Source of the DNA: Burkholderia sp. USMB20
Lineage (GTDB): Bacteria > Pseudomonadota > Gammaproteobacteria > Burkholderiales > Burkholderiaceae
Direction: 5' to 3'
Length of the DNA stretch: 64,000 nucleotides
Assembly (NCBI RefSeq): GCF_000949135.2
Contig: NZ_JTAN02000003.1
Coordinates: forward strand, 558,001 to 622,000
This document shows, one piece after another, positions 1 to 64,000 of this stretch; positions within the stretch are counted from its first letter, which is position 1; each line of letters opens with the position of its first letter. The notes under the pieces are model-generated. The model searched no databases and was not told the origin of the DNA. It saw nothing but the letters and a program-made list of their open reading frames with translations. Position numbers and translations under genes: made by a program.

Positions 1-1471
1 TCGCGATCAGCACCGATACCGCGCCGACCTTCGCGTAGTCGGCCGTCGAGAACGCGCCGCTGCTGTACGCGATGACGCCGGCGGTGATCTGCGTGGGCAG
101 CAGATAAGCGAAGCTGTCGGTGTCGCTGACGAGCATCGTGAACGCGACCGGATGCAGCCCGAGGCGCGGCGCCAGCGCGAGCGCGATCGGCGCGATCATC
201 GTGACGGCCGCGACGTTGGACAGCATGCCGATGCGGATCACGTGCGTGCCGAGCATCACGATGGCGATCGCGAGCCACCAGCCGTGACCGCGCGCGGCGA
301 CGTAGATGTGATCGGCGGCCCAGTTCGCGAGCCCGGACGCACTGATCGCCGACGACAGCGACAGCGCACCGGCCAGCAGGAACAGCGTGCCCCAGATCGT
401 CCGCTGCTCGACCTCGGCCCAGCCGAAGCGCAGCACGCCGGGTGCGAACAACAGCGCCAGCGCGATCAGCGCGACGATTTCCGACGGCAGGTGATGGAGC
501 GGCTCGGTCGCCCACAACATGGCGACGGCCGCGAACAGCGCGAGCACGGCCCAGTCGTTGCGGGCGGCGGGCGGTTGCGTACGGCGCATCGCCGCGATCG
601 CGCCGGGGCCGCCGGGAAGCGCGACGGCGCGCGAGCGGAAATGGAACTGCACCCAGGCCTGCGTGATCGCGAACATCCCGAGATACGGCCACTGCAGCTT
701 CAGCCACGTCAGATAGGAGATCCGGATGCCGAGCTGCTTCTCGAGCAGCCCTGACACGACCATGTTCGGCAGATGCGCGGTGAGGATGCACATGCCGCTG
801 ATCATCGCGCCGTACACGAGCGTCTGGATCACGATCGCCTTGCGCGCGGCGCGTTCGCGCGGCGATTCGCCGAACAGCCGGACGATGCCGTTCGTGACCG
901 GCAGCAGCGTGGCCGCACGTGCGTTCGCGGCCGGCACGACGAGCGCCATCACGCAGTTCACGGCGAACATCGCCCAGATCACGCCGTTGGCCGTGCGCAC
1001 CTTCAGGCGATCGAGCAGCAGCAGGGCGATGCGCCGGTCGAGCCCGCTCGCCTGCATGATCGCGGAGAACAGGAACGCGGCGAGGCACAGGAACACGACG
1101 GGCGCGGCGAAGCCGCTGGCCGCCTTCGGAAACGACGGGCTCGCATGCGACAGCACGAGCAGCATCGGCAGCAGGATGCCGCTCACGCCGACGGGAATCG
1201 CCTCGGTGATCCAGACGATCGCGACCCACGCGACGACCGCGAGCGTCGCCCGGCCCTCGGCGGAAAGATGCGCGGGCGCGGGCAACCACCAGGCGATCGC
1301 GAAGAACGCCAGCCACGCGGCGGCAAAGCCGATCGCGGCACGCCGCTGCGCGCCGCGCGATCGTCCCGCTGCGTGCGGATCGGTACGTGGCGCCGTGGCT
1401 GGTTCGGCCCGTGTCGGCCGGCTGCCCTGCACGCCATCGAGCGGCGGCGTGCCGATTGCGTTTTCAGTCAC
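1..1471 (-). CDS. DASS/SLC13-family anion transporter, 3' end beyond window
   Basis: Inner-membrane permease of the divalent anion:Na+ symporter type, expected to import dicarboxylates or related anions. About 490 residues are visible; the C-terminal end lies outside the window. After a ~45-residue polar N-terminus, hydrophobic segments follow one another throughout. Two loops, VPAANARAA in the first half and LSNVAAV in the second, sit where the family carries its paired SNT-like substrate/Na+ motifs. The start is a GTG preceded by GGGGAG at 7 nt; no in-frame ATG lies just upstream. It diverges from the GntR gene across ~160 bp holding a palindrome, so repression by that GntR protein is likely. 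Substrate is not determined. Confidence 0.8.
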   Translation of the reverse strand, partial: MTENAIGTPPLDGVQGSRPTRAEPATAPRTDPHAAGRSRGAQRRAAIGFAAAWLAFFAIAWWLPAPAHLSAEGRATLAVVAWVAIVWITEAIPVGVSGILLPMLLVLSHASPSFPKAASGFAAPVVFLCLAAFLFSAIMQASGLDRRIALLLLDRLKVRTANGVIWAMFAVNCVMALVVPAANARAATLLPVTNGIVRLFGESPRERAARKAIVIQTLVYGAMISGMCILTAHLPNMVVSGLLEKQLGIRISYLTWLKLQWPYLGMFAITQAWVQFHFRSRAVALPGGPGAIAAMRRTQPPAARNDWAVLALFAAVAMLWATEPLHHLPSEIVALIALALLFAPGVLRFGWAEVEQRTIWGTLFLLAGALSLSSAISASGLANWAADHIYVAARGHGWWLAIAIVMLGTHVIRIGMLSNVAAVTMIAPIALALAPRLGLHPVAFTMLVSDTDSFAYLLPTQITAGVIAYSSGAFSTADYAKVGAVSVLIA

Positions 1472-1533
1472 TGGTATGCTCCCCGGGGCATCGGGACCCC
1501 GAATCGCGGCCCCGACAGTCTGTCGAGATGTGA

Positions 1534-1545
1534 TAATACGTATTA
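1534..1545. promoter_or_regulatory. Candidate GntR operator
   Basis: A perfect 12-bp palindrome, TAATACGTATTA, stands in the AT-rich gap between the divergent transporter and GntR genes. GntR/HutC-type regulators commonly bind short AT-rich palindromes at such places. Binding is inferred from position and symmetry only. Confidence 0.5.
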
Positions 1546-1629
1546 ATACAAGTTGAGCATTCCAATTGCTTTTCATATCGATATCGGGAAACGCGCATAG
1601 CGCGAACCCAGCACGACGAGGAAGGATCG

Positions 1630-2370
1630 ATGACGCTGGTGCGTGACGACACGACATCGCTTTACGAGCAGCTTGCGACGACGCTGCGCGACGAGATCGA
1701 GCGCGGTGTGTACGAGCCGACCGGCAAGCTGCCGTCCGAGGCGCAGTTGAGCGAGCGTTTTCAGGTGAGCCGCGTGACCGTCAGGCTCGCGCTCGATCGG
1801 CTGAGCGATGCGCGCATCGTCGAGCGCAAGCAGGGCAAAGGGACGTTCGCCGCGAAGCAGCGGCTGCGGCATCGACTCGATGTGCTGCGCGGGCTGCACG
1901 ATTCGATCGCCGCGCAGGGCGCGCGGGCGCGGATGGAATTGCTGCGCATGGAAACGTGCGACGTGCCGCCGGGCTTGCGGCACGCATTTGCCGCCGACGT
2001 CACGCGCTGCATCTATCTCGAACGCCTGCACTGGGTCGACGACGAACCCGTCGCGCTCGCGCAGACCTGCCTGCTGCCCGACGCCGGAGCCGTCACGTTC
2101 GAGCAGGCCGAGCGCATGTCGACCTACGAGGTGCTGGAGAGCCTGCTCGGCTGGCGCATCACGGATGCCGACATGTCGGTGACGGCCATGGCCGCGCCGG
2201 ACGATGTCGCGGCCCGGCTCAAGGCCGACAAACACGCGCCGCTGCTCGTGCTGCGGCGCACGTCGCGGCTGGCGGACGGCCGCACGTGTGAATCCACGGT
2301 GTTTCACATTCGGCCCGAGCGCTTCGATCTGGTGGTCCGAAGCGGTGTCGAGGCACGCTTTGTCGGTTGA
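1630..2370 (+). CDS. GntR-family transcriptional regulator with UTRA domain
   Basis: 246-residue HutC/FarR-type regulator. Residues ~8-75 form the winged helix (Y-EQLATTLRDEI, then LPSEAQLSERF and VSRVTVRLAL recognition-helix region), followed by the GKGTF wing. Residues ~85-240 are a UTRA effector domain with the usual LERLHWVDDEPVA segment and a C-terminal ESTVFHIRPERFD strand. It diverges from the DASS transporter and probably represses it, and itself, through the palindrome at 1534-1545; the ligand is probably the transported anion. A second, N-terminally truncated copy lies near 38.7-39.4 kb in the same orientation and is closely similar over its whole length. Confidence 0.88.
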   Translation: MTLVRDDTTSLYEQLATTLRDEIERGVYEPTGKLPSEAQLSERFQVSRVTVRLALDRLSDARIVERKQGKGTFAAKQRLRHRLDVLRGLHDSIAAQGARARMELLRMETCDVPPGLRHAFAADVTRCIYLERLHWVDDEPVALAQTCLLPDAGAVTFEQAERMSTYEVLESLLGWRITDADMSVTAMAAPDDVAARLKADKHAPLLVLRRTSRLADGRTCESTVFHIRPERFDLVVRSGVEARFVG

Positions 2371-2883
2371 AGCGTGCCGTCGGTCACGGCTTGCGACGCT
2401 GCTCCGGCGCGCAGTCGACCGAACCGGACAAGGCGCCCATGCGGCTTTCATAAATTACCTTTCGATCTAGATTCCAAATTTTTTATTCTTTCTGGGAATT
2501 TCACGCTTCTGTCATATTTCTGTGCACCGAATTCATCGGACCAGAAAAATGTCGAAGACCACCCTCATCGCGACGCTCGGAACGGTGTCGAATCCCGCTG
2601 AAAGGCTTCTTGCATCGCATCGTTCGGGCATGACCGTCGCGCGCCACCTGCTGTTCGGCGCGATCCGGCTCGGGACGCCGGCGCTGCCGCGTCCAGCGGC
2701 GCCCGGCGTCCGGGGCGCCGTGATGGCGCCGGTCGCGGTGGCGATCGACTGCGCGGTCGGCAACGTGCCGTTCACGCGAGCCCGTGCGCCGCTGGATGAA
2801 CGCGCAATGACCGCGTTCGTCGGCGTCCATGGTGCGCGCGTGCATGCGAAGACGCCGGTCTTCGCGTGACGGGAGCGCAGCCG
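2371..2883. other. 513-bp intergenic stretch without a convincing gene
   Basis: The stretch between the GntR gene and the carrier has an AT-rich patch around 2450-2530 that may hold the promoter of the downstream carrier. A plus-strand frame from 2549 could encode ~106 residues (MSKTTLIATLGT...), but it shows no recognisable domain and no clear ribosome-binding site, and the opposite strand is also open. I treat it as non-coding or a remnant. Confidence 0.4.
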
Positions 2884-3801
2884 ATGCAGAATGTACTGGG
2901 CGCGCTGGTGCCGATCTTCGTGCTGATCCTGGCGGGATTCGTGCTGCGGCAGCGTCGCCTGCTGCCGGACGAATTCTGGCTGCCGTGCGAAACGCTGAAC
3001 TACTACTACATGTTTCCCGCGCTGATGTTCAGCCAGGTCGCGAAAGCCAATCTGACGCAGTTTCCGGTGCGGCCGATCGCGGTCGCGATCCTCGGCGCGG
3101 TGGGCGCGAGCGCGGCGCTGCTGTATGCGTGGCGAGCGTGGAGCCGGCAGCCGGGGGCCGTGTTCTCGTCGGTGATCCAGGGGGCGTTACGGCCGAATAC
3201 GTATGTGGGTGTTGCCGCGGCCGCGGCGTTGTACGGAAGCGTCGGACTGACGCTCACGTCGATCAGCATCGCGGTCGCGATACCGCTGCTGAACGTCGCG
3301 TCGATCATTATCCTGATGCACCACGGTCGTGGCGGTGCGCCGTCGGCATGGCAGATCGGCGGCGCGCTGCTGAGGAATCCGGTCATCATGTCGGTCGTCC
3401 TCGGCGCCGCGTTCAATCTCGGCGGGCTCGGTTTGCCGGCGGTGATATCGAGTGTGCTGTCGATTCTCGGCGCCGCGTCGCTGCCGCTCGGGTTGCTCGC
3501 GGTGGGGGCGGGCCTCGACGTGAAGGCCGCGAAGGCGGCGCGTGGCCCCGTGTTCCAGTCGTCGGTGATCAAGTTGCTGCTCGTGCCGGTGCTGACTTTC
3601 TGGATCGGTTTCAGCCTGGGCATCCGGGGCCCGGCACTCACGACGATCGTGCTGTTCAATTCACTGCCGTGCACACCGTCCGCCTACATCATGGCGAAGC
3701 TGCTCGGCGGCGATCACCGGTTGTCGGCCGGCATCATTACGGTACAGACGGCGCTTGCGACCGTCACGATGCCGTTGGTGCTGCTCGTGTTCCACGGTTG
3801 A
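2884..3801 (+). CDS. AEC-family (auxin efflux carrier) permease
   Basis: 305-residue integral membrane protein of the AEC/MdcF family, which exports or imports small organic acids. About ten hydrophobic segments arranged as two halves are visible; the first begins LGALVPIFVLILAGFVLRQ, typical of AEC N-termini, and the last ends with VTMPLVLLVFHG. The ATG at 2884 is chosen because GGGAG lies 8 nt upstream; an in-frame GTG at 2866 has no such site. It lies downstream of the GntR gene on the same strand but 0.5 kb away, so co-regulation is only possible. Substrate unknown; malonate-type anions are usual for the family. Confidence 0.8.
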   Translation: MQNVLGALVPIFVLILAGFVLRQRRLLPDEFWLPCETLNYYYMFPALMFSQVAKANLTQFPVRPIAVAILGAVGASAALLYAWRAWSRQPGAVFSSVIQGALRPNTYVGVAAAAALYGSVGLTLTSISIAVAIPLLNVASIIILMHHGRGGAPSAWQIGGALLRNPVIMSVVLGAAFNLGGLGLPAVISSVLSILGAASLPLGLLAVGAGLDVKAAKAARGPVFQSSVIKLLLVPVLTFWIGFSLGIRGPALTTIVLFNSLPCTPSAYIMAKLLGGDHRLSAGIITVQTALATVTMPLVLLVFHG

Positions 3802-4153
3802 ACTGAATTTGCGCGAAGCGGTGTGGTGAAATGCAAAAGGCCCCTCGCTTACAACTCAACAGGCTTGTATCTGGCACCGAAATGCATGTCCGCAGAGTTT
3901 CTCGTTCCTGGGAGTCAAAAAAACCAAGAATTGGTTGGCCGGGGCGGCTGACAAGGGGGCGCGCAGCACCCTATCGGCCGACAGCATAATCAGCACACTT
4001 TTCAAATCGTCGGAGGCGAGGAGCGCTAAGCCGGCGTCGAGGGCCGACTTGGGCGCGCGGGATAGGGTTGGGGACGATTCTGAAGGAGGCTCGATCGATA
4101 CGACAGCCAGAAAAATCCAATTCCGACAAATCCTTGTCGGTCCATATAAATAA
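3802..4153. other. Convergent intergenic gap at composition boundary
   Basis: 352 bp between the convergent AEC carrier and LysR genes. Base composition drops here towards AT, with TATAAATAATTAAGG just before the lysR stop. An open frame at 3935-4153 lacks a ribosome-binding site and any recognisable motif and is probably not a gene. No repeat or integrase remnant was recognised. Confidence 0.45.
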
Positions 4154-5146
4154 TTAAGGTTTATCTTGCGAAATTGAGGTTAGATAGCTGATGCCGATCG
4201 ATGCGGGGCCACGGGCGAGTTGTTGGCCCACTTCGTCAAGGCATTGAAGCAAGAGATCGCGTGACGCCGAGGGCGGCTGGCCCGACAACCAGAGCATACC
4301 GACCGGTCGAACGAGGCGTGACAATTGCAATGGCAGGATTGCGATCTCATTGTTCTGCTCAAGGCGCCGCGCAAGCGTCATTGGCAGGGTTGCGATCGTC
4401 TCAGTCTCCCGCACGAATTCCAGCACGACATTCAACGACAGCGTCTCCACATGATCTACGGGCGGTTCCAACCCGTGAGCACTGAAAGCGACAATCAGAG
4501 GTTGTCGTAGAAGGGAGTCACGCGGTGGCAGGATCCATGGAAAGCCGCTCACGTCCTTCCACTGAACACGGTCCCGTACTGCAAGCGGGTGGCCTCGACG
4601 TACCACCACGGCCGTGGCGTCGTTGAACAGTTGCTTCTCTTCGAGATCCGGGCCGGATCGACGAGCCGGCAGGGTACCGACAATCACATCGAGATTTCCA
4701 ACGCGCATCTCTGTCAGTAGCACGTCCATGGTGGATTCTCGCACGAAGACCGTCGCGTCGGGCGCATGCTGCTTCATTCTGATCAGAGCCTGCGGCAAGA
4801 GCCACGCCGCAGATGCTGGCAGCGTGCCAATGCGCAGCCGGCGTGCAGTGCCGGTCGCTGCCGCATGTAGCTCGTCGCCAGCTTCCGCGAGATCCTGGAG
4901 CAGCCGACGTGCATGCCGGATGAGCACGCTCCCATACTCGGTCGGCTTCAGGCCACGCCCGGTGCGTTCGAACAACGTTACACCAAACCCGCTTTGCAAG
5001 TCGGTCAGTGACTTTGACAACGCAGGCTGCGTGACGTTGAGCAAGACGGCCACCTTGCTGAGGTTCCGGTAGTCATCCAGTGCGACGAGAAGCTGCAAAT
5101 GCCGGAACTTCAAGTTAACTCTGATATACCAGTCGAGGCGTGCCAT
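4154..5146 (-). CDS. LysR-family regulator of the aromatic operon
   Basis: 330-residue LTTR. The helix-turn-helix occupies residues ~12-70 (LKFRHLQLLVALDD, NVTQPALSKSLTDLQ, LFERTGRGL), followed by a linker helix and a periplasmic-binding-like effector domain that resembles the GbpR-type subgroup. It is divergent from the extradiol dioxygenase gene with only ~110 bp between starts, and inverted repeats in that gap suit LTTR control of the 5.2-12.8 kb operon. Activation by an aromatic intermediate is the usual mode for such an arrangement; that is inference. Confidence 0.88.
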   Translation of the reverse strand: MARLDWYIRVNLKFRHLQLLVALDDYRNLSKVAVLLNVTQPALSKSLTDLQSGFGVTLFERTGRGLKPTEYGSVLIRHARRLLQDLAEAGDELHAAATGTARRLRIGTLPASAAWLLPQALIRMKQHAPDATVFVRESTMDVLLTEMRVGNLDVIVGTLPARRSGPDLEEKQLFNDATAVVVRRGHPLAVRDRVQWKDVSGFPWILPPRDSLLRQPLIVAFSAHGLEPPVDHVETLSLNVVLEFVRETETIATLPMTLARRLEQNNEIAILPLQLSRLVRPVGMLWLSGQPPSASRDLLLQCLDEVGQQLARGPASIGISYLTSISQDKP

Positions 5147-5152
5147 GGATAG

Positions 5153-5188
5153 GTGCGATATGAGAATTTGGTTATATCAGGATCGCAC
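5153..5188. promoter_or_regulatory. Candidate LysR-binding inverted repeat
   Basis: GTGCGAT at 5153-5159 and ATCGCAC at 5182-5188 form a perfect 7-bp inverted repeat with 22 nt between. A second interleaved pair, CTGATATACC (5121-5130) and GGTTATATCAG (5170-5180), is nearly perfect. Both lie in the lysR-dioxygenase divergent gap. Function is inferred from placement. Confidence 0.4.
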
Positions 5189-5255
5189 AAAGTCACTGGT
5201 CTACCAAGTGTTGCCGGCGCAATATTCCGACATCGCTCATCGCACTATTCCAATC

Positions 5256-6188
5256 ATGACAGCCAGAGACATCCTGTACGTTCGCTACGCGCTTCCCGAT
5301 CTGGTGGCGGCCGAGCGATTCATGACTGATTTCGGATTGAGTACAGTCCAGCGCACGGATGAGGTCTTGCGCATGCGCGCCGCAGCGGCTGCTCCGTTTG
5401 TCTACGAAGCGGTGAGGGGCGCCGAGGGCCGATTCCTGGGGGTCGGATTTTGCGTGCCAGAACAGAAGGATCTCGTGCGACTCGCGAGCTTTGCCGATGC
5501 CGGTCCGATCGAAGCGCTACCGTCGCCGTTTCGTGGCGAGTACGTGCGGCTGACGATGCCGGATGGCTTCCAGATGGATGCGGTGTGGAGCGAGGAGGTC
5601 TACGTGGCAGCTCCGGTTCGCGCACCGAATCGATTCAATGCCGGGCATGCCAAGGAGCGTACCAATGCCAGCATTCGACAGCGACGTGAGCCCGCGCCGG
5701 CGCTTAGGCTGGGCCACGTGACTCTGCATGTGACCGACCATGCCGCATCGGTCGCATGGTTGCGCGAGCGCTTCGGACTGGTGCCGTCCGACTACTTCGG
5801 GCCAGAGCCGGGTCGCATTGAGGATGTTGTCGGCACGTTCCTGCGTGTCGATCGCGGCGCCGACTTTGTTGATCATCATTGTTTGCTGGTTCTTCAATCG
5901 CGAAATGCGGGGATACACCACAGTTCGTTTGAATTGCAGGATCTCGATCACGTAATGTCGGCACACGATTATCTGTCGTTACGCGGCTATCGCCTCGACT
6001 GCGGAGTAGGTCGACACATGCTCGGCAGTCAAATTTACGACTATTGGCGAGACGTACATGGCTTCCGTGTAGAGCACTACACGGATGGCGACGTCGTCAA
6101 CCGGGACCACGTGCCGTCGGTTTTCTGCGGTGGAGCGGACGAAACGACGCAGTGGGGCATGGCTCCAGGAGCGGAATTTTTCGAATAA
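5256..6188 (+). CDS. VOC-fold extradiol ring-cleavage dioxygenase
   Basis: 310-residue type I extradiol dioxygenase: two-domain vicinal-oxygen-chelate fold that opens a catechol-type ring next to the diol with Fe(II) and O2. The C-terminal catalytic half carries the expected metal triad: His154 (LGHVTLH), His221/222 (GIHHSSFEL) and Glu273 (FRVEHYTDG). The N-terminal half is the usual degenerate copy. The start at ATG 5256 (MTARDILYVRY) is preferred; an earlier in-frame start at 5145 would add 37 residues without fold and would overlap lysR. It is the first gene of the operon divergent from lysR. The substrate is unknown; its fold is unrelated to the LigB-type HpaD enzyme at 23.7 kb, so the block has two separate ring-opening steps. 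Confidence 0.85.
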   Translation: MTARDILYVRYALPDLVAAERFMTDFGLSTVQRTDEVLRMRAAAAAPFVYEAVRGAEGRFLGVGFCVPEQKDLVRLASFADAGPIEALPSPFRGEYVRLTMPDGFQMDAVWSEEVYVAAPVRAPNRFNAGHAKERTNASIRQRREPAPALRLGHVTLHVTDHAASVAWLRERFGLVPSDYFGPEPGRIEDVVGTFLRVDRGADFVDHHCLLVLQSRNAGIHHSSFELQDLDHVMSAHDYLSLRGYRLDCGVGRHMLGSQIYDYWRDVHGFRVEHYTDGDVVNRDHVPSVFCGGADETTQWGMAPGAEFFE

Positions 6189-6205
6189 TCGTCAGGATCG
6201 GAAGC

Positions 6206-6631
6206 ATGGAAATTCAGAGAATAGTTAGTAGTGCAGTTAGTGAGGCGCCGTCAGGTTTGTGGTCGAACTGCTTGAAAGTCGGCGACTTGGTTTTCCTTTC
6301 CGGATTGACCGCGCGTGGGGAAGGCAATCGTGTGATTGGCGACGACGAGTACGTACAGGCGCGCGCGATATTCGAGCGCATCGAACATCTGCTCGCCGCT
6401 GCTGGCGGCAATCCGGCCGACATCGTCAAGCTGAACCTGTACTTGACTCGCATCGAGCAACGCGAACAAGTGTGGACGGCACGTCGTGAATTTTTTGAGC
6501 GCACCGCGCCGGAACGTTGCTTTCCCACGGCCACACTGGTTGAAGTAAGTGCGCTGCAGCCTGACGTGTTGGTCGAGATCGAGGCCGTGGCATGCTTGAA
6601 TGCCGGCGGTCGACCGAAGGAGCAAGTGTAA
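6206..6631 (+). CDS. RidA/YjgF-family protein, possible 2-aminomuconate-type deaminase
   Basis: 141-residue RidA-fold protein that normally trimerises and hydrolyses enamines/imines. Seen: WSNCLKVGDLVFLSGLTA near the start, a central VKLNLYLT strand, and a C-terminal LVEVSAL--PDVLVEIEAVA strand, where the family places its active site. The start is ATG 6206 with a weak GGA upstream; upstream codons read through the end of the dioxygenase gene and are rejected. In meta-cleavage operons members of this family act as 2-aminomuconate deaminases. Its place between a ring-cleavage dioxygenase and an FAH hydrolase fits that role or protection against reactive enamines. Assignment to a particular reaction is inference. 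Its stop overlaps the next start (TAATG). Confidence 0.8.
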   Translation: MEIQRIVSSAVSEAPSGLWSNCLKVGDLVFLSGLTARGEGNRVIGDDEYVQARAIFERIEHLLAAAGGNPADIVKLNLYLTRIEQREQVWTARREFFERTAPERCFPTATLVEVSALQPDVLVEIEAVACLNAGGRPKEQV

Positions 6632-7338
6632 TGGACTACTTGAATTCCCCGAGAGTGACCAGCGTACCCGTAGTTGGATCAGACCTTCGCTTTGCCGTCA
6701 ATCGTGTGTACTGCATCGGCAGAAATTACGCGGATCACGCGATCGAAATGGGCGTGGATCCGCGTACCGATCCTCCGTTCTTCTTCTGCAAGCCTGCTGA
6801 CACAGTGATCGCAGCCGAGCGTGATGACGAAGTGCTGGAGATTCCATATCCGCCAGCCACCCGCAATCTTCATCACGAGGTGGAACTTGTGGTTGCCATC
6901 GGCCAGGGTGGACGGGATATTCCGCGCGATCGGGCGGTGGAGCATGTGTTTGGATACGCGGTCGGTATAGACATGACTCGTCGCGATCTGCAACAGGCCA
7001 TGCGCCAGGCTGGCAAACCGTGGGAGATCGGCAAGACGTTTGAGCGTTGCGCGCCGATCAGTGCATTGCGTCCCATTGAACATACCGGTGCGATCGAACA
7101 CGGTGAGATCGAGTTGTGGGTTGATGGCGCATCGCGACAGCACAGCGACGTGTCCAAATTGATCTGGCAAGTATCCGATATCGTTGCGGACCTATCGGCC
7201 CTGTTCACGCTTTATCCCGGTGATCTGATATTTACTGGTACCCCGGAAGGAGTCGGGGCTGTCGAGCCTGGGCACCTTATGGTTGCTAGTGTGGCGCGTG
7301 TCGGCATGCTCAGGGTTCGTGTTGCGGCGGGGCTGTGA
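6631..7338 (+). CDS. FAH-family hydrolase, fumarylpyruvate-hydrolase-like
   Basis: 235-residue fumarylacetoacetate-hydrolase-superfamily enzyme. RVYCIGRNYADHA, PPFFFCKPADTV, the metal-binding HHEVELVVAIG glutamates, GIDMTRRDLQ, GKPWEIGKTF and GDLIFTGTPEGVG appear in the order seen in NagK-type fumarylpyruvate hydrolases of gentisate pathways. It is expected to cleave a C-C bond of a ring-opened acylpyruvate, or to act as a decarboxylase/isomerase, using Mg2+ or Mn2+. The start overlaps the ridA stop by one base. In this operon it probably acts after the VOC dioxygenase. Length and motifs are complete. Confidence 0.82.
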   Translation: MDYLNSPRVTSVPVVGSDLRFAVNRVYCIGRNYADHAIEMGVDPRTDPPFFFCKPADTVIAAERDDEVLEIPYPPATRNLHHEVELVVAIGQGGRDIPRDRAVEHVFGYAVGIDMTRRDLQQAMRQAGKPWEIGKTFERCAPISALRPIEHTGAIEHGEIELWVDGASRQHSDVSKLIWQVSDIVADLSALFTLYPGDLIFTGTPEGVGAVEPGHLMVASVARVGMLRVRVAAGL

Positions 7339-7366
7339 GAAGCCGAGCCAGTCAGGGAAAACGATT

Positions 7367-8113
7367 ATGAAGCAACCCAATACTGTGCCGCTGTCGGCCG
7401 CAACTCGCGAACTCCTCGAGAAGAGCGCACCGTCGACGATCGCCAACGTGCTTTTGATGCGCCATGGCTTGCGCAACACGGTTCTGCTCGGGCTGTCGCC
7501 GGTACGACCGGGAATGCCGCGCATGGTCGGTCCGGCCTACACGTTGCGGTTCATTCCGGCACGCGAGGATATCGACACGATGGAGAACTATCAACGGGAC
7601 GACAATATGCATCGGCGAGCCATTGAGGAATGTCCAAGCGGTGCCGTGCTGGTCATCGATGCAGGGGGTAGCACTCGCGCCGCATCCGCCGGAGACATCA
7701 TGGTCGCCCGGCTCGCGCAGCGGGGCGTTCGCGGCATTGTTACCGATGGAGGCTTCCGCGACACGCCGTCGATTGCACGGATCGAATTGCCCGCGTTTCA
7801 GCTCGGGAATGCACCGCCAGCCACGCCTTTGGCACTGCATCCTCAGGCACTTGACGAACCAATTGGTTGTGCCGGGGTAGCGATTTATCCGGGCGACATC
7901 CTGGTGGGCGACGACGAAGGTGTCGTTGCGATTCCTTCGGCATTGGCAGACGAAGTCGCAGAGGCTGCACACGCGCAGTCGCAGTACGAACAGTTCGTCG
8001 AAACTCAGATCCCGCGCGGCCGTTCAATCTTCGGTCTGTTTCCGAGCACTGCGGAAAGCCGCGTGGAATACGAGCGCTGGGTCGCTGCCGGTCGCCCGGA
8101 TTACGCTGCATGA
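7367..8113 (+). CDS. RraA-type / 4-hydroxy-4-methyl-2-oxoglutarate aldolase family protein
   Basis: 248-residue member of the RraA-like superfamily, whose catabolic members are divalent-metal pyruvate aldolases (HMG/CHA aldolase) of meta-cleavage pathways. Visible motifs are ASAGDIMVARLAQRGVRGIVTDGGFRD, with the conserved Arg-Asp pair, and the later GDILVGDDEGVVAIP; the N-terminal STIANVLLMRHG helix is also typical. ATG 7367 follows CAGGGAAA. Located after the FAH hydrolase, it could release pyruvate at the end of this branch. The family also contains non-enzymatic RNase E inhibitors and dehydratase-like proteins, so the reaction is inferred from context. Confidence 0.78.
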   Translation: MKQPNTVPLSAATRELLEKSAPSTIANVLLMRHGLRNTVLLGLSPVRPGMPRMVGPAYTLRFIPAREDIDTMENYQRDDNMHRRAIEECPSGAVLVIDAGGSTRAASAGDIMVARLAQRGVRGIVTDGGFRDTPSIARIELPAFQLGNAPPATPLALHPQALDEPIGCAGVAIYPGDILVGDDEGVVAIPSALADEVAEAAHAQSQYEQFVETQIPRGRSIFGLFPSTAESRVEYERWVAAGRPDYAA

Positions 8114-8127
8114 GGAGACCAAACATC

Positions 8128-8550
8128 ATGGAAAAAAAAGAATTGCCTGCGACGCTCGAAGTTCTGTTGCGGACCACTGAGCTGGATCCAGCGGGTTGGC
8201 TAGACTTCCCTGAGTACGGCTTTCGACAGTACTTCCTGTGGAAAAACCCGGACACGGGTGCCAGCATCGCCTTACTTGAATATGAGAAGGGCGGCCGCAT
8301 TCCAGTCAAGCATTCTCACGCATCGAATCAGTTCATGTATTGCCTGGAGGGTGAATACGAGTACACGGACTCGCAGCTCCGTTTGACGCCCGGCGCGTTC
8401 TACATGAACCCGAAGGATCATCCGCACGGGCCAACCATCGCGCACGAGCGTAGCGTGCTGATCGAGATCTACGATGGCCCCCACTACTACGAGAAGCCCG
8501 TCTTTCATACCGACGAAACCATCGGCGAATTTCTCAGTAAGGATCATTGA
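8128..8550 (+). CDS. Small cupin-domain protein
   Basis: 140-residue single-domain cupin. A metal site is visible: HSHASNQFMYCLEGEY gives two His and a Glu (motif 1), and KDHPHGPT gives the distal His (motif 2). It resembles the small 2,4'-dihydroxyacetophenone-dioxygenase/ChrR-like cupins. It is far too short for gentisate dioxygenase. ATG 8128 follows a GAGGAGA ribosome-binding site. It is embedded in the ring-cleavage operon, 14 nt after the aldolase and 2 nt before the ALDH. It may be a dioxygenase, an isomerase or a binding protein; the sequence does not decide. Confidence 0.7.
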   Translation: MEKKELPATLEVLLRTTELDPAGWLDFPEYGFRQYFLWKNPDTGASIALLEYEKGGRIPVKHSHASNQFMYCLEGEYEYTDSQLRLTPGAFYMNPKDHPHGPTIAHERSVLIEIYDGPHYYEKPVFHTDETIGEFLSKDH

Positions 8551-8552
8551 TC

Positions 8553-10088
8553 ATGTTTGATATTGCTTCCGTCCTCCGTGACCTGGGTATTGGCCATAAC
8601 CATAGCGGCACGTGTGCAGGCTCGGCCGCGGCCTGGAGCGAAGGCGGTGACGCGCATGCGTTCGCCGCCGTAAATCCCGCAACGGGCGAGACCACCGCCT
8701 ATGTTACGGCCGCGACCGCTGACGACTACGAGCGAGTGGTTTCCGCCGCGCAAGCACAACAGCACCGGTGGCGCATGGTGCCGGCTCCGGTGCGCGGTGA
8801 ATTGGTGCTGGGAATCGGCGAGCTTGTCAAGGAGCACCACGATCTGCTAGGCCGGCTGGTTGCGATCGATACCGGTAAATCCGTTATGGAAGGCAAGGCA
8901 GAGATCAAGGAAGTGATCGATATGGCGACAATGGCCGCTGGCCAGTCGCGCATGCTGTACGGCTATACGCAGCAGTCTCAACGAGGTCGCCATCGCATGT
9001 ACGACCAATGGCTGCCACTCGGCGTTACGGGGATCATTTCAGCCTACAACTTTCCCGCCGCGGTATGGGCGCAAAATGGTTTCCTCGCGGCAATCGGCGG
9101 CAATACCGTGATCTGGAAGCCGAGCCCGAAGGTACCACTGACGGCTATCGCGTTGCAGCATCTGGCAAATCGTGCGATGGCGGCTCAGGGGCACGAGGGC
9201 GTATTCTCGCTATTCATCCCGGACGACAACGAGGTCGCAGAGCGGTTACTGACCGATCCACGAATTGCGCTGTTGTCGTTCACCGGTTCCAGCGCGGTCG
9301 GCCGCAAGGTTGCTCAGATCGTCGGGCAACAGCTCGGCCGGCGCTACATGCTCGAATGTTCGGGCAACAACGCATGTATCGTCGATGAGACCGCGGATCT
9401 CAGACTGGCCGCTCGCTCGATCACCTTTGGTGTGGTTGGCACGACAGGACAGCGCTGCACGAGCACCCGGCGCGTCATCGTTCATCGCAGCGCCGCAACG
9501 CGGTTCACCGAGCTTTTGGCGAAAGCGTTCGGGCAGATCAAGGTGGGCGATCCCCGCGAACCCGAAGCAGTCGTCGGTCCGCTGATTGATAAGGCGGCGG
9601 TCGGCCACTTTGAGGCCGCGGTGTCGCAGGCCGTGTCGCTCGGTGGGAAAGTCGTCTACGGCGGAAAGCGTATCGATCGGCCCGGCTACTACGTCGAGCC
9701 AACGATCATCACGGGCGCACAGCCCGCGTGGCCGTGCGTTCAGCACGAGACATTCGCGCCGATCGTCTATCTGACGGAGTACGACGACCTGGAAGAGGCG
9801 ATCGAGATTCACAATGGCGTCGCCCAGGGGCTGGCCTCGGGAATTCATAGCCAGGATATTTCGAACATCGAGCTATTCCTGTCGGCCGCCGGAAGCGATT
9901 GCGGCATCGCGAAGGTAAATATGGGTACTACCGGCGCGGATGTCGGGGCGGCTTTCGGTGGCGAGAAGGAGACTGGCGGCGGTCGAACCGCGGGCTCTGA
10001 TGCATGGAAGGGTTATATGCGCCGGCAAAGCGTATGCATTAACTGGAGTCGGGAATCGCCCTGGGACCAGCGGATTCATCTCGACTGA
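8553..10088 (+). CDS. NAD(P)-dependent aldehyde dehydrogenase, ALDH7-like
   Basis: 511-residue aldehyde dehydrogenase that should oxidise a semialdehyde to an acid. Catalytic Cys302 is in TGQRCTSTRR and the general base Glu268 in LECSGNNA; the Rossmann SFTGSSAVGRKVA segment and GGEKETGGGR C-terminal motif are present. The CSGNN and QRCTSTRR variants recall the ALDH7/alpha-aminoadipic semialdehyde group rather than ordinary HMS dehydrogenases. The start is ATG 8553, two bases after the cupin stop. In this operon it probably oxidises the ring-cleavage semialdehyde or a side-chain aldehyde. The 30-residue N-terminus is unremarkable. Confidence 0.85.
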   Translation: MFDIASVLRDLGIGHNHSGTCAGSAAAWSEGGDAHAFAAVNPATGETTAYVTAATADDYERVVSAAQAQQHRWRMVPAPVRGELVLGIGELVKEHHDLLGRLVAIDTGKSVMEGKAEIKEVIDMATMAAGQSRMLYGYTQQSQRGRHRMYDQWLPLGVTGIISAYNFPAAVWAQNGFLAAIGGNTVIWKPSPKVPLTAIALQHLANRAMAAQGHEGVFSLFIPDDNEVAERLLTDPRIALLSFTGSSAVGRKVAQIVGQQLGRRYMLECSGNNACIVDETADLRLAARSITFGVVGTTGQRCTSTRRVIVHRSAATRFTELLAKAFGQIKVGDPREPEAVVGPLIDKAAVGHFEAAVSQAVSLGGKVVYGGKRIDRPGYYVEPTIITGAQPAWPCVQHETFAPIVYLTEYDDLEEAIEIHNGVAQGLASGIHSQDISNIELFLSAAGSDCGIAKVNMGTTGADVGAAFGGEKETGGGRTAGSDAWKGYMRRQSVCINWSRESPWDQRIHLD

Positions 10089-10184
10089 CGCTGCAACGCT
10101 CGGCGCCCTACACTGCGGGCCGCGCGTCCTCACCTTACTGATTCGATTGGAACGGTGCGATGCGCACCGGGGAGAAGTTTTGCC

Positions 10185-10589
10185 ATGTCGCTTTCTATCG
10201 TCAAGCAATTCTATGAATGCGCGGCCGTTGGCCGCTTCGCCGATGCCCTGAGTTTGTTTGCGCCGGACGGGGAGATCGTGTTCCCGGGGCCCAGTTCGAT
10301 TCCGATGGCTGGGCGGTTTCAGGGCAGCGTCCAGATTTTGAGTTTTTTCGATACTGTCGCTGCGAGCCTGGATGTACTCCAGTTTGCGCCCGAGCGCTTC
10401 ATCGATGGTGGTGAAAGCATTGCCGTGGCGGGGCGCGAGCGATCACGTGTGCGTGCGACGGGTCTTACCTTCGATGTACCGTGGGTACAGTTGTGGACTG
10501 TACGTGAAAACCAAATCGTGAATCTCGCCGACTACTTCGAGACTGATTCGATGGCGCGCGCATTCGAGGGCCGCGTGCATACGAAATAA
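10185..10589 (+). CDS. SnoaL-like / NTF2-fold small protein
   Basis: 134-residue alpha+beta-barrel protein of the SnoaL/NTF2 group: it opens with a helix, SIVKQFYECAAVGRFADAL, then FAPDGEIVFPGP, and ends in a strand-rich half with WVQLWTVRENQIVNLADYFE. ATG 10185 has the strong GGGGAGAAG site 9 nt upstream. In catabolic operons such proteins serve as isomerases, cyclases, dehydratases or small subunits; no catalytic residue can be assigned with certainty here. It sits between the ALDH and the flavin hydroxylase. Confidence 0.7.
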   Translation: MSLSIVKQFYECAAVGRFADALSLFAPDGEIVFPGPSSIPMAGRFQGSVQILSFFDTVAASLDVLQFAPERFIDGGESIAVAGRERSRVRATGLTFDVPWVQLWTVRENQIVNLADYFETDSMARAFEGRVHTK

Positions 10590-10666
10590 GTGAAATGGCC
10601 CCGCCAAGCATATCGTGCTTGTCGGTGGTCGATCGACAACTACAGAGACAACCAGGCAATTTAATC

Positions 10667-12121
10667 ATGTCCAAGACTGGCAACGACTATATCGAGAGTC
10701 TGCGCGACGGGCGCAGCGTCTATATCAATGGTGAACGTGTTGACGACCATGTCGATCATCCGGCATTCCGGAATGCGGTCCGCACGGTGGCTGCGCTCTA
10801 CGATTTCCAGGCCGCGAACCAGGAACTGATGACGTTCACGTCACCGGGTAACGGCCGTCAGGTCAATCGCGCGTGGCAGTTGCCGAAGACTGCCGAGGAT
10901 CTCGCGGCCCGTGCTGCTGCGCATGTCGCGTGGGCGCGCCAGACAGGGGGGTGGCTTGGACGGTCCCCCGATCATGTACCGTCCGCGCTGGTCGGCATGC
11001 TGGTCGCCAGCGAGGTGTTCGAACAGTACGATCCTGCACGAGCCGCAGCACTTCGCTCCTATTACGAATGGGCGCGAGACAATGACATTGCGCTGACCTA
11101 CACGATTGTCAATCCGCAGGGCGATCGATCCAAGGATGTGGGGGACCAGGGCGTCAAATATCACTCGCTCGGCGTCGTTGACGAGGATGCCGAAGGCATT
11201 ACCGTGCGCGGAGCAAAAATGCTCGGTACTGCAGCGGTCCTGGCGCAGGAATGCCTGGTGGGTGTTCAGAATCCGCTAAAGCCGGACGATGAGATCTATG
11301 CGCTGTCGTTTGCGATCCCTCTTGCTGCGAAGGGCGTGAAGATTCTGTCGCGCCGCTCCTATGAGCAAGCGGCTAGTTCGACGTTTGACTATCCGCTGGC
11401 CACGCAATTCGACGAAAACGATGCGCTGATCTACTTCGACGACGTCAAGGTGCCATGGGACCGGGTATTCGTCTATCGGCGCCCTGACATGTGCGGGGCA
11501 ATGTTTCACAAAACCGCCGCAGAAGCGATGATGAACCTGCAGAGTCAGGCACGTTTCACAGTCAAACTGCAGTTTCTGCTCGGCATTGCACGTCGACTTA
11601 CCGAAACCACCGGAACGATCAACTTTCCTCCGATCCAGGATGTGCTCGGGAAGCTGGCCGCGCAGGCAATGGCCGTCGAAGGCAACTTCCAATCGTTGTA
11701 TGCCGATCCGGTTACGCGTAACGGCTTCTTCGTCCCGAAGGCGGCTCGAGTGTATTCGGCCACGTCGATGGGGCAGGAACTGTATCCGCATTTCGTCAAC
11801 GAGATTCGTGGTTTGGCTGGTGGCGGCGTGATCATGTTGCCCTCGTCGGCCGAAGACTTTGCGAATCCCGAGATGGCTGCGTTGATCGAACAGACTCAGC
11901 GTTCGGCAGCGATCGATCCCCAGGGGCGCGTGAAACTGATGAAGCTTGCCTGGGATGCGCTTGGCTCGGAATTCGGTTCGCGACATACCCAGTACGAGAT
12001 GTTCTATTCAGGTCCTCCATTCGTGCAACACATGCGTTGCTTCGGTCATTTCGATTGGGGCTCGTCGACCGACATGGTTGACGGCGTGATGGCCGGTTAC
12101 GGCTTGCCGAACGGTGTTTGA
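10667..12121 (+). CDS. hpaB: HpaB-like FADH2-dependent aromatic hydroxylase (oxygenase component)
   Basis: 484-residue member of the 4-hydroxyphenylacetate 3-hydroxylase family, which inserts oxygen ortho to a phenolic OH using FADH2 supplied by a separate reductase. Seen: N-terminal YIESLRDGRSVYINGERV, the TYTIVNPQGDRSKD flavin region, and C-terminal PPFVQHMRCFGHFDW. It is slightly shorter than E. coli HpaB (~520). A reductase follows after 61 nt, completing the two-component system. The start is ATG 10667; upstream in-frame codons lack a ribosome-binding site. It could convert 4-hydroxyphenylacetate to homoprotocatechuate for the hpaDEGHI set, or hydroxylate or denitrate another phenol for the VOC dioxygenase in its own operon. 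Substrate is therefore uncertain. Confidence 0.85.
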   Translation: MSKTGNDYIESLRDGRSVYINGERVDDHVDHPAFRNAVRTVAALYDFQAANQELMTFTSPGNGRQVNRAWQLPKTAEDLAARAAAHVAWARQTGGWLGRSPDHVPSALVGMLVASEVFEQYDPARAAALRSYYEWARDNDIALTYTIVNPQGDRSKDVGDQGVKYHSLGVVDEDAEGITVRGAKMLGTAAVLAQECLVGVQNPLKPDDEIYALSFAIPLAAKGVKILSRRSYEQAASSTFDYPLATQFDENDALIYFDDVKVPWDRVFVYRRPDMCGAMFHKTAAEAMMNLQSQARFTVKLQFLLGIARRLTETTGTINFPPIQDVLGKLAAQAMAVEGNFQSLYADPVTRNGFFVPKAARVYSATSMGQELYPHFVNEIRGLAGGGVIMLPSSAEDFANPEMAALIEQTQRSAAIDPQGRVKLMKLAWDALGSEFGSRHTQYEMFYSGPPFVQHMRCFGHFDWGSSTDMVDGVMAGYGLPNGV

Positions 12122-12182
12122 GCGAAATGATGGCCGTGGCATCCTGTACTGGGATGCAAGGCACGTTGTCTAAGGGTCTGTC

Positions 12183-12779
12183 ATGAATTCAGAAAAAATC
12201 AGCGCTTCCGTCAGCGAAAGGGTTTCCGCGTGGCTCGTGAAGAATGGCATTGATGCGGAGTCGGACGCAGCGAGTCAAGCTGACGCCACGGCGAGGAGCG
12301 ATGCGTTCCGATCCGCCATGCGACGGTTGGGGGGGGCGGTCAATATTGTCACAACGCAAGATGGGAGCGCCCGCTTCGGCTTGACTGCGACAGCGGTCTG
12401 CTCCCTGACCGCGAACCCGCCACGCCTTCTTGCATGCGTGAATCTCTCGGGACGAAGCTATCAAGCAATCGCCAAGGCGCGCTGCATGGCAGTGAACGTG
12501 CTCGGAATCCAGCACCGCGAACTTGCGTTCGCGTTTGCCGGCAAGCAGGGAGAGGATCCGTTCGCGGCGATCGACAACTGGACGCAAGCGGCCACCGGTG
12601 CGCCGATCCTAACCGACGCTCTTGCGTCGTTCGATTGTGACGTCGAGCAGATGATGATCACGACGACACATGCAATCGTGATCGGCGATATTCGCCACAT
12701 TAGCTACGGAGTCGGTGGGAAGCCGCTGCTCTATCTGGATGGAGAATTCATGACATCCGGAGCGTTGCTCCCCGATTAA
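12183..12779 (+). CDS. hpaC: HpaC-like flavin reductase
   Basis: 198-residue flavin reductase-like FMN-binding-split-barrel protein that supplies reduced FAD to the HpaB-like oxygenase. The core from residue ~40 shows FRSAMRRLGGAVNIVTT, FGLTATAVCSLTANPP and LLACVNLSGRSY, typical of HpaC, with the late AIVIGDIRHISYG segment. An N-terminal extension of about 40 polar residues precedes the core, so a shorter start near residue 40 cannot be excluded. It follows the oxygenase gene by 61 nt on the same strand. Confidence 0.85.
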   Translation: MNSEKISASVSERVSAWLVKNGIDAESDAASQADATARSDAFRSAMRRLGGAVNIVTTQDGSARFGLTATAVCSLTANPPRLLACVNLSGRSYQAIAKARCMAVNVLGIQHRELAFAFAGKQGEDPFAAIDNWTQAATGAPILTDALASFDCDVEQMMITTTHAIVIGDIRHISYGVGGKPLLYLDGEFMTSGALLPD

Positions 12780-12835
12780 TGTGAATTCAAGAAAGAAGAA
12801 GGTTAGAGCAGTATAGATATGTAGGAGACCGATAT

Positions 12836-13885
12836 ATGAGGCAGCCTTTTAGCGGATTTTTGGCAACCACAATGACTGTAGTTGTCGCATGGGCGATCAT
12901 AAGATTGTTTGACTTCACGACCTTCACAACCTGGACGGCGTGGATTTTTATGTGCGCGATACCTGGGCAGATCCTTATCAGTGTCAGTTGGAAAGGGAAC
13001 CCGTCCTTTGTGGCTCATCTCGCCCAGCCTGCGAAAGGAGGCGTACTTTTACTGTCCACACTCGCGATTGCCGCAGTAGTAGCCGTAGTCTGCTATGTCA
13101 CGATCGGCGGGGGGATTGCGCCGCCAGTGCCAATGCTCGTCGTGTACACCATATTCACGGTGATCGTGATGTTCTGGCTTGCGATCATGTTCGGCGGCTG
13201 GCCGTTCGTAAGCCTGACTGAAACGCCGTTCGTATCCGGGCTGTCGATGCTGGTGGCTTGTTACGGTTTGAGTTTCGTGGTATTTCGCACGTTCTGTAAT
13301 TTCGCATTCTTGCGTGGAGCGCCGATTTACGTGCCGGCGCTTGATCCTGGTGGATTGTTCGATGCGAACCTGGCTCTTGCCTTCATTGTGACGGCCGTCG
13401 CGGTGTTGTTTCTGCTGTTGCATTTCGATCTTTGGCCACTCGCCACGATTCCCTCGCTGATGCGTCAGCCGATACTGGGAATTGTCTGGACAGGCCTCGC
13501 TCTCGCGATCGGCGGCTTGGCCATGCACATCGGGATCGCGATCCTGCATATGAGCGCGTTGTCATTCATGGTGAAAGTGCCGATTCCATTCATTTTCGGC
13601 ACGATCGTAGTGCTCAATATGCTACAGGGTACGCTGTTTCAGCGTCTGCCCCAGCCTGTGAAGGGGCTCGGAAACGCCGCGGTGGCGATGGTCGGCGGCT
13701 TGCTGCTCGCATTCCTCTACGGACGGGTTGCTCCGATCCTGACAGGTACGCTCTCGTCCGGCGAGCCTGGATTTGACTACGAGCGCTGGGTTGCGTCGGC
13801 GTTGCTTGGCGTGACCTTCCCGTTACTGATTGCGTTTTCGGAATATTTCAAACTCTGGCCATTGATGAGGCGACGGAGTTCGTGA
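12836..13885 (+). CDS. Uncharacterised ~10-TM integral membrane protein
   Basis: 349 residues, overwhelmingly hydrophobic, with about ten membrane segments (approximately residues 8-27, 31-52, 68-92, 96-120, 134-158, 176-203, 212-236, 240-262, 275-300 and 318-344). No transporter-family signature was recognised. Aromatic and Gly residues are frequent in the helices. ATG 12836 has TAGGAG 7 nt upstream. It follows hpaC by 56 nt and precedes an exported RidA protein, so it belongs to the aromatic operon. A transporter for the substrate or product is the simplest guess, as no other classical permease lies in this half of the block. That is inference. Confidence 0.7.
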   Translation: MRQPFSGFLATTMTVVVAWAIIRLFDFTTFTTWTAWIFMCAIPGQILISVSWKGNPSFVAHLAQPAKGGVLLLSTLAIAAVVAVVCYVTIGGGIAPPVPMLVVYTIFTVIVMFWLAIMFGGWPFVSLTETPFVSGLSMLVACYGLSFVVFRTFCNFAFLRGAPIYVPALDPGGLFDANLALAFIVTAVAVLFLLLHFDLWPLATIPSLMRQPILGIVWTGLALAIGGLAMHIGIAILHMSALSFMVKVPIPFIFGTIVVLNMLQGTLFQRLPQPVKGLGNAAVAMVGGLLLAFLYGRVAPILTGTLSSGEPGFDYERWVASALLGVTFPLLIAFSEYFKLWPLMRRRSS

Positions 13886-14023
13886 TCGGGCCAATCCTGC
13901 AGTGCCCGATTTACTTGGCGGTGTGTTGTGACTCGACGAGTCGGAGTGAAGACATCGCAGCGAATGTGTTTGTGTGGTGGCAATGACGACAGCCACCAGT
14001 CTTGATAACGGAATACCAGAATC

Positions 14024-14575
14024 ATGAGATACCCCCTCGCTTGTTGTGCCGTCTACTTCATGCTGGCTGCAAAGTTCGCCCTAGCGCAAACCCCTGAAGA
14101 TGCACTTGTCAGATTGGGATATCCGCAGATCAACGAAGCTGCCCCGAAGACGTTCGGAAACTACGTGAACGGCAATGTGGTGGGAAAATTGTTGTTCGTT
14201 TCTTCGGCCGCTCCTCAAGACGTCAATGGTGAGTTTGGGCCGAAAAATGCGTGGCTGAAGGGACGTTTCGGAGATGACCTCGACGCCGATGAAAAGGGTA
14301 AGAAGTATGCGGAATTGGCATGCTTGCGATCGCTCCGATTTGCCAAATCTGTAATCGGAGACCTGTCGAAAATCAAGCAGGTCGTGCGCGTAACAGTGGT
14401 TAGCCTGACCACGCCGGATTTCAAGGGGCTGACCAAGGTCGCCGACGGTTGCTCGGATCTCGTAACCAAAGTGTTTGGCCCGGAGCGTGGAGCGCATGCG
14501 CGCGTCAACATCGGTGCTTCGTCCATGCCGTACGGCGTTGCCATGGAGATCACCATCGAATACGAGCTGGAGTGA
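14024..14575 (+). CDS. Exported RidA/YjgF-family protein
   Basis: 183-residue RidA-fold protein with an N-terminal signal peptide (MRYPLACCAVYFMLAAKF, ending ALA-QTP), so it should act in the periplasm. The mature part follows the long RidA type: VGKLLFVSSAAPQ, LRSLRFAKSVIGDL, QVVRVTVVSLTTPDF, and a C-terminal GASSMPYGVAMEITIEYEL strand. Most RidA proteins are cytosolic enamine deaminases; an exported copy is unusual. It lies between an unknown membrane protein and a porin, so a periplasmic step or binding role in uptake of the aromatic is possible. Catalytic competence cannot be judged by eye. Confidence 0.75.
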   Translation: MRYPLACCAVYFMLAAKFALAQTPEDALVRLGYPQINEAAPKTFGNYVNGNVVGKLLFVSSAAPQDVNGEFGPKNAWLKGRFGDDLDADEKGKKYAELACLRSLRFAKSVIGDLSKIKQVVRVTVVSLTTPDFKGLTKVADGCSDLVTKVFGPERGAHARVNIGASSMPYGVAMEITIEYELE

Positions 14576-14704
14576 GCGTGCTGGGAGGTGAGGCCGAGAG
14601 GGGATTCTCTATGTCGATGTGTCAGACGAGATTGATGAGTTGATCGGATCGGCGGAGATGATTGAAGACGAGTAATCGGTTTGAATAGATAGGAGACCGA
14701 AATT

Positions 14705-15829
14705 ATGAAATGGACAAAAACGACCGTGGGGGTGTCTACGTTTGCGCTTGCATCCTTGGCGACGCCTGTTCATGCGCAGAGTAGCGTAACGCTTTATGGT
14801 GTGATTTCGACCGGCGTTCAGTATGTTAGTAACGTCGGTGGCGCTTCGCGCGTGGCATTGGTAAGCGGCGGTATGATGCCGCCAAGGTTCGGACTGCGGG
14901 GCGACGAGGATCTGGGCGGCGGCACGCACGCGGTATTTACCCTGGAGAACGGGTTTGCGATCAATACCGGTGCTCAGGTAGGTGGGATGTTCGGACGGCA
15001 GGCATTCGTCGGCGTGCGTAACGACCGCTACGGCACCGTCACTATGGGGCGACAGTACGAGGAGATGACAGCTTCGCTCTGGTGGGCGGAGTCGGCCAAT
15101 GTGTTCACCGGTATCGGTACGCATATTGGCGACAATGACAATATGTTCTTCACGAACCGCTTCAACAACTCTATTCGCTACCAGTCGCCAAGCTTTAGTG
15201 GTGTGACGGTTGCGGGCAGCTACGCGTTCTCGAATACGACAGTCGCAAACGACAACAACGGATACAGCGTCGGAGTGAATTACGCGCGTGATCGGTTGCG
15301 ACTCGGTGGAGCCTTCACTCAATTCAATCGTCGCACCAATAGTGCAACTCCCAACCTTGTCAGTGGCGCGGTCGATAGTACGGGGTGGGGCTTCACTTCA
15401 CCCTTCGTTTTGAGTCAACATGGGGCGGGAACGGACCAGCAGCGCATCTTCGGATTGGGCGCGACCTACGATTTCGATTCGGTCAATGTGATTGGCAACT
15501 ACAGCAATGTCTTGTTCAACTACAGCGACGGGACCGGCTTGCGATTGCAGAATGCCGAGATTGCGGCTTATACGCGCCTGAATCCGATGTTGCTTGTCGG
15601 TACTGCCTATATCTATACCTGGGGACGCTACTCTGGCGGCAACAAGCCCCGCTGGCACCAAATCGACTTCAGCGTCCAGTATGCGCTGTCAAAGCGTACC
15701 GACTTGTTCGCGACTGCCATTTATCAGCACGCGGCAGGTGACGCGACCTTCGCCCAGATCTATAGCATTCCGGCCTCCTCAGGCAAGAATCAGTTGGCGA
15801 TGCAGGTCGGCATGCGCCACCGATTCTGA
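14705..15829 (+). CDS. Gram-negative trimeric porin
   Basis: 374-residue outer-membrane general porin of the Burkholderia/Neisseria type. A signal peptide ends PVHAQSS, followed by the hallmark SSVTLYGVISTGVQY strand and the RFGLRGDEDLGGGTHAVFTLENGF segment. The C-terminus is MRHRF, ending in the phenylalanine required for Bam insertion. ATG 14705 follows TAGGAG. Placed behind the membrane and RidA proteins, it probably serves as a substrate entry channel for this locus. A second porin of the same family is at 18.3 kb. Confidence 0.9.
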   Translation: MKWTKTTVGVSTFALASLATPVHAQSSVTLYGVISTGVQYVSNVGGASRVALVSGGMMPPRFGLRGDEDLGGGTHAVFTLENGFAINTGAQVGGMFGRQAFVGVRNDRYGTVTMGRQYEEMTASLWWAESANVFTGIGTHIGDNDNMFFTNRFNNSIRYQSPSFSGVTVAGSYAFSNTTVANDNNGYSVGVNYARDRLRLGGAFTQFNRRTNSATPNLVSGAVDSTGWGFTSPFVLSQHGAGTDQQRIFGLGATYDFDSVNVIGNYSNVLFNYSDGTGLRLQNAEIAAYTRLNPMLLVGTAYIYTWGRYSGGNKPRWHQIDFSVQYALSKRTDLFATAIYQHAAGDATFAQIYSIPASSGKNQLAMQVGMRHRF

Positions 15830-16077
15830 TCCAGGACGCATGACTCCGCGCGGGATCGGTGTCTTCTCTCTACCGTCTCGCGCGATAAACCGGTCGGCAT
15901 GGTGCCGGGCGACTGGCTCACGGAGCCTCGTTGGTTTCGTGTGTCGCCTTTCCGTTCTTCTTTTCGGGCCAGGTTATACGGCAGCCTGTTGTGTTGCTAA
16001 TGGCTGGCGCACGGTCCTCAGTGTACTAACGCGCGAACGGTGGCTGCAATATGAAAGGCATGTTCGCCGCCGCCGCG

Positions 16078-16518
16078 TCAGCCACTCGTTTCAGTGCAGG
16101 ACTTGATCAGCAGATCAAACAGACCGTGCAACTTGCGGCGGTCCTGCGCGGAAAGTACGGCAAGAATCTCCCGATTACAGTCAGTGGCAATGACGATCGC
16201 ACGGTCGTAAAGTGGGCGACCAGCATCGGTCAATGTCAATTCGACGCTACGTGCGTCCTGCGCGCTCGCGCTCCTGACGATCAGCCCCCGACGCTCCAGC
16301 GCGTCGCATGCGCGGCTCACCCGGCTTCGATCGAGATGGGTAGCAATGGCCAGATCGGATACCGACACGGGGCCCAGTTCACCCACGTTCAACAAAATTC
16401 TCGCTTCCGGCAAGCTCAACGAGAGTGCCTGCTCGAAGGCCGCACTTGTGATCCGGTCGGTCAGTTTTTTTATTGCGTGCAGCTTGTAAGTAAATAATCC
16501 GTGAACCGAGTCTGTCAT
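16078..16518 (-). CDS. MarR-family regulator
   Basis: 146-residue winged-helix regulator. The start ATG 16518 (MTDSVHGLFTYKLHAIKKL) is preferred over an upstream in-frame ATG that would add 20 residues of unlikely sequence. The core shows LSLPEARILLNVGELG, VSDLAIATHLDRSRVSRACDALERRGLI as recognition helix, and the wing DARSVELTLTDAG, as in HpaR-like repressors of aromatic catabolism. It diverges from the binding-protein gene at 17049 over a 530-bp gap, and probably controls that gene and itself in response to an aromatic acid. Confidence 0.85.
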   Translation of the reverse strand: MTDSVHGLFTYKLHAIKKLTDRITSAAFEQALSLSLPEARILLNVGELGPVSVSDLAIATHLDRSRVSRACDALERRGLIVRSASAQDARSVELTLTDAGRPLYDRAIVIATDCNREILAVLSAQDRRKLHGLFDLLIKSCTETSG

Positions 16519-17048
16519 GCTCGATGCGATAGGTGGTGATGTAGCCGGTAAGCATAGCATCCCGCAGCCGGTCGTCACATCTCACCGATGAATTCGGGAA
16601 TATACGTGCTTGCGCACGCAAATATAGACGGCTACGATCGGTCCTCATTCGCTGTCGAGGCGTGTGCAGTGGATATCCGCGTGAGGCGGAAACCGACGCG
16701 CGAGCCTGGAAAGGTTCACAGGGGCCGGCTTCGCGCGTAGGCCGCCACATCGGACAGGCGACGCGATAGCAAGCGTTATGCGTACTGCAGCGAACCGCAC
16801 GATGGAAGGTCAGGACATCATTCGCCGGACATTCGGGTTCAATCGGACGGGCGCGGTGCGGATTTCGATCAGGTTGAAGACGGAGGATTCTCATATCCGG
16901 TTCCTCTTGATTGATCAGTAAGGTCTTCTAAGGAGAATCGCTAGCTAATAGCGATTAGAGAGGGCGGGCGTCACCGAGTAAACGGTGGATAGCCTGCGGC
17001 GTGCAGTAGTTGGAGGTTCTGTCGTTTAATCGGGAAGAGGAGATCGTC
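16519..17048. promoter_or_regulatory. Divergent marR / binding-protein promoter region
   Basis: 530 bp without a convincing gene. An inverted repeat TTGCG-CA-CGCAA at 16610-16621, in an AT-rich setting with TATA on both sides, lies ~92 bp upstream of the marR start and is a candidate MarR operator. The remainder, 16630-17040, shows no ORF with recognisable motifs on either strand. GAGGAG ahead of the GTG at 17049 is the ribosome-binding site of the next gene. Confidence 0.4.
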
Positions 17049-18194
17049 GTGAAGAGAAAAAACTCGGCTGTAAGGTGTCTCGGCATCATTCCGGTAATCG
17101 CGTTCGTTGCCTGCGAATCGGTCAACGCCGGCGAGGTCGTGAAGATCGGCCACGTTGCGCCGCTTACGGGCGGTATAGCGCATTTGGGTAAGGACAACGA
17201 GAACGGCGCGCGACTGGCCATCGAGGAAATCAACGCGAAGGGACTGACGATCGGCGGCAAGGTCGTTACGCTGAGTCTCGACGCCCAAGATGATGCCGCA
17301 GACCCGCGAACGGCGACTCAGGTCGCCCAGAAGTTGGTTGACGACGACGTCGTGGCTGTCATTGGGCATCTGAACTCGGGAACCACGATACCGGCTTCCC
17401 GCATCTACAATGATGCCGCCGTCGTGCAGATATCTCCGTCGGCGACAAATCCCGTCTATACGAAGCAGGGCTTCAAGACAGCCTATCGCCTTGTCGCGAC
17501 GGATGCTCAGCAAGGGCCAGCTCTGGCCGACTATGCACTCAAGAGCATGGGAATCAAATCTGTCGCGATCGTCGATGACTCGACTGCGTATGGGCAGGGG
17601 CTTGCGAGCGAATTCGAGAAGCGTGCGAAGGCGCTCGGGATTCGCGTCGTCTCGCACGATGCAACGAATGATCATGCAGTCGATTTCCGGGCAATCTTGA
17701 CGAAGATCAAGGGCGAGAATCCCGATGCCATCATGTACGGCGGCATGGATGCCACGGGCGGTCCATTTTCACGGCAGGCCAAGCAGCTCGGAATCCGCGC
17801 GCGACTGCTTGCAGGCGATGGTGTTTGTTCGCCGAAGCTGGCCGATCTCGCTGGCGATGCAACGGATAACGTCGTGTGCTCGGAGGCTGGTGCAGCGCTC
17901 GAGAAGATGCCGGAAGGGGCGGCTTTCGCCATCAAGTTCCAGAAACGCTTCGGCAGTCCCATTCAGCTATATGCACCGCTGACCTATGACGCGGTATACA
18001 TCGTCGTTGATGCGATGAAGCGCGCGAATTCGACAAACCGCGCCGCGATCCTGTCCGTGATGCCGCGCACCGATTACCGTGGCGTGACCGGAGAAACGTC
18101 GTTTGATCGGAATGGCGATCTCAAGCATGGTGTCATTTCCATCTACCGATATGTCGGCGGAAAAAAGACACTGCTGGATGCGGTCACGATGTAA
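17049..18194 (+). CDS. Branched-chain-amino-acid-type ABC substrate-binding protein
   Basis: 381-residue periplasmic type I solute-binding protein (LivJ/aromatic-acid type). The signal peptide is VKRKNSAVRCLGIIPVIAF to about VNAGE; then VKIGHVAPLTGG, NGARLAIEEINAKG and VVAVIGHLNSGTTIPAS are typical of lobe 1, and SVAIVDDSTAYGQGLASEFEKR of the hinge. The start is GTG 17049, chosen because GAGGAG lies 8 nt upstream; an ATG at 17010 would spoil the signal peptide. No permease or ATPase gene is adjacent, so it must use a transporter encoded elsewhere or act as a binding or sensory protein. Expected ligand: an aromatic acid or amino acid. Confidence 0.85.
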   Translation: MKRKNSAVRCLGIIPVIAFVACESVNAGEVVKIGHVAPLTGGIAHLGKDNENGARLAIEEINAKGLTIGGKVVTLSLDAQDDAADPRTATQVAQKLVDDDVVAVIGHLNSGTTIPASRIYNDAAVVQISPSATNPVYTKQGFKTAYRLVATDAQQGPALADYALKSMGIKSVAIVDDSTAYGQGLASEFEKRAKALGIRVVSHDATNDHAVDFRAILTKIKGENPDAIMYGGMDATGGPFSRQAKQLGIRARLLAGDGVCSPKLADLAGDATDNVVCSEAGAALEKMPEGAAFAIKFQKRFGSPIQLYAPLTYDAVYIVVDAMKRANSTNRAAILSVMPRTDYRGVTGETSFDRNGDLKHGVISIYRYVGGKKTLLDAVTM

Positions 18195-18296
18195 TCCATT
18201 CGGTTCCGGCAGCGTAGGGAAATGGAGTTGATTGAGTTTGTGTAGATCGAACTCGTGATCAACTGGATATTTACGCATAACTATGGATAACTAAAT

Positions 18297-19415
18297 ATGA
18301 ATAACTCGTCGAATATCAAGGTTTACACCGGGTTTGCCTTGGCGTGTGCCTTCACATTCATGTCGGTGACGCACGAGGCGCGGGCGCAGAGCGCGGTCAC
18401 ACTATACGGTGTCGTCGATACAAGCATCCGCTACCTGACAAATGCGAACGCGAAGAACGACAGTCAGGTGGCAATGGGCGTGGGGCCGATCACGGGAAGC
18501 CGCTGGGGGCTCAAGGGGAGCGAGGATCTGGGCTCTGGATTGCATGCCGTTTTCCGGCTGGAAAACGGCTACAACGTCTGGAATGGACAATTGGCGAGCA
18601 GCAATACGCTGTTCAATCGCTGGGCAACCGTCGGGCTCGCAAGCGACCGCTTTGGCACGGTTACACTGGGGCGCCAGAACACTCCATTGTTCGATCAACT
18701 TGGCGACGTGTTTGATCCCCTGACCGTCGCGAACTTTGATCAAGATGGCTGGATGCCGGGGGCACTTGGTTACGGTCTGCGTTCGAGTAATTCGGTCAAG
18801 TACGATGGCCGCATTGGAGGGGTCAATATTAAAGCGATGTATGCCTTCGGCGGAATTCCAGGGAGCGTGGCAGCGGGCAGCATGTTCGGCGCAACCGCGT
18901 CGTACGCGTTGGGCGGCCTGCTGCTTGGTGTGGGCTATCAGCAGAACAGTGATGCAAGCAACAACAAATACCGCGTGGTGCATCTGGCTGCATTGTATGC
19001 CTTCGACGCGTACAAGGTTTCCGGCGGGTGGTTACATGGCCAGGACAACACCGGCATTGTCGATATTTACATGGGCGCGGCGGGATCGCCGGCCGCTGCC
19101 TGGTCGCCGAAAACCAACGGCAATCGTATCGATGACGGTTTTTACCTTGGCGGGAGCTGGCAGGCTACGGCCCCATTGCTGCTGACCGTGGCTGGGTATT
19201 ACGACAAGTCGCGCAATGCGTTGAACGCCGATGGTACGAGCCGGGGGCGTGGCACACGCTATTCCGGCACCTTGTTGGCAGAGTATTCATTGTCGAAGCG
19301 GACCGAGGTATACGGGACGATCGACTACATCCACGGGTCGGGGGCGGGGAACGCGGACTTTCCAGGACGCAACAACCAGACCGGCGTGGCTGTAGGCCTC
19401 CGCAACGTCTTCTGA
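18297..19415 (+). CDS. Gram-negative trimeric porin
   Basis: 372-residue outer-membrane porin. The signal peptide ends EARAQSA, followed by VTLYGVVDTSIRYLTN and SRWGLKGSEDLGSGLHAVFRLENGY; the C-terminus is GLRNVF. It is a paralogue of the porin at 14.7 kb but clearly different in the loops. It follows the orphan binding-protein gene by ~100 bp on the same strand, suggesting a shared uptake role for one substrate. Confidence 0.9.
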   Translation: MNNSSNIKVYTGFALACAFTFMSVTHEARAQSAVTLYGVVDTSIRYLTNANAKNDSQVAMGVGPITGSRWGLKGSEDLGSGLHAVFRLENGYNVWNGQLASSNTLFNRWATVGLASDRFGTVTLGRQNTPLFDQLGDVFDPLTVANFDQDGWMPGALGYGLRSSNSVKYDGRIGGVNIKAMYAFGGIPGSVAAGSMFGATASYALGGLLLGVGYQQNSDASNNKYRVVHLAALYAFDAYKVSGGWLHGQDNTGIVDIYMGAAGSPAAAWSPKTNGNRIDDGFYLGGSWQATAPLLLTVAGYYDKSRNALNADGTSRGRGTRYSGTLLAEYSLSKRTEVYGTIDYIHGSGAGNADFPGRNNQTGVAVGLRNVF

Positions 19416-19468
19416 CCGAGCGCGCCGCCCCGTGATTGGAGGGGCGGCTCGCCGGGAAGGTTCTGTAG

Positions 19469-20404
19469 TTATGCGCCCGTTTCCGGCTGGCGGAATTGCC
19501 TCGACCAGTCGGCCAACTTCGTGCAGAGGAATTCCGCGAAACCATCTACGGCAGGCGATGCGGCGCGTTGAGACGAGCGATACAGACATACCTTCCGGAG
19601 TACTTCCGGATCGATCACGCGTTTCATGACGAGATTGAACGCGGGAGCCAGGGCGCCAACATAGGCGGGCGCGAGCGTCGCGGCCAGCCCTTCGCCGGCG
19701 ATACCGAGCGCCGTGGAAATGTTGTCGACGACGTCGATTGGCGTGACGCGCTCCCCCTCCGGGGTACTCAGCCGCATCTGACTGACGCTGTGCTCGTGGT
19801 CGCGTCCGGCGGCCACCAATGCGGTTCCCATCAAGTCCCGCCAGCGCAAGACTTTCCGCTTCGCCAGCGGGTGCGATTTCGCACACCAAAATACCCACAG
19901 ACTATCGAACAGTACTTGCCGTTCAACGGTATCGCCGACGATGCGATCAGGACCAATTGCGAGGTCCACGTCTCCGACCGAGACCGCATCCACCAGGGCA
20001 TCCACCGGCAAATCCCGTATGCGGACGACGACTTTCGGTCGTGTTGCCTGGTATTCGCGAATCGCGGCGGGCAACGCCGTGCTTGCCAGAACGAGGGGCG
20101 CCCCGATGCGCACCACACCGGCGGCGCGGTTTCGCACGTCGTCAGCGGCACTTTCAGCGGCTCGCACGTGGCGCATGATGGTCTCGGCCGAGGTGAGAAA
20201 GTCGCGGCCGGCCGTCGATAGGCTCACGCGCCGGGTGGTGCGGTCGAACAACCGGAACGAGAGTGTGGTCTCGAGCTCGGCGATCAACTGGCTGACGGCC
20301 TGTGGGGTCATGCCGAGCCGCTGTGCGGCGCCGGCAAAGCTATGCAGGTCGGCCACGCAGACGAACGTCTCGATTTGGCGCAATGAGAATCGGGTAAGCG
20401 ACAT
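19469..20404 (-). CDS. LysR-family regulator divergent from the hpa genes
   Basis: 311-residue LTTR. The HTH is in residues ~5-65 (FSLRQIETFVCVADL, MTPQAVSQLIAELE, LFDRTTRRVSLS); an effector-binding domain follows, with VRIGAPLVLASTALP and DLAIGPDRIVGDTVE. It diverges from hpaH over 95 bp containing a perfect inverted repeat, so it probably controls the hpaHIEDG operon. The co-inducer is likely 4-hydroxyphenylacetate, homoprotocatechuate or a close relative; this is inferred from position. Confidence 0.88.
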   Translation of the reverse strand: MSLTRFSLRQIETFVCVADLHSFAGAAQRLGMTPQAVSQLIAELETTLSFRLFDRTTRRVSLSTAGRDFLTSAETIMRHVRAAESAADDVRNRAAGVVRIGAPLVLASTALPAAIREYQATRPKVVVRIRDLPVDALVDAVSVGDVDLAIGPDRIVGDTVERQVLFDSLWVFWCAKSHPLAKRKVLRWRDLMGTALVAAGRDHEHSVSQMRLSTPEGERVTPIDVVDNISTALGIAGEGLAATLAPAYVGALAPAFNLVMKRVIDPEVLRKVCLYRSSQRAASPAVDGFAEFLCTKLADWSRQFRQPETGA

Positions 20405-20411
20405 GATTCGA

Positions 20412-20432
20412 TTATCAAGCGTTACTTGATAA
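20412..20432. promoter_or_regulatory. Candidate LysR operator upstream of hpaH
   Basis: TTATCAAG-CGTTA-CTTGATAA is a perfect 8-bp inverted repeat with a 5-nt centre, only 8 bp from the lysR start codon. The symmetry and location are typical of an autoregulatory LTTR recognition site. Function is inferred. Confidence 0.6.
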
Positions 20433-20499
20433 AAGTCGAGGATTGATTGCTTCTCTTGAGGTGGCTGAAGGACGAGACTTGCAACTCAGGATAACGACG

Positions 20500-21339
20500 A
20501 TGCCGGTGACGCTTGGAGCCGGTCGGGAGACGGACTTGCTAGATTCATCCACCCATATTGCGTTGGCCCGTGAGCTCGACGATGCGCAGCGGACCCGAAG
20601 CCAGTTACGCCACTTTACCTGGCGCTACCCTGACATGTCGATCGAAGACAGTTATGCGATCCAGCGCGCATGGATCGCATTGCAGAAGGAACAGGGGCGC
20701 ACGGTCATCGGGCACAAGATCGGACTGACTTCGCGCGCCATGCAGTTGGCCTCGCAGATCAACGAGCCTGACTACGGGACGTTGTTGGACAGCATGCTGC
20801 TGTGCGACGGCAGCGAAATCCGTGCGGATCGGTTCATCGTGCCGAGGTTCGAGGTCGAACTGGCGTTTATTTTGGCGCGGCCGTTGCGCGGCCCGAATGT
20901 TACGTTGATTGACGTGCTGAATGCAACGGACTATGTCGCTCCAGCGCTCGAACTGATCGACGCGCGCATCGAACAGTTGGATCGCGAAACGCGCGCGCCC
21001 CGTCAGGTTCGCGACACGATCGCTGACAATGCCGCGAACGCCGGCATCATCATGGGTGGTCGTCCGCGCAAGCCGGACGAGGTGGACTGGCGTTGGGCCG
21101 GCGCCCTTCTGTTCAAGAACGGCGTGATCGAGGAAAGCGGGCTGGGCGCTGCAGTGTTGGGCCATCCTGGAAATGGGGTGGCATGGCTGGCGAACAGGCT
21201 CGCGCCGTATGGCGAGGGGCTCGCTGCCGGAGAAATCGTCCTCGGTGGCTCCTTTACTCGTCCGGTCGCCTGTCAGGCTGGCGATACCTTCCACGCCGAC
21301 TACGGTCCACTCGGCTCGATTTCGGTCAAATTCGTATGA
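20500..21339 (+). CDS. hpaH: 2-oxo-hept-4-ene-1,7-dioate hydratase
   Basis: 279-residue hydratase of the homoprotocatechuate meta pathway (adds water to 2-oxo-hept-4-ene-1,7-dioate; Mg2+-dependent; FAH-like fold). It follows HpaH closely along its length: [75 protein letters not shown] and [20 protein letters not shown], with conserved acidic metal ligands. ATG 20500 is preferred; a 19-residue longer start at 20443 would begin close to the operator. The stop overlaps the hpaI start by ATGA. Confidence 0.92.
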
Positions 21340-22136
21340 GAGGCGCAATCAACTCCTTCAAGGCAGCCCTTTCGACGTCCGCGATTCAATACGGTCTATG
21401 GCTGGGGTTGGCCGATGCGTATACGGCGGAGCTCTGCGCGACCGCCGGATTCGACTGGCTACTCATCGACGGGGAACACGGGCCCAATGATCTCCGGAGC
21501 ACGTTGGCTAGCTTGCAGGCCATTGCATCGTACCGATCGCATCCCGTTGTCCGTATTCCGCATGGGGATACCGCGCTGATCAAGCAAGTGCTGGAAATCG
21601 GCGCAACAACCCTGCTCGTCCCAATGGTCGACAATGCGGCGCAAGCACGCGATCTCGTGCGCGCCATGCGATATCCGCCTGCCGGAATTCGCGGTGTAGG
21701 GAGCGGCCTTGCACGATCATCGCGTTGGGGTGCCGATGCAGATTATCTAAGGACTGCAAACGAACGGATGTGTTTGCTGGTTCAGGTGGAGTCGGCCGAG
21801 GGGCTGGCAAACGTCGACGAGATTGCCGCCGTTGATGGGGTTGACGGGGTGTTTATCGGGCCGGCCGACCTCGCCGCGTCGCTCGGCCGGCTTGGTCAGG
21901 CGGACCATCCGGAGGTACAGGCGGCCATCGCGACTGCATTCGAGCGCATTGGTGCCGCCGGGAAGGCGGCCGGCATTCTGGCCGTCGACGAGGACAGGGC
22001 GCGCCAGTACCTGTCGCAAGGCGTGCGGTTCATCGCCGTCGGCGTCGATGCGACGCTGCTGGCCAAGGCCGCGCGCTCGCTGGCAATGCGCTTCAAGCCG
22101 GAATTGATCGGCCGCTCTCAAGGCGGCGGATATTGA
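21336..22136 (+). CDS. hpaI: 4-hydroxy-2-oxo-heptane-1,7-dioate aldolase
   Basis: 266-residue class II pyruvate aldolase of the HpaI/RhmA family; it splits 4-hydroxy-2-oxo-heptanedioate to pyruvate and succinic semialdehyde. Motifs: [12 protein letters not shown] (catalytic His and metal region), [62 protein letters not shown] (metal Glu) and [15 protein letters not shown] (metal Asp). It is translationally coupled to hpaH by a 4-nt overlap. Confidence 0.92.
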
Positions 22137-22182
22137 TGTCCGACTGGCCCCGGACGTTGTTTTTGAAAATCGAAGGAAGAAG

Positions 22183-23658
22183 ATGAAAACCTCCCATATC
22201 GAAGTCGCGGGTGTTCAGGTATCGACCGATCACTATATCGACGGACGCCGTGTTGCTTCGCCGGAGCAGTTCGAATTGGCCAGCCCCATCGATCAGCGAG
22301 TGCTCGGTTCGATCAGCGAGGGTTTGGACGAACACGTCGAGGCTGCGATTCGTAGCGCGGAAGCGGCTTTTCCCGCCTGGTCCGAACTGAGCGCGGCTGA
22401 GCGCAAAGTCTACCTCGACCGCTTCGCAGAGGAGATCGGCAAGCGTTCGGACGATTTCTGCAGAGTCGAAAGCACCGATGCCGGCGTGCTGCTGTCGCGG
22501 ATGCGCCATGGCGTGGTACCGCGCGCGATGCTCAATATCCGCTGGTTCGCCGAACATGCGCTGGACCTGCAGAACCGCCCCATCGAAACAGAGCAGGCGC
22601 ACCATCGTGTACGTCATGATCCGGCAGGCGTCGTGGTCATCATTACGCCATGGAACTCGCCGTTGTTGTTATCCACGTGGAAGCTGGGTCCGGCGCTCGC
22701 CGCAGGCAATACATGCATCGTGAAGCCGCCGGAATGGGCGCCGCTGACTTGCTCGCTGCTGGCCAATGCGGCCGATGCAGCAGGTCTTCCTGCTGGCGTG
22801 CTCAATATCGTGCAGGGTACTGGCGCAAAGACCGGTGCGAAGCTGGTTAGCGATCCGCGTATTGCTCGCGTTTCGTTCACGGGTAGTGTGCCGACGGCGA
22901 AATGGATTGCACAGGCAGCCGGCGCCAACCTCGTGCCATGCAGCCTTGAACTGGGCGGCAAGAGCCCGTTCATTGTGCTCGAGGATGCGGATCTCGATGC
23001 CGCGGCGGCAACCGGTGCGTTGATGTACCGCAACGCGGGACAGGTGTGCCTTGCAGGCACTCGCTTTCTGGTACACGAACGCGTCGCCGAGGCATTTACC
23101 GCAAGGATGCGCGAGCACGTCGAGCGCCTTGTCATCGGCGATCCTCGGAACGAGACCACGGAGGTCGGCCCCATCATTCATCCCCGTCAGATTGATCGGG
23201 TAGAGGCGTTCGTGCAGCGCGCAATTGCCGCGGGCGCCAAGTTGCTTTGGGGCGGGGCGAGGCATTCGTTTGGGGCACAGTATTTTCAGCCCACTATGCT
23301 GACGAACGTGAAGCAGAGCGACGAAATTGTCCAGACCGAGGTATTCGGTCCTGTGCTGACGCTTCAGACCTTCACGGACGACGAAAACGCGATCGGCCTT
23401 GCAAACGGCACCGATTACGGCCTCGGAGGTGTTTGCTACGGCGAAACCACCCACGCAACGGCCGTCGCGGAAAGAATCCGCACCGGCTTTATCTGGGTCA
23501 ATAGCTTTGGCGTTCGCGATCTGGGTGCGCCATTCGGCGGTATCAAGCGCAGCGGTATCGGGCGCGAAGGCGGTGACTGGAGTTTCGAGTTTTTTTGCGA
23601 CGTCAAAGACGTCATCGTTCCGAAGAAGCCGTTCCACGCTAGCTTCAGTCATCGTTGA
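22183..23658 (+). CDS. hpaE: 5-carboxymethyl-2-hydroxymuconate semialdehyde dehydrogenase
   Basis: 491-residue NAD-dependent ALDH that oxidises the HpaD ring-cleavage semialdehyde. Catalytic Cys289 lies in NAGQVCLAG and base Glu256 in SLELGGKSP; SFTGSVPTAKWIA and PWNSPLLLSTWKLGPALAAG form the nucleotide-binding core; the C-terminal GGIKRSGIGREGGDWSFEFF is typical of HpaE. ATG 22183 follows GAAGGAAGA. It lies between the aldolase and the dioxygenase gene, as in other meta-pathway clusters. Confidence 0.9.
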   Translation: MKTSHIEVAGVQVSTDHYIDGRRVASPEQFELASPIDQRVLGSISEGLDEHVEAAIRSAEAAFPAWSELSAAERKVYLDRFAEEIGKRSDDFCRVESTDAGVLLSRMRHGVVPRAMLNIRWFAEHALDLQNRPIETEQAHHRVRHDPAGVVVIITPWNSPLLLSTWKLGPALAAGNTCIVKPPEWAPLTCSLLANAADAAGLPAGVLNIVQGTGAKTGAKLVSDPRIARVSFTGSVPTAKWIAQAAGANLVPCSLELGGKSPFIVLEDADLDAAAATGALMYRNAGQVCLAGTRFLVHERVAEAFTARMREHVERLVIGDPRNETTEVGPIIHPRQIDRVEAFVQRAIAAGAKLLWGGARHSFGAQYFQPTMLTNVKQSDEIVQTEVFGPVLTLQTFTDDENAIGLANGTDYGLGGVCYGETTHATAVAERIRTGFIWVNSFGVRDLGAPFGGIKRSGIGREGGDWSFEFFCDVKDVIVPKKPFHASFSHR

Positions 23659-23671
23659 GGAGAGAACAATC

Positions 23672-24538
23672 ATGGGCCAAATTGTCGGTGCAGCGATCGT
23701 GTCGCACCACCCCGGCTTGATGCAGTGTGAAGAGTTCCGGCGCGCAATGGGAGCAGGAGAGGATTCCGACCTGATCGCGGGTTACGCGCGGTTGCGCGAC
23801 AGGATCGAGGTTGCCAAACCTGACGTCGTCATCGTATTCGATAGCCACTGGTTCACCACGGGCTATCACCTCGTCGACGGCGCACAGCGCTACACCGGCA
23901 CGTACGTGTCGGACGAAATGCCGTGGTACCTCCACGGCGTGCCGTTCGACTATCGCGGCCATCCGGAACTCGCGCTGGCCATCGAGGCTGTTTCACGCGA
24001 ACGCGGCGGGTATAACCGCATGGCGAGCCACCCGCTGCTGGAGCGTCAGTATGCGACCTTGAACCTCGTCAAGCATTTGCGCTTCGAGTTGAATGACACG
24101 CCTGTCGTGTCAGTAAGTTCATGTCAGAACTGTACGTGGCAGCAATTCCTGACGTCCGGCGAGGCGATCGGCGAGGCAGTTCGTCGCAGCAATCTCAATG
24201 CCGTGTTACTCGCATCGGGAGCATTGAGCCACAAGTTCAACGGTATCGACTGGAAGCCGAACCATCCCCGCATCTTTCACGAGACCAATGTTTCGTCACC
24301 CGAAGCGATCGCCAGCGACAAAGGTGCGATCGAACTGATGGCTCAAGGTCGGCACGACATCATCCTCGATCGCTGGGAGGGCGAGTATCGCCGGCAGCCC
24401 TGGGAGGCGTTCGGTGCGCACTATCTGCAGATGGTGGGCGCGATGGGCGGCCGGGAATGCCGATCGAAGGGCGAGTCGTTGTCTGCTTACGAGAACGCGC
24501 GCGGTACCGGAAATATCCACGTCTGGTTTCAACCTTGA
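23672..24538 (+). CDS. hpaD: Homoprotocatechuate (3,4-dihydroxyphenylacetate) 2,3-dioxygenase, LigB type
   Basis: 288-residue class III extradiol dioxygenase (LigB superfamily), matching the length of E. coli HpaD. Candidate Fe(II) ligands are in AAIVSHHPGL near the N-terminus and in VIVFDSHWFTTGYH; LLASGALSHKF holds the conserved late His; a C-terminal GTGNIHVWF is HpaD-like. ATG 23672 follows GAGGAGA; the longer reading frame upstream is overlap with hpaE. It opens the ring of homoprotocatechuate next to the diol. Similarity to E. coli HpaD is clear but moderate, so another 2-substituted catechol is possible. Confidence 0.85.
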   Translation: MGQIVGAAIVSHHPGLMQCEEFRRAMGAGEDSDLIAGYARLRDRIEVAKPDVVIVFDSHWFTTGYHLVDGAQRYTGTYVSDEMPWYLHGVPFDYRGHPELALAIEAVSRERGGYNRMASHPLLERQYATLNLVKHLRFELNDTPVVSVSSCQNCTWQQFLTSGEAIGEAVRRSNLNAVLLASGALSHKFNGIDWKPNHPRIFHETNVSSPEAIASDKGAIELMAQGRHDIILDRWEGEYRRQPWEAFGAHYLQMVGAMGGRECRSKGESLSAYENARGTGNIHVWFQP

Positions 24539-24559
24539 TTGGCGTATACGGAGTACTTC

Positions 24560-25510
24560 ATGCATTTTGAATTCCCTTTCGAGACGTTGCCGGCCGTCAT
24601 GGTCGGGCCGCGCGTCGAGCGCCGCCGCGTACTCGTCGGTGGTAGCGCATTCTGGGGGACGATCGTCGAGGAAGGAGAGCATCGCGGTCGCCTGAGACTC
24701 GACGACGGTCGTTTGCTGGAAGCCGACGATCAGACCTATCTTCCGCCCGTCGAGCCGAGCAAGATCATCGCCGTCCACATCAGTTACACGTCGCGCAGCT
24801 ACGAGACGCGCAACAAGCCGCGGCCAACCGAAACACCCACCTATTTCACGAAGCCGGCTACGTCGCTGAATGGACACCGTGGCCAGATTCTCAAGCCAGC
24901 GGACAGCAAGTACCTGAACTACGAGGGAGAGTATGCAGTCGTGCTGGGCAGAACCTGCCGGAACGTGACACCCGACGAGGCGTGGGATTACATCGAGGGC
25001 TTCTGCCCCGCGCTCGACATGGGGCTGCAGGACTTCCGCGACACTGACCAGGGCAGCATGCTGCGCGTGAAAGGAGCCGACACCCTGTTGCCGATCGGCC
25101 CCGGTATCGTACGCGGAGTCAACCTCTTCGAGCAGACATTGCGGACCTACGTCAACGGGAGAGTCGTCCAGGAGGCACATATCGGCGACGAGACGATCTG
25201 GGGGCCTCATTACGTGATCGCCGATATTGCCCGCCATATTACGTTGCTCGCCGGTGACGTGATTTTGATGGGAACACCCTGCCATTCGCGCAGCGTCGAT
25301 CCGGGGCAGACAGTGGAGTGCGAGATTACCGGAATCGGTCGAGTGTCCGGGACTGTCGTGCGTATCGATGCGCCGCGTGCAGCAGGGCTTGGTGTCGGCC
25401 ACGCGCCGACTGATTCGACCGAGGTACGCCGGGTCGCGCTCGGGTTCGACGAGCGGGTGCCCGAGCATTTGAAGCAGAATCTGAAAGACAGTAAGGACTT
25501 CACATCATGA
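24560..25510 (+). CDS. hpaG: FAH-family 5-oxopent-3-ene-1,2,5-tricarboxylate decarboxylase / HHDD isomerase
   Basis: 316-residue FAH-superfamily protein in the HpaG position: PSKIIAVHISYTSRSYE, PTYFTKPATSLNGH, the metal-binding YEGEYAVVLGR and GDVILMGTPCHSRSVDPG. E. coli HpaG is a tandem of two FAH domains (~430 residues) with decarboxylase and isomerase activities; this protein has one FAH domain after an ~80-residue N-terminal domain, so one activity may reside elsewhere. ATG 24560 has GGAG 6 nt upstream. No separate HpaF-type isomerase gene was seen in the window. Confidence 0.8.
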   Translation: MHFEFPFETLPAVMVGPRVERRRVLVGGSAFWGTIVEEGEHRGRLRLDDGRLLEADDQTYLPPVEPSKIIAVHISYTSRSYETRNKPRPTETPTYFTKPATSLNGHRGQILKPADSKYLNYEGEYAVVLGRTCRNVTPDEAWDYIEGFCPALDMGLQDFRDTDQGSMLRVKGADTLLPIGPGIVRGVNLFEQTLRTYVNGRVVQEAHIGDETIWGPHYVIADIARHITLLAGDVILMGTPCHSRSVDPGQTVECEITGIGRVSGTVVRIDAPRAAGLGVGHAPTDSTEVRRVALGFDERVPEHLKQNLKDSKDFTS

Positions 25511-26496
25511 AGCGAGTTTGTATCGTGGGGGCCGGTGCAATCGGTGGCTTTGTCGGTACCAAGCTCGCCGCGTCCGGCCAGGCCGAGGTTTCTGCCCTGG
25601 CGCGCGGCCAGACACTGCATGCCCTGCGCGAGCGAGGATGGAGGCTTCAGACGGACGTCGAACTCGTACAGGCGCCGGCGATTGCGAGTGACCGCGCCGA
25701 GGAGCTGGGTGTTCAGGACATCGTCGTCATCGCCGTGAAAGGACCTGCATTGCCGACGGTCGCTACCCAGATCGGTCCGTTGATCGGGCCCGACACACTG
25801 ATCGTTCCGATGATGAACGGGGTGCCATGGTGGTTCTCCGACGGAGTTCAGGCATTGAATGGAAATCGCCTCGAGAGCGTGGATCCAGGGGGTGTCGTTG
25901 CCGCATCAATTCCGCAACGGCAGATCGTTGGTGCGGTGGTGCACGCCAGCACATCCACGACGGAGCCGGGTCTTGTACTTCATAAGATGGGCCGAGGTCT
26001 GATTCTCGGCGAGCCGCAAGGCGGCTTGAGCCAGAGGGTTCAGGATATCGTCTTGCTGCTGGAACATGCTGGATTCGACGTGAAGCACTCCGACAGCATT
26101 CGTCAAGACATCTGGTACAAGCTCTGGGGCAATCTCACCCTGAACCCCGTCTCCGCAGTGACCGGAGCCACGAGCGACAGAGTGCTGGGCGATCCTCTTC
26201 TGCGCCAGTTCTGCACGCGTGCGATGGAAGAAGCGGCACTGATCGGCGCGTCCATCGGGTGTGTCATTGAACAGGGGCCTGAGGACAGGCATGCAATCAC
26301 GGCGAAGCTGGGGGCCTTCAAGACGTCGATGCTGCAAGACGTCGAGGGTCAGCGCGCAATCGAGCTCGACAGCATCGTGACGGCGGTCCACGAACTCGGT
26401 AGATGCCTCGGAATCGAGACGCCTAATATCGACGCGCTCCTCGGCATGACGCGCGTCTTTGCCCGCACTCGCGGCCTCTATCCGGAACAGGTTTGA
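25507..26496 (+). CDS. Ketopantoate-reductase (ApbA/PanE)-family oxidoreductase
   Basis: 329-residue NADPH-dependent 2-oxoacid reductase fold. The N-terminal Rossmann motif is VCIVGAGAIGGFVGTKLA; VIAVKGPALPTV and VPMMNGVPWW give the substrate loop, and DIWYKLWGNLTLNPVSAVTG carries the catalytic Lys-containing helix of the PanE family. It overlaps hpaG by 4 nt (ATGA). In this context it probably reduces a 2-oxo acid from the aromatic pathway or an aminotransferase product rather than making pantoate. Specificity is not visible. Confidence 0.82.
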   Translation: MKRVCIVGAGAIGGFVGTKLAASGQAEVSALARGQTLHALRERGWRLQTDVELVQAPAIASDRAEELGVQDIVVIAVKGPALPTVATQIGPLIGPDTLIVPMMNGVPWWFSDGVQALNGNRLESVDPGGVVAASIPQRQIVGAVVHASTSTTEPGLVLHKMGRGLILGEPQGGLSQRVQDIVLLLEHAGFDVKHSDSIRQDIWYKLWGNLTLNPVSAVTGATSDRVLGDPLLRQFCTRAMEEAALIGASIGCVIEQGPEDRHAITAKLGAFKTSMLQDVEGQRAIELDSIVTAVHELGRCLGIETPNIDALLGMTRVFARTRGLYPEQV

Positions 26497-26498
26497 CG

Positions 26499-27962
26499 AT
26501 GTCATACGATCGGTCGATTTATCGCAATTTCATCGCGGACGAGTGGGTGGCCGGCGATACTTTCGCGGAGAACATCAATCCATCCGACACGCGTGACACG
26601 ATCGGCATCTACACGCGTGCCACCGCAGGACAGGTCGAGTTCGCAATCGAGGCGGCCGTGATGGCCCAACCGAAGTGGGCTGCGACCACACCCCAACGCC
26701 GCTTCGATGCGCTTGACGGTATTGGTAGTGAAATCCTCGCGCGTCAAGCCGAACTCGGCGATCTACTGGCGCGCGAGGAAGGCAAGACCCTGCGCGAGGC
26801 CATTGGCGAAGTCGTCCGTGCCGGGCAGATCTTCAAGTTCTTCGCAGGCGAGGCTCTGAGGTCGAACGGCGATCTTCTCGCGTCCACGCGACCCAATATC
26901 GACGTCGAAGTAACTCGGGATCCCGTTGGTGTCGTAGCCCTGATTACACCGTGGAACTTCCCGATCGCCATTCCTGCGTGGAAAATCGCCCCGGCGCTGG
27001 CCTACGGTAACGCGGTGATCTTCAAGCCGGCCGATGTGGCGCCAGGAAGTGCCTGGGCACTCGCGGAAATCATTAGCCGGGCCGGCTTGCCGGCTGGAAC
27101 ATTCAACCTCGTCATGGCGCGCGGACGCGATATCGGTGATGCACTGATTGCCGATCCGCGGATTTCGGCGGTGTCGTTTACGGGGTCTGAATCGACGGGG
27201 CGCCGCGTCGCGGCGGCCTGCGTGACGCGACCAGAAACCATGGCGAAGTTTCAGCTCGAAATGGGCGGAAAAAACCCGTTGGTCGTGCTTGATGATGCCG
27301 ATCTCGATCTTGCGGTGGACTGCGCACTCAACGGCGCGTTCTATTCCACGGGCCAGCGTTGCACTGCATCGTCGCGGCTGGTCGTTACGGCCGGCATTCA
27401 TGACCGCTTTGTCGACGCGCTGGTTCGCCGGCTCGGCACGCTCGCGATCGGTGACGCGCGTAATCCATCGACGCAGATGGGCCCTGTCGTCGATGCGAGC
27501 CAATTGCGTCAGGATCTGGACTATATCGCGATCGGTCGCGACGAAGGAGCCAGACTCGTTTTTGGTGGCGAAGCCATAGAGGAACTGGACGGGCGACCGG
27601 GCTTCTACTTGCAGCCGACGCTTTTTACCGATACGCGCAACGACATGCGCATCAATCGCGAGGAAATATTTGGCCCCGTCGCCAATGTGATCCGCGTTGC
27701 CGATCTCGACGAAGCGATCAACGTCGCGAACGATACGCGCTTCGGTCTTTCAGCCGGCATCGTGACGACTTCGTTGAAGCACGCCCGTCATTTCCGAAAG
27801 TCTGCGCAGGCGGGCATGGTCATGGTCAACGCGCCAACGGCTGGTGTTGACCCTCATGTGCCGTTCGGTGGTCGAAAGGCGTCAAGCTACGGACCACGGG
27901 AACAGGGACGCTATGCCATCGAATTTTTTACGACCGTGAAGACGGCTTACGTACAGGCCTGA
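26499..27962 (+). CDS. NAD(P)-dependent (semi)aldehyde dehydrogenase
   Basis: 487-residue ALDH close to the succinate-semialdehyde / 2-oxoglutarate-semialdehyde dehydrogenase group. Catalytic Cys288 is in STGQRCTASS and base Glu254 in LEMGGKNPL; ITPWNFPIAIPAWKIAPALAYGN and SFTGSESTGRRVA complete the core. The ATG at 26499 lies 3 nt past the previous stop; a TTG two codons earlier overlaps it. It could oxidise the succinic semialdehyde released by HpaI, or 4-hydroxyphenylacetaldehyde upstream in the route. The sequence does not decide. Confidence 0.85.
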   Translation: MSYDRSIYRNFIADEWVAGDTFAENINPSDTRDTIGIYTRATAGQVEFAIEAAVMAQPKWAATTPQRRFDALDGIGSEILARQAELGDLLAREEGKTLREAIGEVVRAGQIFKFFAGEALRSNGDLLASTRPNIDVEVTRDPVGVVALITPWNFPIAIPAWKIAPALAYGNAVIFKPADVAPGSAWALAEIISRAGLPAGTFNLVMARGRDIGDALIADPRISAVSFTGSESTGRRVAAACVTRPETMAKFQLEMGGKNPLVVLDDADLDLAVDCALNGAFYSTGQRCTASSRLVVTAGIHDRFVDALVRRLGTLAIGDARNPSTQMGPVVDASQLRQDLDYIAIGRDEGARLVFGGEAIEELDGRPGFYLQPTLFTDTRNDMRINREEIFGPVANVIRVADLDEAINVANDTRFGLSAGIVTTSLKHARHFRKSAQAGMVMVNAPTAGVDPHVPFGGRKASSYGPREQGRYAIEFFTTVKTAYVQA

Positions 27963-28046
27963 CTCTGTCGGCGCAAGGTGGGCGTGATGAGGTTGCAGTG
28001 ACGCACGTCCATTGGCGGATATCCATAAATCAAATAGGAGACGCTC

Positions 28047-29432
28047 ATGAGCGACACCCCCCAACATAACGAACTGAGGCGTGCCCTGAAGGATCGGCAT
28101 ATTCAGCTGATCGCACTAGGCGGCGCTATCGGCACCGGCCTGTTTCTCGGCATTTCGGAAACGATCAAGGTAGCCGGGCCTTCCGCGATCCTTGGTTATG
28201 CGATTGCGGGCCTGTTCGCATTCTTCATCATGCGACAGCTATCCGAAATGGTCGTTGATGAGCCGGTTTCAGGCTCATTCAGCCATTTTGCCGAGAAATA
28301 CTGCGGACATTTTTTCGGTTTTCTGTCCGGCTGGAACTACTGGGTAATGTGCGTGCTCGTGGGTATGGCGGAGCTTTCCGCCGTAGGAGTCTATATCCAG
28401 TATTGGCTGCCTGGGCTCTCGCCGTGGATCTCGGCACTTGGGTTTTTTATTATCGTCAACTTGATTAATTTGGTCAGCGTCAAATCATTCGGGGAAACCG
28501 AGTTCTGGTTTTCGCTCGTGAAAATCGTGGCAGTCGTCGCGATGATCGTGTTCGGCTGCTATCTGCTATTCACTGGCACGGCCGGACCCCAGGCCGGCGT
28601 AAGCAACCTGTGGCGGCACGGCGGATTTTTCCCGAACGGTTTTGGCGGACTTGCAATGGCCTTGGCTGGAATCATGTTTTCGTTCGGTGGTCTGGAGCTG
28701 GTCGGGATCGCTGCCGCCGAGGCAAGTGCACCGGAACGGACCATTCCAAAGGCCACCAACCAGGTGATCTACCGAATCCTGATCTTCTATATCGGCGCAC
28801 TTGTGGTATTGCTCTCGCTTTATCCGTGGGAACAGGCCGCTGCGAACGGAAGCCCTTTCGTATTGATTTTTCATGAACTGAATCGGAATGGCGTCGCGAA
28901 TGTTCTCAATCTGGTTGTCTTGTCGGCCGCGCTGTCCGTCTACAACAGTGTCGGCGTTTACGGCAGTAGCCGAATTCTGTTCGGCTTGGCGAAGCAGGGA
29001 AATGCACCGTCCGCCGCGTTGAAAGTGTCCAAGCGTGGTGTCCCGGTTGCCGCCCTTGCCGTTTCGGCGATCGCGACCGCAATCTGCATTCTGGTGAACT
29101 ACGTCATGCCAGGCCGAGCCTTCGGTTTCTTGATGGGTCTGGTCGTTTCCGCCCTGGTGATCAACTGGCTGCTGATCACGTTGATTCATCTTGCGTTTCG
29201 ACGCGAGAAGGCGCGCAGGGGGGAGTCGACTGCATTTCCCAGTATCGGCTATCCGCTGACCAATATCATCACAATTTTATTCTTGTTCGGCATTCTGGTC
29301 GTAATGTACGTCAATCAGGATCTGCGGTTGTCGGTGCTGTTGATCCCGGTGTGGATCTCGGCGCTCGCACTGAGCTATCGATTTGGAGTCCAGAAAAAAT
29401 CGTTTGAAGTTTCGCCAAAATTTGGAGAATGA
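28047..29432 (+). CDS. APC-family amino-acid permease (AroP/GabP type)
   Basis: 461-residue inner-membrane permease with ~12 hydrophobic segments. HIQLIALGGAIGTGLFLG near the N-terminus is the diagnostic APC amino-acid transporter motif; FSFGGLELVGIAAAEA and PERTIPKATNQVIYRIL are typical of the AAT subfamily that includes AroP, PheP and GabP. ATG 28047 has AATAGGAG upstream. It sits directly before an aromatic aminotransferase, so an aromatic amino acid is the likely cargo. Its stop is 2 nt before the aminotransferase start. Confidence 0.88.
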   Translation: MSDTPQHNELRRALKDRHIQLIALGGAIGTGLFLGISETIKVAGPSAILGYAIAGLFAFFIMRQLSEMVVDEPVSGSFSHFAEKYCGHFFGFLSGWNYWVMCVLVGMAELSAVGVYIQYWLPGLSPWISALGFFIIVNLINLVSVKSFGETEFWFSLVKIVAVVAMIVFGCYLLFTGTAGPQAGVSNLWRHGGFFPNGFGGLAMALAGIMFSFGGLELVGIAAAEASAPERTIPKATNQVIYRILIFYIGALVVLLSLYPWEQAAANGSPFVLIFHELNRNGVANVLNLVVLSAALSVYNSVGVYGSSRILFGLAKQGNAPSAALKVSKRGVPVAALAVSAIATAICILVNYVMPGRAFGFLMGLVVSALVINWLLITLIHLAFRREKARRGESTAFPSIGYPLTNIITILFLFGILVVMYVNQDLRLSVLLIPVWISALALSYRFGVQKKSFEVSPKFGE

Positions 29433-29434
29433 AG

Positions 29435-30637
29435 ATGTTCGAGCATGTCCTTGCCTATGCAGGCGATCCGATCCTGAGTCTAAATGAGAATTTCCAGAAG
29501 GATCCGCGCGTCGAGAAAGTCAATCTCAGTATCGGTATCTATTTTGATGGTGACGGAAAGTTGCCTGTCATGGAAGCGGTCAGGAAGGTCGACGCCCGGT
29601 TGGCGGTCGAGGGTGGGCCGAAATCCTATCTGCCCATGGCGGGCATAGCGGATTTCCGCGCGGAGGTGCAGCGTCTGGTGTTCGGAGAAAATTCGTCTGC
29701 GGTTGATGAAGGCCGCGTAGCGACGCTGCAAAGCCTCGGTGGCTCGGGTGCGTTGAAGGTCGGCGCCGATTTTCTCAAGCGCTACTATCCGAACTCACAA
29801 GTGTGGATCAGCGACCCGTCCTGGGAAAATCATCGCGTCGTATTCGAGGGTGCCGGCTTCCAGGTCAATACGTATCCGTACTACGACAGCGAAACTGGTG
29901 GGCTGCGGTTCGACGCCATGCTGGCGGCGTTGGAGTCTGTACCGGAATACGGCATCGTCCTGCTTCACGCGTGCTGCCACAATCCGACCGGCGTCGACTT
30001 GAGCGCCGAGCAATGGCGTACGCTGATCCCGGTGCTACGCGAGCGCAAGGTAATTCCTTTCATCGATATGGCCTACCAGGGTTTTGGCGACGGACTCGAC
30101 GACGACGCGTTCTCGGTGCGTGCATTCGCGGATGCGAAGCTCACATTCGTGGTGGCGAATTCGTTCTCGAAAAACTTCTCTCTCTACGGGGAGCGTGTTG
30201 GGGGCCTCAGTGTCGTTTGCCAGACGAGCGACGAGGCTGAGCGTGTGCTGGGGCAGCTTACGTGTACGATTCGCGCGAACTACAGCAATCCACCGACTCA
30301 CGGTGCACGGATCGTGGCCCGTGTGCTCGGCGATACGGACCTCAGGGCGGAATGGGAGTCGGAACTGGCTGTGATGCGGGAACGGATTCACGCCATGCGA
30401 CGCGCGATATTCGATGGTCTGGCAGGATTCGTCGAAGGTGCCGCGCGCAAGCGGTATATCGAGCAACGCGGCATGTTTACCTACACGGGCCTGTCGGCCG
30501 AACAGGTTGATCTGTTGCGCGAGAGGCACGGCGTATATTTGCTGCGATCGGGACGCATGTGCGTGGCGGGATTGAACGAACGCAATGTTGATACGGTTAT
30601 CTCGGCGATCGCGTCGGTGCTGAAGTCGTCGGTTTGA
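29435..30637 (+). CDS. tyrB: Aromatic amino-acid aminotransferase
   Basis: 400-residue PLP-dependent class I aminotransferase of the AspC/TyrB group; it converts tyrosine or phenylalanine to the 2-oxo acid. The Schiff-base lysine is Lys246 in ANSFSKNFSLYGERVG; ACCHNPTGVD, FIDMAYQGFGDG and the C-terminal FVEGAARKRYIEQRGMF-TYTG segment are as in TyrB. The ribosome-binding site GGAG is 7 nt before the ATG at 29435; the ATG at 29429, which overlaps the permease stop, is only 1 nt from it and is rejected. It supplies 4-hydroxyphenylpyruvate-type acids to the pathway. Confidence 0.9.
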   Translation: MFEHVLAYAGDPILSLNENFQKDPRVEKVNLSIGIYFDGDGKLPVMEAVRKVDARLAVEGGPKSYLPMAGIADFRAEVQRLVFGENSSAVDEGRVATLQSLGGSGALKVGADFLKRYYPNSQVWISDPSWENHRVVFEGAGFQVNTYPYYDSETGGLRFDAMLAALESVPEYGIVLLHACCHNPTGVDLSAEQWRTLIPVLRERKVIPFIDMAYQGFGDGLDDDAFSVRAFADAKLTFVVANSFSKNFSLYGERVGGLSVVCQTSDEAERVLGQLTCTIRANYSNPPTHGARIVARVLGDTDLRAEWESELAVMRERIHAMRRAIFDGLAGFVEGAARKRYIEQRGMFTYTGLSAEQVDLLRERHGVYLLRSGRMCVAGLNERNVDTVISAIASVLKSSV

Positions 30638-30649
30638 AGGCGTCTGACG

Positions 30650-31369
30650 ATGAGCTCACTGGAATATCGGATCGCTCCGGAAGTATTCGCGACACACCCG
30701 GATTATTGTCGGGGCCTGGTCGTGATGGCGTTCGCGGACAATACCTCCCCAAGTCCGGATCTGGAGGCGCTTTTGCGCGAAGCAGAAGCCGGTGTCCGAG
30801 CGTCAGTTCATGGGAGTGTCGGAGACCATCCGCGGATCGTCGCATGGCGGGAAGCATTCCGTGCGTTCGGCGCGAAGCCGTCGGAACACCGCAGCTCGAT
30901 CGAAGCCATGGCGCGACGTGTCGTCAAGCCCGATAGCTTGCCTTCGATTAATCCCCTCGTCGATATTGGCAACATTGTTTCACTGAAGTATTTTTTGCCT
31001 GCAGGTGTGCATCCGCTGAGCGGCTCACATGAGAGTCTTGAGTTGCGGAGAGCGAAGGCAGGGGATGTCTTTATTGCCGCGGGCGCCGACCAACCAGAAA
31101 CACCGGGTGCCGATGAAATTGTATTTGCTTCAGGCGAGACGGTCTTGACTCGACGATGGACGTGGAGACAGGCGACCGGATCGCAGACGCTGCCGGCCGC
31201 CACCCGTGTATTTTTCAACGTGGACGGTTTGCCTCCGGTAACTCGTGCGGATGTCTCTGCGGCAATGGATGAGATCGTGCAACTTGCCCGACGCTACTGC
31301 CGGGCGTCGATCACGTGTACGACGATCCTCGATAGAGATCAGCCGTCGGTCTCGATTCGAGACAGCTGA
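30650..31369 (+). CDS. Free-standing B3/4 (tRNA-editing-like) domain protein
   Basis: 239-residue protein carrying a B3/4 domain such as that in the phenylalanyl-tRNA synthetase beta chain, where it hydrolyses Tyr-tRNA(Phe). Seen: AFRAFGAKPSEHRSSIEAM, PSINPLVDIGNIVSLKYFLP, and GETVLTRRWTWRQATGSQT with VFFNVDGLPP, in family order. It follows the aromatic aminotransferase by 12 nt and is the last gene before a strong terminator, so it is an operon member. Editing of mischarged aromatic aminoacyl-tRNA is an attractive role in this context but is inference; such proteins are otherwise uncharacterised. Confidence 0.8.
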   Translation: MSSLEYRIAPEVFATHPDYCRGLVVMAFADNTSPSPDLEALLREAEAGVRASVHGSVGDHPRIVAWREAFRAFGAKPSEHRSSIEAMARRVVKPDSLPSINPLVDIGNIVSLKYFLPAGVHPLSGSHESLELRRAKAGDVFIAAGADQPETPGADEIVFASGETVLTRRWTWRQATGSQTLPAATRVFFNVDGLPPVTRADVSAAMDEIVQLARRYCRASITCTTILDRDQPSVSIRDS

Positions 31370-31382
31370 CTGCCCGCATCGA

Positions 31383-31416
31383 CACGCGACACGGAACTTC
31401 GGTGCCGTGTCGCGTG
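31383..31416 (+). terminator. Rho-independent-like terminator with TTCG loop
   Basis: CACGCGACACGG (31383-31394) pairs perfectly with CCGTGTCGCGTG (31405-31416); the inner part closes with AC-TTCG-GT, a stable tetraloop. AATTT follows. It lies 13 nt after the B3/4 stop and should end the hpa/amino-acid operon. Confidence 0.7.
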
Positions 31417-31547
31417 AATTTCGCGGACCGCGCTTCAGGAATGCTTGCTCTCGATAACTGAATCCGCATCAATCGCTCGAGACCGTGCAGCCATGGAGCG
31501 TTGTCAGCGCTTCAACGTGGCAATGGCCAGCGCCAGTCTGTGGTGCA

Positions 31548-31585
31548 ATGGCGTCTACCGATGCGTTTGCATCGGTAGACGCCAT
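31548..31585. repeat. 17-bp perfect inverted repeat with 4-nt loop
   Basis: ATGGCGTCTACCGATGC (31548-31564) and its exact reverse complement (31569-31585) flank GTTT. It lies 10 nt downstream of the doxX stop (minus strand), where a terminator is expected, but no T-run follows on either side. It may be a factor-dependent or bidirectional terminator, or a protein-binding site. Confidence 0.6.
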
Positions 31586-31594
31586 GCCGTGCTG

Positions 31595-32011
31595 TCAAGT
31601 TCGGATTTGCTTCGATGGGGCTGATTTCAACGACCATGCGCCGTCGCCGATGAGAAATTGCACCACGAGCGCGACGATCCATAGTGCAAGATATTCCCAT
31701 CCTCCCCCCTTGTTGGTGAATAGCCAGCCGTTCTTTCCGTGTACGGTCACGACAGCTCCAAGCAAGTCAAGGGCGAGAGGCAACGCGAAAAGCCAGCCAT
31801 AGAATCCGGCGATAAGGGCAAGGCCGCCTACGACTTCGAGTAATGTGATGAGGTATGCGGTAAATCCTGGCAAACCTATTGATTGGAAGAATTCGGCAGT
31901 CCCGGGAAGCGTAAACACAAAGATTTTTAGTGATGCGTGCGCTAAAAACAAGGCTCCAAGAGTGACCCGTAGAAGAAAGGCTGCGACAGGCGTCGTTCGG
32001 TGATGATTCAT
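31595..32011 (-). CDS. DoxX-family membrane protein
   Basis: 138-residue small membrane protein with four hydrophobic segments (residues ~8-30, 47-68, 73-92 and 106-124). FLLRVTLGALFLAHASLKIFVF and the GLALIAGFYGW segment are typical of DoxX/YqjF-type proteins, which have been linked to quinone-related redox chemistry or thiosulfate oxidation but are mostly of unknown role. It diverges from the MarR gene at 32.2 kb across an AT-rich gap of ~220 bp and is probably under its control. Confidence 0.82.
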   Translation of the reverse strand: MNHHRTTPVAAFLLRVTLGALFLAHASLKIFVFTLPGTAEFFQSIGLPGFTAYLITLLEVVGGLALIAGFYGWLFALPLALDLLGAVVTVHGKNGWLFTNKGGGWEYLALWIVALVVQFLIGDGAWSLKSAPSKQIRT

Positions 32012-32231
32012 ATTATAAAAAAACGAAAGATTCGGTTGAGAGGTTCAGGCATCATGGTTGTAGGGCCTTGCCAGAGTGTCGGGTGACGTAAGATGAATCA
32101 CCAGCAATTATTTTTTTATTGTTGTAAAGTTTTTATTGATAATCTGAGAATGCGGTGAAAATTGGATTGTGTAACTACTATAGGCCGGTAGCATCATTTA
32201 CCATCAGTTTTCACACGACGACGTGGTAACC

Positions 32232-32672
32232 ATGGAACTCGAGACCTTCTTTCCTCACCGACTTGCCATCGTGGCGGACGCCGTCAGCCGGTCCATCGCC
32301 GAAGTCTACGGAGAACGCTTCGATCTCAGCCGTGACGAATGGCGCGTCCTGACAGCACTGCCCCGGCGCGGCATACATCGAACGGGCGAGGTGATCGCAC
32401 GTTCGCACCTCGACAAAGGCTCCGTCAGCAGGGCATTGACATGCCTCGAGGCCAAGGGGTGCATTTCACGAAGTTCTGATCCGGAAGATGGTCGTGGCTA
32501 TCTGATTCAAATGCTGCCCACCGGGCGCACGCTGCTGAAAAAAATGGTTCCGGCGGTGCAGGCGCGCGCGAAATGTCTTCTGGACGAGCTTAACGAAGCA
32601 GAGCGAAAGATACTGGATGCGGCGCTGGATAAAGTGTTGCATCAGGCACTTAACCAGTTGAGACGGGAATAA
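32232..32672 (+). CDS. MarR-family regulator
   Basis: 146-residue winged-helix protein. Core: FDLSRDEWRVLTALPRRG, GEVIARSHLDKGSVSRALTCLEAKGCI (recognition helix) and the wing SSDPEDGRGYLIQMLPTG. ATG 32232 is chosen (MELETFFPHR); a GTG three codons upstream is possible and neither has a clear ribosome-binding site. It diverges from doxX; the AT-rich gap 32090-32180 should hold both promoters. It is a distant paralogue of the MarR gene at 16 kb. Confidence 0.85.
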   Translation: MELETFFPHRLAIVADAVSRSIAEVYGERFDLSRDEWRVLTALPRRGIHRTGEVIARSHLDKGSVSRALTCLEAKGCISRSSDPEDGRGYLIQMLPTGRTLLKKMVPAVQARAKCLLDELNEAERKILDAALDKVLHQALNQLRRE

Positions 32673-32765
32673 CGTTTCGCGCCGAATGATGTTCTGCTAC
32701 CTTTGCCGCTCCGTCGGCTGAGTCACGAACCGCCCAGATTTGCATTCGAATTCCGGGGCGCGCGA

Positions 32766-33784
32766 CTATTGTGTGCCAGCTTGCTGTGGCGCGGGTGCGC
32801 AGACCGGTCGGATCGTCTCGCCCGCGAGAACGAGCTTCACGAACGGGATAGAATCGGCGAGCGACGCGTTGGCGGTGCCGTTGTGCTCGCGGCCCGCAGA
32901 CGGGTGCACATCGGCCGTTGTGCCCGCCAGCGCACGCGTCCCTGGCAAGCGCGAGTTCGAGCGGCGTCGGTCCGTCGTCCGCGCGCGTACCGATGAAGAC
33001 AGGCGTCGCGATCTTCAGCGCCGGGTACTTCAGATAGTCGTCCCACCACGTGTTCAGGCGCGCATCGCCGCCCCGGCTTCACGGTGTGCGCGTGAAAGAG
33101 GTGCGCGAGAGCCGCATCGTCCTCGAGCGACGCGAGGCAACTGATTCGTGCCTGTTCGAGAATCGGCAGCATGGTCTCGGCCAGTACTTCCTCGGCGCGC
33201 AGCGACGGGGCGATCTGTTGCGCGGACAGCACCGCGTCGAACTGGTACGCGAGCGTCGGATCGACGCGTTCGGCATTGCGCCGGTAGACCGTCTCGAACT
33301 TCGGCAGTGACGCGAGCGTAGCGTGCGATGCGTTGTAGATCGTGCCGGTCGCGACGGTTGCGCGGATCAGGAGTTCGAGCGCATAGACCGGCGCGTAGCC
33401 GGCTGCCGCGCTCACGGCCGAGCCGCCTGGCGACCGGCCGGCCAGCACGACTTCGTTCGCGAAGCCCGGCACGCCGCCTAGCTCCGCTCGTACGCTGTCG
33501 AGCAGCGTGTAGCTGTTCGAGCGGTTGTTGAGCTGCGGATTCGGGGCGGGCGTGCCGAGACCCTGATAGTCGGTTGCGATCACCGCGAATCCTTGCTCGA
33601 GCCATGCGTTCAGGTAGCGCACGTCACGATACGAGCGGCCGAACCACGACAGCGCGCAGATGTCGGCCATCGACCTTTCGTTTACGGATCGTCCTGCCTT
33701 CACTTCATCGTACGCAGTCCAGATCGTTTCCCGACGGGCCAGACTCACTGGCAGCGGCACCGGGAGAGGCAGGGCCCAAGTCAA
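32766..33784 (-). pseudogene. Decayed secretory lipase (LIP-type alpha/beta hydrolase)
   Basis: Remnant of a ~400-residue secreted lipase. Recognisable stretches: ADICALSWFGRSYRDVRYLN, GFAVIATDYQGLGTP, VVLAGRSPGGSAV (nucleophile elbow, normally GHSQGG) and YAPVYALELLIRATVATGT. Near 33071-33074 an extra G shifts the frame; the next frame continues LNTWWDDYLKYPALKIATPVFIGTRADD (catalytic Asp region). A second shift near 32930 leads to AGREHNGTANASLADSIPF (catalytic His) and the stop at 32766. The signal peptide and first ~80 residues are absent: the sequence before MADICA is unrelated. At least three lesions make it non-functional. Unlike its neighbours it has high-GC, core-type composition. 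Confidence 0.82.
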
Positions 33785-34686
33785 GCCATGTGATTCGTCG
33801 AGCGTTCGAAATACCCGTTGAGAAAATCAACGAAGACTCTGACCTTGGCAGACAGGTTTAGGCGCTCCGGATAGATCGCATAGATGTCGGCAGCTGGCAA
33901 CGACCAATCCCCCAGTATCCGTACCAGCTCGCCCGAGTCTATATGGGGCTGCACGTCCCATTCCGAGCGCACGAGTATTCCGTGTCCATCGATCGCCCAA
34001 CGCAAGGTTGCCTCACCGTCGTTACTGCTCATGGATCCATGTACCTTGACCAGTTCATGGCGTTTGCCTTTCGTGAAATGCCACGTACCGTACGCGGTGT
34101 CGTTCTCGCGCAGCACGATGCAATTGTGCGTGCGGAGATCGCCCGGCACTCCGGGAAACTCGCGGGTTTTCAGGTATTCAGGGGATGCGCATACGAAGCG
34201 CCGGTTCGTCGCGAGTTTCCTTCCCACCACCCTCTGATCCGGCAATTCGCCGAACCGTATGCCGACGTCATAGGCCAGTTCGGCGAGATTCATCGGACGA
34301 TCCGTAAGCTCGAGCTGAACGTCGACGTCGGGATAAAGATGCCGGAACTCGGACAGCGCGGGGGCGATGTGACGCCGTCCAAAGCCGAACGTTGCGTTGA
34401 CCTTCAATAGACCGCGGGGCAGGTCTCGGCTGCTTGATACGAGGCGCTCGAGTTCCTGTACCTGCTCCAGCAGCTTCGCACCGGTCGTGAGGTAGATCTC
34501 ACCCTCGTGCGTCATCGCGAGGCGGCGAGTCGTCCGGTTGAGAAGCTTGACGCCGAGGCGCCGTTCCAATTGATTCAGGCGGGCACTTACCGCCGGAGGC
34601 GTGACGCCCAGATCGCGCGCGAGCGCCGAAAGGCTGCCTTGAGTGACCAGCCGTGCGAAGAAGTCGAGGTCGGCAATGGGATCCAT
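33781..34686 (-). CDS. LysR-family regulator of the LeuCD-like/2HCT module
   Basis: 301-residue LTTR of the DsdC/CrgA-like subgroup: HTH ADLDFFARLVTQGSLSALARDLGVTPPAVSARLNQLE, LLNRTTRRLAMT, then an effector domain with GLLKVNATFGFGRRHIAPAL and the CrgA-type YDVGIRFGELPD. It diverges from the aconitase-like large subunit across ~115 bp. TTTAA-N7-TTAAA at 34688-34704, right at its own start, is a weak candidate operator. It is likely an activator for the downstream acid-utilisation genes. Confidence 0.88.
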   Translation of the reverse strand: MDPIADLDFFARLVTQGSLSALARDLGVTPPAVSARLNQLERRLGVKLLNRTTRRLAMTHEGEIYLTTGAKLLEQVQELERLVSSSRDLPRGLLKVNATFGFGRRHIAPALSEFRHLYPDVDVQLELTDRPMNLAELAYDVGIRFGELPDQRVVGRKLATNRRFVCASPEYLKTREFPGVPGDLRTHNCIVLRENDTAYGTWHFTKGKRHELVKVHGSMSSNDGEATLRWAIDGHGILVRSEWDVQPHIDSGELVRILGDWSLPAADIYAIYPERLNLSAKVRVFVDFLNGYFERSTNHMA

Positions 34687-34800
34687 CTTTAAGTTTGGTT
34701 TAAAAATGGGTTAAGAGAGGGGTGATTTTAATGCTCGTCCACCCAAATTACACTTCGGGAAACGCCGCAGACCGGCGTGTACGGGAAACCAGGAGGAAGA

Positions 34801-36213
34801 ATGGGGCAGACGCTGTATCAGAAAATCGTCGCGGATCACACGGTTTTCAGAGTCGATGAGCAGCACGTCGCGCTATATGCCGATTTGCACATCATGAACG
34901 AATACACGAGCCCGCAGGCATTCGCGGGCTTGGCGGAAAAAAACCTGCCGGTGCGGTGCCCGGAGAAGCAAATGGGCGTTGTGGATCATGTCATCCCGAC
35001 GCACGCTGTTCCCGCAGACAAGCGCACGATCGTCATCGATGCAGCAGCCAGCCAGGCCGCGAACTTCACGCGCAATTGCCGGAAGCACGGGATTCATCTG
35101 TTTGACGTGACGGACCGCGAGCAAGGCATCGAGCATGTCGTTGCACCCGAGATCGGTCTGATTCGACCTGGCATGGTGGTGTTGTGCGGGGATAGCCACA
35201 CGACGACGTACGGAGCCCTTGGGGCGCTCGGCTTTGGAATCGGCACGTCGGAAGTCGAGCACGTGCTTGCCACGCAGACACTCATCTACCGCGTCGCGCG
35301 AGACATGCGTATCCAGGTGGACGGCATCCTGCCCACCGGCACGACTTCGAAGGATCTCGTCCTTTACATCATCGCTCGGATCGGAGCGCAAGGCGCTCGC
35401 GGCTTCGTGGTCGAGTACCGTGGATCCGCGATTGACGCGCTCAGCGCCGAAGCACGTATGACGCTCTGCAACATGACGGTGGAGGCAGGCGCGCGCGGCG
35501 CACTGATTGCCCCTGACGACACGACCGTCGAGTACGTATCGGCACGCATCAAGGACTTGTCGGTCGACGAGATCGGTGATGCCGTGCAACGTTGGAAACA
35601 GCTGAAGTCGGATGCTGACGCCATATTCGATGCCGAGCATCGTTTCGACGCGGGTGATGTCGCCCCGTTTGTGACATGGGGGACGAGCCCCGATCAGGCG
35701 ATTGCCGTTACCGACCGCATTCCATCGCTTTCCAGTGAACCGCTTGAACGCAGCAACGCGTCCAAGGCCCTCGACTACATGGGGCTGGATGCCGGCGCAC
35801 CGATTGTCGGACTTGCAGTGGACCACGTGTTCATCGGCTCATGCACCAACGCTCGAATCGAGGATCTGCGCGCCGTCGCGGATATCGTGCGCGGTCGGAA
35901 GGTTGCATCGTCCGTACGCGCGATGGTCGTGCCCGGTTCCGGGCTGGTTCGCGAGCAAGCCGAGCGCGAGGGCATCGCGCAAACGCTGATCGATGCGGGA
36001 TTTGAATGGCGCCAGCCGGGCTGTTCAATGTGTCTGGCGATGAACGACGACATTCTGCAACCGGGTCAGCGCTGCGCTTCGACGACCAATCGCAACTTCG
36101 AGGGACGTCAGGGGCGCGGGGCACGAACGCATCTGATGAGCCCTGCCATGGCGGCGGCGGCAGCGTTGGCCGGCCATATCGTCGATGTACGCAAGGAATT
36201 GAACCATGTCTAA
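34801..36213 (+). CDS. LeuC-like hydro-lyase large subunit (isopropylmalate/citramalate isomerase family)
   Basis: 470-residue [4Fe-4S] aconitase-family large subunit that isomerises or dehydrates a malate derivative with the small subunit encoded next. The three cluster cysteines are Cys348 (GSCTNAR), Cys408 and Cys411 ([10 protein letters not shown]); [33 protein letters not shown] is as in LeuC. ATG 34801 has an ideal AGGAGG site. The partners here are a 2-hydroxycarboxylate transporter and a LysR gene, not leuB/leuA, so a catabolic substrate such as 2-methylmalate/citraconate, or isopropylmalate, is more likely than leucine synthesis. Which one is not visible. Confidence 0.85.
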   Translation: [470 protein letters not shown]

Positions 36214-36841
36214 GCATCAGTCAATTGCAGGTATTGCAGCGCCGCTGCCTTTGAATAACCTCGATACCGATCAGATCATGCCGAAGCAGTTCTTGCTTGG
36301 TATCGACAAGTCCGGTCTCGCACGCGGAGTTTTCTATGATCTTCGCCATGAACCGGATGGCTCGCAGCGCGAGGACTTCATACTGAATCGTCCAGACTAT
36401 CAGGGTGCTCGCATCCTTGTCACAGGCGCGAACTTCGGTTGCGGATCGAGCCGCGAACATGCGGTGTGGGGCCTTCAGCAAGCTGGTATCGAGGCGATCA
36501 TTGCGCCGAGTTACGGTGAGATTTTCTATTTCAATGCGCTCAACAACCGATTGCTTCTGATCACGCTCGATCCCGGTTCCGTTTCTGCCATCGTCGAACA
36601 GATCGGTGATCCTGCGACAAGCGTATTGACCGTCGATGTCGTCCGGCAACACATTGAAACCGCGAATGGAGACGTGCACCGATTCGAAATGCCGGCGAGG
36701 CAAAAGCGCATGTTTGTCGAGGGGCTCGACATGATCGGGATGACGCTCGGCGAATCAGCGGTCATAGCCGAATTCGAACGTCGACACCACGCGAACCACC
36801 GCTGGATGCAGATCGACCTGCCGCAGCAGCAACGCCGCTGA
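36206..36841 (+). CDS. LeuD-like hydro-lyase small subunit
   Basis: 211-residue swivelling-domain subunit. LPLNNLDTDQIMPKQFL, GARILVTGANFGCGSSREHAVWGLQQAGI and APSYGEIFYFNALNNRLL are diagnostic of LeuD/IPMI small subunits; GSSREH holds the substrate-binding Ser-Arg. Length is typical. It overlaps the large-subunit gene by 8 nt, so the two are translationally coupled. The last ~15 residues are arginine/glutamine-rich and not conserved. Confidence 0.88.
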   Translation: MSKHQSIAGIAAPLPLNNLDTDQIMPKQFLLGIDKSGLARGVFYDLRHEPDGSQREDFILNRPDYQGARILVTGANFGCGSSREHAVWGLQQAGIEAIIAPSYGEIFYFNALNNRLLLITLDPGSVSAIVEQIGDPATSVLTVDVVRQHIETANGDVHRFEMPARQKRMFVEGLDMIGMTLGESAVIAEFERRHHANHRWMQIDLPQQQRR

Positions 36842-36946
36842 GCGACGCCGCGGAGACGTTCGAGTGTTCGCCAGGAGGACAGCCGGATCCGGCTCGTCCG
36901 GCTGAACGGCAGGCAGCTGCCGAAACATAAATACCGGAGACAAAAG

Positions 36947-38269
36947 ATGGAAACGTCGTCGTCACATACGCGTGTCACTGCATCTGCGCGCGTGTTCTCG
37001 CTTGCAAGGATAGAGATTGGCGGCATGCCGCTGCCGATGTTCGTTGCTGTAGCCGCGATCACTATTTTGGCCGTACTGACGAGAAGGCTGCCAAACGACA
37101 TGATCGGGGGCTTCGCGGTACTGATGTTGTCCGGACTATTGCTAGGAGAACTCGGGCGACGGATTCCGCTGTTCAGGCATATCGGCGGCCCTGCCATTCT
37201 GTGCTTGTTTGTTCCGTCCGCGCTGCTGGGTTACCGCCTGATGGACGACGTGACGCTTAAGGCAATCACGACGACGATGAAGACGGCAAACCTTCAATAT
37301 CTCTACATCGCATGTCTGGTTGCGGGAAGCATTCTGGGGATGAACCGCAAGATTTTGATCCAGGGTTTCCTCAAGATGTTCGTCCCGCTGCTGATCGGCT
37401 CCATCGTGGCCATCGCAGTTGGCTTGATGGCCGGGCTGGCGTTTGGTTACGACGCGAAGCACACGTTCTTTTATATCGTCATGCCGATCCTCGGCGGAGG
37501 AATCGGCGAGGGAATTCTTCCGCTTTCGATCGCGTATTCGGAAATCACTGGGAACGCACAGGGTCATCTCGTCGCGATGATGGTGCCTGCGGCGCTGATC
37601 GGCAATGTCGTCGCGATTCTTGCCAGCGGTCTGCTCAAGCGCCTTGGCGAAAGGCATCCCCAGTTCAGCGGCGATGGGCGGTTGGTCAGAACCGGCGAAG
37701 ATCAGGATTTGCTCAAGGCGCAAAAGGCGGAGGCTCCGCTGGATTTGCGGCTGATGGGATTCGGTTTGCTTCTGTCATGCACATTGTTCATTCTTGGCGG
37801 TCTGCTGGCGCCGTTGACGGGTATACCCGGTCCAGTTCTGATGATCGTCGCTGCGGCTGTATTGAAGGTATGTCGTACGATTCCCGAGGCGATGGAAGTA
37901 GGTGCATATCAGATGTATAAATTCATGTCGACGAATCTGACGTTTGCCGTTCTTGTCGGACTGGGTACGTTGTTCGTGTCGTGGGACAAGCTCGTCAACG
38001 CTTTCTCGCTGGGATATTTCGTGATCTGTGCGTCGATCGTCGCCTCGATGGTGGTGTCAGGCTTCTTCGTCGGGGCGCGGCTGAAGATGTATCCGGTCGA
38101 GTCCGCCATTGTGACGGCTTGCCATAGCGGATTGGGCGGAACCGGTGACGTGGCAATTCTGTCTTCGTCGAACCGGATGGGTTTGATGCCGTTCGCGCAA
38201 ATCTCCACTCGGATTGGAGGTGCCGCGATGGTCGTGTTCGCTGCGGTCATGATGCGGTGGCTGCATTGA
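36947..38269 (+). CDS. 2-hydroxycarboxylate transporter (CitS/MaeN/CitP family)
   Basis: 440-residue inner-membrane secondary transporter (2HCT family) for citrate, malate or similar 2-hydroxy acids, usually Na+- or H+-coupled. Both re-entrant GGxG-type loops are visible: PILGGGIGEGILPLS in the N-half and HSGLGGTGDVAILSSSNRM in the C-half, followed by FAQISTRIGGA, the conserved Arg-containing motif that binds the substrate carboxylate. Around 11 hydrophobic segments. ATG 36947 has GGAG upstream. It follows leuD-like by ~105 bp and is presumably the uptake system for the substrate of the LeuCD-like enzyme. Confidence 0.9.
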   Translation: METSSSHTRVTASARVFSLARIEIGGMPLPMFVAVAAITILAVLTRRLPNDMIGGFAVLMLSGLLLGELGRRIPLFRHIGGPAILCLFVPSALLGYRLMDDVTLKAITTTMKTANLQYLYIACLVAGSILGMNRKILIQGFLKMFVPLLIGSIVAIAVGLMAGLAFGYDAKHTFFYIVMPILGGGIGEGILPLSIAYSEITGNAQGHLVAMMVPAALIGNVVAILASGLLKRLGERHPQFSGDGRLVRTGEDQDLLKAQKAEAPLDLRLMGFGLLLSCTLFILGGLLAPLTGIPGPVLMIVAAAVLKVCRTIPEAMEVGAYQMYKFMSTNLTFAVLVGLGTLFVSWDKLVNAFSLGYFVICASIVASMVVSGFFVGARLKMYPVESAIVTACHSGLGGTGDVAILSSSNRMGLMPFAQISTRIGGAAMVVFAAVMMRWLH

Positions 38270-38292
38270 CGGAGTCGTCGAGCCGGCATGGA

Positions 38293-38679
38293 TCATGTCG
38301 TTCGTGCTTCGTGTACGAGCAGCACCGTGCCGCTGATTTCGAAGCGGAACGTCGGCGCGTGCACGAACGAATTTCGCTGCAGCGGACCGTCGACCTTCGC
38401 GAAGCTGTCGATCGCGCCGTCGATCACGATTGCCGCATCGACGAGATTGCCGATGTCGAGCTCGATACTGTCCGCCTCGCCGTAGGCGTCGCTGCGGAAC
38501 TCGACGTCGGTCGCGCCGGTACACGATGCCGACTCTTCGACATGCTCGAAGCCGTTCAATCCGAAACGGCGGATCGTGCCGTTGACGACGCGGATCCGGC
38601 CGCGCCACGCGGCCCAGCGATATCGGTCCCGGATGCGGGTGCCCCTCCAGCGCACGCGGATCAGGCAGACGACGCCGTG
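38293..38679 (-). pseudogene. C-terminal fragment of a larger protein (possibly DUF3604-like)
   Basis: About 128 codons of a beta-rich C-terminal region remain on the minus strand (GTRIRDRYRWAAWRG, NGTIRRFGLNGFEHVEE, ATDVEFRSDAYGEADSIELD, FVHAPTFRFEISG), ending at a stop at 38293. The 5' part is missing: the frame runs directly into the antisense of the truncated GntR copy. The pattern recalls the C-terminal domain of DUF3604 proteins, but this is from memory and weak. It marks a deletion or recombination junction at ~38680. Confidence 0.5.
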
Positions 38680-39361
38680 CAACGAGATCGAACAAGGCGT
38701 GCACGAGCCGACCGGCAAGCTGCCTTTCGAGGCGCAATTGAGCGAACGTTTCCAGGTGAGCCGTGTAACCGTCAGGCTCGCGCTCGACCGCCTGACCGAC
38801 GCGCGCATGGTCGAGCGCAAGCAGGGTAAAGGGACGTTTGCGGCAAAGCAGCTGCTGCGGCATCGGCTCGACGTGCTGGGCGGACTTCACGGCTCGATCG
38901 CCGAGCACCGCGCACGAGCACGGATGGAATTGCTGCGCATGGAAGCGTACGACGTGCCGCCGGGCTTGCGGCAGGCATTCACCGCCGACGTCACGCGCTG
39001 CATCTATCTCGAACGCCTGCACTGGATCGACGACGAACCGGTCGCGTTCGCGCCGATGCGCCTGCTGCCCGGCGCCGCAACCGTCGCCTTCGAGCAGGCC
39101 GAGCGCATGTCGACCTACGAAGTGCTGGAAGGCTTGCTGGGCTGGCGGATCACGGAGGCCGACATGTCGGTGACGGCCATGGGTTCGCCCGAAGACGTTG
39201 CGGAGCATCTTCGGATTGGTGCGCAAATGCCGTTGCTGGTGTTGCGGCGTGCGTCTCGCTTGACGGACGGCCGCATCTGCGAATCCACCGTGTTCGATAT
39301 CCGGCCTGAGCGACTCGGCCTCATCGTGCGAAGCGGCGTGGAGGCGAGGTTCGTCGGCTGA
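38680..39361 (+). pseudogene. Truncated second copy of the GntR/UTRA regulator
   Basis: From about 38680 the sequence is a close copy of the GntR gene at 1630-2370, beginning at its residue ~21 (EIEQGVHEPTGKLP) and ending with the same VEARFVG terminus. The first ~20 codons, start codon, promoter and palindromic operator are missing and replaced by antisense of the fragment to the left. Helices 2-3 of the HTH and the whole UTRA domain remain. An in-frame ATG at 38576 could give a chimeric protein of 261 residues, but its leader is not protein-like. Most differences from the intact copy are single-base and often silent. Confidence 0.75.
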
Positions 39362-39535
39362 TGGAGCGAAGGCCGGGTGGTCGGTGACGTGCGGTGTGCT
39401 GCTCACGGGATTCGTTATCTGCGCGCGGCAGCGAAGCATCACAGCAATCGGTATTTTGCGCGCGCCCGAGGTTGACTAAGATCAAACCCTCAGGCGGACG
39501 CCAGTATCGTCAACCGGTCCGCCCGTGCCCGGATC

Positions 39536-40624
39536 ATGAACAACCCTACAGATTCTCCACCGCTCATCTCGCTGCCGGAAAGCGAGCATCGCCCGCTCTC
39601 GGTGCGCGCGAAGGCGCTCGTATTCGCCGATCCCGCCTCGCGCGCGGTCCTGCGCTTCGTCGAGCAGATCGGACCCAGCGCCGCGCCGGCGCTGATCCTC
39701 GGCGAGACGGGCACCGGCAAGGAGCTGGTCGCGCGCCATATCCACCATGTCAGCGGCCGCACCGGCGCATTCATCGCGGTCAACTGCGGCGCGATCAGCC
39801 AGCAGCTCGCGGAGAGCGAACTGTTCGGCCACGAGGCCGGCGCGTTCACGGGGGCGCAGGGGCGCCGCGTCGGCTATTTCGAGGAAGCGAACGGCGGCAC
39901 GATCTTTCTCGACGAAATCGGCGATCTCGCGCCGCCGCTGCAGGCGAAGCTGCTGCGCGTGCTGCAGGAGGGCGAGGTGACGCGCGTGGGCGCGACCCGT
40001 GCGCGGCCGGTCGACGTCCGCGTCGTCGCGGCGACCAACGTCGACCTCGAGCAGGCCGTGCTGGCCGGCAATTTCCGGATGGACCTGTTCTACCGGATCA
40101 ATCTCGCCCGGGTGCGGCTGCCGCCGTTGCGCGAGCGGCCGCAGGACATCCTGCCGCTCGCCGAGCATTTCCGCGGGCGCTATTGCGCGCAGCTGAAGCG
40201 GCCGCAGCCGATGCTATCCGAGGCCACGGTGCAGGCGCTGTACGCGTATCCGTGGCCCGGCAACATCCGCGAGCTGGAAAACGTCATGCATCTGGCGTTG
40301 CTCGTGTCGAACGGCAACCTGATCCGCCCGGAGCACCTGAAGTTCTCCGAGGCACTCGCAGGCTATGCGCAAGCCGACGCCGGCGCGGCGACGATGCCGC
40401 AGGACGATATCCGCGCGGGCGTGCGCCGCCTGTTCCGCGCGCCCGGCGAAAGCCTGCTGCGCGACATCGAGGAACTGGTCGTCTGCGAGGCGTTCGAGCA
40501 TTGCCGGTTCAGCCAGGTGCGCACGGCCGCGCTGCTCGGTGTCACGCGCAATACGATGCGCACGCTGCTCGCGCGCCACGGGCTGCTCAGCGAGCCGCGC
40601 CCGGAATCCGCATTCGACGACTGA
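39536..40624 (+). CDS. sfnR: SfnR-like sigma-54-dependent activator without sensor domain
   Basis: 362-residue bacterial enhancer-binding protein: a ~25-residue leader, then the AAA+ domain with Walker A GETGTGKE (residues 56-63), the sigma-54-contacting GAFTGA loop (102-107), Walker [11 protein letters not shown] and the Arg-finger region [18 protein letters not shown], and a C-terminal Fis-type HTH ([23 protein letters not shown]). No N-terminal receiver, GAF or PAS domain is present, as in Pseudomonas SfnR (dimethyl-sulfone utilisation). It lies at the end of, and convergent with, the monooxygenase operon whose promoter region at 48.4-48.6 kb has sigma-54 motifs and paired palindromes. Confidence 0.82.
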
Positions 40625-40669
40625 CGCGTCGCGGGGATCGGCGCTGTCGCCGGCTCGCCGTCCGGCGCG

Positions 40670-41779
40670 TCAAGACAGGCTGGCGCGTGCCAGCCGCGTG
40701 CGCACGCGCGGCAATACGTGCTCGCCCACGCGCGCCGCTTCCTCCAGGTTCGGATAGGACGACAGCAGGAAGGTATCGATGCCGAGTTGCCGGTATTCGT
40801 GGACGCGCGCGGCAACCTGATCGTAGCTGCCGACGATCGCGGTGCCCGCGCCGCCGCGAATCAGGCCGACACCGGCCCACAGGTTCGGATATACCTCCAG
40901 TTCGCGCAGCGAGCGCAGCGCGCCGCGGCTCAGCGCGGTCTGGCGCTGCTGACCGACCGATTCGTAGGCGGCGAGCTTGCGCTGCGCGTCGACATAGGTC
41001 TGGTCGGAAATCTCACTCAGCAACGCGTCGGCGCGCGCCCATGCGGCGCGTTCGGTCGGGCGCGCGATCACGTGCACGCGCAGCCCGAAGCGCAGCCGGC
41101 GGCCGTGCATCGCGGCCAGTGCACGCAGCCGCGCGATGCGTTCCCGCACGGCGTCGGGCGGCTCGCCCCACAGCAGGTACGTATCGGCCTGGCTCGCGGC
41201 CACCTGTTCGGCAAGCGTCGACGCCCCGCCGAGGTAGAGCGCCGGCGGGGTCGCGAGCGGCACGCCGGCATGCGCGGGGTTCAGCATGTAGTAACGCCCG
41301 GCGACGGAGTGGCCGGCGCCCTGCCACAGACGCCGCAGGACCCGCAGGCATTCGGACGTGCGCTGGTAGCGCGCGTCGTGATCGAGAAAGTCGCCGAGCG
41401 CACGCTGGTCGTAAGCGCTCGAGCCGTTGACCGCGAACAGGCGCAGGCGAGCGCCGCTCATGCGCTGCAGGGTGGCCGCCTTGCGCGCGATCTGTTCGGG
41501 CTGTTCGAGGCCCGGGCGGAATGTCACGATCAACGCGATGCGGTGCGTTGCACGCGCGAGCTGCGCACTGACGAGCCACGGATCCTCGAAGCCCGCGGCC
41601 ATCGGCAGCAGCAGGCTGTCGAAGCCGGCGGCCTCGGCCGCGCAGGCGACGCCGCGCAGGTATTCGGGCGTGGCCGGCCGATAGTCCTGCATGAAGGTCG
41701 GCGGGCGCGGCAGGCCGCTGTTGGCGAGATGCGGACCGTCGCCGTTGGTCGGCAGGAACCACGCGAAATCGACGCTCAT
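40670..41779 (-). CDS. SsuD-like FMNH2-dependent monooxygenase (LLM class)
   Basis: 369-residue luciferase-like monooxygenase of the alkanesulfonate monooxygenase type: FAWFLPTNGDG start, AAGFDSLLLP, IALIVTFRPGLEQPEQIARKAATL, RLRLFAVNG, and the YLGGASTLAEQVAA phosphate-binding region. It is expected to desulfonate an alkane- or aryl-sulfonate with FMNH2 and O2. ATG 41779 overlaps the stop of the preceding gene in the operon by 4 nt; the longer open frame upstream is a high-GC artefact. It is the last gene of the minus-strand organosulfur operon. Confidence 0.85.
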   Translation of the reverse strand: MSVDFAWFLPTNGDGPHLANSGLPRPPTFMQDYRPATPEYLRGVACAAEAAGFDSLLLPMAAGFEDPWLVSAQLARATHRIALIVTFRPGLEQPEQIARKAATLQRMSGARLRLFAVNGSSAYDQRALGDFLDHDARYQRTSECLRVLRRLWQGAGHSVAGRYYMLNPAHAGVPLATPPALYLGGASTLAEQVAASQADTYLLWGEPPDAVRERIARLRALAAMHGRRLRFGLRVHVIARPTERAAWARADALLSEISDQTYVDAQRKLAAYESVGQQRQTALSRGALRSLRELEVYPNLWAGVGLIRGGAGTAIVGSYDQVAARVHEYRQLGIDTFLLSSYPNLEEAARVGEHVLPRVRTRLARASLS

Positions 41780-42504
41780 GCGTCGCCTCGCCGGCGGCTT
41801 GCCCGACGCGCGACGCGCGCGCGTCGCACGTCGTCGAACCCGACCGTGCGCCGGAGCAGCGCATCGGCCGGCGGTGGCGCGAGGCCGCGCGCGCGATACG
41901 CGCGTTCGACGGCCGCCGCCACCGGCGGCGCGCTGGCCGGTACGAGCAGCCCGTCGCACCACGACGCGGCGAACGCGATTTCGCGCCGCTCGGCGACCGA
42001 CCAGTAGACGGGAGGCCGCTGCGCCGCGAGATCAGGCAAACGGGCATGCTCGACGCGATAGTAGACCCCGCGATACTGCAGCGGAGAATCGGTTGCCCAC
42101 AGTGCGCGCAGGAGCGACAGGAATTCGGCGCTGCGCGCGAGCCGCTGGTCGCGGTTCAGATGCATGGCGCGGTCGGTCGCGTCGACGTCCTGCGCGTCGG
42201 CTTCGCATGCGAGCAGCGCGCGGCCGCGGCTCAGCGACTGCAGGCTCTGCGCGAGATGGGCGGCGGCGACGGGCAGCATCGCGCCGGCCTGCAGCGTCAC
42301 CATCACGCGCAGCGCCGGTAGCGCGTCGACGAGCGCCGCGGCCGCCATCCACGGGTCGGGACCGGTAGCCTGCGCGGGCAGCAGCACGGCGTTGCAGCCG
42401 GCCGCCACGCCGACCTCGGCAATCGCGATCCAGTCGGCGGCCGGGTCGGGGCGTGTGTCGTCGCAGCCGATGTCGAGCCGCAGCAGCAGACGCGGCGCGC
42501 TCAT
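41776..42504 (-). CDS. Short LLM-class flavin oxidoreductase, C-terminally shortened
   Basis: 242 residues, well below the 330-380 usual for this class. The SsuD-like order is present for the N-terminal two thirds (IAIAEVGVAAGCNAVLLPAQ, LRVMVTLQAGAMLPVAAAHLAQSL, RDQRLARSAEFLSLLRALW, VEHARLPDLAAQRPPVYWS) and then stops with an arginine-rich tail. It overlaps both neighbours by 4 nt. It may be a degenerate paralogue or a non-catalytic partner of the SsuD-like protein encoded next. A monooxygenase role is uncertain. Confidence 0.7.
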   Translation of the reverse strand: MSAPRLLLRLDIGCDDTRPDPAADWIAIAEVGVAAGCNAVLLPAQATGPDPWMAAAALVDALPALRVMVTLQAGAMLPVAAAHLAQSLQSLSRGRALLACEADAQDVDATDRAMHLNRDQRLARSAEFLSLLRALWATDSPLQYRGVYYRVEHARLPDLAAQRPPVYWSVAERREIAFAASWCDGLLVPASAPPVAAAVERAYRARGLAPPPADALLRRTVGFDDVRRARVARRASRRRGDA

Positions 42505-43559
42505 GCGGGTGCGTGCGCCGGCCGCCAGCCGAGCGCCGGCGCAATCGTTTCCGCGAGCGCGCGCAGCCGCGCCAGCGCGTCGTCGAGCGACGAGCTTTCC
42601 GATTGCACGACCGGCAGGAAATAGTCGGCGAACGGGAACAGCGCCGGGTCGCCGCGCAGGCTTTCGATCACGTCGTCCGGATGCCCGTAGTGGACGTTCA
42701 GCAGCCGCACGATCTGCTCGGGATCGGTCACGTCGGGATGGCCGCTCGCGGCGAGCCACGGGATATGGCGCACGACGTCGGGCGCCAGCGCGGCGAGCGC
42801 GGTGCGCCGGTCGCGTGCGGGAAACACCGCGCGCACCACGCCGATGCGCGGTGCCGGTGCGCCGGCGTGCGCGTATTCGCGCCAGGCGTCGAGATACGCG
42901 TGCGCGAGCGGCAACTGCACGGTGCGCGGATCGTGCACGGCGGTGCCGAGCAGCAGGCCGTTGCCGTGCCGTGCGGCGAACCGCGCGCCGTCGGGCGACG
43001 CGTGCGAATGCCACAGGCGCGCGCGCACGCCGGGCGCCGCGGGCTGCAGCACGAGCGGCGGCGCGTCGGCGGCGGCTGCGTGCGCGAGCGGGCGGCCCGC
43101 GAGCGCATCCTGCAAACGTTCGAGCGCGGTCGCGAAGCGCGCCTGCCGCGTGTCGACGTCGAGCCCGAACGCGGCGAACGCGTCGAGATTCGCGCCGCCG
43201 CTGCCGAGGCCGAGTTGCAGCCGGCCGCCCGCCAGCGCGTCGAGCACCGCCGCATCTTCGGCGAGCCGCAGCGGATCCTCGAGCGACAGCGTGACGATTC
43301 CCGTGCCGAGTTCGATGCGGCGCGTGCGTTGCGCGACGGCGGCCAGCAGCACGAGCGGCGACGGCAGCCGGCCGTATTCCGCGCGGAAATGATGCTGCGC
43401 GACGAATCCGCCGTCGAAGCCGAGCTGTTCCGCCGCGACGAACAGCGTTTCGAGCTCCGCGTAGACGCGGCGCGCGTCGCCGGTGCCGTGGACGTGCGTG
43501 AGGAAACCGAGCTTGAACGGCCGGCGCTCGGCCGGTGCGGGTGAGGACGATCGAGTCAT
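42501..43559 (-). CDS. LLM-class flavin-dependent oxidoreductase
   Basis: 352-residue luciferase-like protein: KLGFLTHVHGTGDARRVYAELETLFVAAEQLGFDGGFVAQHHF, RRIELGTGIVTLSLEDPLRLAEDAAVLDALAGGRLQLGLGSGG and ARHGNGLLLGTA are typical of the bacterial-luciferase-like subgroup. It resembles the next upstream gene product (43556-44578) closely enough to be a tandem duplicate. Start at ATG 43559 with a 4-nt overlap. Substrate unknown; expected to attack a sulfur-containing compound from context. Confidence 0.82.
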   Translation of the reverse strand: MTRSSSPAPAERRPFKLGFLTHVHGTGDARRVYAELETLFVAAEQLGFDGGFVAQHHFRAEYGRLPSPLVLLAAVAQRTRRIELGTGIVTLSLEDPLRLAEDAAVLDALAGGRLQLGLGSGGANLDAFAAFGLDVDTRQARFATALERLQDALAGRPLAHAAAADAPPLVLQPAAPGVRARLWHSHASPDGARFAARHGNGLLLGTAVHDPRTVQLPLAHAYLDAWREYAHAGAPAPRIGVVRAVFPARDRRTALAALAPDVVRHIPWLAASGHPDVTDPEQIVRLLNVHYGHPDDVIESLRGDPALFPFADYFLPVVQSESSSLDDALARLRALAETIAPALGWRPAHAPA

Positions 43560-44578
43560 GTCGGGATCGGATCGGAAGTGAACGAAGCGGCTGCGGTGCG
43601 TGCCGAGGCCGGCGTCCAGCCGAGTGCCGGCGCGATCGCACCGGCGATGGTCTCGAGCCGGCGCAGCGCGTCGCGCTGCGAGGTGCCGGCCGTCTGCACC
43701 TGCACGACCAGCTCGGTTGCGCCGGTCAGCGCGGGATCGATCTGAAGCGCGGCCGCGATGTCGGCGGGCAGGCCGCGTAGTACACCGAAGCGATCGAGCA
43801 GCGCGGGGAGGTCGGCGGGCCCGGGCGCCGGCGCGCCGCCGGCCGCGGCGAGCCGCGCGGCGTACCGCAGGATGTCGGGGCCGATCGCCGCTTCGACGCC
43901 GGCCGCATCCGCGCCCGGCACGACCGCCCGCACGAGTGCGACACGGGGCGCGCCCGGATGAGCCCACGCGCGGCGATAGCGCGCCACGAGCGCCGCTTCG
44001 CCGTCCTGTTCCGGACGCGTGCGCGCGACGATCAGCCCGTGACCGTTGCGCGCGACCGCTTCGGCATCGCCGGTCGCTTGCCAGACACGCGCGGCCAACG
44101 TGGGCGCGGGCGGTTGCAGCGTCGCCCCGGCCGGGGTGACCGGCGCGCCGTCCAGCGCCCGGCGCAACGCCGCGAGCGCGTCGGCCTGCAGTGCCGCGCG
44201 CGCACCGAAATCGCGGCCGAACGCGGCGAACACGTCCGCCTCGAAGCCGGCGCCGACACCGAGCTGAAGGCGGCCGTCGGCCAACGCGTCGAGCACGGCC
44301 GCATCTTCCGCGACGCGCAGCACCGCTTCGAGCGGCAGCACGATCACGCCGGTGCCGAGCGCGATGCGCCGCGTGCGGCGCGCGGCGGCCGCCAGCAGCA
44401 CGAGCGGCGACGGCAGCCGGCCCGTTTCGCTGCCGAAGTGGTGCTGGGCCACCCACGCGCTGTCGAAGCCGAGCGCTTCCGCCGCTTCGATCAGCGCGAG
44501 CGTGTCGTGCAGCACGCGCGGCGACGAATCGGGCGCGTAGACGCGCGTCAGCACGCCGAGTCGGAACGGGCGCGTCAT
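43556..44578 (-). CDS. LLM-class flavin-dependent oxidoreductase
   Basis: 340-residue luciferase-like protein, paralogous to its downstream neighbour: RLGVLTRVYAPDSSPRVLHDTLALIEAAEALGFDSAWVAQHHF, RRIALGTGVIVLPLEAVLRVAEDAAVLDALADGRLQLGVGAGF, then a divergent second half ending with a loose Ser/Thr/Pro tail. Start at ATG 44578, overlapping the NtaA-type gene by 4 nt. It should bind FMNH2; partner reductase and substrate are not evident here. Confidence 0.82.
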   Translation of the reverse strand: MTRPFRLGVLTRVYAPDSSPRVLHDTLALIEAAEALGFDSAWVAQHHFGSETGRLPSPLVLLAAAARRTRRIALGTGVIVLPLEAVLRVAEDAAVLDALADGRLQLGVGAGFEADVFAAFGRDFGARAALQADALAALRRALDGAPVTPAGATLQPPAPTLAARVWQATGDAEAVARNGHGLIVARTRPEQDGEAALVARYRRAWAHPGAPRVALVRAVVPGADAAGVEAAIGPDILRYAARLAAAGGAPAPGPADLPALLDRFGVLRGLPADIAAALQIDPALTGATELVVQVQTAGTSQRDALRRLETIAGAIAPALGWTPASARTAAASFTSDPIPT

Positions 44579-45948
44579 GCGGCACCGCCGCGGACCGGTG
44601 CGACCGTATCGCCGCGCAGCGACGACGGGCGCCGAAAGAAGGGCGGGCGCGGCAGGCCGAGCTGGTCGCGCAGCGTCGGGCCTTCGTACTCGGTGCGGAA
44701 CAGCCGGCGCCGCTGCAGTTCGGGCACGACGAGATCGACGAAATCGTCGAGGCCGCCGGGCACCCACGCGAACGCGACGTTGAACCCGTCGGCGCCGTAC
44801 GACAGGAACCATTCCTCGAAGCGATCGGCGATGGTCTTCGGCGTGCCGGTGACGACACCGGCGCTGGCAAAGCGCTCGTAGAGCTGGCGGATCGTCAGGT
44901 TCTCGCGGCGCGCGAGATCGACGATCGACTGCTGCCGGCTCTTGCTGCGATTGCTCGGCGGCAGCTCGGGCAACGGTCCGTCGAGCGGATAACCGGACAG
45001 GTCGAAATCGCCCGCGTTGTCGGCGAGCAGCCGCAGCCCGAGCACCGGATCGATCAGGTCCTGCAACGCGCGCAGCTTGTCGCGCGCTTCGGCCTCGGTC
45101 GCGCCGACGATCGGCATCACGCCGGGCAGAATCTTCAGATGCTCCGGCCGGCGGCCGTGACGCGCGAGGCGGCCCTTGACGTTCGCATAGAATGCCTGTG
45201 CGTCGTCGAGCCGGTGCTGCGCGGTGAAGATTACTTCCGCGCAGCGTGCCGCGAGTTCGCGGCCAGCCTCCGACGAACCGGCCTGCACGAGCACCGGATG
45301 GCCCTGCGGCGCGCGCGCGACGTTCAGCGGGCCGCGCACGCTGAAGTGCGGCCCGTGATGATCCAGCACATGCAGCTTGCGGTGATCGAAATGCAGGCCG
45401 GCGGCCTTGTCCTCGATGAACGCGTCGTCTTCCCAGCTGTCCCAGAGCCCCGCCACGACGCGCTGGAATTCGTCGGCGCGCGCGTAGCGATCGGCGTGCG
45501 CGAGGTGCGGCGTCACGCCGAAATTCGCCGCTTCGTCGGGCACGACCGACGTGACGAGATTCCACCCCGCGCGCCCGCCGCTCAGGTGGTCGAGCGACGC
45601 GAACTTGCGGGCGATGTGGTACGGCGCGTTGTAGGTCGTCGTCGCGGTCGCGATCAGGCCGATATGTTGCGTGACGGCCGCCAGCGCGGCGAGCAGCGTG
45701 AGCGGCTCGAAGGTGTCGGCGCGCGCGCTGCGGCGCAGGGAATCGATGTGGCTGCCCTGCGTCGCGACCACGTCCGCGACGAACAGCGCATCGAGCTTGC
45801 CGCGCTCGGCCGTCTGCGCCATGCGGCGGAAATGCGCGAAGTCGCGATTGCCGTTCGGCTGCGCGAGCGGATGACGCCAGCCGACCACATGGCTGCCGCC
45901 GCCGTTCAGCATCGCGTTGAGTTTCAGGGTGTCGGTGCGGCGCGTCAT
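44575..45948 (-). CDS. NtaA/SnaA/DszA-type FMNH2-dependent monooxygenase
   Basis: 457-residue member of the NtaA/SnaA/SoxA(DszA) family, the subgroup that includes nitrilotriacetate monooxygenase and dibenzothiophene-sulfone monooxygenase. Seen: MLNGGGSHVVGWRHP, ERGKLDALFVADV, ATTTYNAPYHIARKFASLDHLSGGRAGWNLVTS, HPVLVQAGSSEAGRELAARCAEVIFT and GTPKTIADRFEEWF. It needs an external flavin reductase; none is encoded beside it. It is the first monooxygenase after the TonB receptor in the minus-strand operon. The start is 13 nt from the receptor stop. Confidence 0.88.
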   Translation of the reverse strand: MTRRTDTLKLNAMLNGGGSHVVGWRHPLAQPNGNRDFAHFRRMAQTAERGKLDALFVADVVATQGSHIDSLRRSARADTFEPLTLLAALAAVTQHIGLIATATTTYNAPYHIARKFASLDHLSGGRAGWNLVTSVVPDEAANFGVTPHLAHADRYARADEFQRVVAGLWDSWEDDAFIEDKAAGLHFDHRKLHVLDHHGPHFSVRGPLNVARAPQGHPVLVQAGSSEAGRELAARCAEVIFTAQHRLDDAQAFYANVKGRLARHGRRPEHLKILPGVMPIVGATEAEARDKLRALQDLIDPVLGLRLLADNAGDFDLSGYPLDGPLPELPPSNRSKSRQQSIVDLARRENLTIRQLYERFASAGVVTGTPKTIADRFEEWFLSYGADGFNVAFAWVPGGLDDFVDLVVPELQRRRLFRTEYEGPTLRDQLGLPRPPFFRRPSSLRGDTVAPVRGGAA

Positions 45949-45961
45949 CCGGATGGACTCC

Positions 45962-48290
<2,329 letters not shown>

Positions 48291-48392
48291 CCGTCTATCC
48301 CCAAATCGAAGCGTTGTTATGCGTGTGGTCCGGCGCGGTGCCGCGCATCGAGTCGACGGCGCCGCGGCTCGGCAGTGCGTGAGCGGGGCTTT

Positions 48393-48408
48393 GCAACAGG
48401 CGTGCCAA
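48393..48408 (-). promoter_or_regulatory. Sigma-54 promoter for TonB receptor/monooxygenase operon
   Basis: On the minus strand the sequence is TTGGCACGCCTGTTGC, which matches the -24/-12 consensus TTGGCACG-N4-TTGC exactly, with GG at 48406-48405 and GC at 48394-48393 separated by 10 nt. The receptor ATG is ~100 nt downstream. An SfnR-like sigma-54 activator encoded nearby makes this the likely in vivo promoter. Confidence 0.75.
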
Positions 48409-48494
48409 TCGGCGCTCGGGCACGCCCCGCAACGGATGGGTGCCGAAAGCGGCGGCCGGACGACGCAGCGCGCGCGCATGCGTTCCAGTCGTTT

Positions 48495-48510
48495 TGCTGG
48501 AATTCCAGCA
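48495..48510. promoter_or_regulatory. Perfect palindrome, candidate activator-binding site 1
   Basis: TGCTGGAATTCCAGCA is a perfect 16-bp palindrome, about 100 bp from each of the two divergent sigma-54 motifs, as expected for an enhancer shared by both. An extra TTCCAG half-site at 48483-48488 lies 20 bp (about two helical turns) away. SfnR-like binding is inferred. The rest of the 375-bp gap 48291-48665 shows no gene. Confidence 0.65.
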
Positions 48511-48552
48511 GCGCCGTCGCGCATCGCGCGGCGTGCTGCATTTGCGGCATCT

Positions 48553-48568
48553 CGCTGGAAATCCAGCG
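48553..48568. promoter_or_regulatory. Near-perfect palindrome, candidate activator-binding site 2
   Basis: CGCTGGAAATCCAGCG repeats the GCTGGA-N2/3-TCCAGC arrangement of site 1 with one central mismatch; centres are 58 bp apart. Paired sites of the same sequence suit a hexamerising enhancer-binding protein. Binding is inferred. Confidence 0.6.
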
Positions 48569-48611
48569 CGCCGCGGGCGGCGCGATGGCCGCACAGGCCG
48601 ACGGGACCGCA

Positions 48612-48628
48612 TTGGCATGGTGCTTGCT
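48612..48628 (+). promoter_or_regulatory. Sigma-54 promoter for sfnB/ABC operon
   Basis: TTGGCATGGTGCTTGCT has GG (48614-48615) and GC (48626-48627) exactly 10 nt apart and matches the TTGGCA-N6-TTGC consensus well. It lies ~40 nt before the sfnB ATG and ~45 bp from palindrome 2. Confidence 0.7.
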
Positions 48629-48665
48629 GTCGACGGAGGCCATGCACCCGTCCACGAGGATCTTC

Positions 48666-49907
48666 ATGAACGCATTCACGTCCGCCGACACGCCGGCCAG
48701 CGCGCCGTCCCCGCTGTCCTCCCGTCCACCCGCGAGCCGCATCGTCGACGACGCGCACGCGCTCGAAACCGCGCGCCGGCTCGCCGGCGAACTGTCGCGC
48801 GACGCGGCGCTGCGCGACCGCGAGCGGCGCCTGCCGTTCGCGGAGCTCGACCTGTTCTCGGGCAGCGGGCTGTGGGGCATCACGGTGCCGCGCGCGTTCG
48901 GCGGCGCGGACGTGTCGCTCGCGACGCTCGGCGAGGTCGTGCGAACCATCGCGCAGGCGGACCCGTCGATCGGCCAGCTGCCGAAGAATCACTTTCACGC
49001 GCTCGACGTGATCCGGCTGACGGGCGACGACGCGCAGCGCCGCAAGTTCTTCGGCCTCGTGCTCGACGGTGCGCGGATCGGCCATGCGGCGTCCGAGCGC
49101 GGGACGAAGAACGCGCTCGAGATCGGCACGCGGCTCTCGCGGCGCGGCGGGCGGCTCGTGCTCGACGGCCAGAAGTTCTATTCGACGGGCGCGCTGTTCG
49201 CCGACTGGATCGCGGTGCTCGCGCTCGACGACGACGGCCGCTACGTGCAGGCGCTGGTCGAGCGCGACCGGCCGGGGCTCGAGATCGTCGACGACTGGAG
49301 CGGCTTCGGGCAGCGCACGACGGCGAGCGGCACGCTGACGCTGGCGGGCGTGGAGGTCGACGAGGAGGACGTGGTGTCGATCCAGGCCGCGTTCGAGCGG
49401 CCGACGCTCGCGGGCCCCGTGTCGCAGTACCTGCACGCGAACATCGACGTCGGCATCGCGCGCGCGGCGCTGGACGACACGCTCGAGTTCGTGCGCACGC
49501 GCAGCCGGCCGTGGGCCGACAGCGGGATCGCGCGCGCGTCGGACGATCCGTACGTGATCCGCGACGTCGCCGACGTGCAGATCCGCCTGCTCGCGACCGA
49601 AGCGCTGCTCGACCGTGCGGCCGCGGCGCTCGACGCGTTGCCGGCCGAACTCGACGACGCGCAGGTCGCGCACGCATCGGTGCAGGTCGCGGCCGCGAAG
49701 GTGTTGAGCACCGAGCTCGCGATCCTCGCGACCAACAAGCTGTTCGAACTGTCGGGCACGCGCTCGGTGCTGAGCGAATACAACCTCGACCGTCATTGGC
49801 GCAATGCGCGCACCCATACGCTGCACGATCCGGTGCGCTGGAAATACCATGCGATCGGCAACTACGTGCTCAACCACGTCAACCCGCCGCGCCACGGTTA
49901 CCTGTGA
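48666..49907 (+). CDS. sfnB: SfnB-family sulfur acquisition oxidoreductase (acyl-CoA dehydrogenase fold)
   Basis: 413-residue flavoprotein of the acyl-CoA-dehydrogenase superfamily, SfnB/DszC-like branch, found in organosulfur operons. Seen: LFSGSGLWGITVPRAFGGADVS, QADPSIGQLPKNHFHALD, GARIGHAASERGTKNALEIGT, QKFYSTGALFADWIAV and the late FELSGTRSVLSEYNLDRHWRNARTHTLHDPVRWKYHAIGN. The catalytic carboxylate of true acyl-CoA dehydrogenases is not expected in this branch; it acts as an FMNH2-dependent monooxygenase/oxidase. ATG 48666 starts after a sigma-54 promoter; it overlaps the ABC binding-protein gene by one base. Confidence 0.88.
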   Translation: MNAFTSADTPASAPSPLSSRPPASRIVDDAHALETARRLAGELSRDAALRDRERRLPFAELDLFSGSGLWGITVPRAFGGADVSLATLGEVVRTIAQADPSIGQLPKNHFHALDVIRLTGDDAQRRKFFGLVLDGARIGHAASERGTKNALEIGTRLSRRGGRLVLDGQKFYSTGALFADWIAVLALDDDGRYVQALVERDRPGLEIVDDWSGFGQRTTASGTLTLAGVEVDEEDVVSIQAAFERPTLAGPVSQYLHANIDVGIARAALDDTLEFVRTRSRPWADSGIARASDDPYVIRDVADVQIRLLATEALLDRAAAALDALPAELDDAQVAHASVQVAAAKVLSTELAILATNKLFELSGTRSVLSEYNLDRHWRNARTHTLHDPVRWKYHAIGNYVLNHVNPPRHGYL

Positions 49908-51535
49908 TGACCGACACGCTCTCGACTCCATCGCCGTGGGTGCCGAAGGACCCGGCGCGGCGCCGCTATGCGCTCGCCGCCGCGTGGGCCGCGGCCGGGC
50001 TCGGCGGCGCGGCGCGCGTGTTCGCGGCCGACGCCGTGGCGGCGCCGGTGCGCGGCGGCACGCTGTCGCTGTTCGCGCAGCCGGAGCCGCCGTCGCTCGT
50101 CAACGCGCTGACGCCGCACGTCGCGTCGCAATACGTCGGCGGCAAGATCTTCCAGGGGTTGCTCGGCTTCGACCCGCAACTGCGCCCGGTGCCCGTGCTC
50201 GCGCGCAGCTGGCGCGCGTCGGCCGACGCGCTGACCTGGACGTTCGACCTGCAGCCGGGCGTGCGCTGGCACGACGGGCAGCCGTTCGGCGCGCAGGACG
50301 TGGTGGTCACGCTGAAGGAAATCGCACCGCAGGCGCTGCCGCGCACGAAGGTGACGTTCGACAAGTACGTCGCGTCGATCGACGCGAGCGGCCCGCTGCA
50401 GGTGACGATCCGCCTGAAGAAGCCGTATGCGGGGCTGATCAACCTGCTCGGCAGCGGACTGGTGCCGATCCTGCCGGCCCATCTGTACCAGGGCAAGGAC
50501 CCGCGCAGCAATCCCGCGAACCAGCATCCGGTCGGCACCGGCCCGTTCGTGTTCCGCGAATGGAAGCGCGGCGCGTACATCCGCGTCGCGCGCAATCCGG
50601 ATTACTGGAAGAAGGGGCTGCCGTATCTCGACGGGATCGTATTCAACGTCGTGCCCGACGCGGCCGCGCGCTCGATCGCGTTCGAGCGCGGGCAGATCCA
50701 CGCGTTGCGCGCGGGCGACGTCGACTACGCGGACATCGCGCGGCTCGCGAAGCTGCCGGGCGTCGCGATCACGACGCAGGGCTGGGAGCTGTTCACCGGG
50801 ATGGCCTTTCTCGAACTGAACCAGCGCAAGCCGCCGTTCGACAACGTGCTCGTGCGTCAGGCCGTGCTGCACGCGCTCGATCGCCAGTTCATCGTCGACC
50901 GGATCTTCTTCGGCTACGGGAAGGTCGCGAACGGGCCGTTCGTGTCGTCGTCGCCGTTCTACGATCCGAACGTGCCGCGCTTCGCGTACGACCCGGAGCG
51001 CGCGCGCGCGCTGATCCGGCAGTCGGGCGTCGACGTCGGCAAGTTTCCGCTCGTGCTGGTCAACGGCGAGAAGGGCGGCGCGTGGGAGCGCGTGGCCGAA
51101 TACACGCAGCAGGCGCTCGGCCAGGCCGGCTTCCGGCTGCGCGTGCAGACGACCGATGCGGCCGGCTGGTATGCGCGCGTCGCGAACTGGGATTTCGACC
51201 TGAGCTACAACTTCCTGTTCCAGAACGCGGATCCGGATTTCGGCGTCGCGCCGTTGTACCGGATCGACGGCATCTCGAAGGGCTCGCCGTTCGGCAACGT
51301 CGCGGGCTACCGCAATCCGCAGGCCGATGCGCTGTGGGACGCGGCCGCGCTGGACACCGATCAGGCCGCGCGCCGCGCGCGCTACGCGCAGCTCCAGACC
51401 ACCCTCGCGAACGACGCGGCGATCGCGAACATCTTCGAGATGGTCAACCCGACGCTGTACCGGCGCAACGTCCACAACCTGCTGCGCACGGCCACCAGCG
51501 TGAACGACAGCCTCGAGGACACGTGGATCGGATGA
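49907..51535 (+). CDS. ABC transporter substrate-binding protein, family 5 (DppA/OppA type)
   Basis: 542-residue periplasmic binding protein. An RRRYALAAAWAAAG stretch near residue 19 resembles a twin-arginine or Sec signal ending VFAADAV. Family-5 landmarks follow: LVPVLARSWRASADALTWTFDLQPGVRWHDGQPF, HPVGTGPFVFREWKRG, and NVLVRQAVLHALDRQFIVDRIFFG. It is the first gene of a complete Dpp-type ABC set embedded in an organosulfur operon, so it probably binds a sulfur compound or peptide-like ligand rather than ordinary dipeptides. Start overlaps the sfnB stop (TGATG). Confidence 0.88.
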   Translation: MTDTLSTPSPWVPKDPARRRYALAAAWAAAGLGGAARVFAADAVAAPVRGGTLSLFAQPEPPSLVNALTPHVASQYVGGKIFQGLLGFDPQLRPVPVLARSWRASADALTWTFDLQPGVRWHDGQPFGAQDVVVTLKEIAPQALPRTKVTFDKYVASIDASGPLQVTIRLKKPYAGLINLLGSGLVPILPAHLYQGKDPRSNPANQHPVGTGPFVFREWKRGAYIRVARNPDYWKKGLPYLDGIVFNVVPDAAARSIAFERGQIHALRAGDVDYADIARLAKLPGVAITTQGWELFTGMAFLELNQRKPPFDNVLVRQAVLHALDRQFIVDRIFFGYGKVANGPFVSSSPFYDPNVPRFAYDPERARALIRQSGVDVGKFPLVLVNGEKGGAWERVAEYTQQALGQAGFRLRVQTTDAAGWYARVANWDFDLSYNFLFQNADPDFGVAPLYRIDGISKGSPFGNVAGYRNPQADALWDAAALDTDQAARRARYAQLQTTLANDAAIANIFEMVNPTLYRRNVHNLLRTATSVNDSLEDTWIG

Positions 51536-51539
51536 CGCG

Positions 51540-52541
51540 ATGAACACGGCGCTGCGTTTGACGTCGACGGTGCTGCGGGGCCTGGCGGTCGTGCTGGGCG
51601 TGCTCGTCGTGAACTTCTTCCTGGTGCGGCTCGCGCCGGGCGACCCCGCGCTGATGCTCGCCGGCGACGCGGGCTCGGGCGATGCCGCGTACGTCGAGCG
51701 GCTGCGCGCGCAGCTCGGCTTGAGCCGGCCGCTCGTCGAGCAGTTCGCGCTGTATCTGCGCGATCTCGCGCACGTCGATTTCGGCTTCTCGTACCGCAAC
51801 CAGCTGCCGGTGCTGCAACTCGTCGCCGAGCGCCTGCCCGCGACGCTGCTGCTGATGGCGGCCGCGTTCGCCGTATCGGTGGTCGCGGGCGTGACGGCGG
51901 GTGCGGTGGCCGCGTACGGCGAGTCGCGCGGCGGTCCGTGGGCGCGGCGCATCGCGCGCGCGATCGGCGCGCTCGCGGTGATCGTCTATGCGACGCCGCT
52001 GTTCTGGCTGTCGCTGATGAGCGTGATCGCGTTCTCGGTGGTGCTCGGCTGGCTGCCGTCGTTCGGGATGGAAAGCGTCGGCGCCGGCTACACGGGGTGG
52101 CGCCACGCGCTCGACGTGGCCGCGCACCTCGTGCTGCCGGCCACGACGCTCGGGCTCGTGTACGGCGCGATCTACGTGCAGCTCACGCGCGCCGCGATGC
52201 TCGAGGTGATCGAACGCGAGTTCGTGCGGACCGCGCGCGCGAAGGGCGCGTCCGAGCCGCGCGTGATGATCCGCCACGTGCTGCGCAACGCGCTGTTGCC
52301 GGTCGTCACGCTCGGCGGACTGCAGCTCGGGCAGCTCGCGGGCGGCGCGCTCGTGACCGAAATCGTGTTCGCGTGGCCCGGCCTCGGCGGGCTGATGTAC
52401 GACGCGCTGCTGCAGCGCGACTATCCGGTGCTGCTCGGGCTGCTCGCCGTGGTCGCGGCGCTCGTGGTGCTGTTCAATGCGCTGACCGACCTGTTGTACG
52501 GGATCGTCGATCCGCGCATCGGCTGGCAGGACGCGCGATGA
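51540..52541 (+). CDS. ABC transporter permease, DppB type
   Basis: 333-residue inner-membrane permease with about six hydrophobic segments. VVNFFLVRLAPGDPALMLAGD is the family N-terminus; the ATPase-coupling EAA-like loop is EFVRTARAKGASEPRVMIRHVLRNALLPVVT. It pairs with the following DppC-type gene, which it overlaps by 4 nt. Confidence 0.9.
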   Translation: MNTALRLTSTVLRGLAVVLGVLVVNFFLVRLAPGDPALMLAGDAGSGDAAYVERLRAQLGLSRPLVEQFALYLRDLAHVDFGFSYRNQLPVLQLVAERLPATLLLMAAAFAVSVVAGVTAGAVAAYGESRGGPWARRIARAIGALAVIVYATPLFWLSLMSVIAFSVVLGWLPSFGMESVGAGYTGWRHALDVAAHLVLPATTLGLVYGAIYVQLTRAAMLEVIEREFVRTARAKGASEPRVMIRHVLRNALLPVVTLGGLQLGQLAGGALVTEIVFAWPGLGGLMYDALLQRDYPVLLGLLAVVAALVVLFNALTDLLYGIVDPRIGWQDAR

Positions 52542-53368
52542 CGGGCCGCTTCGTGCATCGTTTCGTGCGCGCGCGCGGCGCGGCGGCCGGCACGCTGTTT
52601 CTGGCCGTCGTCGCGCTCGTCGCGCTGAGCGCGCCGCTGTGGCTGCCGTCGCCGTGGCGCATGGCCGGCGAGCCGTTGCTGCGGCCGCTGCAGGGCGGCC
52701 ATCCGCTCGGCACCGACATGCTCGGGCGCGACGTGCTGGTCGCGCTGCTGTGGAGTGCGCGCGTGTCGTTGTTCGTCGGGCTCGCGGCGACCGTCGCGAC
52801 CTTTGTGCTCGGCGCATCGATCGGCGCGCTCGCGGGCTGGTGCGGCGGCTGGGTCGACCGGGCGCTGATGGCGCTCACGACGCTGTTCCAGACCGTGCCG
52901 CAATTCGCGGCCGCGGTCACGATCGCGGCGGTGCTCGGCGCGTCGCTCGAATCGACGATCGTCGCGATCGCCGCCGTGTCGTGGCCGGCGATCGCGCGGC
53001 TCGTGCGTGGCGAATTCATCGGGCTCGTGCAACGGGAGTTCGTGCTCGCGGCGCGGCTGGCCGGCGAGTCGCCAGCCGCGCTCGTGCGGCGCCAGATCCT
53101 GCCGCACGTCTGGCCGCCGCTCGCGGTGCTGGCCGCGCTGATGGTCGCGACCGCGATCCTCACCGAGTCGGCGCTGTCGTTTCTCGGGCTCGGCGATCCG
53201 TCGCAGATGAGCTGGGGCTTCATGATCGGCGCGGCGCGCAACGTGGTGCGCGACGCGTGGTGGCTGAGCATCTGGCCGGGGCTCGCGATCGTCGCGACCG
53301 CGCTCGCGATCAACCGGGTCGGCGAAGGGTTGCGCCACGCGTCGGCGCTTGCGGAGCCGGGGCGATGA
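52538..53368 (+). CDS. ABC transporter permease, DppC type
   Basis: 276-residue permease. HPLGTDMLGRDVLVALLWSARVSLFVG is diagnostic of DppC/OppC; the coupling loop is EFVLAARLAGESPAALVRRQILPHVWPPL, followed by ESALSFLGLGDP. Overlaps of 4 nt on both sides (ATGA) show tight coupling with dppB-like and the ATPase gene. Confidence 0.9.
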   Translation: MTGRFVHRFVRARGAAAGTLFLAVVALVALSAPLWLPSPWRMAGEPLLRPLQGGHPLGTDMLGRDVLVALLWSARVSLFVGLAATVATFVLGASIGALAGWCGGWVDRALMALTTLFQTVPQFAAAVTIAAVLGASLESTIVAIAAVSWPAIARLVRGEFIGLVQREFVLAARLAGESPAALVRRQILPHVWPPLAVLAALMVATAILTESALSFLGLGDPSQMSWGFMIGAARNVVRDAWWLSIWPGLAIVATALAINRVGEGLRHASALAEPGR

Positions 53369-55062
53369 GCGGCGCGCCGCTGTTGTCGGTCGAGCGGCTC
53401 ACGCTCGCGTTGCCGGCCCGCGCGGAGCGCCGCGACGCGGTGCGCGACGTGTCGCTGACGGTCGCGCCCGGCGAGGTGCTGTGCGTGGTCGGCGCGTCCG
53501 GGTCGGGCAAGTCGCTGCTCGCGGCCGCGATCGCCGGCCTGCTGCCGCGCGGCGTGCGGCACGCGGCCGGGCGGATCGCGCTGCGCGGGCGGGACCTCAC
53601 GCACTGCAGCGACGCCGAATGGCGTGCGGTGCGCGGCCGCGACGTGTCGATGATCTTCCAGGAACCGCTCGCCGCGCTGAATCCGCTGATGACGGTCGGC
53701 GCGCAGGTCGACGAGGTGCTGCGCGTTCATCGCGTGCTGAGCGGCCGCGGTGACGGTGCGGCGCGCGCGGCACGCGTGACGGCGCTGTTGCGCGACGTCG
53801 GCCTGCCGGAGCCCGAGCGGCTGCGGCATGCGTATCCCGACGCGCTGTCCGGCGGCCAGCGCCAGCGCGTGCTGATCGCGATGGCGCTCGCGCTCGAGCC
53901 GGCCCTGCTGATCGCGGACGAACCGACCACCGCGCTCGACGTCACCACGCAGGCGCGCATTCTGGCGCTGATCGAGCGGGCAGCCCGTACGAAACGGACC
54001 GGCGTGCTGCTGATCACGCACGACTTCGGCGTGGTCGCGCGCGTCGCCGATCGCGTCGTGGTGTTGCGCGATGGCGAGCAGGTCGAGAGCGGTCGCGCGG
54101 CCGACGTGCTGCGCGCGCCGCGCCATCCGTATACGCGCGCGCTGCTCGATGCCGTGCCGCACGGTCGCGTCGCAGCGCGTGCCGTCGCCCGCGGCGGCGT
54201 GCCGCTGCTGGACGTGCAGGGCCTGCGCAAGCACTACGCGTCGCGCCGCGCGTTGCCGTTCCTGCCGGCGCGCGGCCGGCGCCGCGTCGATGCGCTGGTC
54301 GACGTCGGCTTCGTGCTGCATGCCGGCGAGACGCTCGGCATCGTCGGCGAATCGGGTTCCGGGAAGTCGACGCTCGCGCGCGCACTGGTGCGGCTCGCGC
54401 GGGTGGATGCGGGGCGCATCGTGCTGCGCGGCGAGCACGATCTCGCGCGCGTGGCCGACCACGCGTTGCGGCCGCTGCGTCGCGACGTCCAGATGGTGTT
54501 TCAGGACCCGTACGCATCGCTGAACACGCGTCAGACGATCGCGCAGATCGTCGCGACCGGCCTGCTCGCGCACGGTGTCGGCCGCGCCGCGGCGTATCGA
54601 CGGGCGGCCGAGCTGCTCGCGCAGGTCGGCTTGCCTCCGGATGCGCTCGACCGGTATCCGCACGAATTCTCCGGCGGGCAGCGCCAGCGCATCGGCCTGG
54701 CACGTGCGCTGGCGCTCGATCCGTCGATCCTCGTGGCCGACGAAATGGTGTCGGGGCTCGACGTGTCGGTGCAGGCGCAGGTGCTCGAACTGCTCGCGTC
54801 GGTGCAGCAGCGCCGCGCGATGGCGATCGTGTTCGTCACGCACGACTTGCGCGTTGCCGCGCAGATCTGCGATCGCATCGCGGTGATGCAGGCCGGGCGC
54901 ATCGTCGAACTGGGCGATACCGCGCAGGTTTTCGGCGCGGCGCGCCATCCGTACACGCGTGCGTTGCTCGATGCGATGCCGGTGCTGCCGGCGCGCGTGA
55001 GCGCGACCGGCACGCAGGACGGCAGCGCGCACGCCCATCGAACCAACGAGGAGCACTCATGA
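53365..55062 (+). CDS. Fused double ABC ATPase (DppD-DppF type)
   Basis: 565-residue protein containing two complete ATPase domains. Domain 1: Walker A GASGSGKS (residues 43-50), signature LSGGQRQR, Walker [14 protein letters not shown]. Domain 2: Walker A GESGSGKS (328-335), signature [15 protein letters not shown], Walker [14 protein letters not shown]. Each domain ends with the [10 protein letters not shown] motif of oligopeptide ATPases. DppD and DppF are usually separate genes; here they are one polypeptide. In domain 2 the D loop reads EMVSGLD rather than EPTSALD, common in DppF-like chains. Confidence 0.92.
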
Positions 55063-55943
55063 CGTCCGATTCGAACTTCGCGGTCGCGGCTTCCGCCGTC
55101 GTGGCCGGTGTGCCGGTCGAGGTGCGCGCCGGGCGCACGCTGAGCGTCGCGCATCGCGCCGCGCCGCGCGGCTCGCCGCATGCGGGGACGGTGCTGTTCT
55201 TCGCGCACGGCGGCGGCGGCAACAAAAACCAGTGGCGAGCGCAGTGGCGCACATTTGCCGATGCGGGCTACGAACTCGTCGCATGGGATTTCCTCGGTCA
55301 CGGCGACAGTCCGCGGCCGCCCGCGCGAAGCGGCGCCTATCACGGCGACGAAACGCTGCGCGACTATCTCGCGCTGTTCGACCGCTACAAGGGGGCGCAC
55401 AACGTGCTGGTCGCCCATTCGCTGGGCACGGGAAGCACGCTCGCCTTGCTCGAGCGGCTGGCGGCGCTCGGGCGGCTGCACGAAGCGAGCGGTGCGCTGC
55501 TGCTCGGCACGCAGCTCGCGCGCCCCGTGACGCGGCCGCCGGCGTTGCCGGGCTGGCTGCTCGAATGGATCAAGCCGGTGTTCGCGCGGCGCTTCCGGCG
55601 GCTCGCATGGCATCCGCAGGCCGACCCGGCGCTCGTCGCCTACGAGTCGCGCGTCGCGCGCCGCAACCGGATGACGACCTTCCAGGCCGTGCTGCGCGAC
55701 GCGCCGTGGCCCGATGCGGCGCGGCTGGCCGCGCTCGACTTGCCGGTCGCCGTGCTCGCGGGCGACAGCGACGGCCTGACACCGCCCGCCGGCGGACGCG
55801 CGCTGGCCGACGCGTTGCCGAATGCGTCGTTCGGCGTGCTGCCCGCCTGCGGCCATCAACTGATGCTCGAGCGGCCGGATGCGGTCGGCGCCGCATTGCG
55901 TGCGCTGCTCGAGCGCACCGTGCAAGCGGCGCCCGTGCGATGA
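55059..55943 (+). CDS. Alpha/beta-hydrolase
   Basis: 294-residue alpha/beta-hydrolase. The triad is visible: Ser in VAHSLGTGS, Asp in LAGDSDGLTPP and His in PACGHQLMLERP; oxyanion region FFAHGGGGNKNQW and WDFLGHGDSPRP. It overlaps the ATPase gene by 4 nt and so belongs to the organosulfur/ABC operon; it may hydrolyse an ester or amide of the imported compound. Substrate unknown. No signal peptide, so cytosolic. Confidence 0.85.
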   Translation: MTSDSNFAVAASAVVAGVPVEVRAGRTLSVAHRAAPRGSPHAGTVLFFAHGGGGNKNQWRAQWRTFADAGYELVAWDFLGHGDSPRPPARSGAYHGDETLRDYLALFDRYKGAHNVLVAHSLGTGSTLALLERLAALGRLHEASGALLLGTQLARPVTRPPALPGWLLEWIKPVFARRFRRLAWHPQADPALVAYESRVARRNRMTTFQAVLRDAPWPDAARLAALDLPVAVLAGDSDGLTPPAGGRALADALPNASFGVLPACGHQLMLERPDAVGAALRALLERTVQAAPVR

Positions 55944-56013
55944 GCGGCCGCCGAAGAACCATGAAACAGCAGCCGGCCCGTCATCCGGGCAACGGCTCGT
56001 GAGGAGGCAGTCG

Positions 56014-56553
56014 ATGTCTGAAACCGGATCTTCGCTGGATCGGGATGATCGTTTTGTCTACGTGTCCGCCACGGACCCGCTCACCCGGCCGCTCTTCGAC
56101 GAGCTGGCGCACGAGTACAGCAGCCGCTACGCGGCCTATATTCCCGAAGAGGAACTCGGCAAGGAGCTGGTGCGTTATCCGGGCGAAGCGTTCGCGCCGC
56201 CGCAGGGCGCATTCCTGCTGCTGCTGAGGGACGGGCAGGCCATCGCCGGCGGCGCCTTCATGCGCCATCACACCCCTGCGACGGCGGAGTTCAAGCGCAT
56301 CTGGGTCAGCCGCGCGCATCGCCGCCAGGGGCTCGCGCGCCGCGTGCTGGCCGAGCTCGAGGCGCAGGCTGCCCGGCAAGGCTACACGCGCGTGCATCTG
56401 GGCACCGGGCCGCGGCAACCCGAAGCGGTGGGCCTTTACCGGTCCTCGGGCTATACGCTGCTGTCGTCGCACGATTTCGGCGAGGACGCGCCGCCCGGCG
56501 TGTTGTTCGAGAAATATCTGCTGCCGGCCCGGCACCCGGCCAGCCCCGACTGA
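56014..56553 (+). CDS. GNAT-family N-acetyltransferase
   Basis: 179-residue GNAT. Motif A (acetyl-CoA pyrophosphate loop) is RIWVSRAHRRQGLARRVLAELE; motif B is PRQPEAVGLYRSSGYTLL; the N-terminal segment FDELAHEYSSRYAAYIPEEELGKEL is shared with a second GNAT at 58316. ATG 56014 has GAGGAGG upstream. It precedes an MFS gene by 4 nt. Acetylation of a toxic or sulfur-bearing amine, paired with export, is possible. Confidence 0.85.
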   Translation: MSETGSSLDRDDRFVYVSATDPLTRPLFDELAHEYSSRYAAYIPEEELGKELVRYPGEAFAPPQGAFLLLLRDGQAIAGGAFMRHHTPATAEFKRIWVSRAHRRQGLARRVLAELEAQAARQGYTRVHLGTGPRQPEAVGLYRSSGYTLLSSHDFGEDAPPGVLFEKYLLPARHPASPD

Positions 56554-56557
56554 ATCG

Positions 56558-58096
56558 ATGATTCACGACGAGCCGCACGCGTCCGTGCGCGATGATCCGG
56601 CGAAACCCGTCACCCTGGGCCGGCGCTACGGCGCGACCGGGTGGGCGGTGCGACGGCGCGCTGCCGGAAGCGGTTCGACCGACGCGGGCGCCCGTGCGAA
56701 CATCGTGCTGGGCATCTGTGTGGCGATGGGCTTCACCACGCTTCTCGATCAGGCGATCTTCACGCTGGCGGTGCCGACGCTCAGGCGTGAACTGCATGCG
56801 TCGACAGCCGAAATACAGCTGATCACGTCGGTCTATTCCATTGCGTTCGGCATCGCGCTCGTCCCGGCAGGCCGGCTCGGCGACGTGATCGGGCGCCGCC
56901 TGCTGTTTCTGGTCGGGCTCGCGATGTTTTCGGGTTTCAGCGTGCTGGGCGGACTGGCGGACGACGCGCGCACGGTGATCGTCGCGCGCGTGCTGCAAGG
57001 GCTCGGTGCGGGGATGATCAATACGCAGATATTCGGCTTGATCCAGGACCTGTTCAAAGGCGCGGCGCAGGCCAGGGCACTCGGGCGATACGCGTCGGCG
57101 GGCGGTTTGTCGGGGCTCGCCGGTCCGATTCTCGGCGGGCTGATTCTTGCGTCGGTTCCGCCGGATCTCGGCTGGCGGCTGCTGTTTCTCGTCAACGCGC
57201 CGTTCGGAATGGCCGTGTTCTATCTGGCGCTTCGGCATCTGCCGCGCCACCGGTTGTCGGACGCCCGGTCTTCGATCGATCCGGTCGGCCTGGCCCTGCT
57301 GTCCGCGGTCACGCTCGCGCTGATGCTCGCCACGCTGGTCGGCGGCACCGGCATACCGCCGCGACGCGTTTGTCTCGCGGTCGCGATGGCCGGGTTGCCG
57401 CTGTTTCTGGCGTGGGAGGCGGCGTATCAGCGGCGCGGCGGCACGCCGATTCTGTCGCGCGGTCTGCTCGGGTCGGGCGGGTACGTCCTCGGCACGCTCG
57501 TGGCAATGTGCCAGTTCGCGGCGGGCGTGACCCTCGGGATGGTCAGTGCCTTGTTCTTTCTCGACGGCTTGCATCTCGATCCGCTGCTGTTTGCCGCGCT
57601 GTCGATTCCTGCCGCGCTGGCCTCGATCGCATCGACCATGTGGAGCTGGCGATTCGTCGCGCGCTTCGGCCGTGCCGGGACGGTGTGCGCAATCGCGTGT
57701 TATGCGCTCGCCGTCGCCGCGCAAGGTTTGGCGACCGAGTACTTCACGGTTCGCTGGATCGTGTTCGCGTATCCCGCGATCGTCCTGCTGCAGGGGTTCG
57801 CCAGCGGCCTGATCCATGCGCCGAACCAGGCCATGACGCTCGCGGAGATCGGCCAGGATCAAGGGCGTGGGCTGGCTGCCGGGTTTCTGCAGTTGTCGCA
57901 GCGGCTCGCCTGCTCGATCGGCATGTCGTGGGGAACCGGCGTATTCCTGGTGCAGGCGTCGTCTTCGGCCGGTCTGGCCGCATACCGGGATGCATTCGTC
58001 GAAGTGTCGGTGCCGATATTGCTGCTGGTGGCCGGCGCATTCGCGGCAGCGTGTGCGGACTGGATGATCAGGCACGCGCGTGATGCAGCCGGGTGA
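56558..58096 (+). CDS. MFS transporter, DHA2/EmrB-like
   Basis: 512-residue major-facilitator protein with ~14 hydrophobic segments. LDQAIFTLAVPTLRRELHAS and the loop 2-3 motif GRLGDVIGRRLLFLVG are typical; motif C-like GLSGLAGPILGGLI in segment 5 points to drug/H+ antiport. It sits between two GNAT paralogues and downstream of the ABC/hydrolase operon. Probably exports a product or toxic analogue; cargo unknown. Confidence 0.87.
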   Translation: MIHDEPHASVRDDPAKPVTLGRRYGATGWAVRRRAAGSGSTDAGARANIVLGICVAMGFTTLLDQAIFTLAVPTLRRELHASTAEIQLITSVYSIAFGIALVPAGRLGDVIGRRLLFLVGLAMFSGFSVLGGLADDARTVIVARVLQGLGAGMINTQIFGLIQDLFKGAAQARALGRYASAGGLSGLAGPILGGLILASVPPDLGWRLLFLVNAPFGMAVFYLALRHLPRHRLSDARSSIDPVGLALLSAVTLALMLATLVGGTGIPPRRVCLAVAMAGLPLFLAWEAAYQRRGGTPILSRGLLGSGGYVLGTLVAMCQFAAGVTLGMVSALFFLDGLHLDPLLFAALSIPAALASIASTMWSWRFVARFGRAGTVCAIACYALAVAAQGLATEYFTVRWIVFAYPAIVLLQGFASGLIHAPNQAMTLAEIGQDQGRGLAAGFLQLSQRLACSIGMSWGTGVFLVQASSSAGLAAYRDAFVEVSVPILLLVAGAFAAACADWMIRHARDAAG

Positions 58097-58315
58097 GTTG
58101 CGTGGCGAATCGCATTTGCCATGCAGTCTCGAATTTACGATACGGAATCCTGATTATGTGTATCTGTGTGAATAACGTTTTCGAAAATGCTTGGTTTGAG
58201 CGCGCATGGTTCGCGCGCACTATTGCAGGATGCGATGCGCGGCAACAAGCGTGTCGAACGAATCCGCCGATCCCGGCAAATCAGAGGCAGATGACTCGAA
58301 GCATCTGGCGTATCA

Positions 58316-58873
58316 GTGACTGACGAAGTAATCGACACATCCCCACTCGACCTGCTCGCGTTGCCCATGTTCGACGAGTTGTCGGTCGAATATTCCACGC
58401 GCTACCAGGACTTTCGCGCGGTGCCCGCGGAAGTCGTGCGCGACGAACTCCTGACCTACCCGGCGGCGCTGTTCGCGCCACCCGATGGCGCTTTCATCCT
58501 GATTCGACGCGGTGACGAAGTCGTGGGCGGCGGTGCATTTCAGCGCTACGACGACACGACGGCGGAACTCAAACGCATCTGGGCGCATTCCGGCGTTCGT
58601 CGCCAGGGCGTCGCACGCCGCGTGGTGGCCGAGCTCGAAGCCCGTGCGTTGAAGCAGGGATACCGGCGGGTTTATCTCACGACCGGATTTCGTCAACCGG
58701 AGGCCTCGGCGCTTTATCTCGGCACCGGCTACGAACCGCTATACGATCCGGCGATCGCACCGGAAGTGCATTGGCGACTGCCTTTCGCAAAGGATCTGCT
58801 CGAACCCGGTCGTATCGAACATTTGCAGGATCTGAAGCCGGACAGGCCGTTGGGTCGGCCGTTCGGTGCATGA
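58316..58873 (+). CDS. GNAT-family N-acetyltransferase
   Basis: 185-residue GNAT, paralogue of the gene at 56014: FDELSVEYSTRYQDFRAVPAEVV, RIWAHSGVRRQGVARRVVAELE (acetyl-CoA loop) and FRQPEASALYLGTGYEPLYD. GTG 58316 is taken as start; there is no ATG in frame before the fold begins and the ribosome-binding site is poor. It has an extra C-terminal ~20 residues. The gene ends 3 nt before the family-3 binding-protein gene. Confidence 0.82.
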   Translation: MTDEVIDTSPLDLLALPMFDELSVEYSTRYQDFRAVPAEVVRDELLTYPAALFAPPDGAFILIRRGDEVVGGGAFQRYDDTTAELKRIWAHSGVRRQGVARRVVAELEARALKQGYRRVYLTTGFRQPEASALYLGTGYEPLYDPAIAPEVHWRLPFAKDLLEPGRIEHLQDLKPDRPLGRPFGA

Positions 58874-58876
58874 CGC

Positions 58877-59845
58877 ATGAACACTTCCACGGGATACCGA
58901 AAAATGAATCGTCGTCGCGGAATCGGCCTGGCCTTGTCCGGTGCGTTTGCGGTGGTGGTAATGGGGGTTGCCGGCATCGCGCAATCGGCGACGTCGTTCA
59001 ACCTGAGCCCCGATCAGCATGATCGCCCGCGCGTCACGCCGGATGCGGAGGCGATCAAGTTGATCCCGGAGAACTTCCGTTTTGCCGAGAAGGGCGTGCT
59101 GACCGTCGGCATCGCGGTGGCATTTCCCCCGATCAGTGCGTACGCAACGGACGCGAAAACGATCGTCGGCGCCGATCCGGATCTCGCCCAACTGGTTGCG
59201 GACGAACTCGGACTGAAGCTCAAGCTCGTGCCGCTCGCCTGGGCGGACTGGCCGCTTGCCGTCGCGTCCGGCAAGGTGGACGCGGTGCTGTCGAACGTGA
59301 CCGTGACGGAAGCGCGCAAACAGAAATTCGACTTCTCGACCTATCGCCGCGACGTGCTCGGTTTCTACGTCGAGCAGAACAGCCCCATCAAGCAGATTCG
59401 CGAGCCCAGGGATATCGCCGGGTTGCGCGTCATCGGCGACTCCGGAACCAACCAGGAAAAGATCCTGCTGGCCTGGGACAAGGAAAACGTCGCACACGGG
59501 CTGAAGCCGATTCACGTGCTGTATTACGAGGATCCGTCGGTGCGGACGCTGGCGCTGGTATCGGGGCGCGCCGACGCGATTTTCAGCGTCAATGCCGCGC
59601 TGGTTTATCAAGCGAGCCAGGGTGTGAAGATCCGGCAGGTCGGCACGGTCAGCGGCGGGTGGCCCCGCACGGCGGAAGTTGCCGTCACCACCCGCAAGGG
59701 CGGCGGACTGGCCGTGCCCATTACCTACGCCATCAACGACCTGATCCGGAACGGCAAGTACCAGCAGGTGCTGGGCCGCTGGAATCTCGACAGCGAGGCG
59801 ATCACGAAGGCCTCGACGAATCCTCCGGGGCTTCCCGATCTCTGA
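58877..59845 (+). CDS. Family-3 ABC substrate-binding protein (amino-acid type)
   Basis: 322-residue periplasmic binding protein. A signal segment, GIGLALSGAFAVVVMGVAGIAQSA, follows a basic N-terminus; an alternative start at residue 10 (ATG 58904) gives a more typical signal length. FRFAEKGVLTVGIAVAFPPISAYATD, GADPDLAQLVADELGLKLKLVP, GKVDAVLSNVTVTEARKQKFDFSTYRR and GLRVIGDSGTNQEK are the classic family-3 order. No permease gene adjoins it. In this sulfur-oriented region it may capture a sulfur-containing amino acid or sulfonate. Confidence 0.85.
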   Translation: MNTSTGYRKMNRRRGIGLALSGAFAVVVMGVAGIAQSATSFNLSPDQHDRPRVTPDAEAIKLIPENFRFAEKGVLTVGIAVAFPPISAYATDAKTIVGADPDLAQLVADELGLKLKLVPLAWADWPLAVASGKVDAVLSNVTVTEARKQKFDFSTYRRDVLGFYVEQNSPIKQIREPRDIAGLRVIGDSGTNQEKILLAWDKENVAHGLKPIHVLYYEDPSVRTLALVSGRADAIFSVNAALVYQASQGVKIRQVGTVSGGWPRTAEVAVTTRKGGGLAVPITYAINDLIRNGKYQQVLGRWNLDSEAITKASTNPPGLPDL

Positions 59846-59879
59846 TCGGGTCATGAGCGGCCGAAGCACGGCCGTCATG
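59834..59879 (+). terminator. Two tandem hairpins after binding-protein gene
   Basis: CCCGATC-TCT-GATCGGG (59834-59850) overlaps the stop codon, and CATGAGCGGCCG-AAGCA-CGGCCGTCATG (59852-59879) follows with one bulge. No T-run is present, so termination efficiency is uncertain. Confidence 0.4.
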
Positions 59880-59962
59880 CGGAAAATCCTCGGGTAATCG
59901 TACGGACTACTACTAAAAGGCAGCGTGTAGCGTGCCTTCAATCGGCAAAGAACGGAGAAATC

Positions 59963-62440
59963 ATGCGGCACACACGGGGCGAGGGGGTCTCGCCGAAGAC
60001 GCGCAGGACGGTGATATCGGTGGCGGTTGCGGCAAGCGTTTTTCACGGCGCGGCCTGGGCGCAGGAAGCGGGAGCGGGGGACGGAGCGGCGGCGGTCGCG
60101 GCGCCTGCCAGTAGTGCGGTCGCACCGGCATCGTCGGCATCGGCCGCGCCGGACGGCAAGGTACAGGTTCAGGACCGGGTCGTGATCACGGGTTCGCGCA
60201 CGGAGACGCGTGCGAGCAAGAGCCTGACGCCGATCGACGTGATCGGAGGCGATCAATTGCGCGCGACGGGGCAAACCAACCTGCGCGACGCATTGGTGAA
60301 ACTCTCGCCGTCGATCACCCGGACCTCGTACTCCGGCGACACGGGCGTGTTGACCGATACGCTGTCGCTTCATGGCCTCACGCCCGACCACGTGCTCGTG
60401 CTGGTGAATGGCAAGCGCCGCCATACGACGGCCAACATCACGCTCGACCCGGGCCTGAACCAGGGCTCGACCGGCGTGGACATCGATACCATTCCGGTCG
60501 GCCTGATCGACCACATCGAAGTGCTGCGCGACGGTGCGTCCGCGCAGTACGGCTCGGATGCGATCGCGGGCGTGATCAACATCATCCTGAAGCGCAATGC
60601 GCGCGGCGGCGAGCTCGCCACGACGAACGGGCAGACATACTCCGGCGACGGTTTCAAGACGAGCGAGTCGGCCACGATCGGCCTGAATCTCGCCGACAAG
60701 GGCTTCCTCGACCTGAGCGCCGGGTTCGACCGGCAGAACCATACGATCCGCACCGGGCCGGACGATTATTTCGGGCGCTTTCCGCAAGGACAGGGCTACT
60801 ACAACCCGATCCTGGGCGACCCGGCCAGTTCGCGCGAGACGGTCGGCTTCAATGCCGGCTACTACCTCGGCGACGAGGTCGAACTCTACGGGTTCGGCAC
60901 TTACGCACACCGGAACGGCGATGCGTACCAGAACTTTCGTCCGCCTTTCGTGCTGCCGCAGGTCTACCCGAACGGCTTCGTGCCGGTCGAAACGATCAAC
61001 GAGAACGACTACTCGGTGACGGCGGGGATCAAGGGAAAGAACCTGTTCGGCTGGGCGTGGGATTTCAGCACGACCTACGGCGGGGACTACAGCGTGTTCG
61101 GAATGCGCAATTCCGCCAACACCGGGTTGTACGCGGCATCGGGCTATACGCCGACCACCTTCCACCTGTCGACCGTCAGCAATACGCAGCTGACCAACAA
61201 CCTCGACCTGTCGCGGGCATTCAATGTCCCGCTGCTGCCGGCGCCGCTGAACGTCGCGGTGGGCGTCGAGCAGCGCCGCGAAACCTATACGATCCGCAAC
61301 GGCGAGCAGGCATCCTGGATCTACGGCGGCTCGGCTGCGTTGCCGGGCCTGGCGCCCGTCAGCGCGAGCGACATCTCGCGCAACGTGATCGGCACGTACA
61401 TCGATTTGTCGACTTACCTGACGCCGAAATGGCAGGTGAATCTGGCGGGCCGCTACGAGCACTACAACGACGTCGGCGACACCACCAACGGCAAGATCGC
61501 CACCCGCTACCAGTTTTCGCCGGCCATTGCGGTTCGCGGCAGCGTCAGCTCCGGCTTTCGGGCGCCGTCGCTGGCCCAGGAGTCCTATACCAGCGTGACC
61601 ACGTCGCCGGCGTCGGTGGGCGGCATCCTGGCGACGACCTCGCCCGGCGCGCGCCTGATCGGTGCGCAGGCGCTGAAGCCTGAAGAGTCGACCAGCTACA
61701 ACTTCGGTCTGGTGCTCAATCCCGTTCGCAACCTGCAGCTGACGATCGATGCTTACCAGATCAACATCCGCAACCGGATCGTGCTCGGCGGAACCGCGTC
61801 GGGCGCGGCGGCCATCGCCGCGCTCGAAGGGGCGGGGCTGACGGTTCCGGGGTCGGTGCCGGTGTCGGCGGTCAGCGCGAGCTATTTCACCAACGGCGCC
61901 AATACGCGCACGCGAGGGATCGACCTGGCGGGTACCTACCACACCGGTTTCGGCCGGTACGGGCAGGTGGACTGGGACTTCGGGGTGAACCTGAATACGA
62001 CCTCGGTCACGCACGTGGCGAACGGGTCGAACGGCAGGCCGTCGCTGAACGCGCAGCAGATCGCGTCGCTGTCCACCACGACGCCGAAGAACAAGATCAT
62101 CGTCGGCGGCACCTGGCGCCTCGACAAGTGGGCCGTGACGCTCCACGAGACGCGTTACGGGAAGACCTCGGGAGAAGCGACCTACATCGTCGGACCGAAC
62201 GCGTTCTCGACCTCCCAGTTCGTTCACTTCGAGGAGGCCGCACGCTATGTCACCGATGTCGAGGTGCGCTATGACGTGACCAAGAAATTCCAGATCGCGG
62301 CCGGCGCGCAGAACCTGTTCGACGTCCGCCCGAGCAAGCTGCCGTACGAGGCGCAGCTGGAAGGCATCCAGTACAGCGGCGGCAGCACGATCGGCGTCAA
62401 CGGTGGTTTCTATTATCTGCGGGCACGCTATCTGTTCTGA
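59963..62440 (+). CDS. TonB-dependent receptor
   Basis: 825-residue outer-membrane receptor. A signal peptide (VISVAVAASVFHGAAWAQ) is followed by a Pro/Ala-rich linker, then the TonB box/plug: DRVVITGSRTETRASKSLTPID, LSPSITRTSYSGDTG, VLVLVNGKRRHTTANIT, IEVLRDGASAQYGSDAIAGVINIILKR. The barrel has alternating aromatic strands and ends LRARYLF. ATG 59963 has CGGAGAAA upstream. Unlike the receptor at 46-48 kb it is intact. Ligand unknown; neighbours suggest a sulfur compound. Confidence 0.9.
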   Translation: MRHTRGEGVSPKTRRTVISVAVAASVFHGAAWAQEAGAGDGAAAVAAPASSAVAPASSASAAPDGKVQVQDRVVITGSRTETRASKSLTPIDVIGGDQLRATGQTNLRDALVKLSPSITRTSYSGDTGVLTDTLSLHGLTPDHVLVLVNGKRRHTTANITLDPGLNQGSTGVDIDTIPVGLIDHIEVLRDGASAQYGSDAIAGVINIILKRNARGGELATTNGQTYSGDGFKTSESATIGLNLADKGFLDLSAGFDRQNHTIRTGPDDYFGRFPQGQGYYNPILGDPASSRETVGFNAGYYLGDEVELYGFGTYAHRNGDAYQNFRPPFVLPQVYPNGFVPVETINENDYSVTAGIKGKNLFGWAWDFSTTYGGDYSVFGMRNSANTGLYAASGYTPTTFHLSTVSNTQLTNNLDLSRAFNVPLLPAPLNVAVGVEQRRETYTIRNGEQASWIYGGSAALPGLAPVSASDISRNVIGTYIDLSTYLTPKWQVNLAGRYEHYNDVGDTTNGKIATRYQFSPAIAVRGSVSSGFRAPSLAQESYTSVTTSPASVGGILATTSPGARLIGAQALKPEESTSYNFGLVLNPVRNLQLTIDAYQINIRNRIVLGGTASGAAAIAALEGAGLTVPGSVPVSAVSASYFTNGANTRTRGIDLAGTYHTGFGRYGQVDWDFGVNLNTTSVTHVANGSNGRPSLNAQQIASLSTTTPKNKIIVGGTWRLDKWAVTLHETRYGKTSGEATYIVGPNAFSTSQFVHFEEAARYVTDVEVRYDVTKKFQIAAGAQNLFDVRPSKLPYEAQLEGIQYSGGSTIGVNGGFYYLRARYLF

Positions 62441-62591
62441 TCGATCGGCCATATTCATAGAAGAAATGACCGTAACGGGCAGATGATCCGTTATCCATAA
62501 TGAATGATCTGTCCGGCATGTTCCGCTGTATCGGCGCCCGTCCGAGGCCGTTTCATGTCGGCGGGACGACCGACTTACAAGGTTGAGCTTC

Positions 62592-63593
62592 ATGTCTTAT
62601 TCCCTTTCGATTCTCGACAAAAGCCCGATTGCAGAAGGGGCGAGCGCGCATGACGCGTTGAACTTCACGATCGCGCTTGCGAAGCGTGCCGAAGCGCTCG
62701 GCTACAAGCGCTACTGGATTGCGGAACACCATGGCGCGCCGGGTCTCGCGAGCTCGGCACCGGAGATCATCGTGTCGCATTTGCTTGCGCATACGTCGCG
62801 GATTCGCGTCGGCTCGGGCGGCGTGATGCTTCAGCATTACAGCCCCTACAAAGTCGCCGAATCGTTCCGTGTGCTGGCTTCGCTCGCGCCGGGACGTGTC
62901 GACCTGGGCGTCGGCAAGGCGCCCGGCGGGCTGCCGCTCACGACGCGGGCATTGCAATGGTTTCACGACAAGGCGAAGAAGCCCGACTTTGCCGGGCAAC
63001 TCGCCGAACTCGATGCGTTTCTCGGCGACGGCGTCGCGCCGGACCACCCGTTGGCCGGGGCGGTCGCCTTGCCCGAGCCGCCGGAATCGCCGCAGCGCAT
63101 CCTGCTGGGCGGTAGTCCGGAAAGTGCCGAACTGGCTGCCCGGCATGACTGGCAGTTCTGCTACGCAGGCCACTTCAACGGCGACATCGGCAATATCGAA
63201 AGGTCGCTCGACGTCTATCGCAGCGCGACGGGCCGTGTGCCGCTGCTCGCCCTGTTCGCGGTCGCCGCGCAATCGTCGGAGGACGCCAAACGCCAGGTCG
63301 GCGCGTTGCGGATCTTCAAGCTGCGTTTCGGCAACGGGCAGAGCGTCAACCTGCAGAGCCCGGAGGCGGCCGCCGATTTCGCGCGCCAGATCGGTGTCAC
63401 CGACTATCGGATCGACGAGTTGCGTCCGCAGGTCGCGGCGGGCACGCCGGACGAGGTGCGTCGGGAACTGGATGCGCTGCATGAGCGCTTCGGCATCGAG
63501 GAGTTCGTCATCGACAACCCGGTGGCGGACCATGCCAAGCGCCTCGCCTCGATCGAGGCGCTGGCAGGTCTCGAGCAGCCGGTCGGCGCGTGA
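62592..63593 (+). CDS. LLM-class flavin oxidoreductase, MsnO8 type
   Basis: 333-residue luciferase-like protein: [80 protein letters not shown]. These match the MsnO8-like group found in sulfonate/sulfone operons. ATG 62592 is preferred to an in-frame upstream ATG at 62583 by family N-termini. It is followed after 44 nt by an NtaA-type monooxygenase cut by the window edge. Confidence 0.86.
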
Positions 63594-63637
63594 CGGCGCC
63601 TGGCTGCCTTTTCATTCTTCAGACCGCGGATTCGAAC

Positions 63638-64000
63638 ATGACCCAACGCAACCTCACTTTCGGCCTGATGCTGCATGGCGCAGGCGGCCACATGAATTCG
63701 TGGAAGCATCCGGCCGGCCCTGCCGATGCGAGCGTCAACATCGACTTCGTCACCGGCATCGCGCAGAAGGCCGAAGCCAACGGCGTGGCATTCGTGTTCG
63801 TCGCGGATGGCCTTTACATCAACGAGAAGTCGATCCCGCATTTCCTGAACCGCTTCGAGCCGATCTCGATCCTGTCCGCGCTTGCGACGGCCACGTCGAA
63901 GATCGGGCTGGCGGGCACGCTGTCCACGTCGTACAGCCATCCGTTCACGGTGGCCCGCCAGTTCGCGTCGCTCGACCTGATCAGCGGCGGGCGCGCCGGG
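63638..64000 (+). CDS. NtaA/SnaA/DszA-type monooxygenase, 5' part only
   Basis: The first 121 codons are present; the gene continues beyond the right edge. [40 protein letters not shown] and [26 protein letters not shown] are the N-terminal hallmarks of the family, as in the complete paralogue at 44.6-45.9 kb. It follows the MsnO8-type gene closely and probably forms an operon with it. Confidence 0.85.

Follow-up and report, generated by a model that had tools for sequence, protein, structure and literature searches.

A probable SfnR-type enhancer shared by two divergent sigma-54 organosulfur operons in Burkholderia

In the 64-kb stretch of Burkholderia DNA analyzed in this study (hereafter the window), the intergenic region at 48393-48628 very probably acts as a shared three-site SfnR-type enhancer that would drive two divergent organosulfur operons. 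The original prediction, made from the same sequence, holds for the promoters, the shared enhancer, the sensorless activator and the conservation of the region, and had to be revised for the recognition core, the number of sites and a proposed half-site. From Pseudomonas, the combination of SfnR, sigma-54 and sulfone genes is already known; the useful additions of the present locus are its bidirectional layout and the operator code inferred from it.

Results

Two divergent sigma-54 promoters enclose three operators

The predicted divergent promoters, each with a GG-N10-GC signature, were found as TTGGCACGCCTGTTGC on the minus strand (48393-48408) and TTGGCATGGTGCTTGC on the plus strand (48612-48627). 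The full minus-strand site, TTGGCACGCCTGTTGCA (48392-48408), reads TTGGCACG-CCTG-TTGCA and leads into the tonB/monooxygenase operon, and the full plus-strand site, TTGGCATGGTGCTTGCT (48612-48628), reads TTGGCATG-GTGC-TTGCT and leads into the operon of sfnB and an ABC transporter. We scored sigma-54 sites on a simple 13-point scale that requires GG and GC and uses the consensus TGGCACG-N4-TTGC. The minus and plus sites reach 13 and 12 points, respectively, and these are the two top scores of the window, the next best being 11. Scores of at least 12 on both strands occurred in none of 3,000 simulated Markov sequences. Both promoters face outward, and together with the operators between them they span 237 bp.

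The two predicted palindromes, 58 bp apart from centre to centre, are indeed present. Operator A (TGCTGGAATTCCAGCA, 48495-48510) is the sole exact copy of TGCTG-N6-CAGCA in the window, and operator B (CGCTGGAAATCCAGCG, 48553-48568) has two arm mismatches, both at the outermost bases. A third, degenerate copy that had been overlooked, operator C (TGCTGCATTTGCGGCA, 48534-48549), has one arm mismatch, giving a layout of three sites instead of two palindromes and a half-site. The centres of A and C are 39 bp apart and those of C and B 19 bp apart, all three operators being contained within 74 bp. Measured from the near edge of the minus promoter, the centres of A and B are at about 94 and 152 bp; the corresponding distances to the plus promoter are 110 and 52 bp. 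The exact arms of A are thereby found within 350 bp upstream of each of the two promoters, accompanied by the degenerate copies B and C. Of 20,000 simulated sequences (first-order Markov, matched to the intergenic composition), 0.05% contain an exact TGCTG-N6-CAGCA, and none contains the observed trio with zero, one and two mismatches. As for the TTCCAG half-site, it is present at 48483-48488, 17 bp from the first palindrome (centre to centre) rather than 20; it is poorly conserved (intact in four of nine orthologs, with three of six columns invariant) and probably non-functional, and it was dropped as a fourth site.

Operators and promoters are conserved in sequence and spacing

The ortholog search covered 65 genomes from the genus to which the B. 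anthina genome belongs; 52 of them have an SfnB match, seven at 79-90% identity. The SfnB of the window is 90% identical to that of one genome and 86% identical to that of B. anthina. We aligned nine orthologous intergenic regions, from the window, B. stagnalis and those seven genomes. The original prediction had staked its case on conservation of the palindromes in homologous intergenic regions, and there the operators and the plus promoter are kept in 9/9 and the minus promoter in 8/9, its -24/-12 elements being degenerate in one region (L043). In the promoter cores, 9/11 columns are invariant on the minus side and 10/11 on the plus side. The arms of A are invariant at all ten columns and its centre at only one of six, B is invariant at 15 of 16 columns, its centre being conserved as well, and C at eight of ten arm columns and five of six centre columns. 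Spacing is equally constrained: the 134 bp from A through the end of the plus promoter are free of indels in all nine orthologs, and the minus promoter is separated from A by 101-102 bp. Leaving the half-site out, 61/74 feature columns are invariant versus 106/285 elsewhere (Fisher p ~1e-12, a value not to be taken as a true probability, given that the sequences share ancestry and that the features were defined once the alignment had been inspected).

Because the arms of A are invariant and its centre is variable, the operator is better described as TGCTG-N6-CAGCA, or more broadly TGYTG-N6-CARCA, than as the recognition sequence proposed initially, GCTGGAA-TTCCAGC. Invariant arms around a free centre, as at A, fit the pattern that would be expected from a dimeric helix-turn-helix protein. 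In related genomes, TGCTG-N6-CAGCA recurs near sigma-54 sites at SfnR loci (see below). GCTGGAA-TTCCAGC was dropped as the core, given the variable centre of A and the coding appearance of the other copies of GCTGGAWWTCCAGC that were read. There are 0-3 copies of GCTGGAWWTCCAGC per genome across the 65 genomes; of 30 such loci read, one is the present locus, and 27 of the other 29 copies fall into five recurring peptide contexts and therefore look coding, by a test that is rough in that a long open frame also spans the present intergenic site.

Of 75 sfnB places of lower identity, 60 were read upstream; none of these 60 has a GCTG-N6-CAGC or the whole arrangement, and six have a sigma-54 site scoring at least 10. 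At six canonical Burkholderia loci, the sigma-54 promoter and the operators are located elsewhere in the locus and not upstream of sfnB.

Both operons carry organosulfur genes

The minus operon starts with a TonB-dependent receptor (45962-48290, minus strand), which in the window has a 5' end that does not share its frame, and includes five luciferase-like flavin monooxygenases ranging from SsuD-like to the NtaA/DmoA family (40670-45948, minus strand). The first gene of the plus operon codes for an SfnB-family oxidoreductase (48668-49907, plus strand; TIGR04022, 623.5 bits against a cut-off of 430.9, scanned inside a longer open reading frame); it is accompanied by an ABC transporter (substrate-binding protein, two permeases and a fused ATPase) and an alpha/beta hydrolase (49907-55943, plus strand). 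An identical gene order is annotated in B. stagnalis, including the five LLM genes. This gene content, together with the conservation of promoters and operators, supports the prediction that a single enhancer is shared by two organosulfur operons running in opposite directions.

The start of the TonB receptor, with its signal peptide (48031-48290, minus strand), is, in the window, in a different frame from the remainder of the gene, which may reflect either a genuine frameshift or a sequencing error. Start and body share a frame in seven of the eight orthologs compared, the remaining one (L046) not being judged. A 781-codon open frame running from the signal-peptide ATG was considered as the receptor and dropped, its frame differing from that of the receptor.

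A sensorless activator is inherited with the locus

The same locus encodes an SfnR-like sigma-54 activator of 362 aa (39536-40624, plus strand), which we propose as the binder of A, B and C. It has a Pfam Sigma54_activat domain at residues 30-193 (217 bits) and a C-terminal Fis-type helix-turn-helix (HTH_8, residues 308-342, 22.7 bits, barely above the 22-bit cut-off). The AAA+ domain starts at residue 30 with no family listed before it, which leaves no room for an N-terminal sensor domain and bears out the sensorless character originally assigned to this protein. It is 52.5% identical over 354 aa to the sigma-54 regulator that closes an msuE-ssuD cluster of P. aeruginosa, but also about 50% identical to several other sigma-54 activators; no SfnR model is present among the best 25 of 30 NCBIfam matches.

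In the window, the activator gene shares the locus with sfnB and the five flavin monooxygenases. An ortholog 93-96% identical is present in all seven genomes that have the locus. Its distance from sfnB is at most about 10 kb in six of them and about 22 kb in G060, as also in B. stagnalis. One further genome (G058) has the ortholog at a contig end and lacks this SfnB, and another (G046) has a 153-residue piece with stops. In B. stagnalis (L007/L197), a hemagglutinin-repeat gene, a ShlB-type secretion gene and an integrase are found between the SfnR-like gene and the monooxygenases.

The same operator arms accompany other SfnR loci in Burkholderia

We measured co-occurrence as an operator located at most 350 bp upstream of a sigma-54 site scoring at least 11. 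TGCTG-N6-CAGCA is found upstream of a strong sigma-54 site at 7/7 loci of the window type, and upstream of a TGGCACG-N4-TTGC promoter at 6/6 further Burkholderia loci (L146-L151) that were chosen for an SfnR paralog near an SfnB paralog. None of 29 permutations of the TGCTG arms, the only arms permuted here, gives a match in the Burkholderia, window-type or plasmid-record sets.

Three spaced patterns consisting of operator, gap and sigma-54 promoter were also searched in the 65 genomes. The first returned 14 rows in nine genomes, six being the present locus, five having an SfnR paralog within about 2 kb and three having none so close; the second returned nine rows in seven genomes, with six, two and one in the same categories. 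The third returned 37 rows in 37 genomes, 32 of them within 3.5 kb of an SfnR paralog (distances being taken from 44 listed SfnR places), although many of these 32 represent one orthologous locus in related species rather than independent events. Of the other five, one (G001:C11) precedes by about 0.7 kb an SfnG-family gene scoring above cut-off, two have a paralog 31 kb away, and for two no paralog is listed on the contig. Reversed patterns gave 2, 3 and 19 matches, respectively; since 19 stand against 37, the third pattern alone is not specific, and it is the proximity to SfnR genes, not the pattern itself, that carries the argument.

The operator extends beyond the genus

Relatives of SfnG were found at 22 places in 21 of 398 genomes of the phylum, and 19 sfnG loci were read, leaving out two in G001 and one in G012, which belong to the genus set; three of the stretches end at contig ends. 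A sigma-54 site of at least 11 on the strand of sfnG is present at eight of these 19 loci and absent from the stretch read at the other 11. TGYTG-N6-CARCA lies within 350 bp upstream in all eight, as TGTTG-N6-CAACA in seven and as TGCTG-N6-CAGCA in one. Permuted arms gave no match in 27 of 29 cases; the other two, YGTTG and TGTYG, gave seven because both contain TGTTG.

Moreover, 157 plasmid records contain an SfnR homolog, from which 15 regions were taken and 13 scanned for the operator-promoter pair. A sigma-54 site of at least 11 is present in 9/13, seven of these nine having TGYTG-N6-CARCA as well, five of the seven (5/13 overall) in the form TGCTG-N6-CAGCA. These loci include a P. aeruginosa record with TGTTGCCCGGGCAACA ahead of msuE and a Methylocystis record with an exact TGCTGCATTTGCAGCA upstream of sfnG. 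A strong sigma-54 site without the operator is present in those of Sphingobium and Pseudomonas silvicola, an exact operator without a strong sigma-54 site in that of B. multivorans, and neither element in two from Pantoea and one from Azospirillum.

Several of these records show features of their own. The P. aeruginosa one (L193, NZ_CP137515) is a 91-kb plasmid-typed record with type VI secretion genes beside the msuE-ssuD-regulator cluster, and may be a chromosomal piece. On the B. glumae plasmid bglu_1p (L196), several insertion sequences surround the SfnR homolog and msuE lies outside them; many B. glumae plasmids have a near-identical match to this homolog. The SfnR homologs of Methylocystis (L201) and Pantoea (L198) are 662 and 629 aa long, with C-terminal extensions that align with each other; two Pantoea records label the extended homolog a sulfonate-binding protein, and the extension may therefore be a built-in sensor.

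Discussion

Proposed mechanism

We infer that a dimeric, sensorless SfnR-type activator would bind the three 16-bp operators of TGCTG-N6-CAGCA type, A being exact and C and B degenerate, and would loop the DNA to activate sigma-54 RNA polymerase at both promoters. Sulfur limitation would in this way induce uptake, through the TonB receptor and the ABC transporter, together with desulfurization by the flavin monooxygenases and SfnB. As the activator has no sensor domain, and by analogy to the SfnR of P. putida, which is reportedly regulated by CysB, the starvation signal would presumably act through the activator's own expression.

In nodules of Paraburkholderia phymatum, several genes for sulfonate uptake and monooxygenases, other than those of the present locus, are lower in an rpoN mutant (PMC5979394). 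For the present case this is at most indirect support.

A bolder extension, which we put forward tentatively, is that TGYTG-N6-CARCA is an SfnR-type operator code across alpha-, beta- and gammaproteobacteria, and that in the present locus a rigid enhancer acting in both directions is built from three of these operators. The 58 bp between A and B correspond to about 5.5 helical turns, which would place the two on opposite faces of the DNA; since, in addition, none of the nine orthologs differs in the distance between A and the sfnB promoter, each of the two promoters may be addressed by a different one of A and B. If this were true, a single sensorless activator would set the ratio of uptake to desulfurization.

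Alternative explanations

The arms at the canonical SfnR/sfnG loci are the same as those found here, and a paralog of about 50% identity is present in six of the seven genomes with the locus, so that cross-activation is possible. It may accordingly be asked if the enhancer is real but mainly activated by the canonical SfnR paralog encoded elsewhere, the local protein being secondary or having other targets. We regard this as rather unlikely, while giving it more weight than any other alternative: all seven genomes with the locus retain the local gene at 93-96% identity, the two types of locus have different operator centres, and G060 has no other SfnR-type match among the matches listed (to about E 1e-66, 31 of 43 candidates scored) and still keeps the operators. 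Since the local gene travels with the locus, and in view of G060, it is the better candidate, and it is most likely the local activator (39536-40624) that binds the enhancer. A distinct and clearly less probable scenario would have the sfnB-side promoter alone driven by the enhancer, the minus-strand site being weak or a relic. The degenerate minus promoter of L043, set against a plus promoter kept in every ortholog, would be consistent with this, as would a spacing that is exact on the plus side and varies by 1 bp on the minus side; on the other hand, the window's minus site matches the consensus perfectly, and most of its core columns are invariant.

Many repressors, too, bind perfect palindromes, and those described here might serve another regulator, for instance of LysR or TetR type and related to sulfur or iron, with the sigma-54 promoters using some other enhancer. 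This appears improbable, as the same arms lie upstream of sigma-54 promoters at SfnR/sfnG loci of several genera, and the association is lost with every permutation of TGCTG and with nearly every one of TGYTG. Hardly any credit is due to the idea that the palindromes arose by chance in GC-rich DNA. The window does contain 78 near-palindromes of 16 bp with at most one mismatched pair, but chance is already contradicted by the conservation across nine orthologs, by the combination of invariant arms with a variable centre, and by the failure of simulated sequences to produce the trio.

Relation to known systems

Our preferred reading, a shared enhancer bound by the local activator, places the locus close to the SfnR system of Pseudomonas, with which it has in common a sensorless sigma-54 activator, flavin monooxygenases for sulfones or sulfonates, an SfnB-type oxidoreductase and sigma-54 promoters. 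In P. putida, SfnR reportedly belongs to a sulfate-starvation system with sfnFG and sfnA, and P. aeruginosa is said to have SfnR1 and SfnR2. The operator is shared as well, TGYTG-N6-CARCA being found upstream of stand-alone sfnG genes, in genomes presumed to be Pseudomonas, and of msuE in a P. aeruginosa record. Unlike in Pseudomonas, however, one enhancer with three operators in 74 bp is here placed between divergent sigma-54 promoters, and a cluster with a TonB receptor and a dipeptide-type ABC transporter takes the place of sfnFG. In the literature matches listed, titles and abstract openings contain no description of an SfnR operator, which may already be published.

Enhancers shared by divergent sigma-54 operons are known from nifH/nifJ of Klebsiella, activated by NifA, and from hyp/hyc of E. 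coli, activated by FhlA. In both, one activator uses one intergenic enhancer for two outward sigma-54 promoters, while the activators, operators and pathways differ from those considered here. The present locus would offer a compact natural example in which a divergent pair of sigma-54 promoters, at fixed spacing, depends on a single enhancer. Moreover, the TGYTG-N6-CARCA code predicts SfnR-type binding in several classes of Proteobacteria, and would allow organosulfur regulons to be listed from sequence.

Also close to the present locus is the canonical SfnR/sfnG locus of Burkholderia (L146-L151), which has TGCTG-N6-CAGCA about 170 bp from its TGGCACG-N4-TTGC promoter. It differs by having a single strong sigma-54 promoter and different operator centres, often CNTGAT. 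A second operator lies about 270-295 bp farther at four of the six loci and about 150 bp farther at one, and no exact copy is found at the remaining one. At all six loci, the interval from the sigma-54 promoter to the near operator also contains a shared block around GATGAAC and GGAAACA (GGGAACA in L151).
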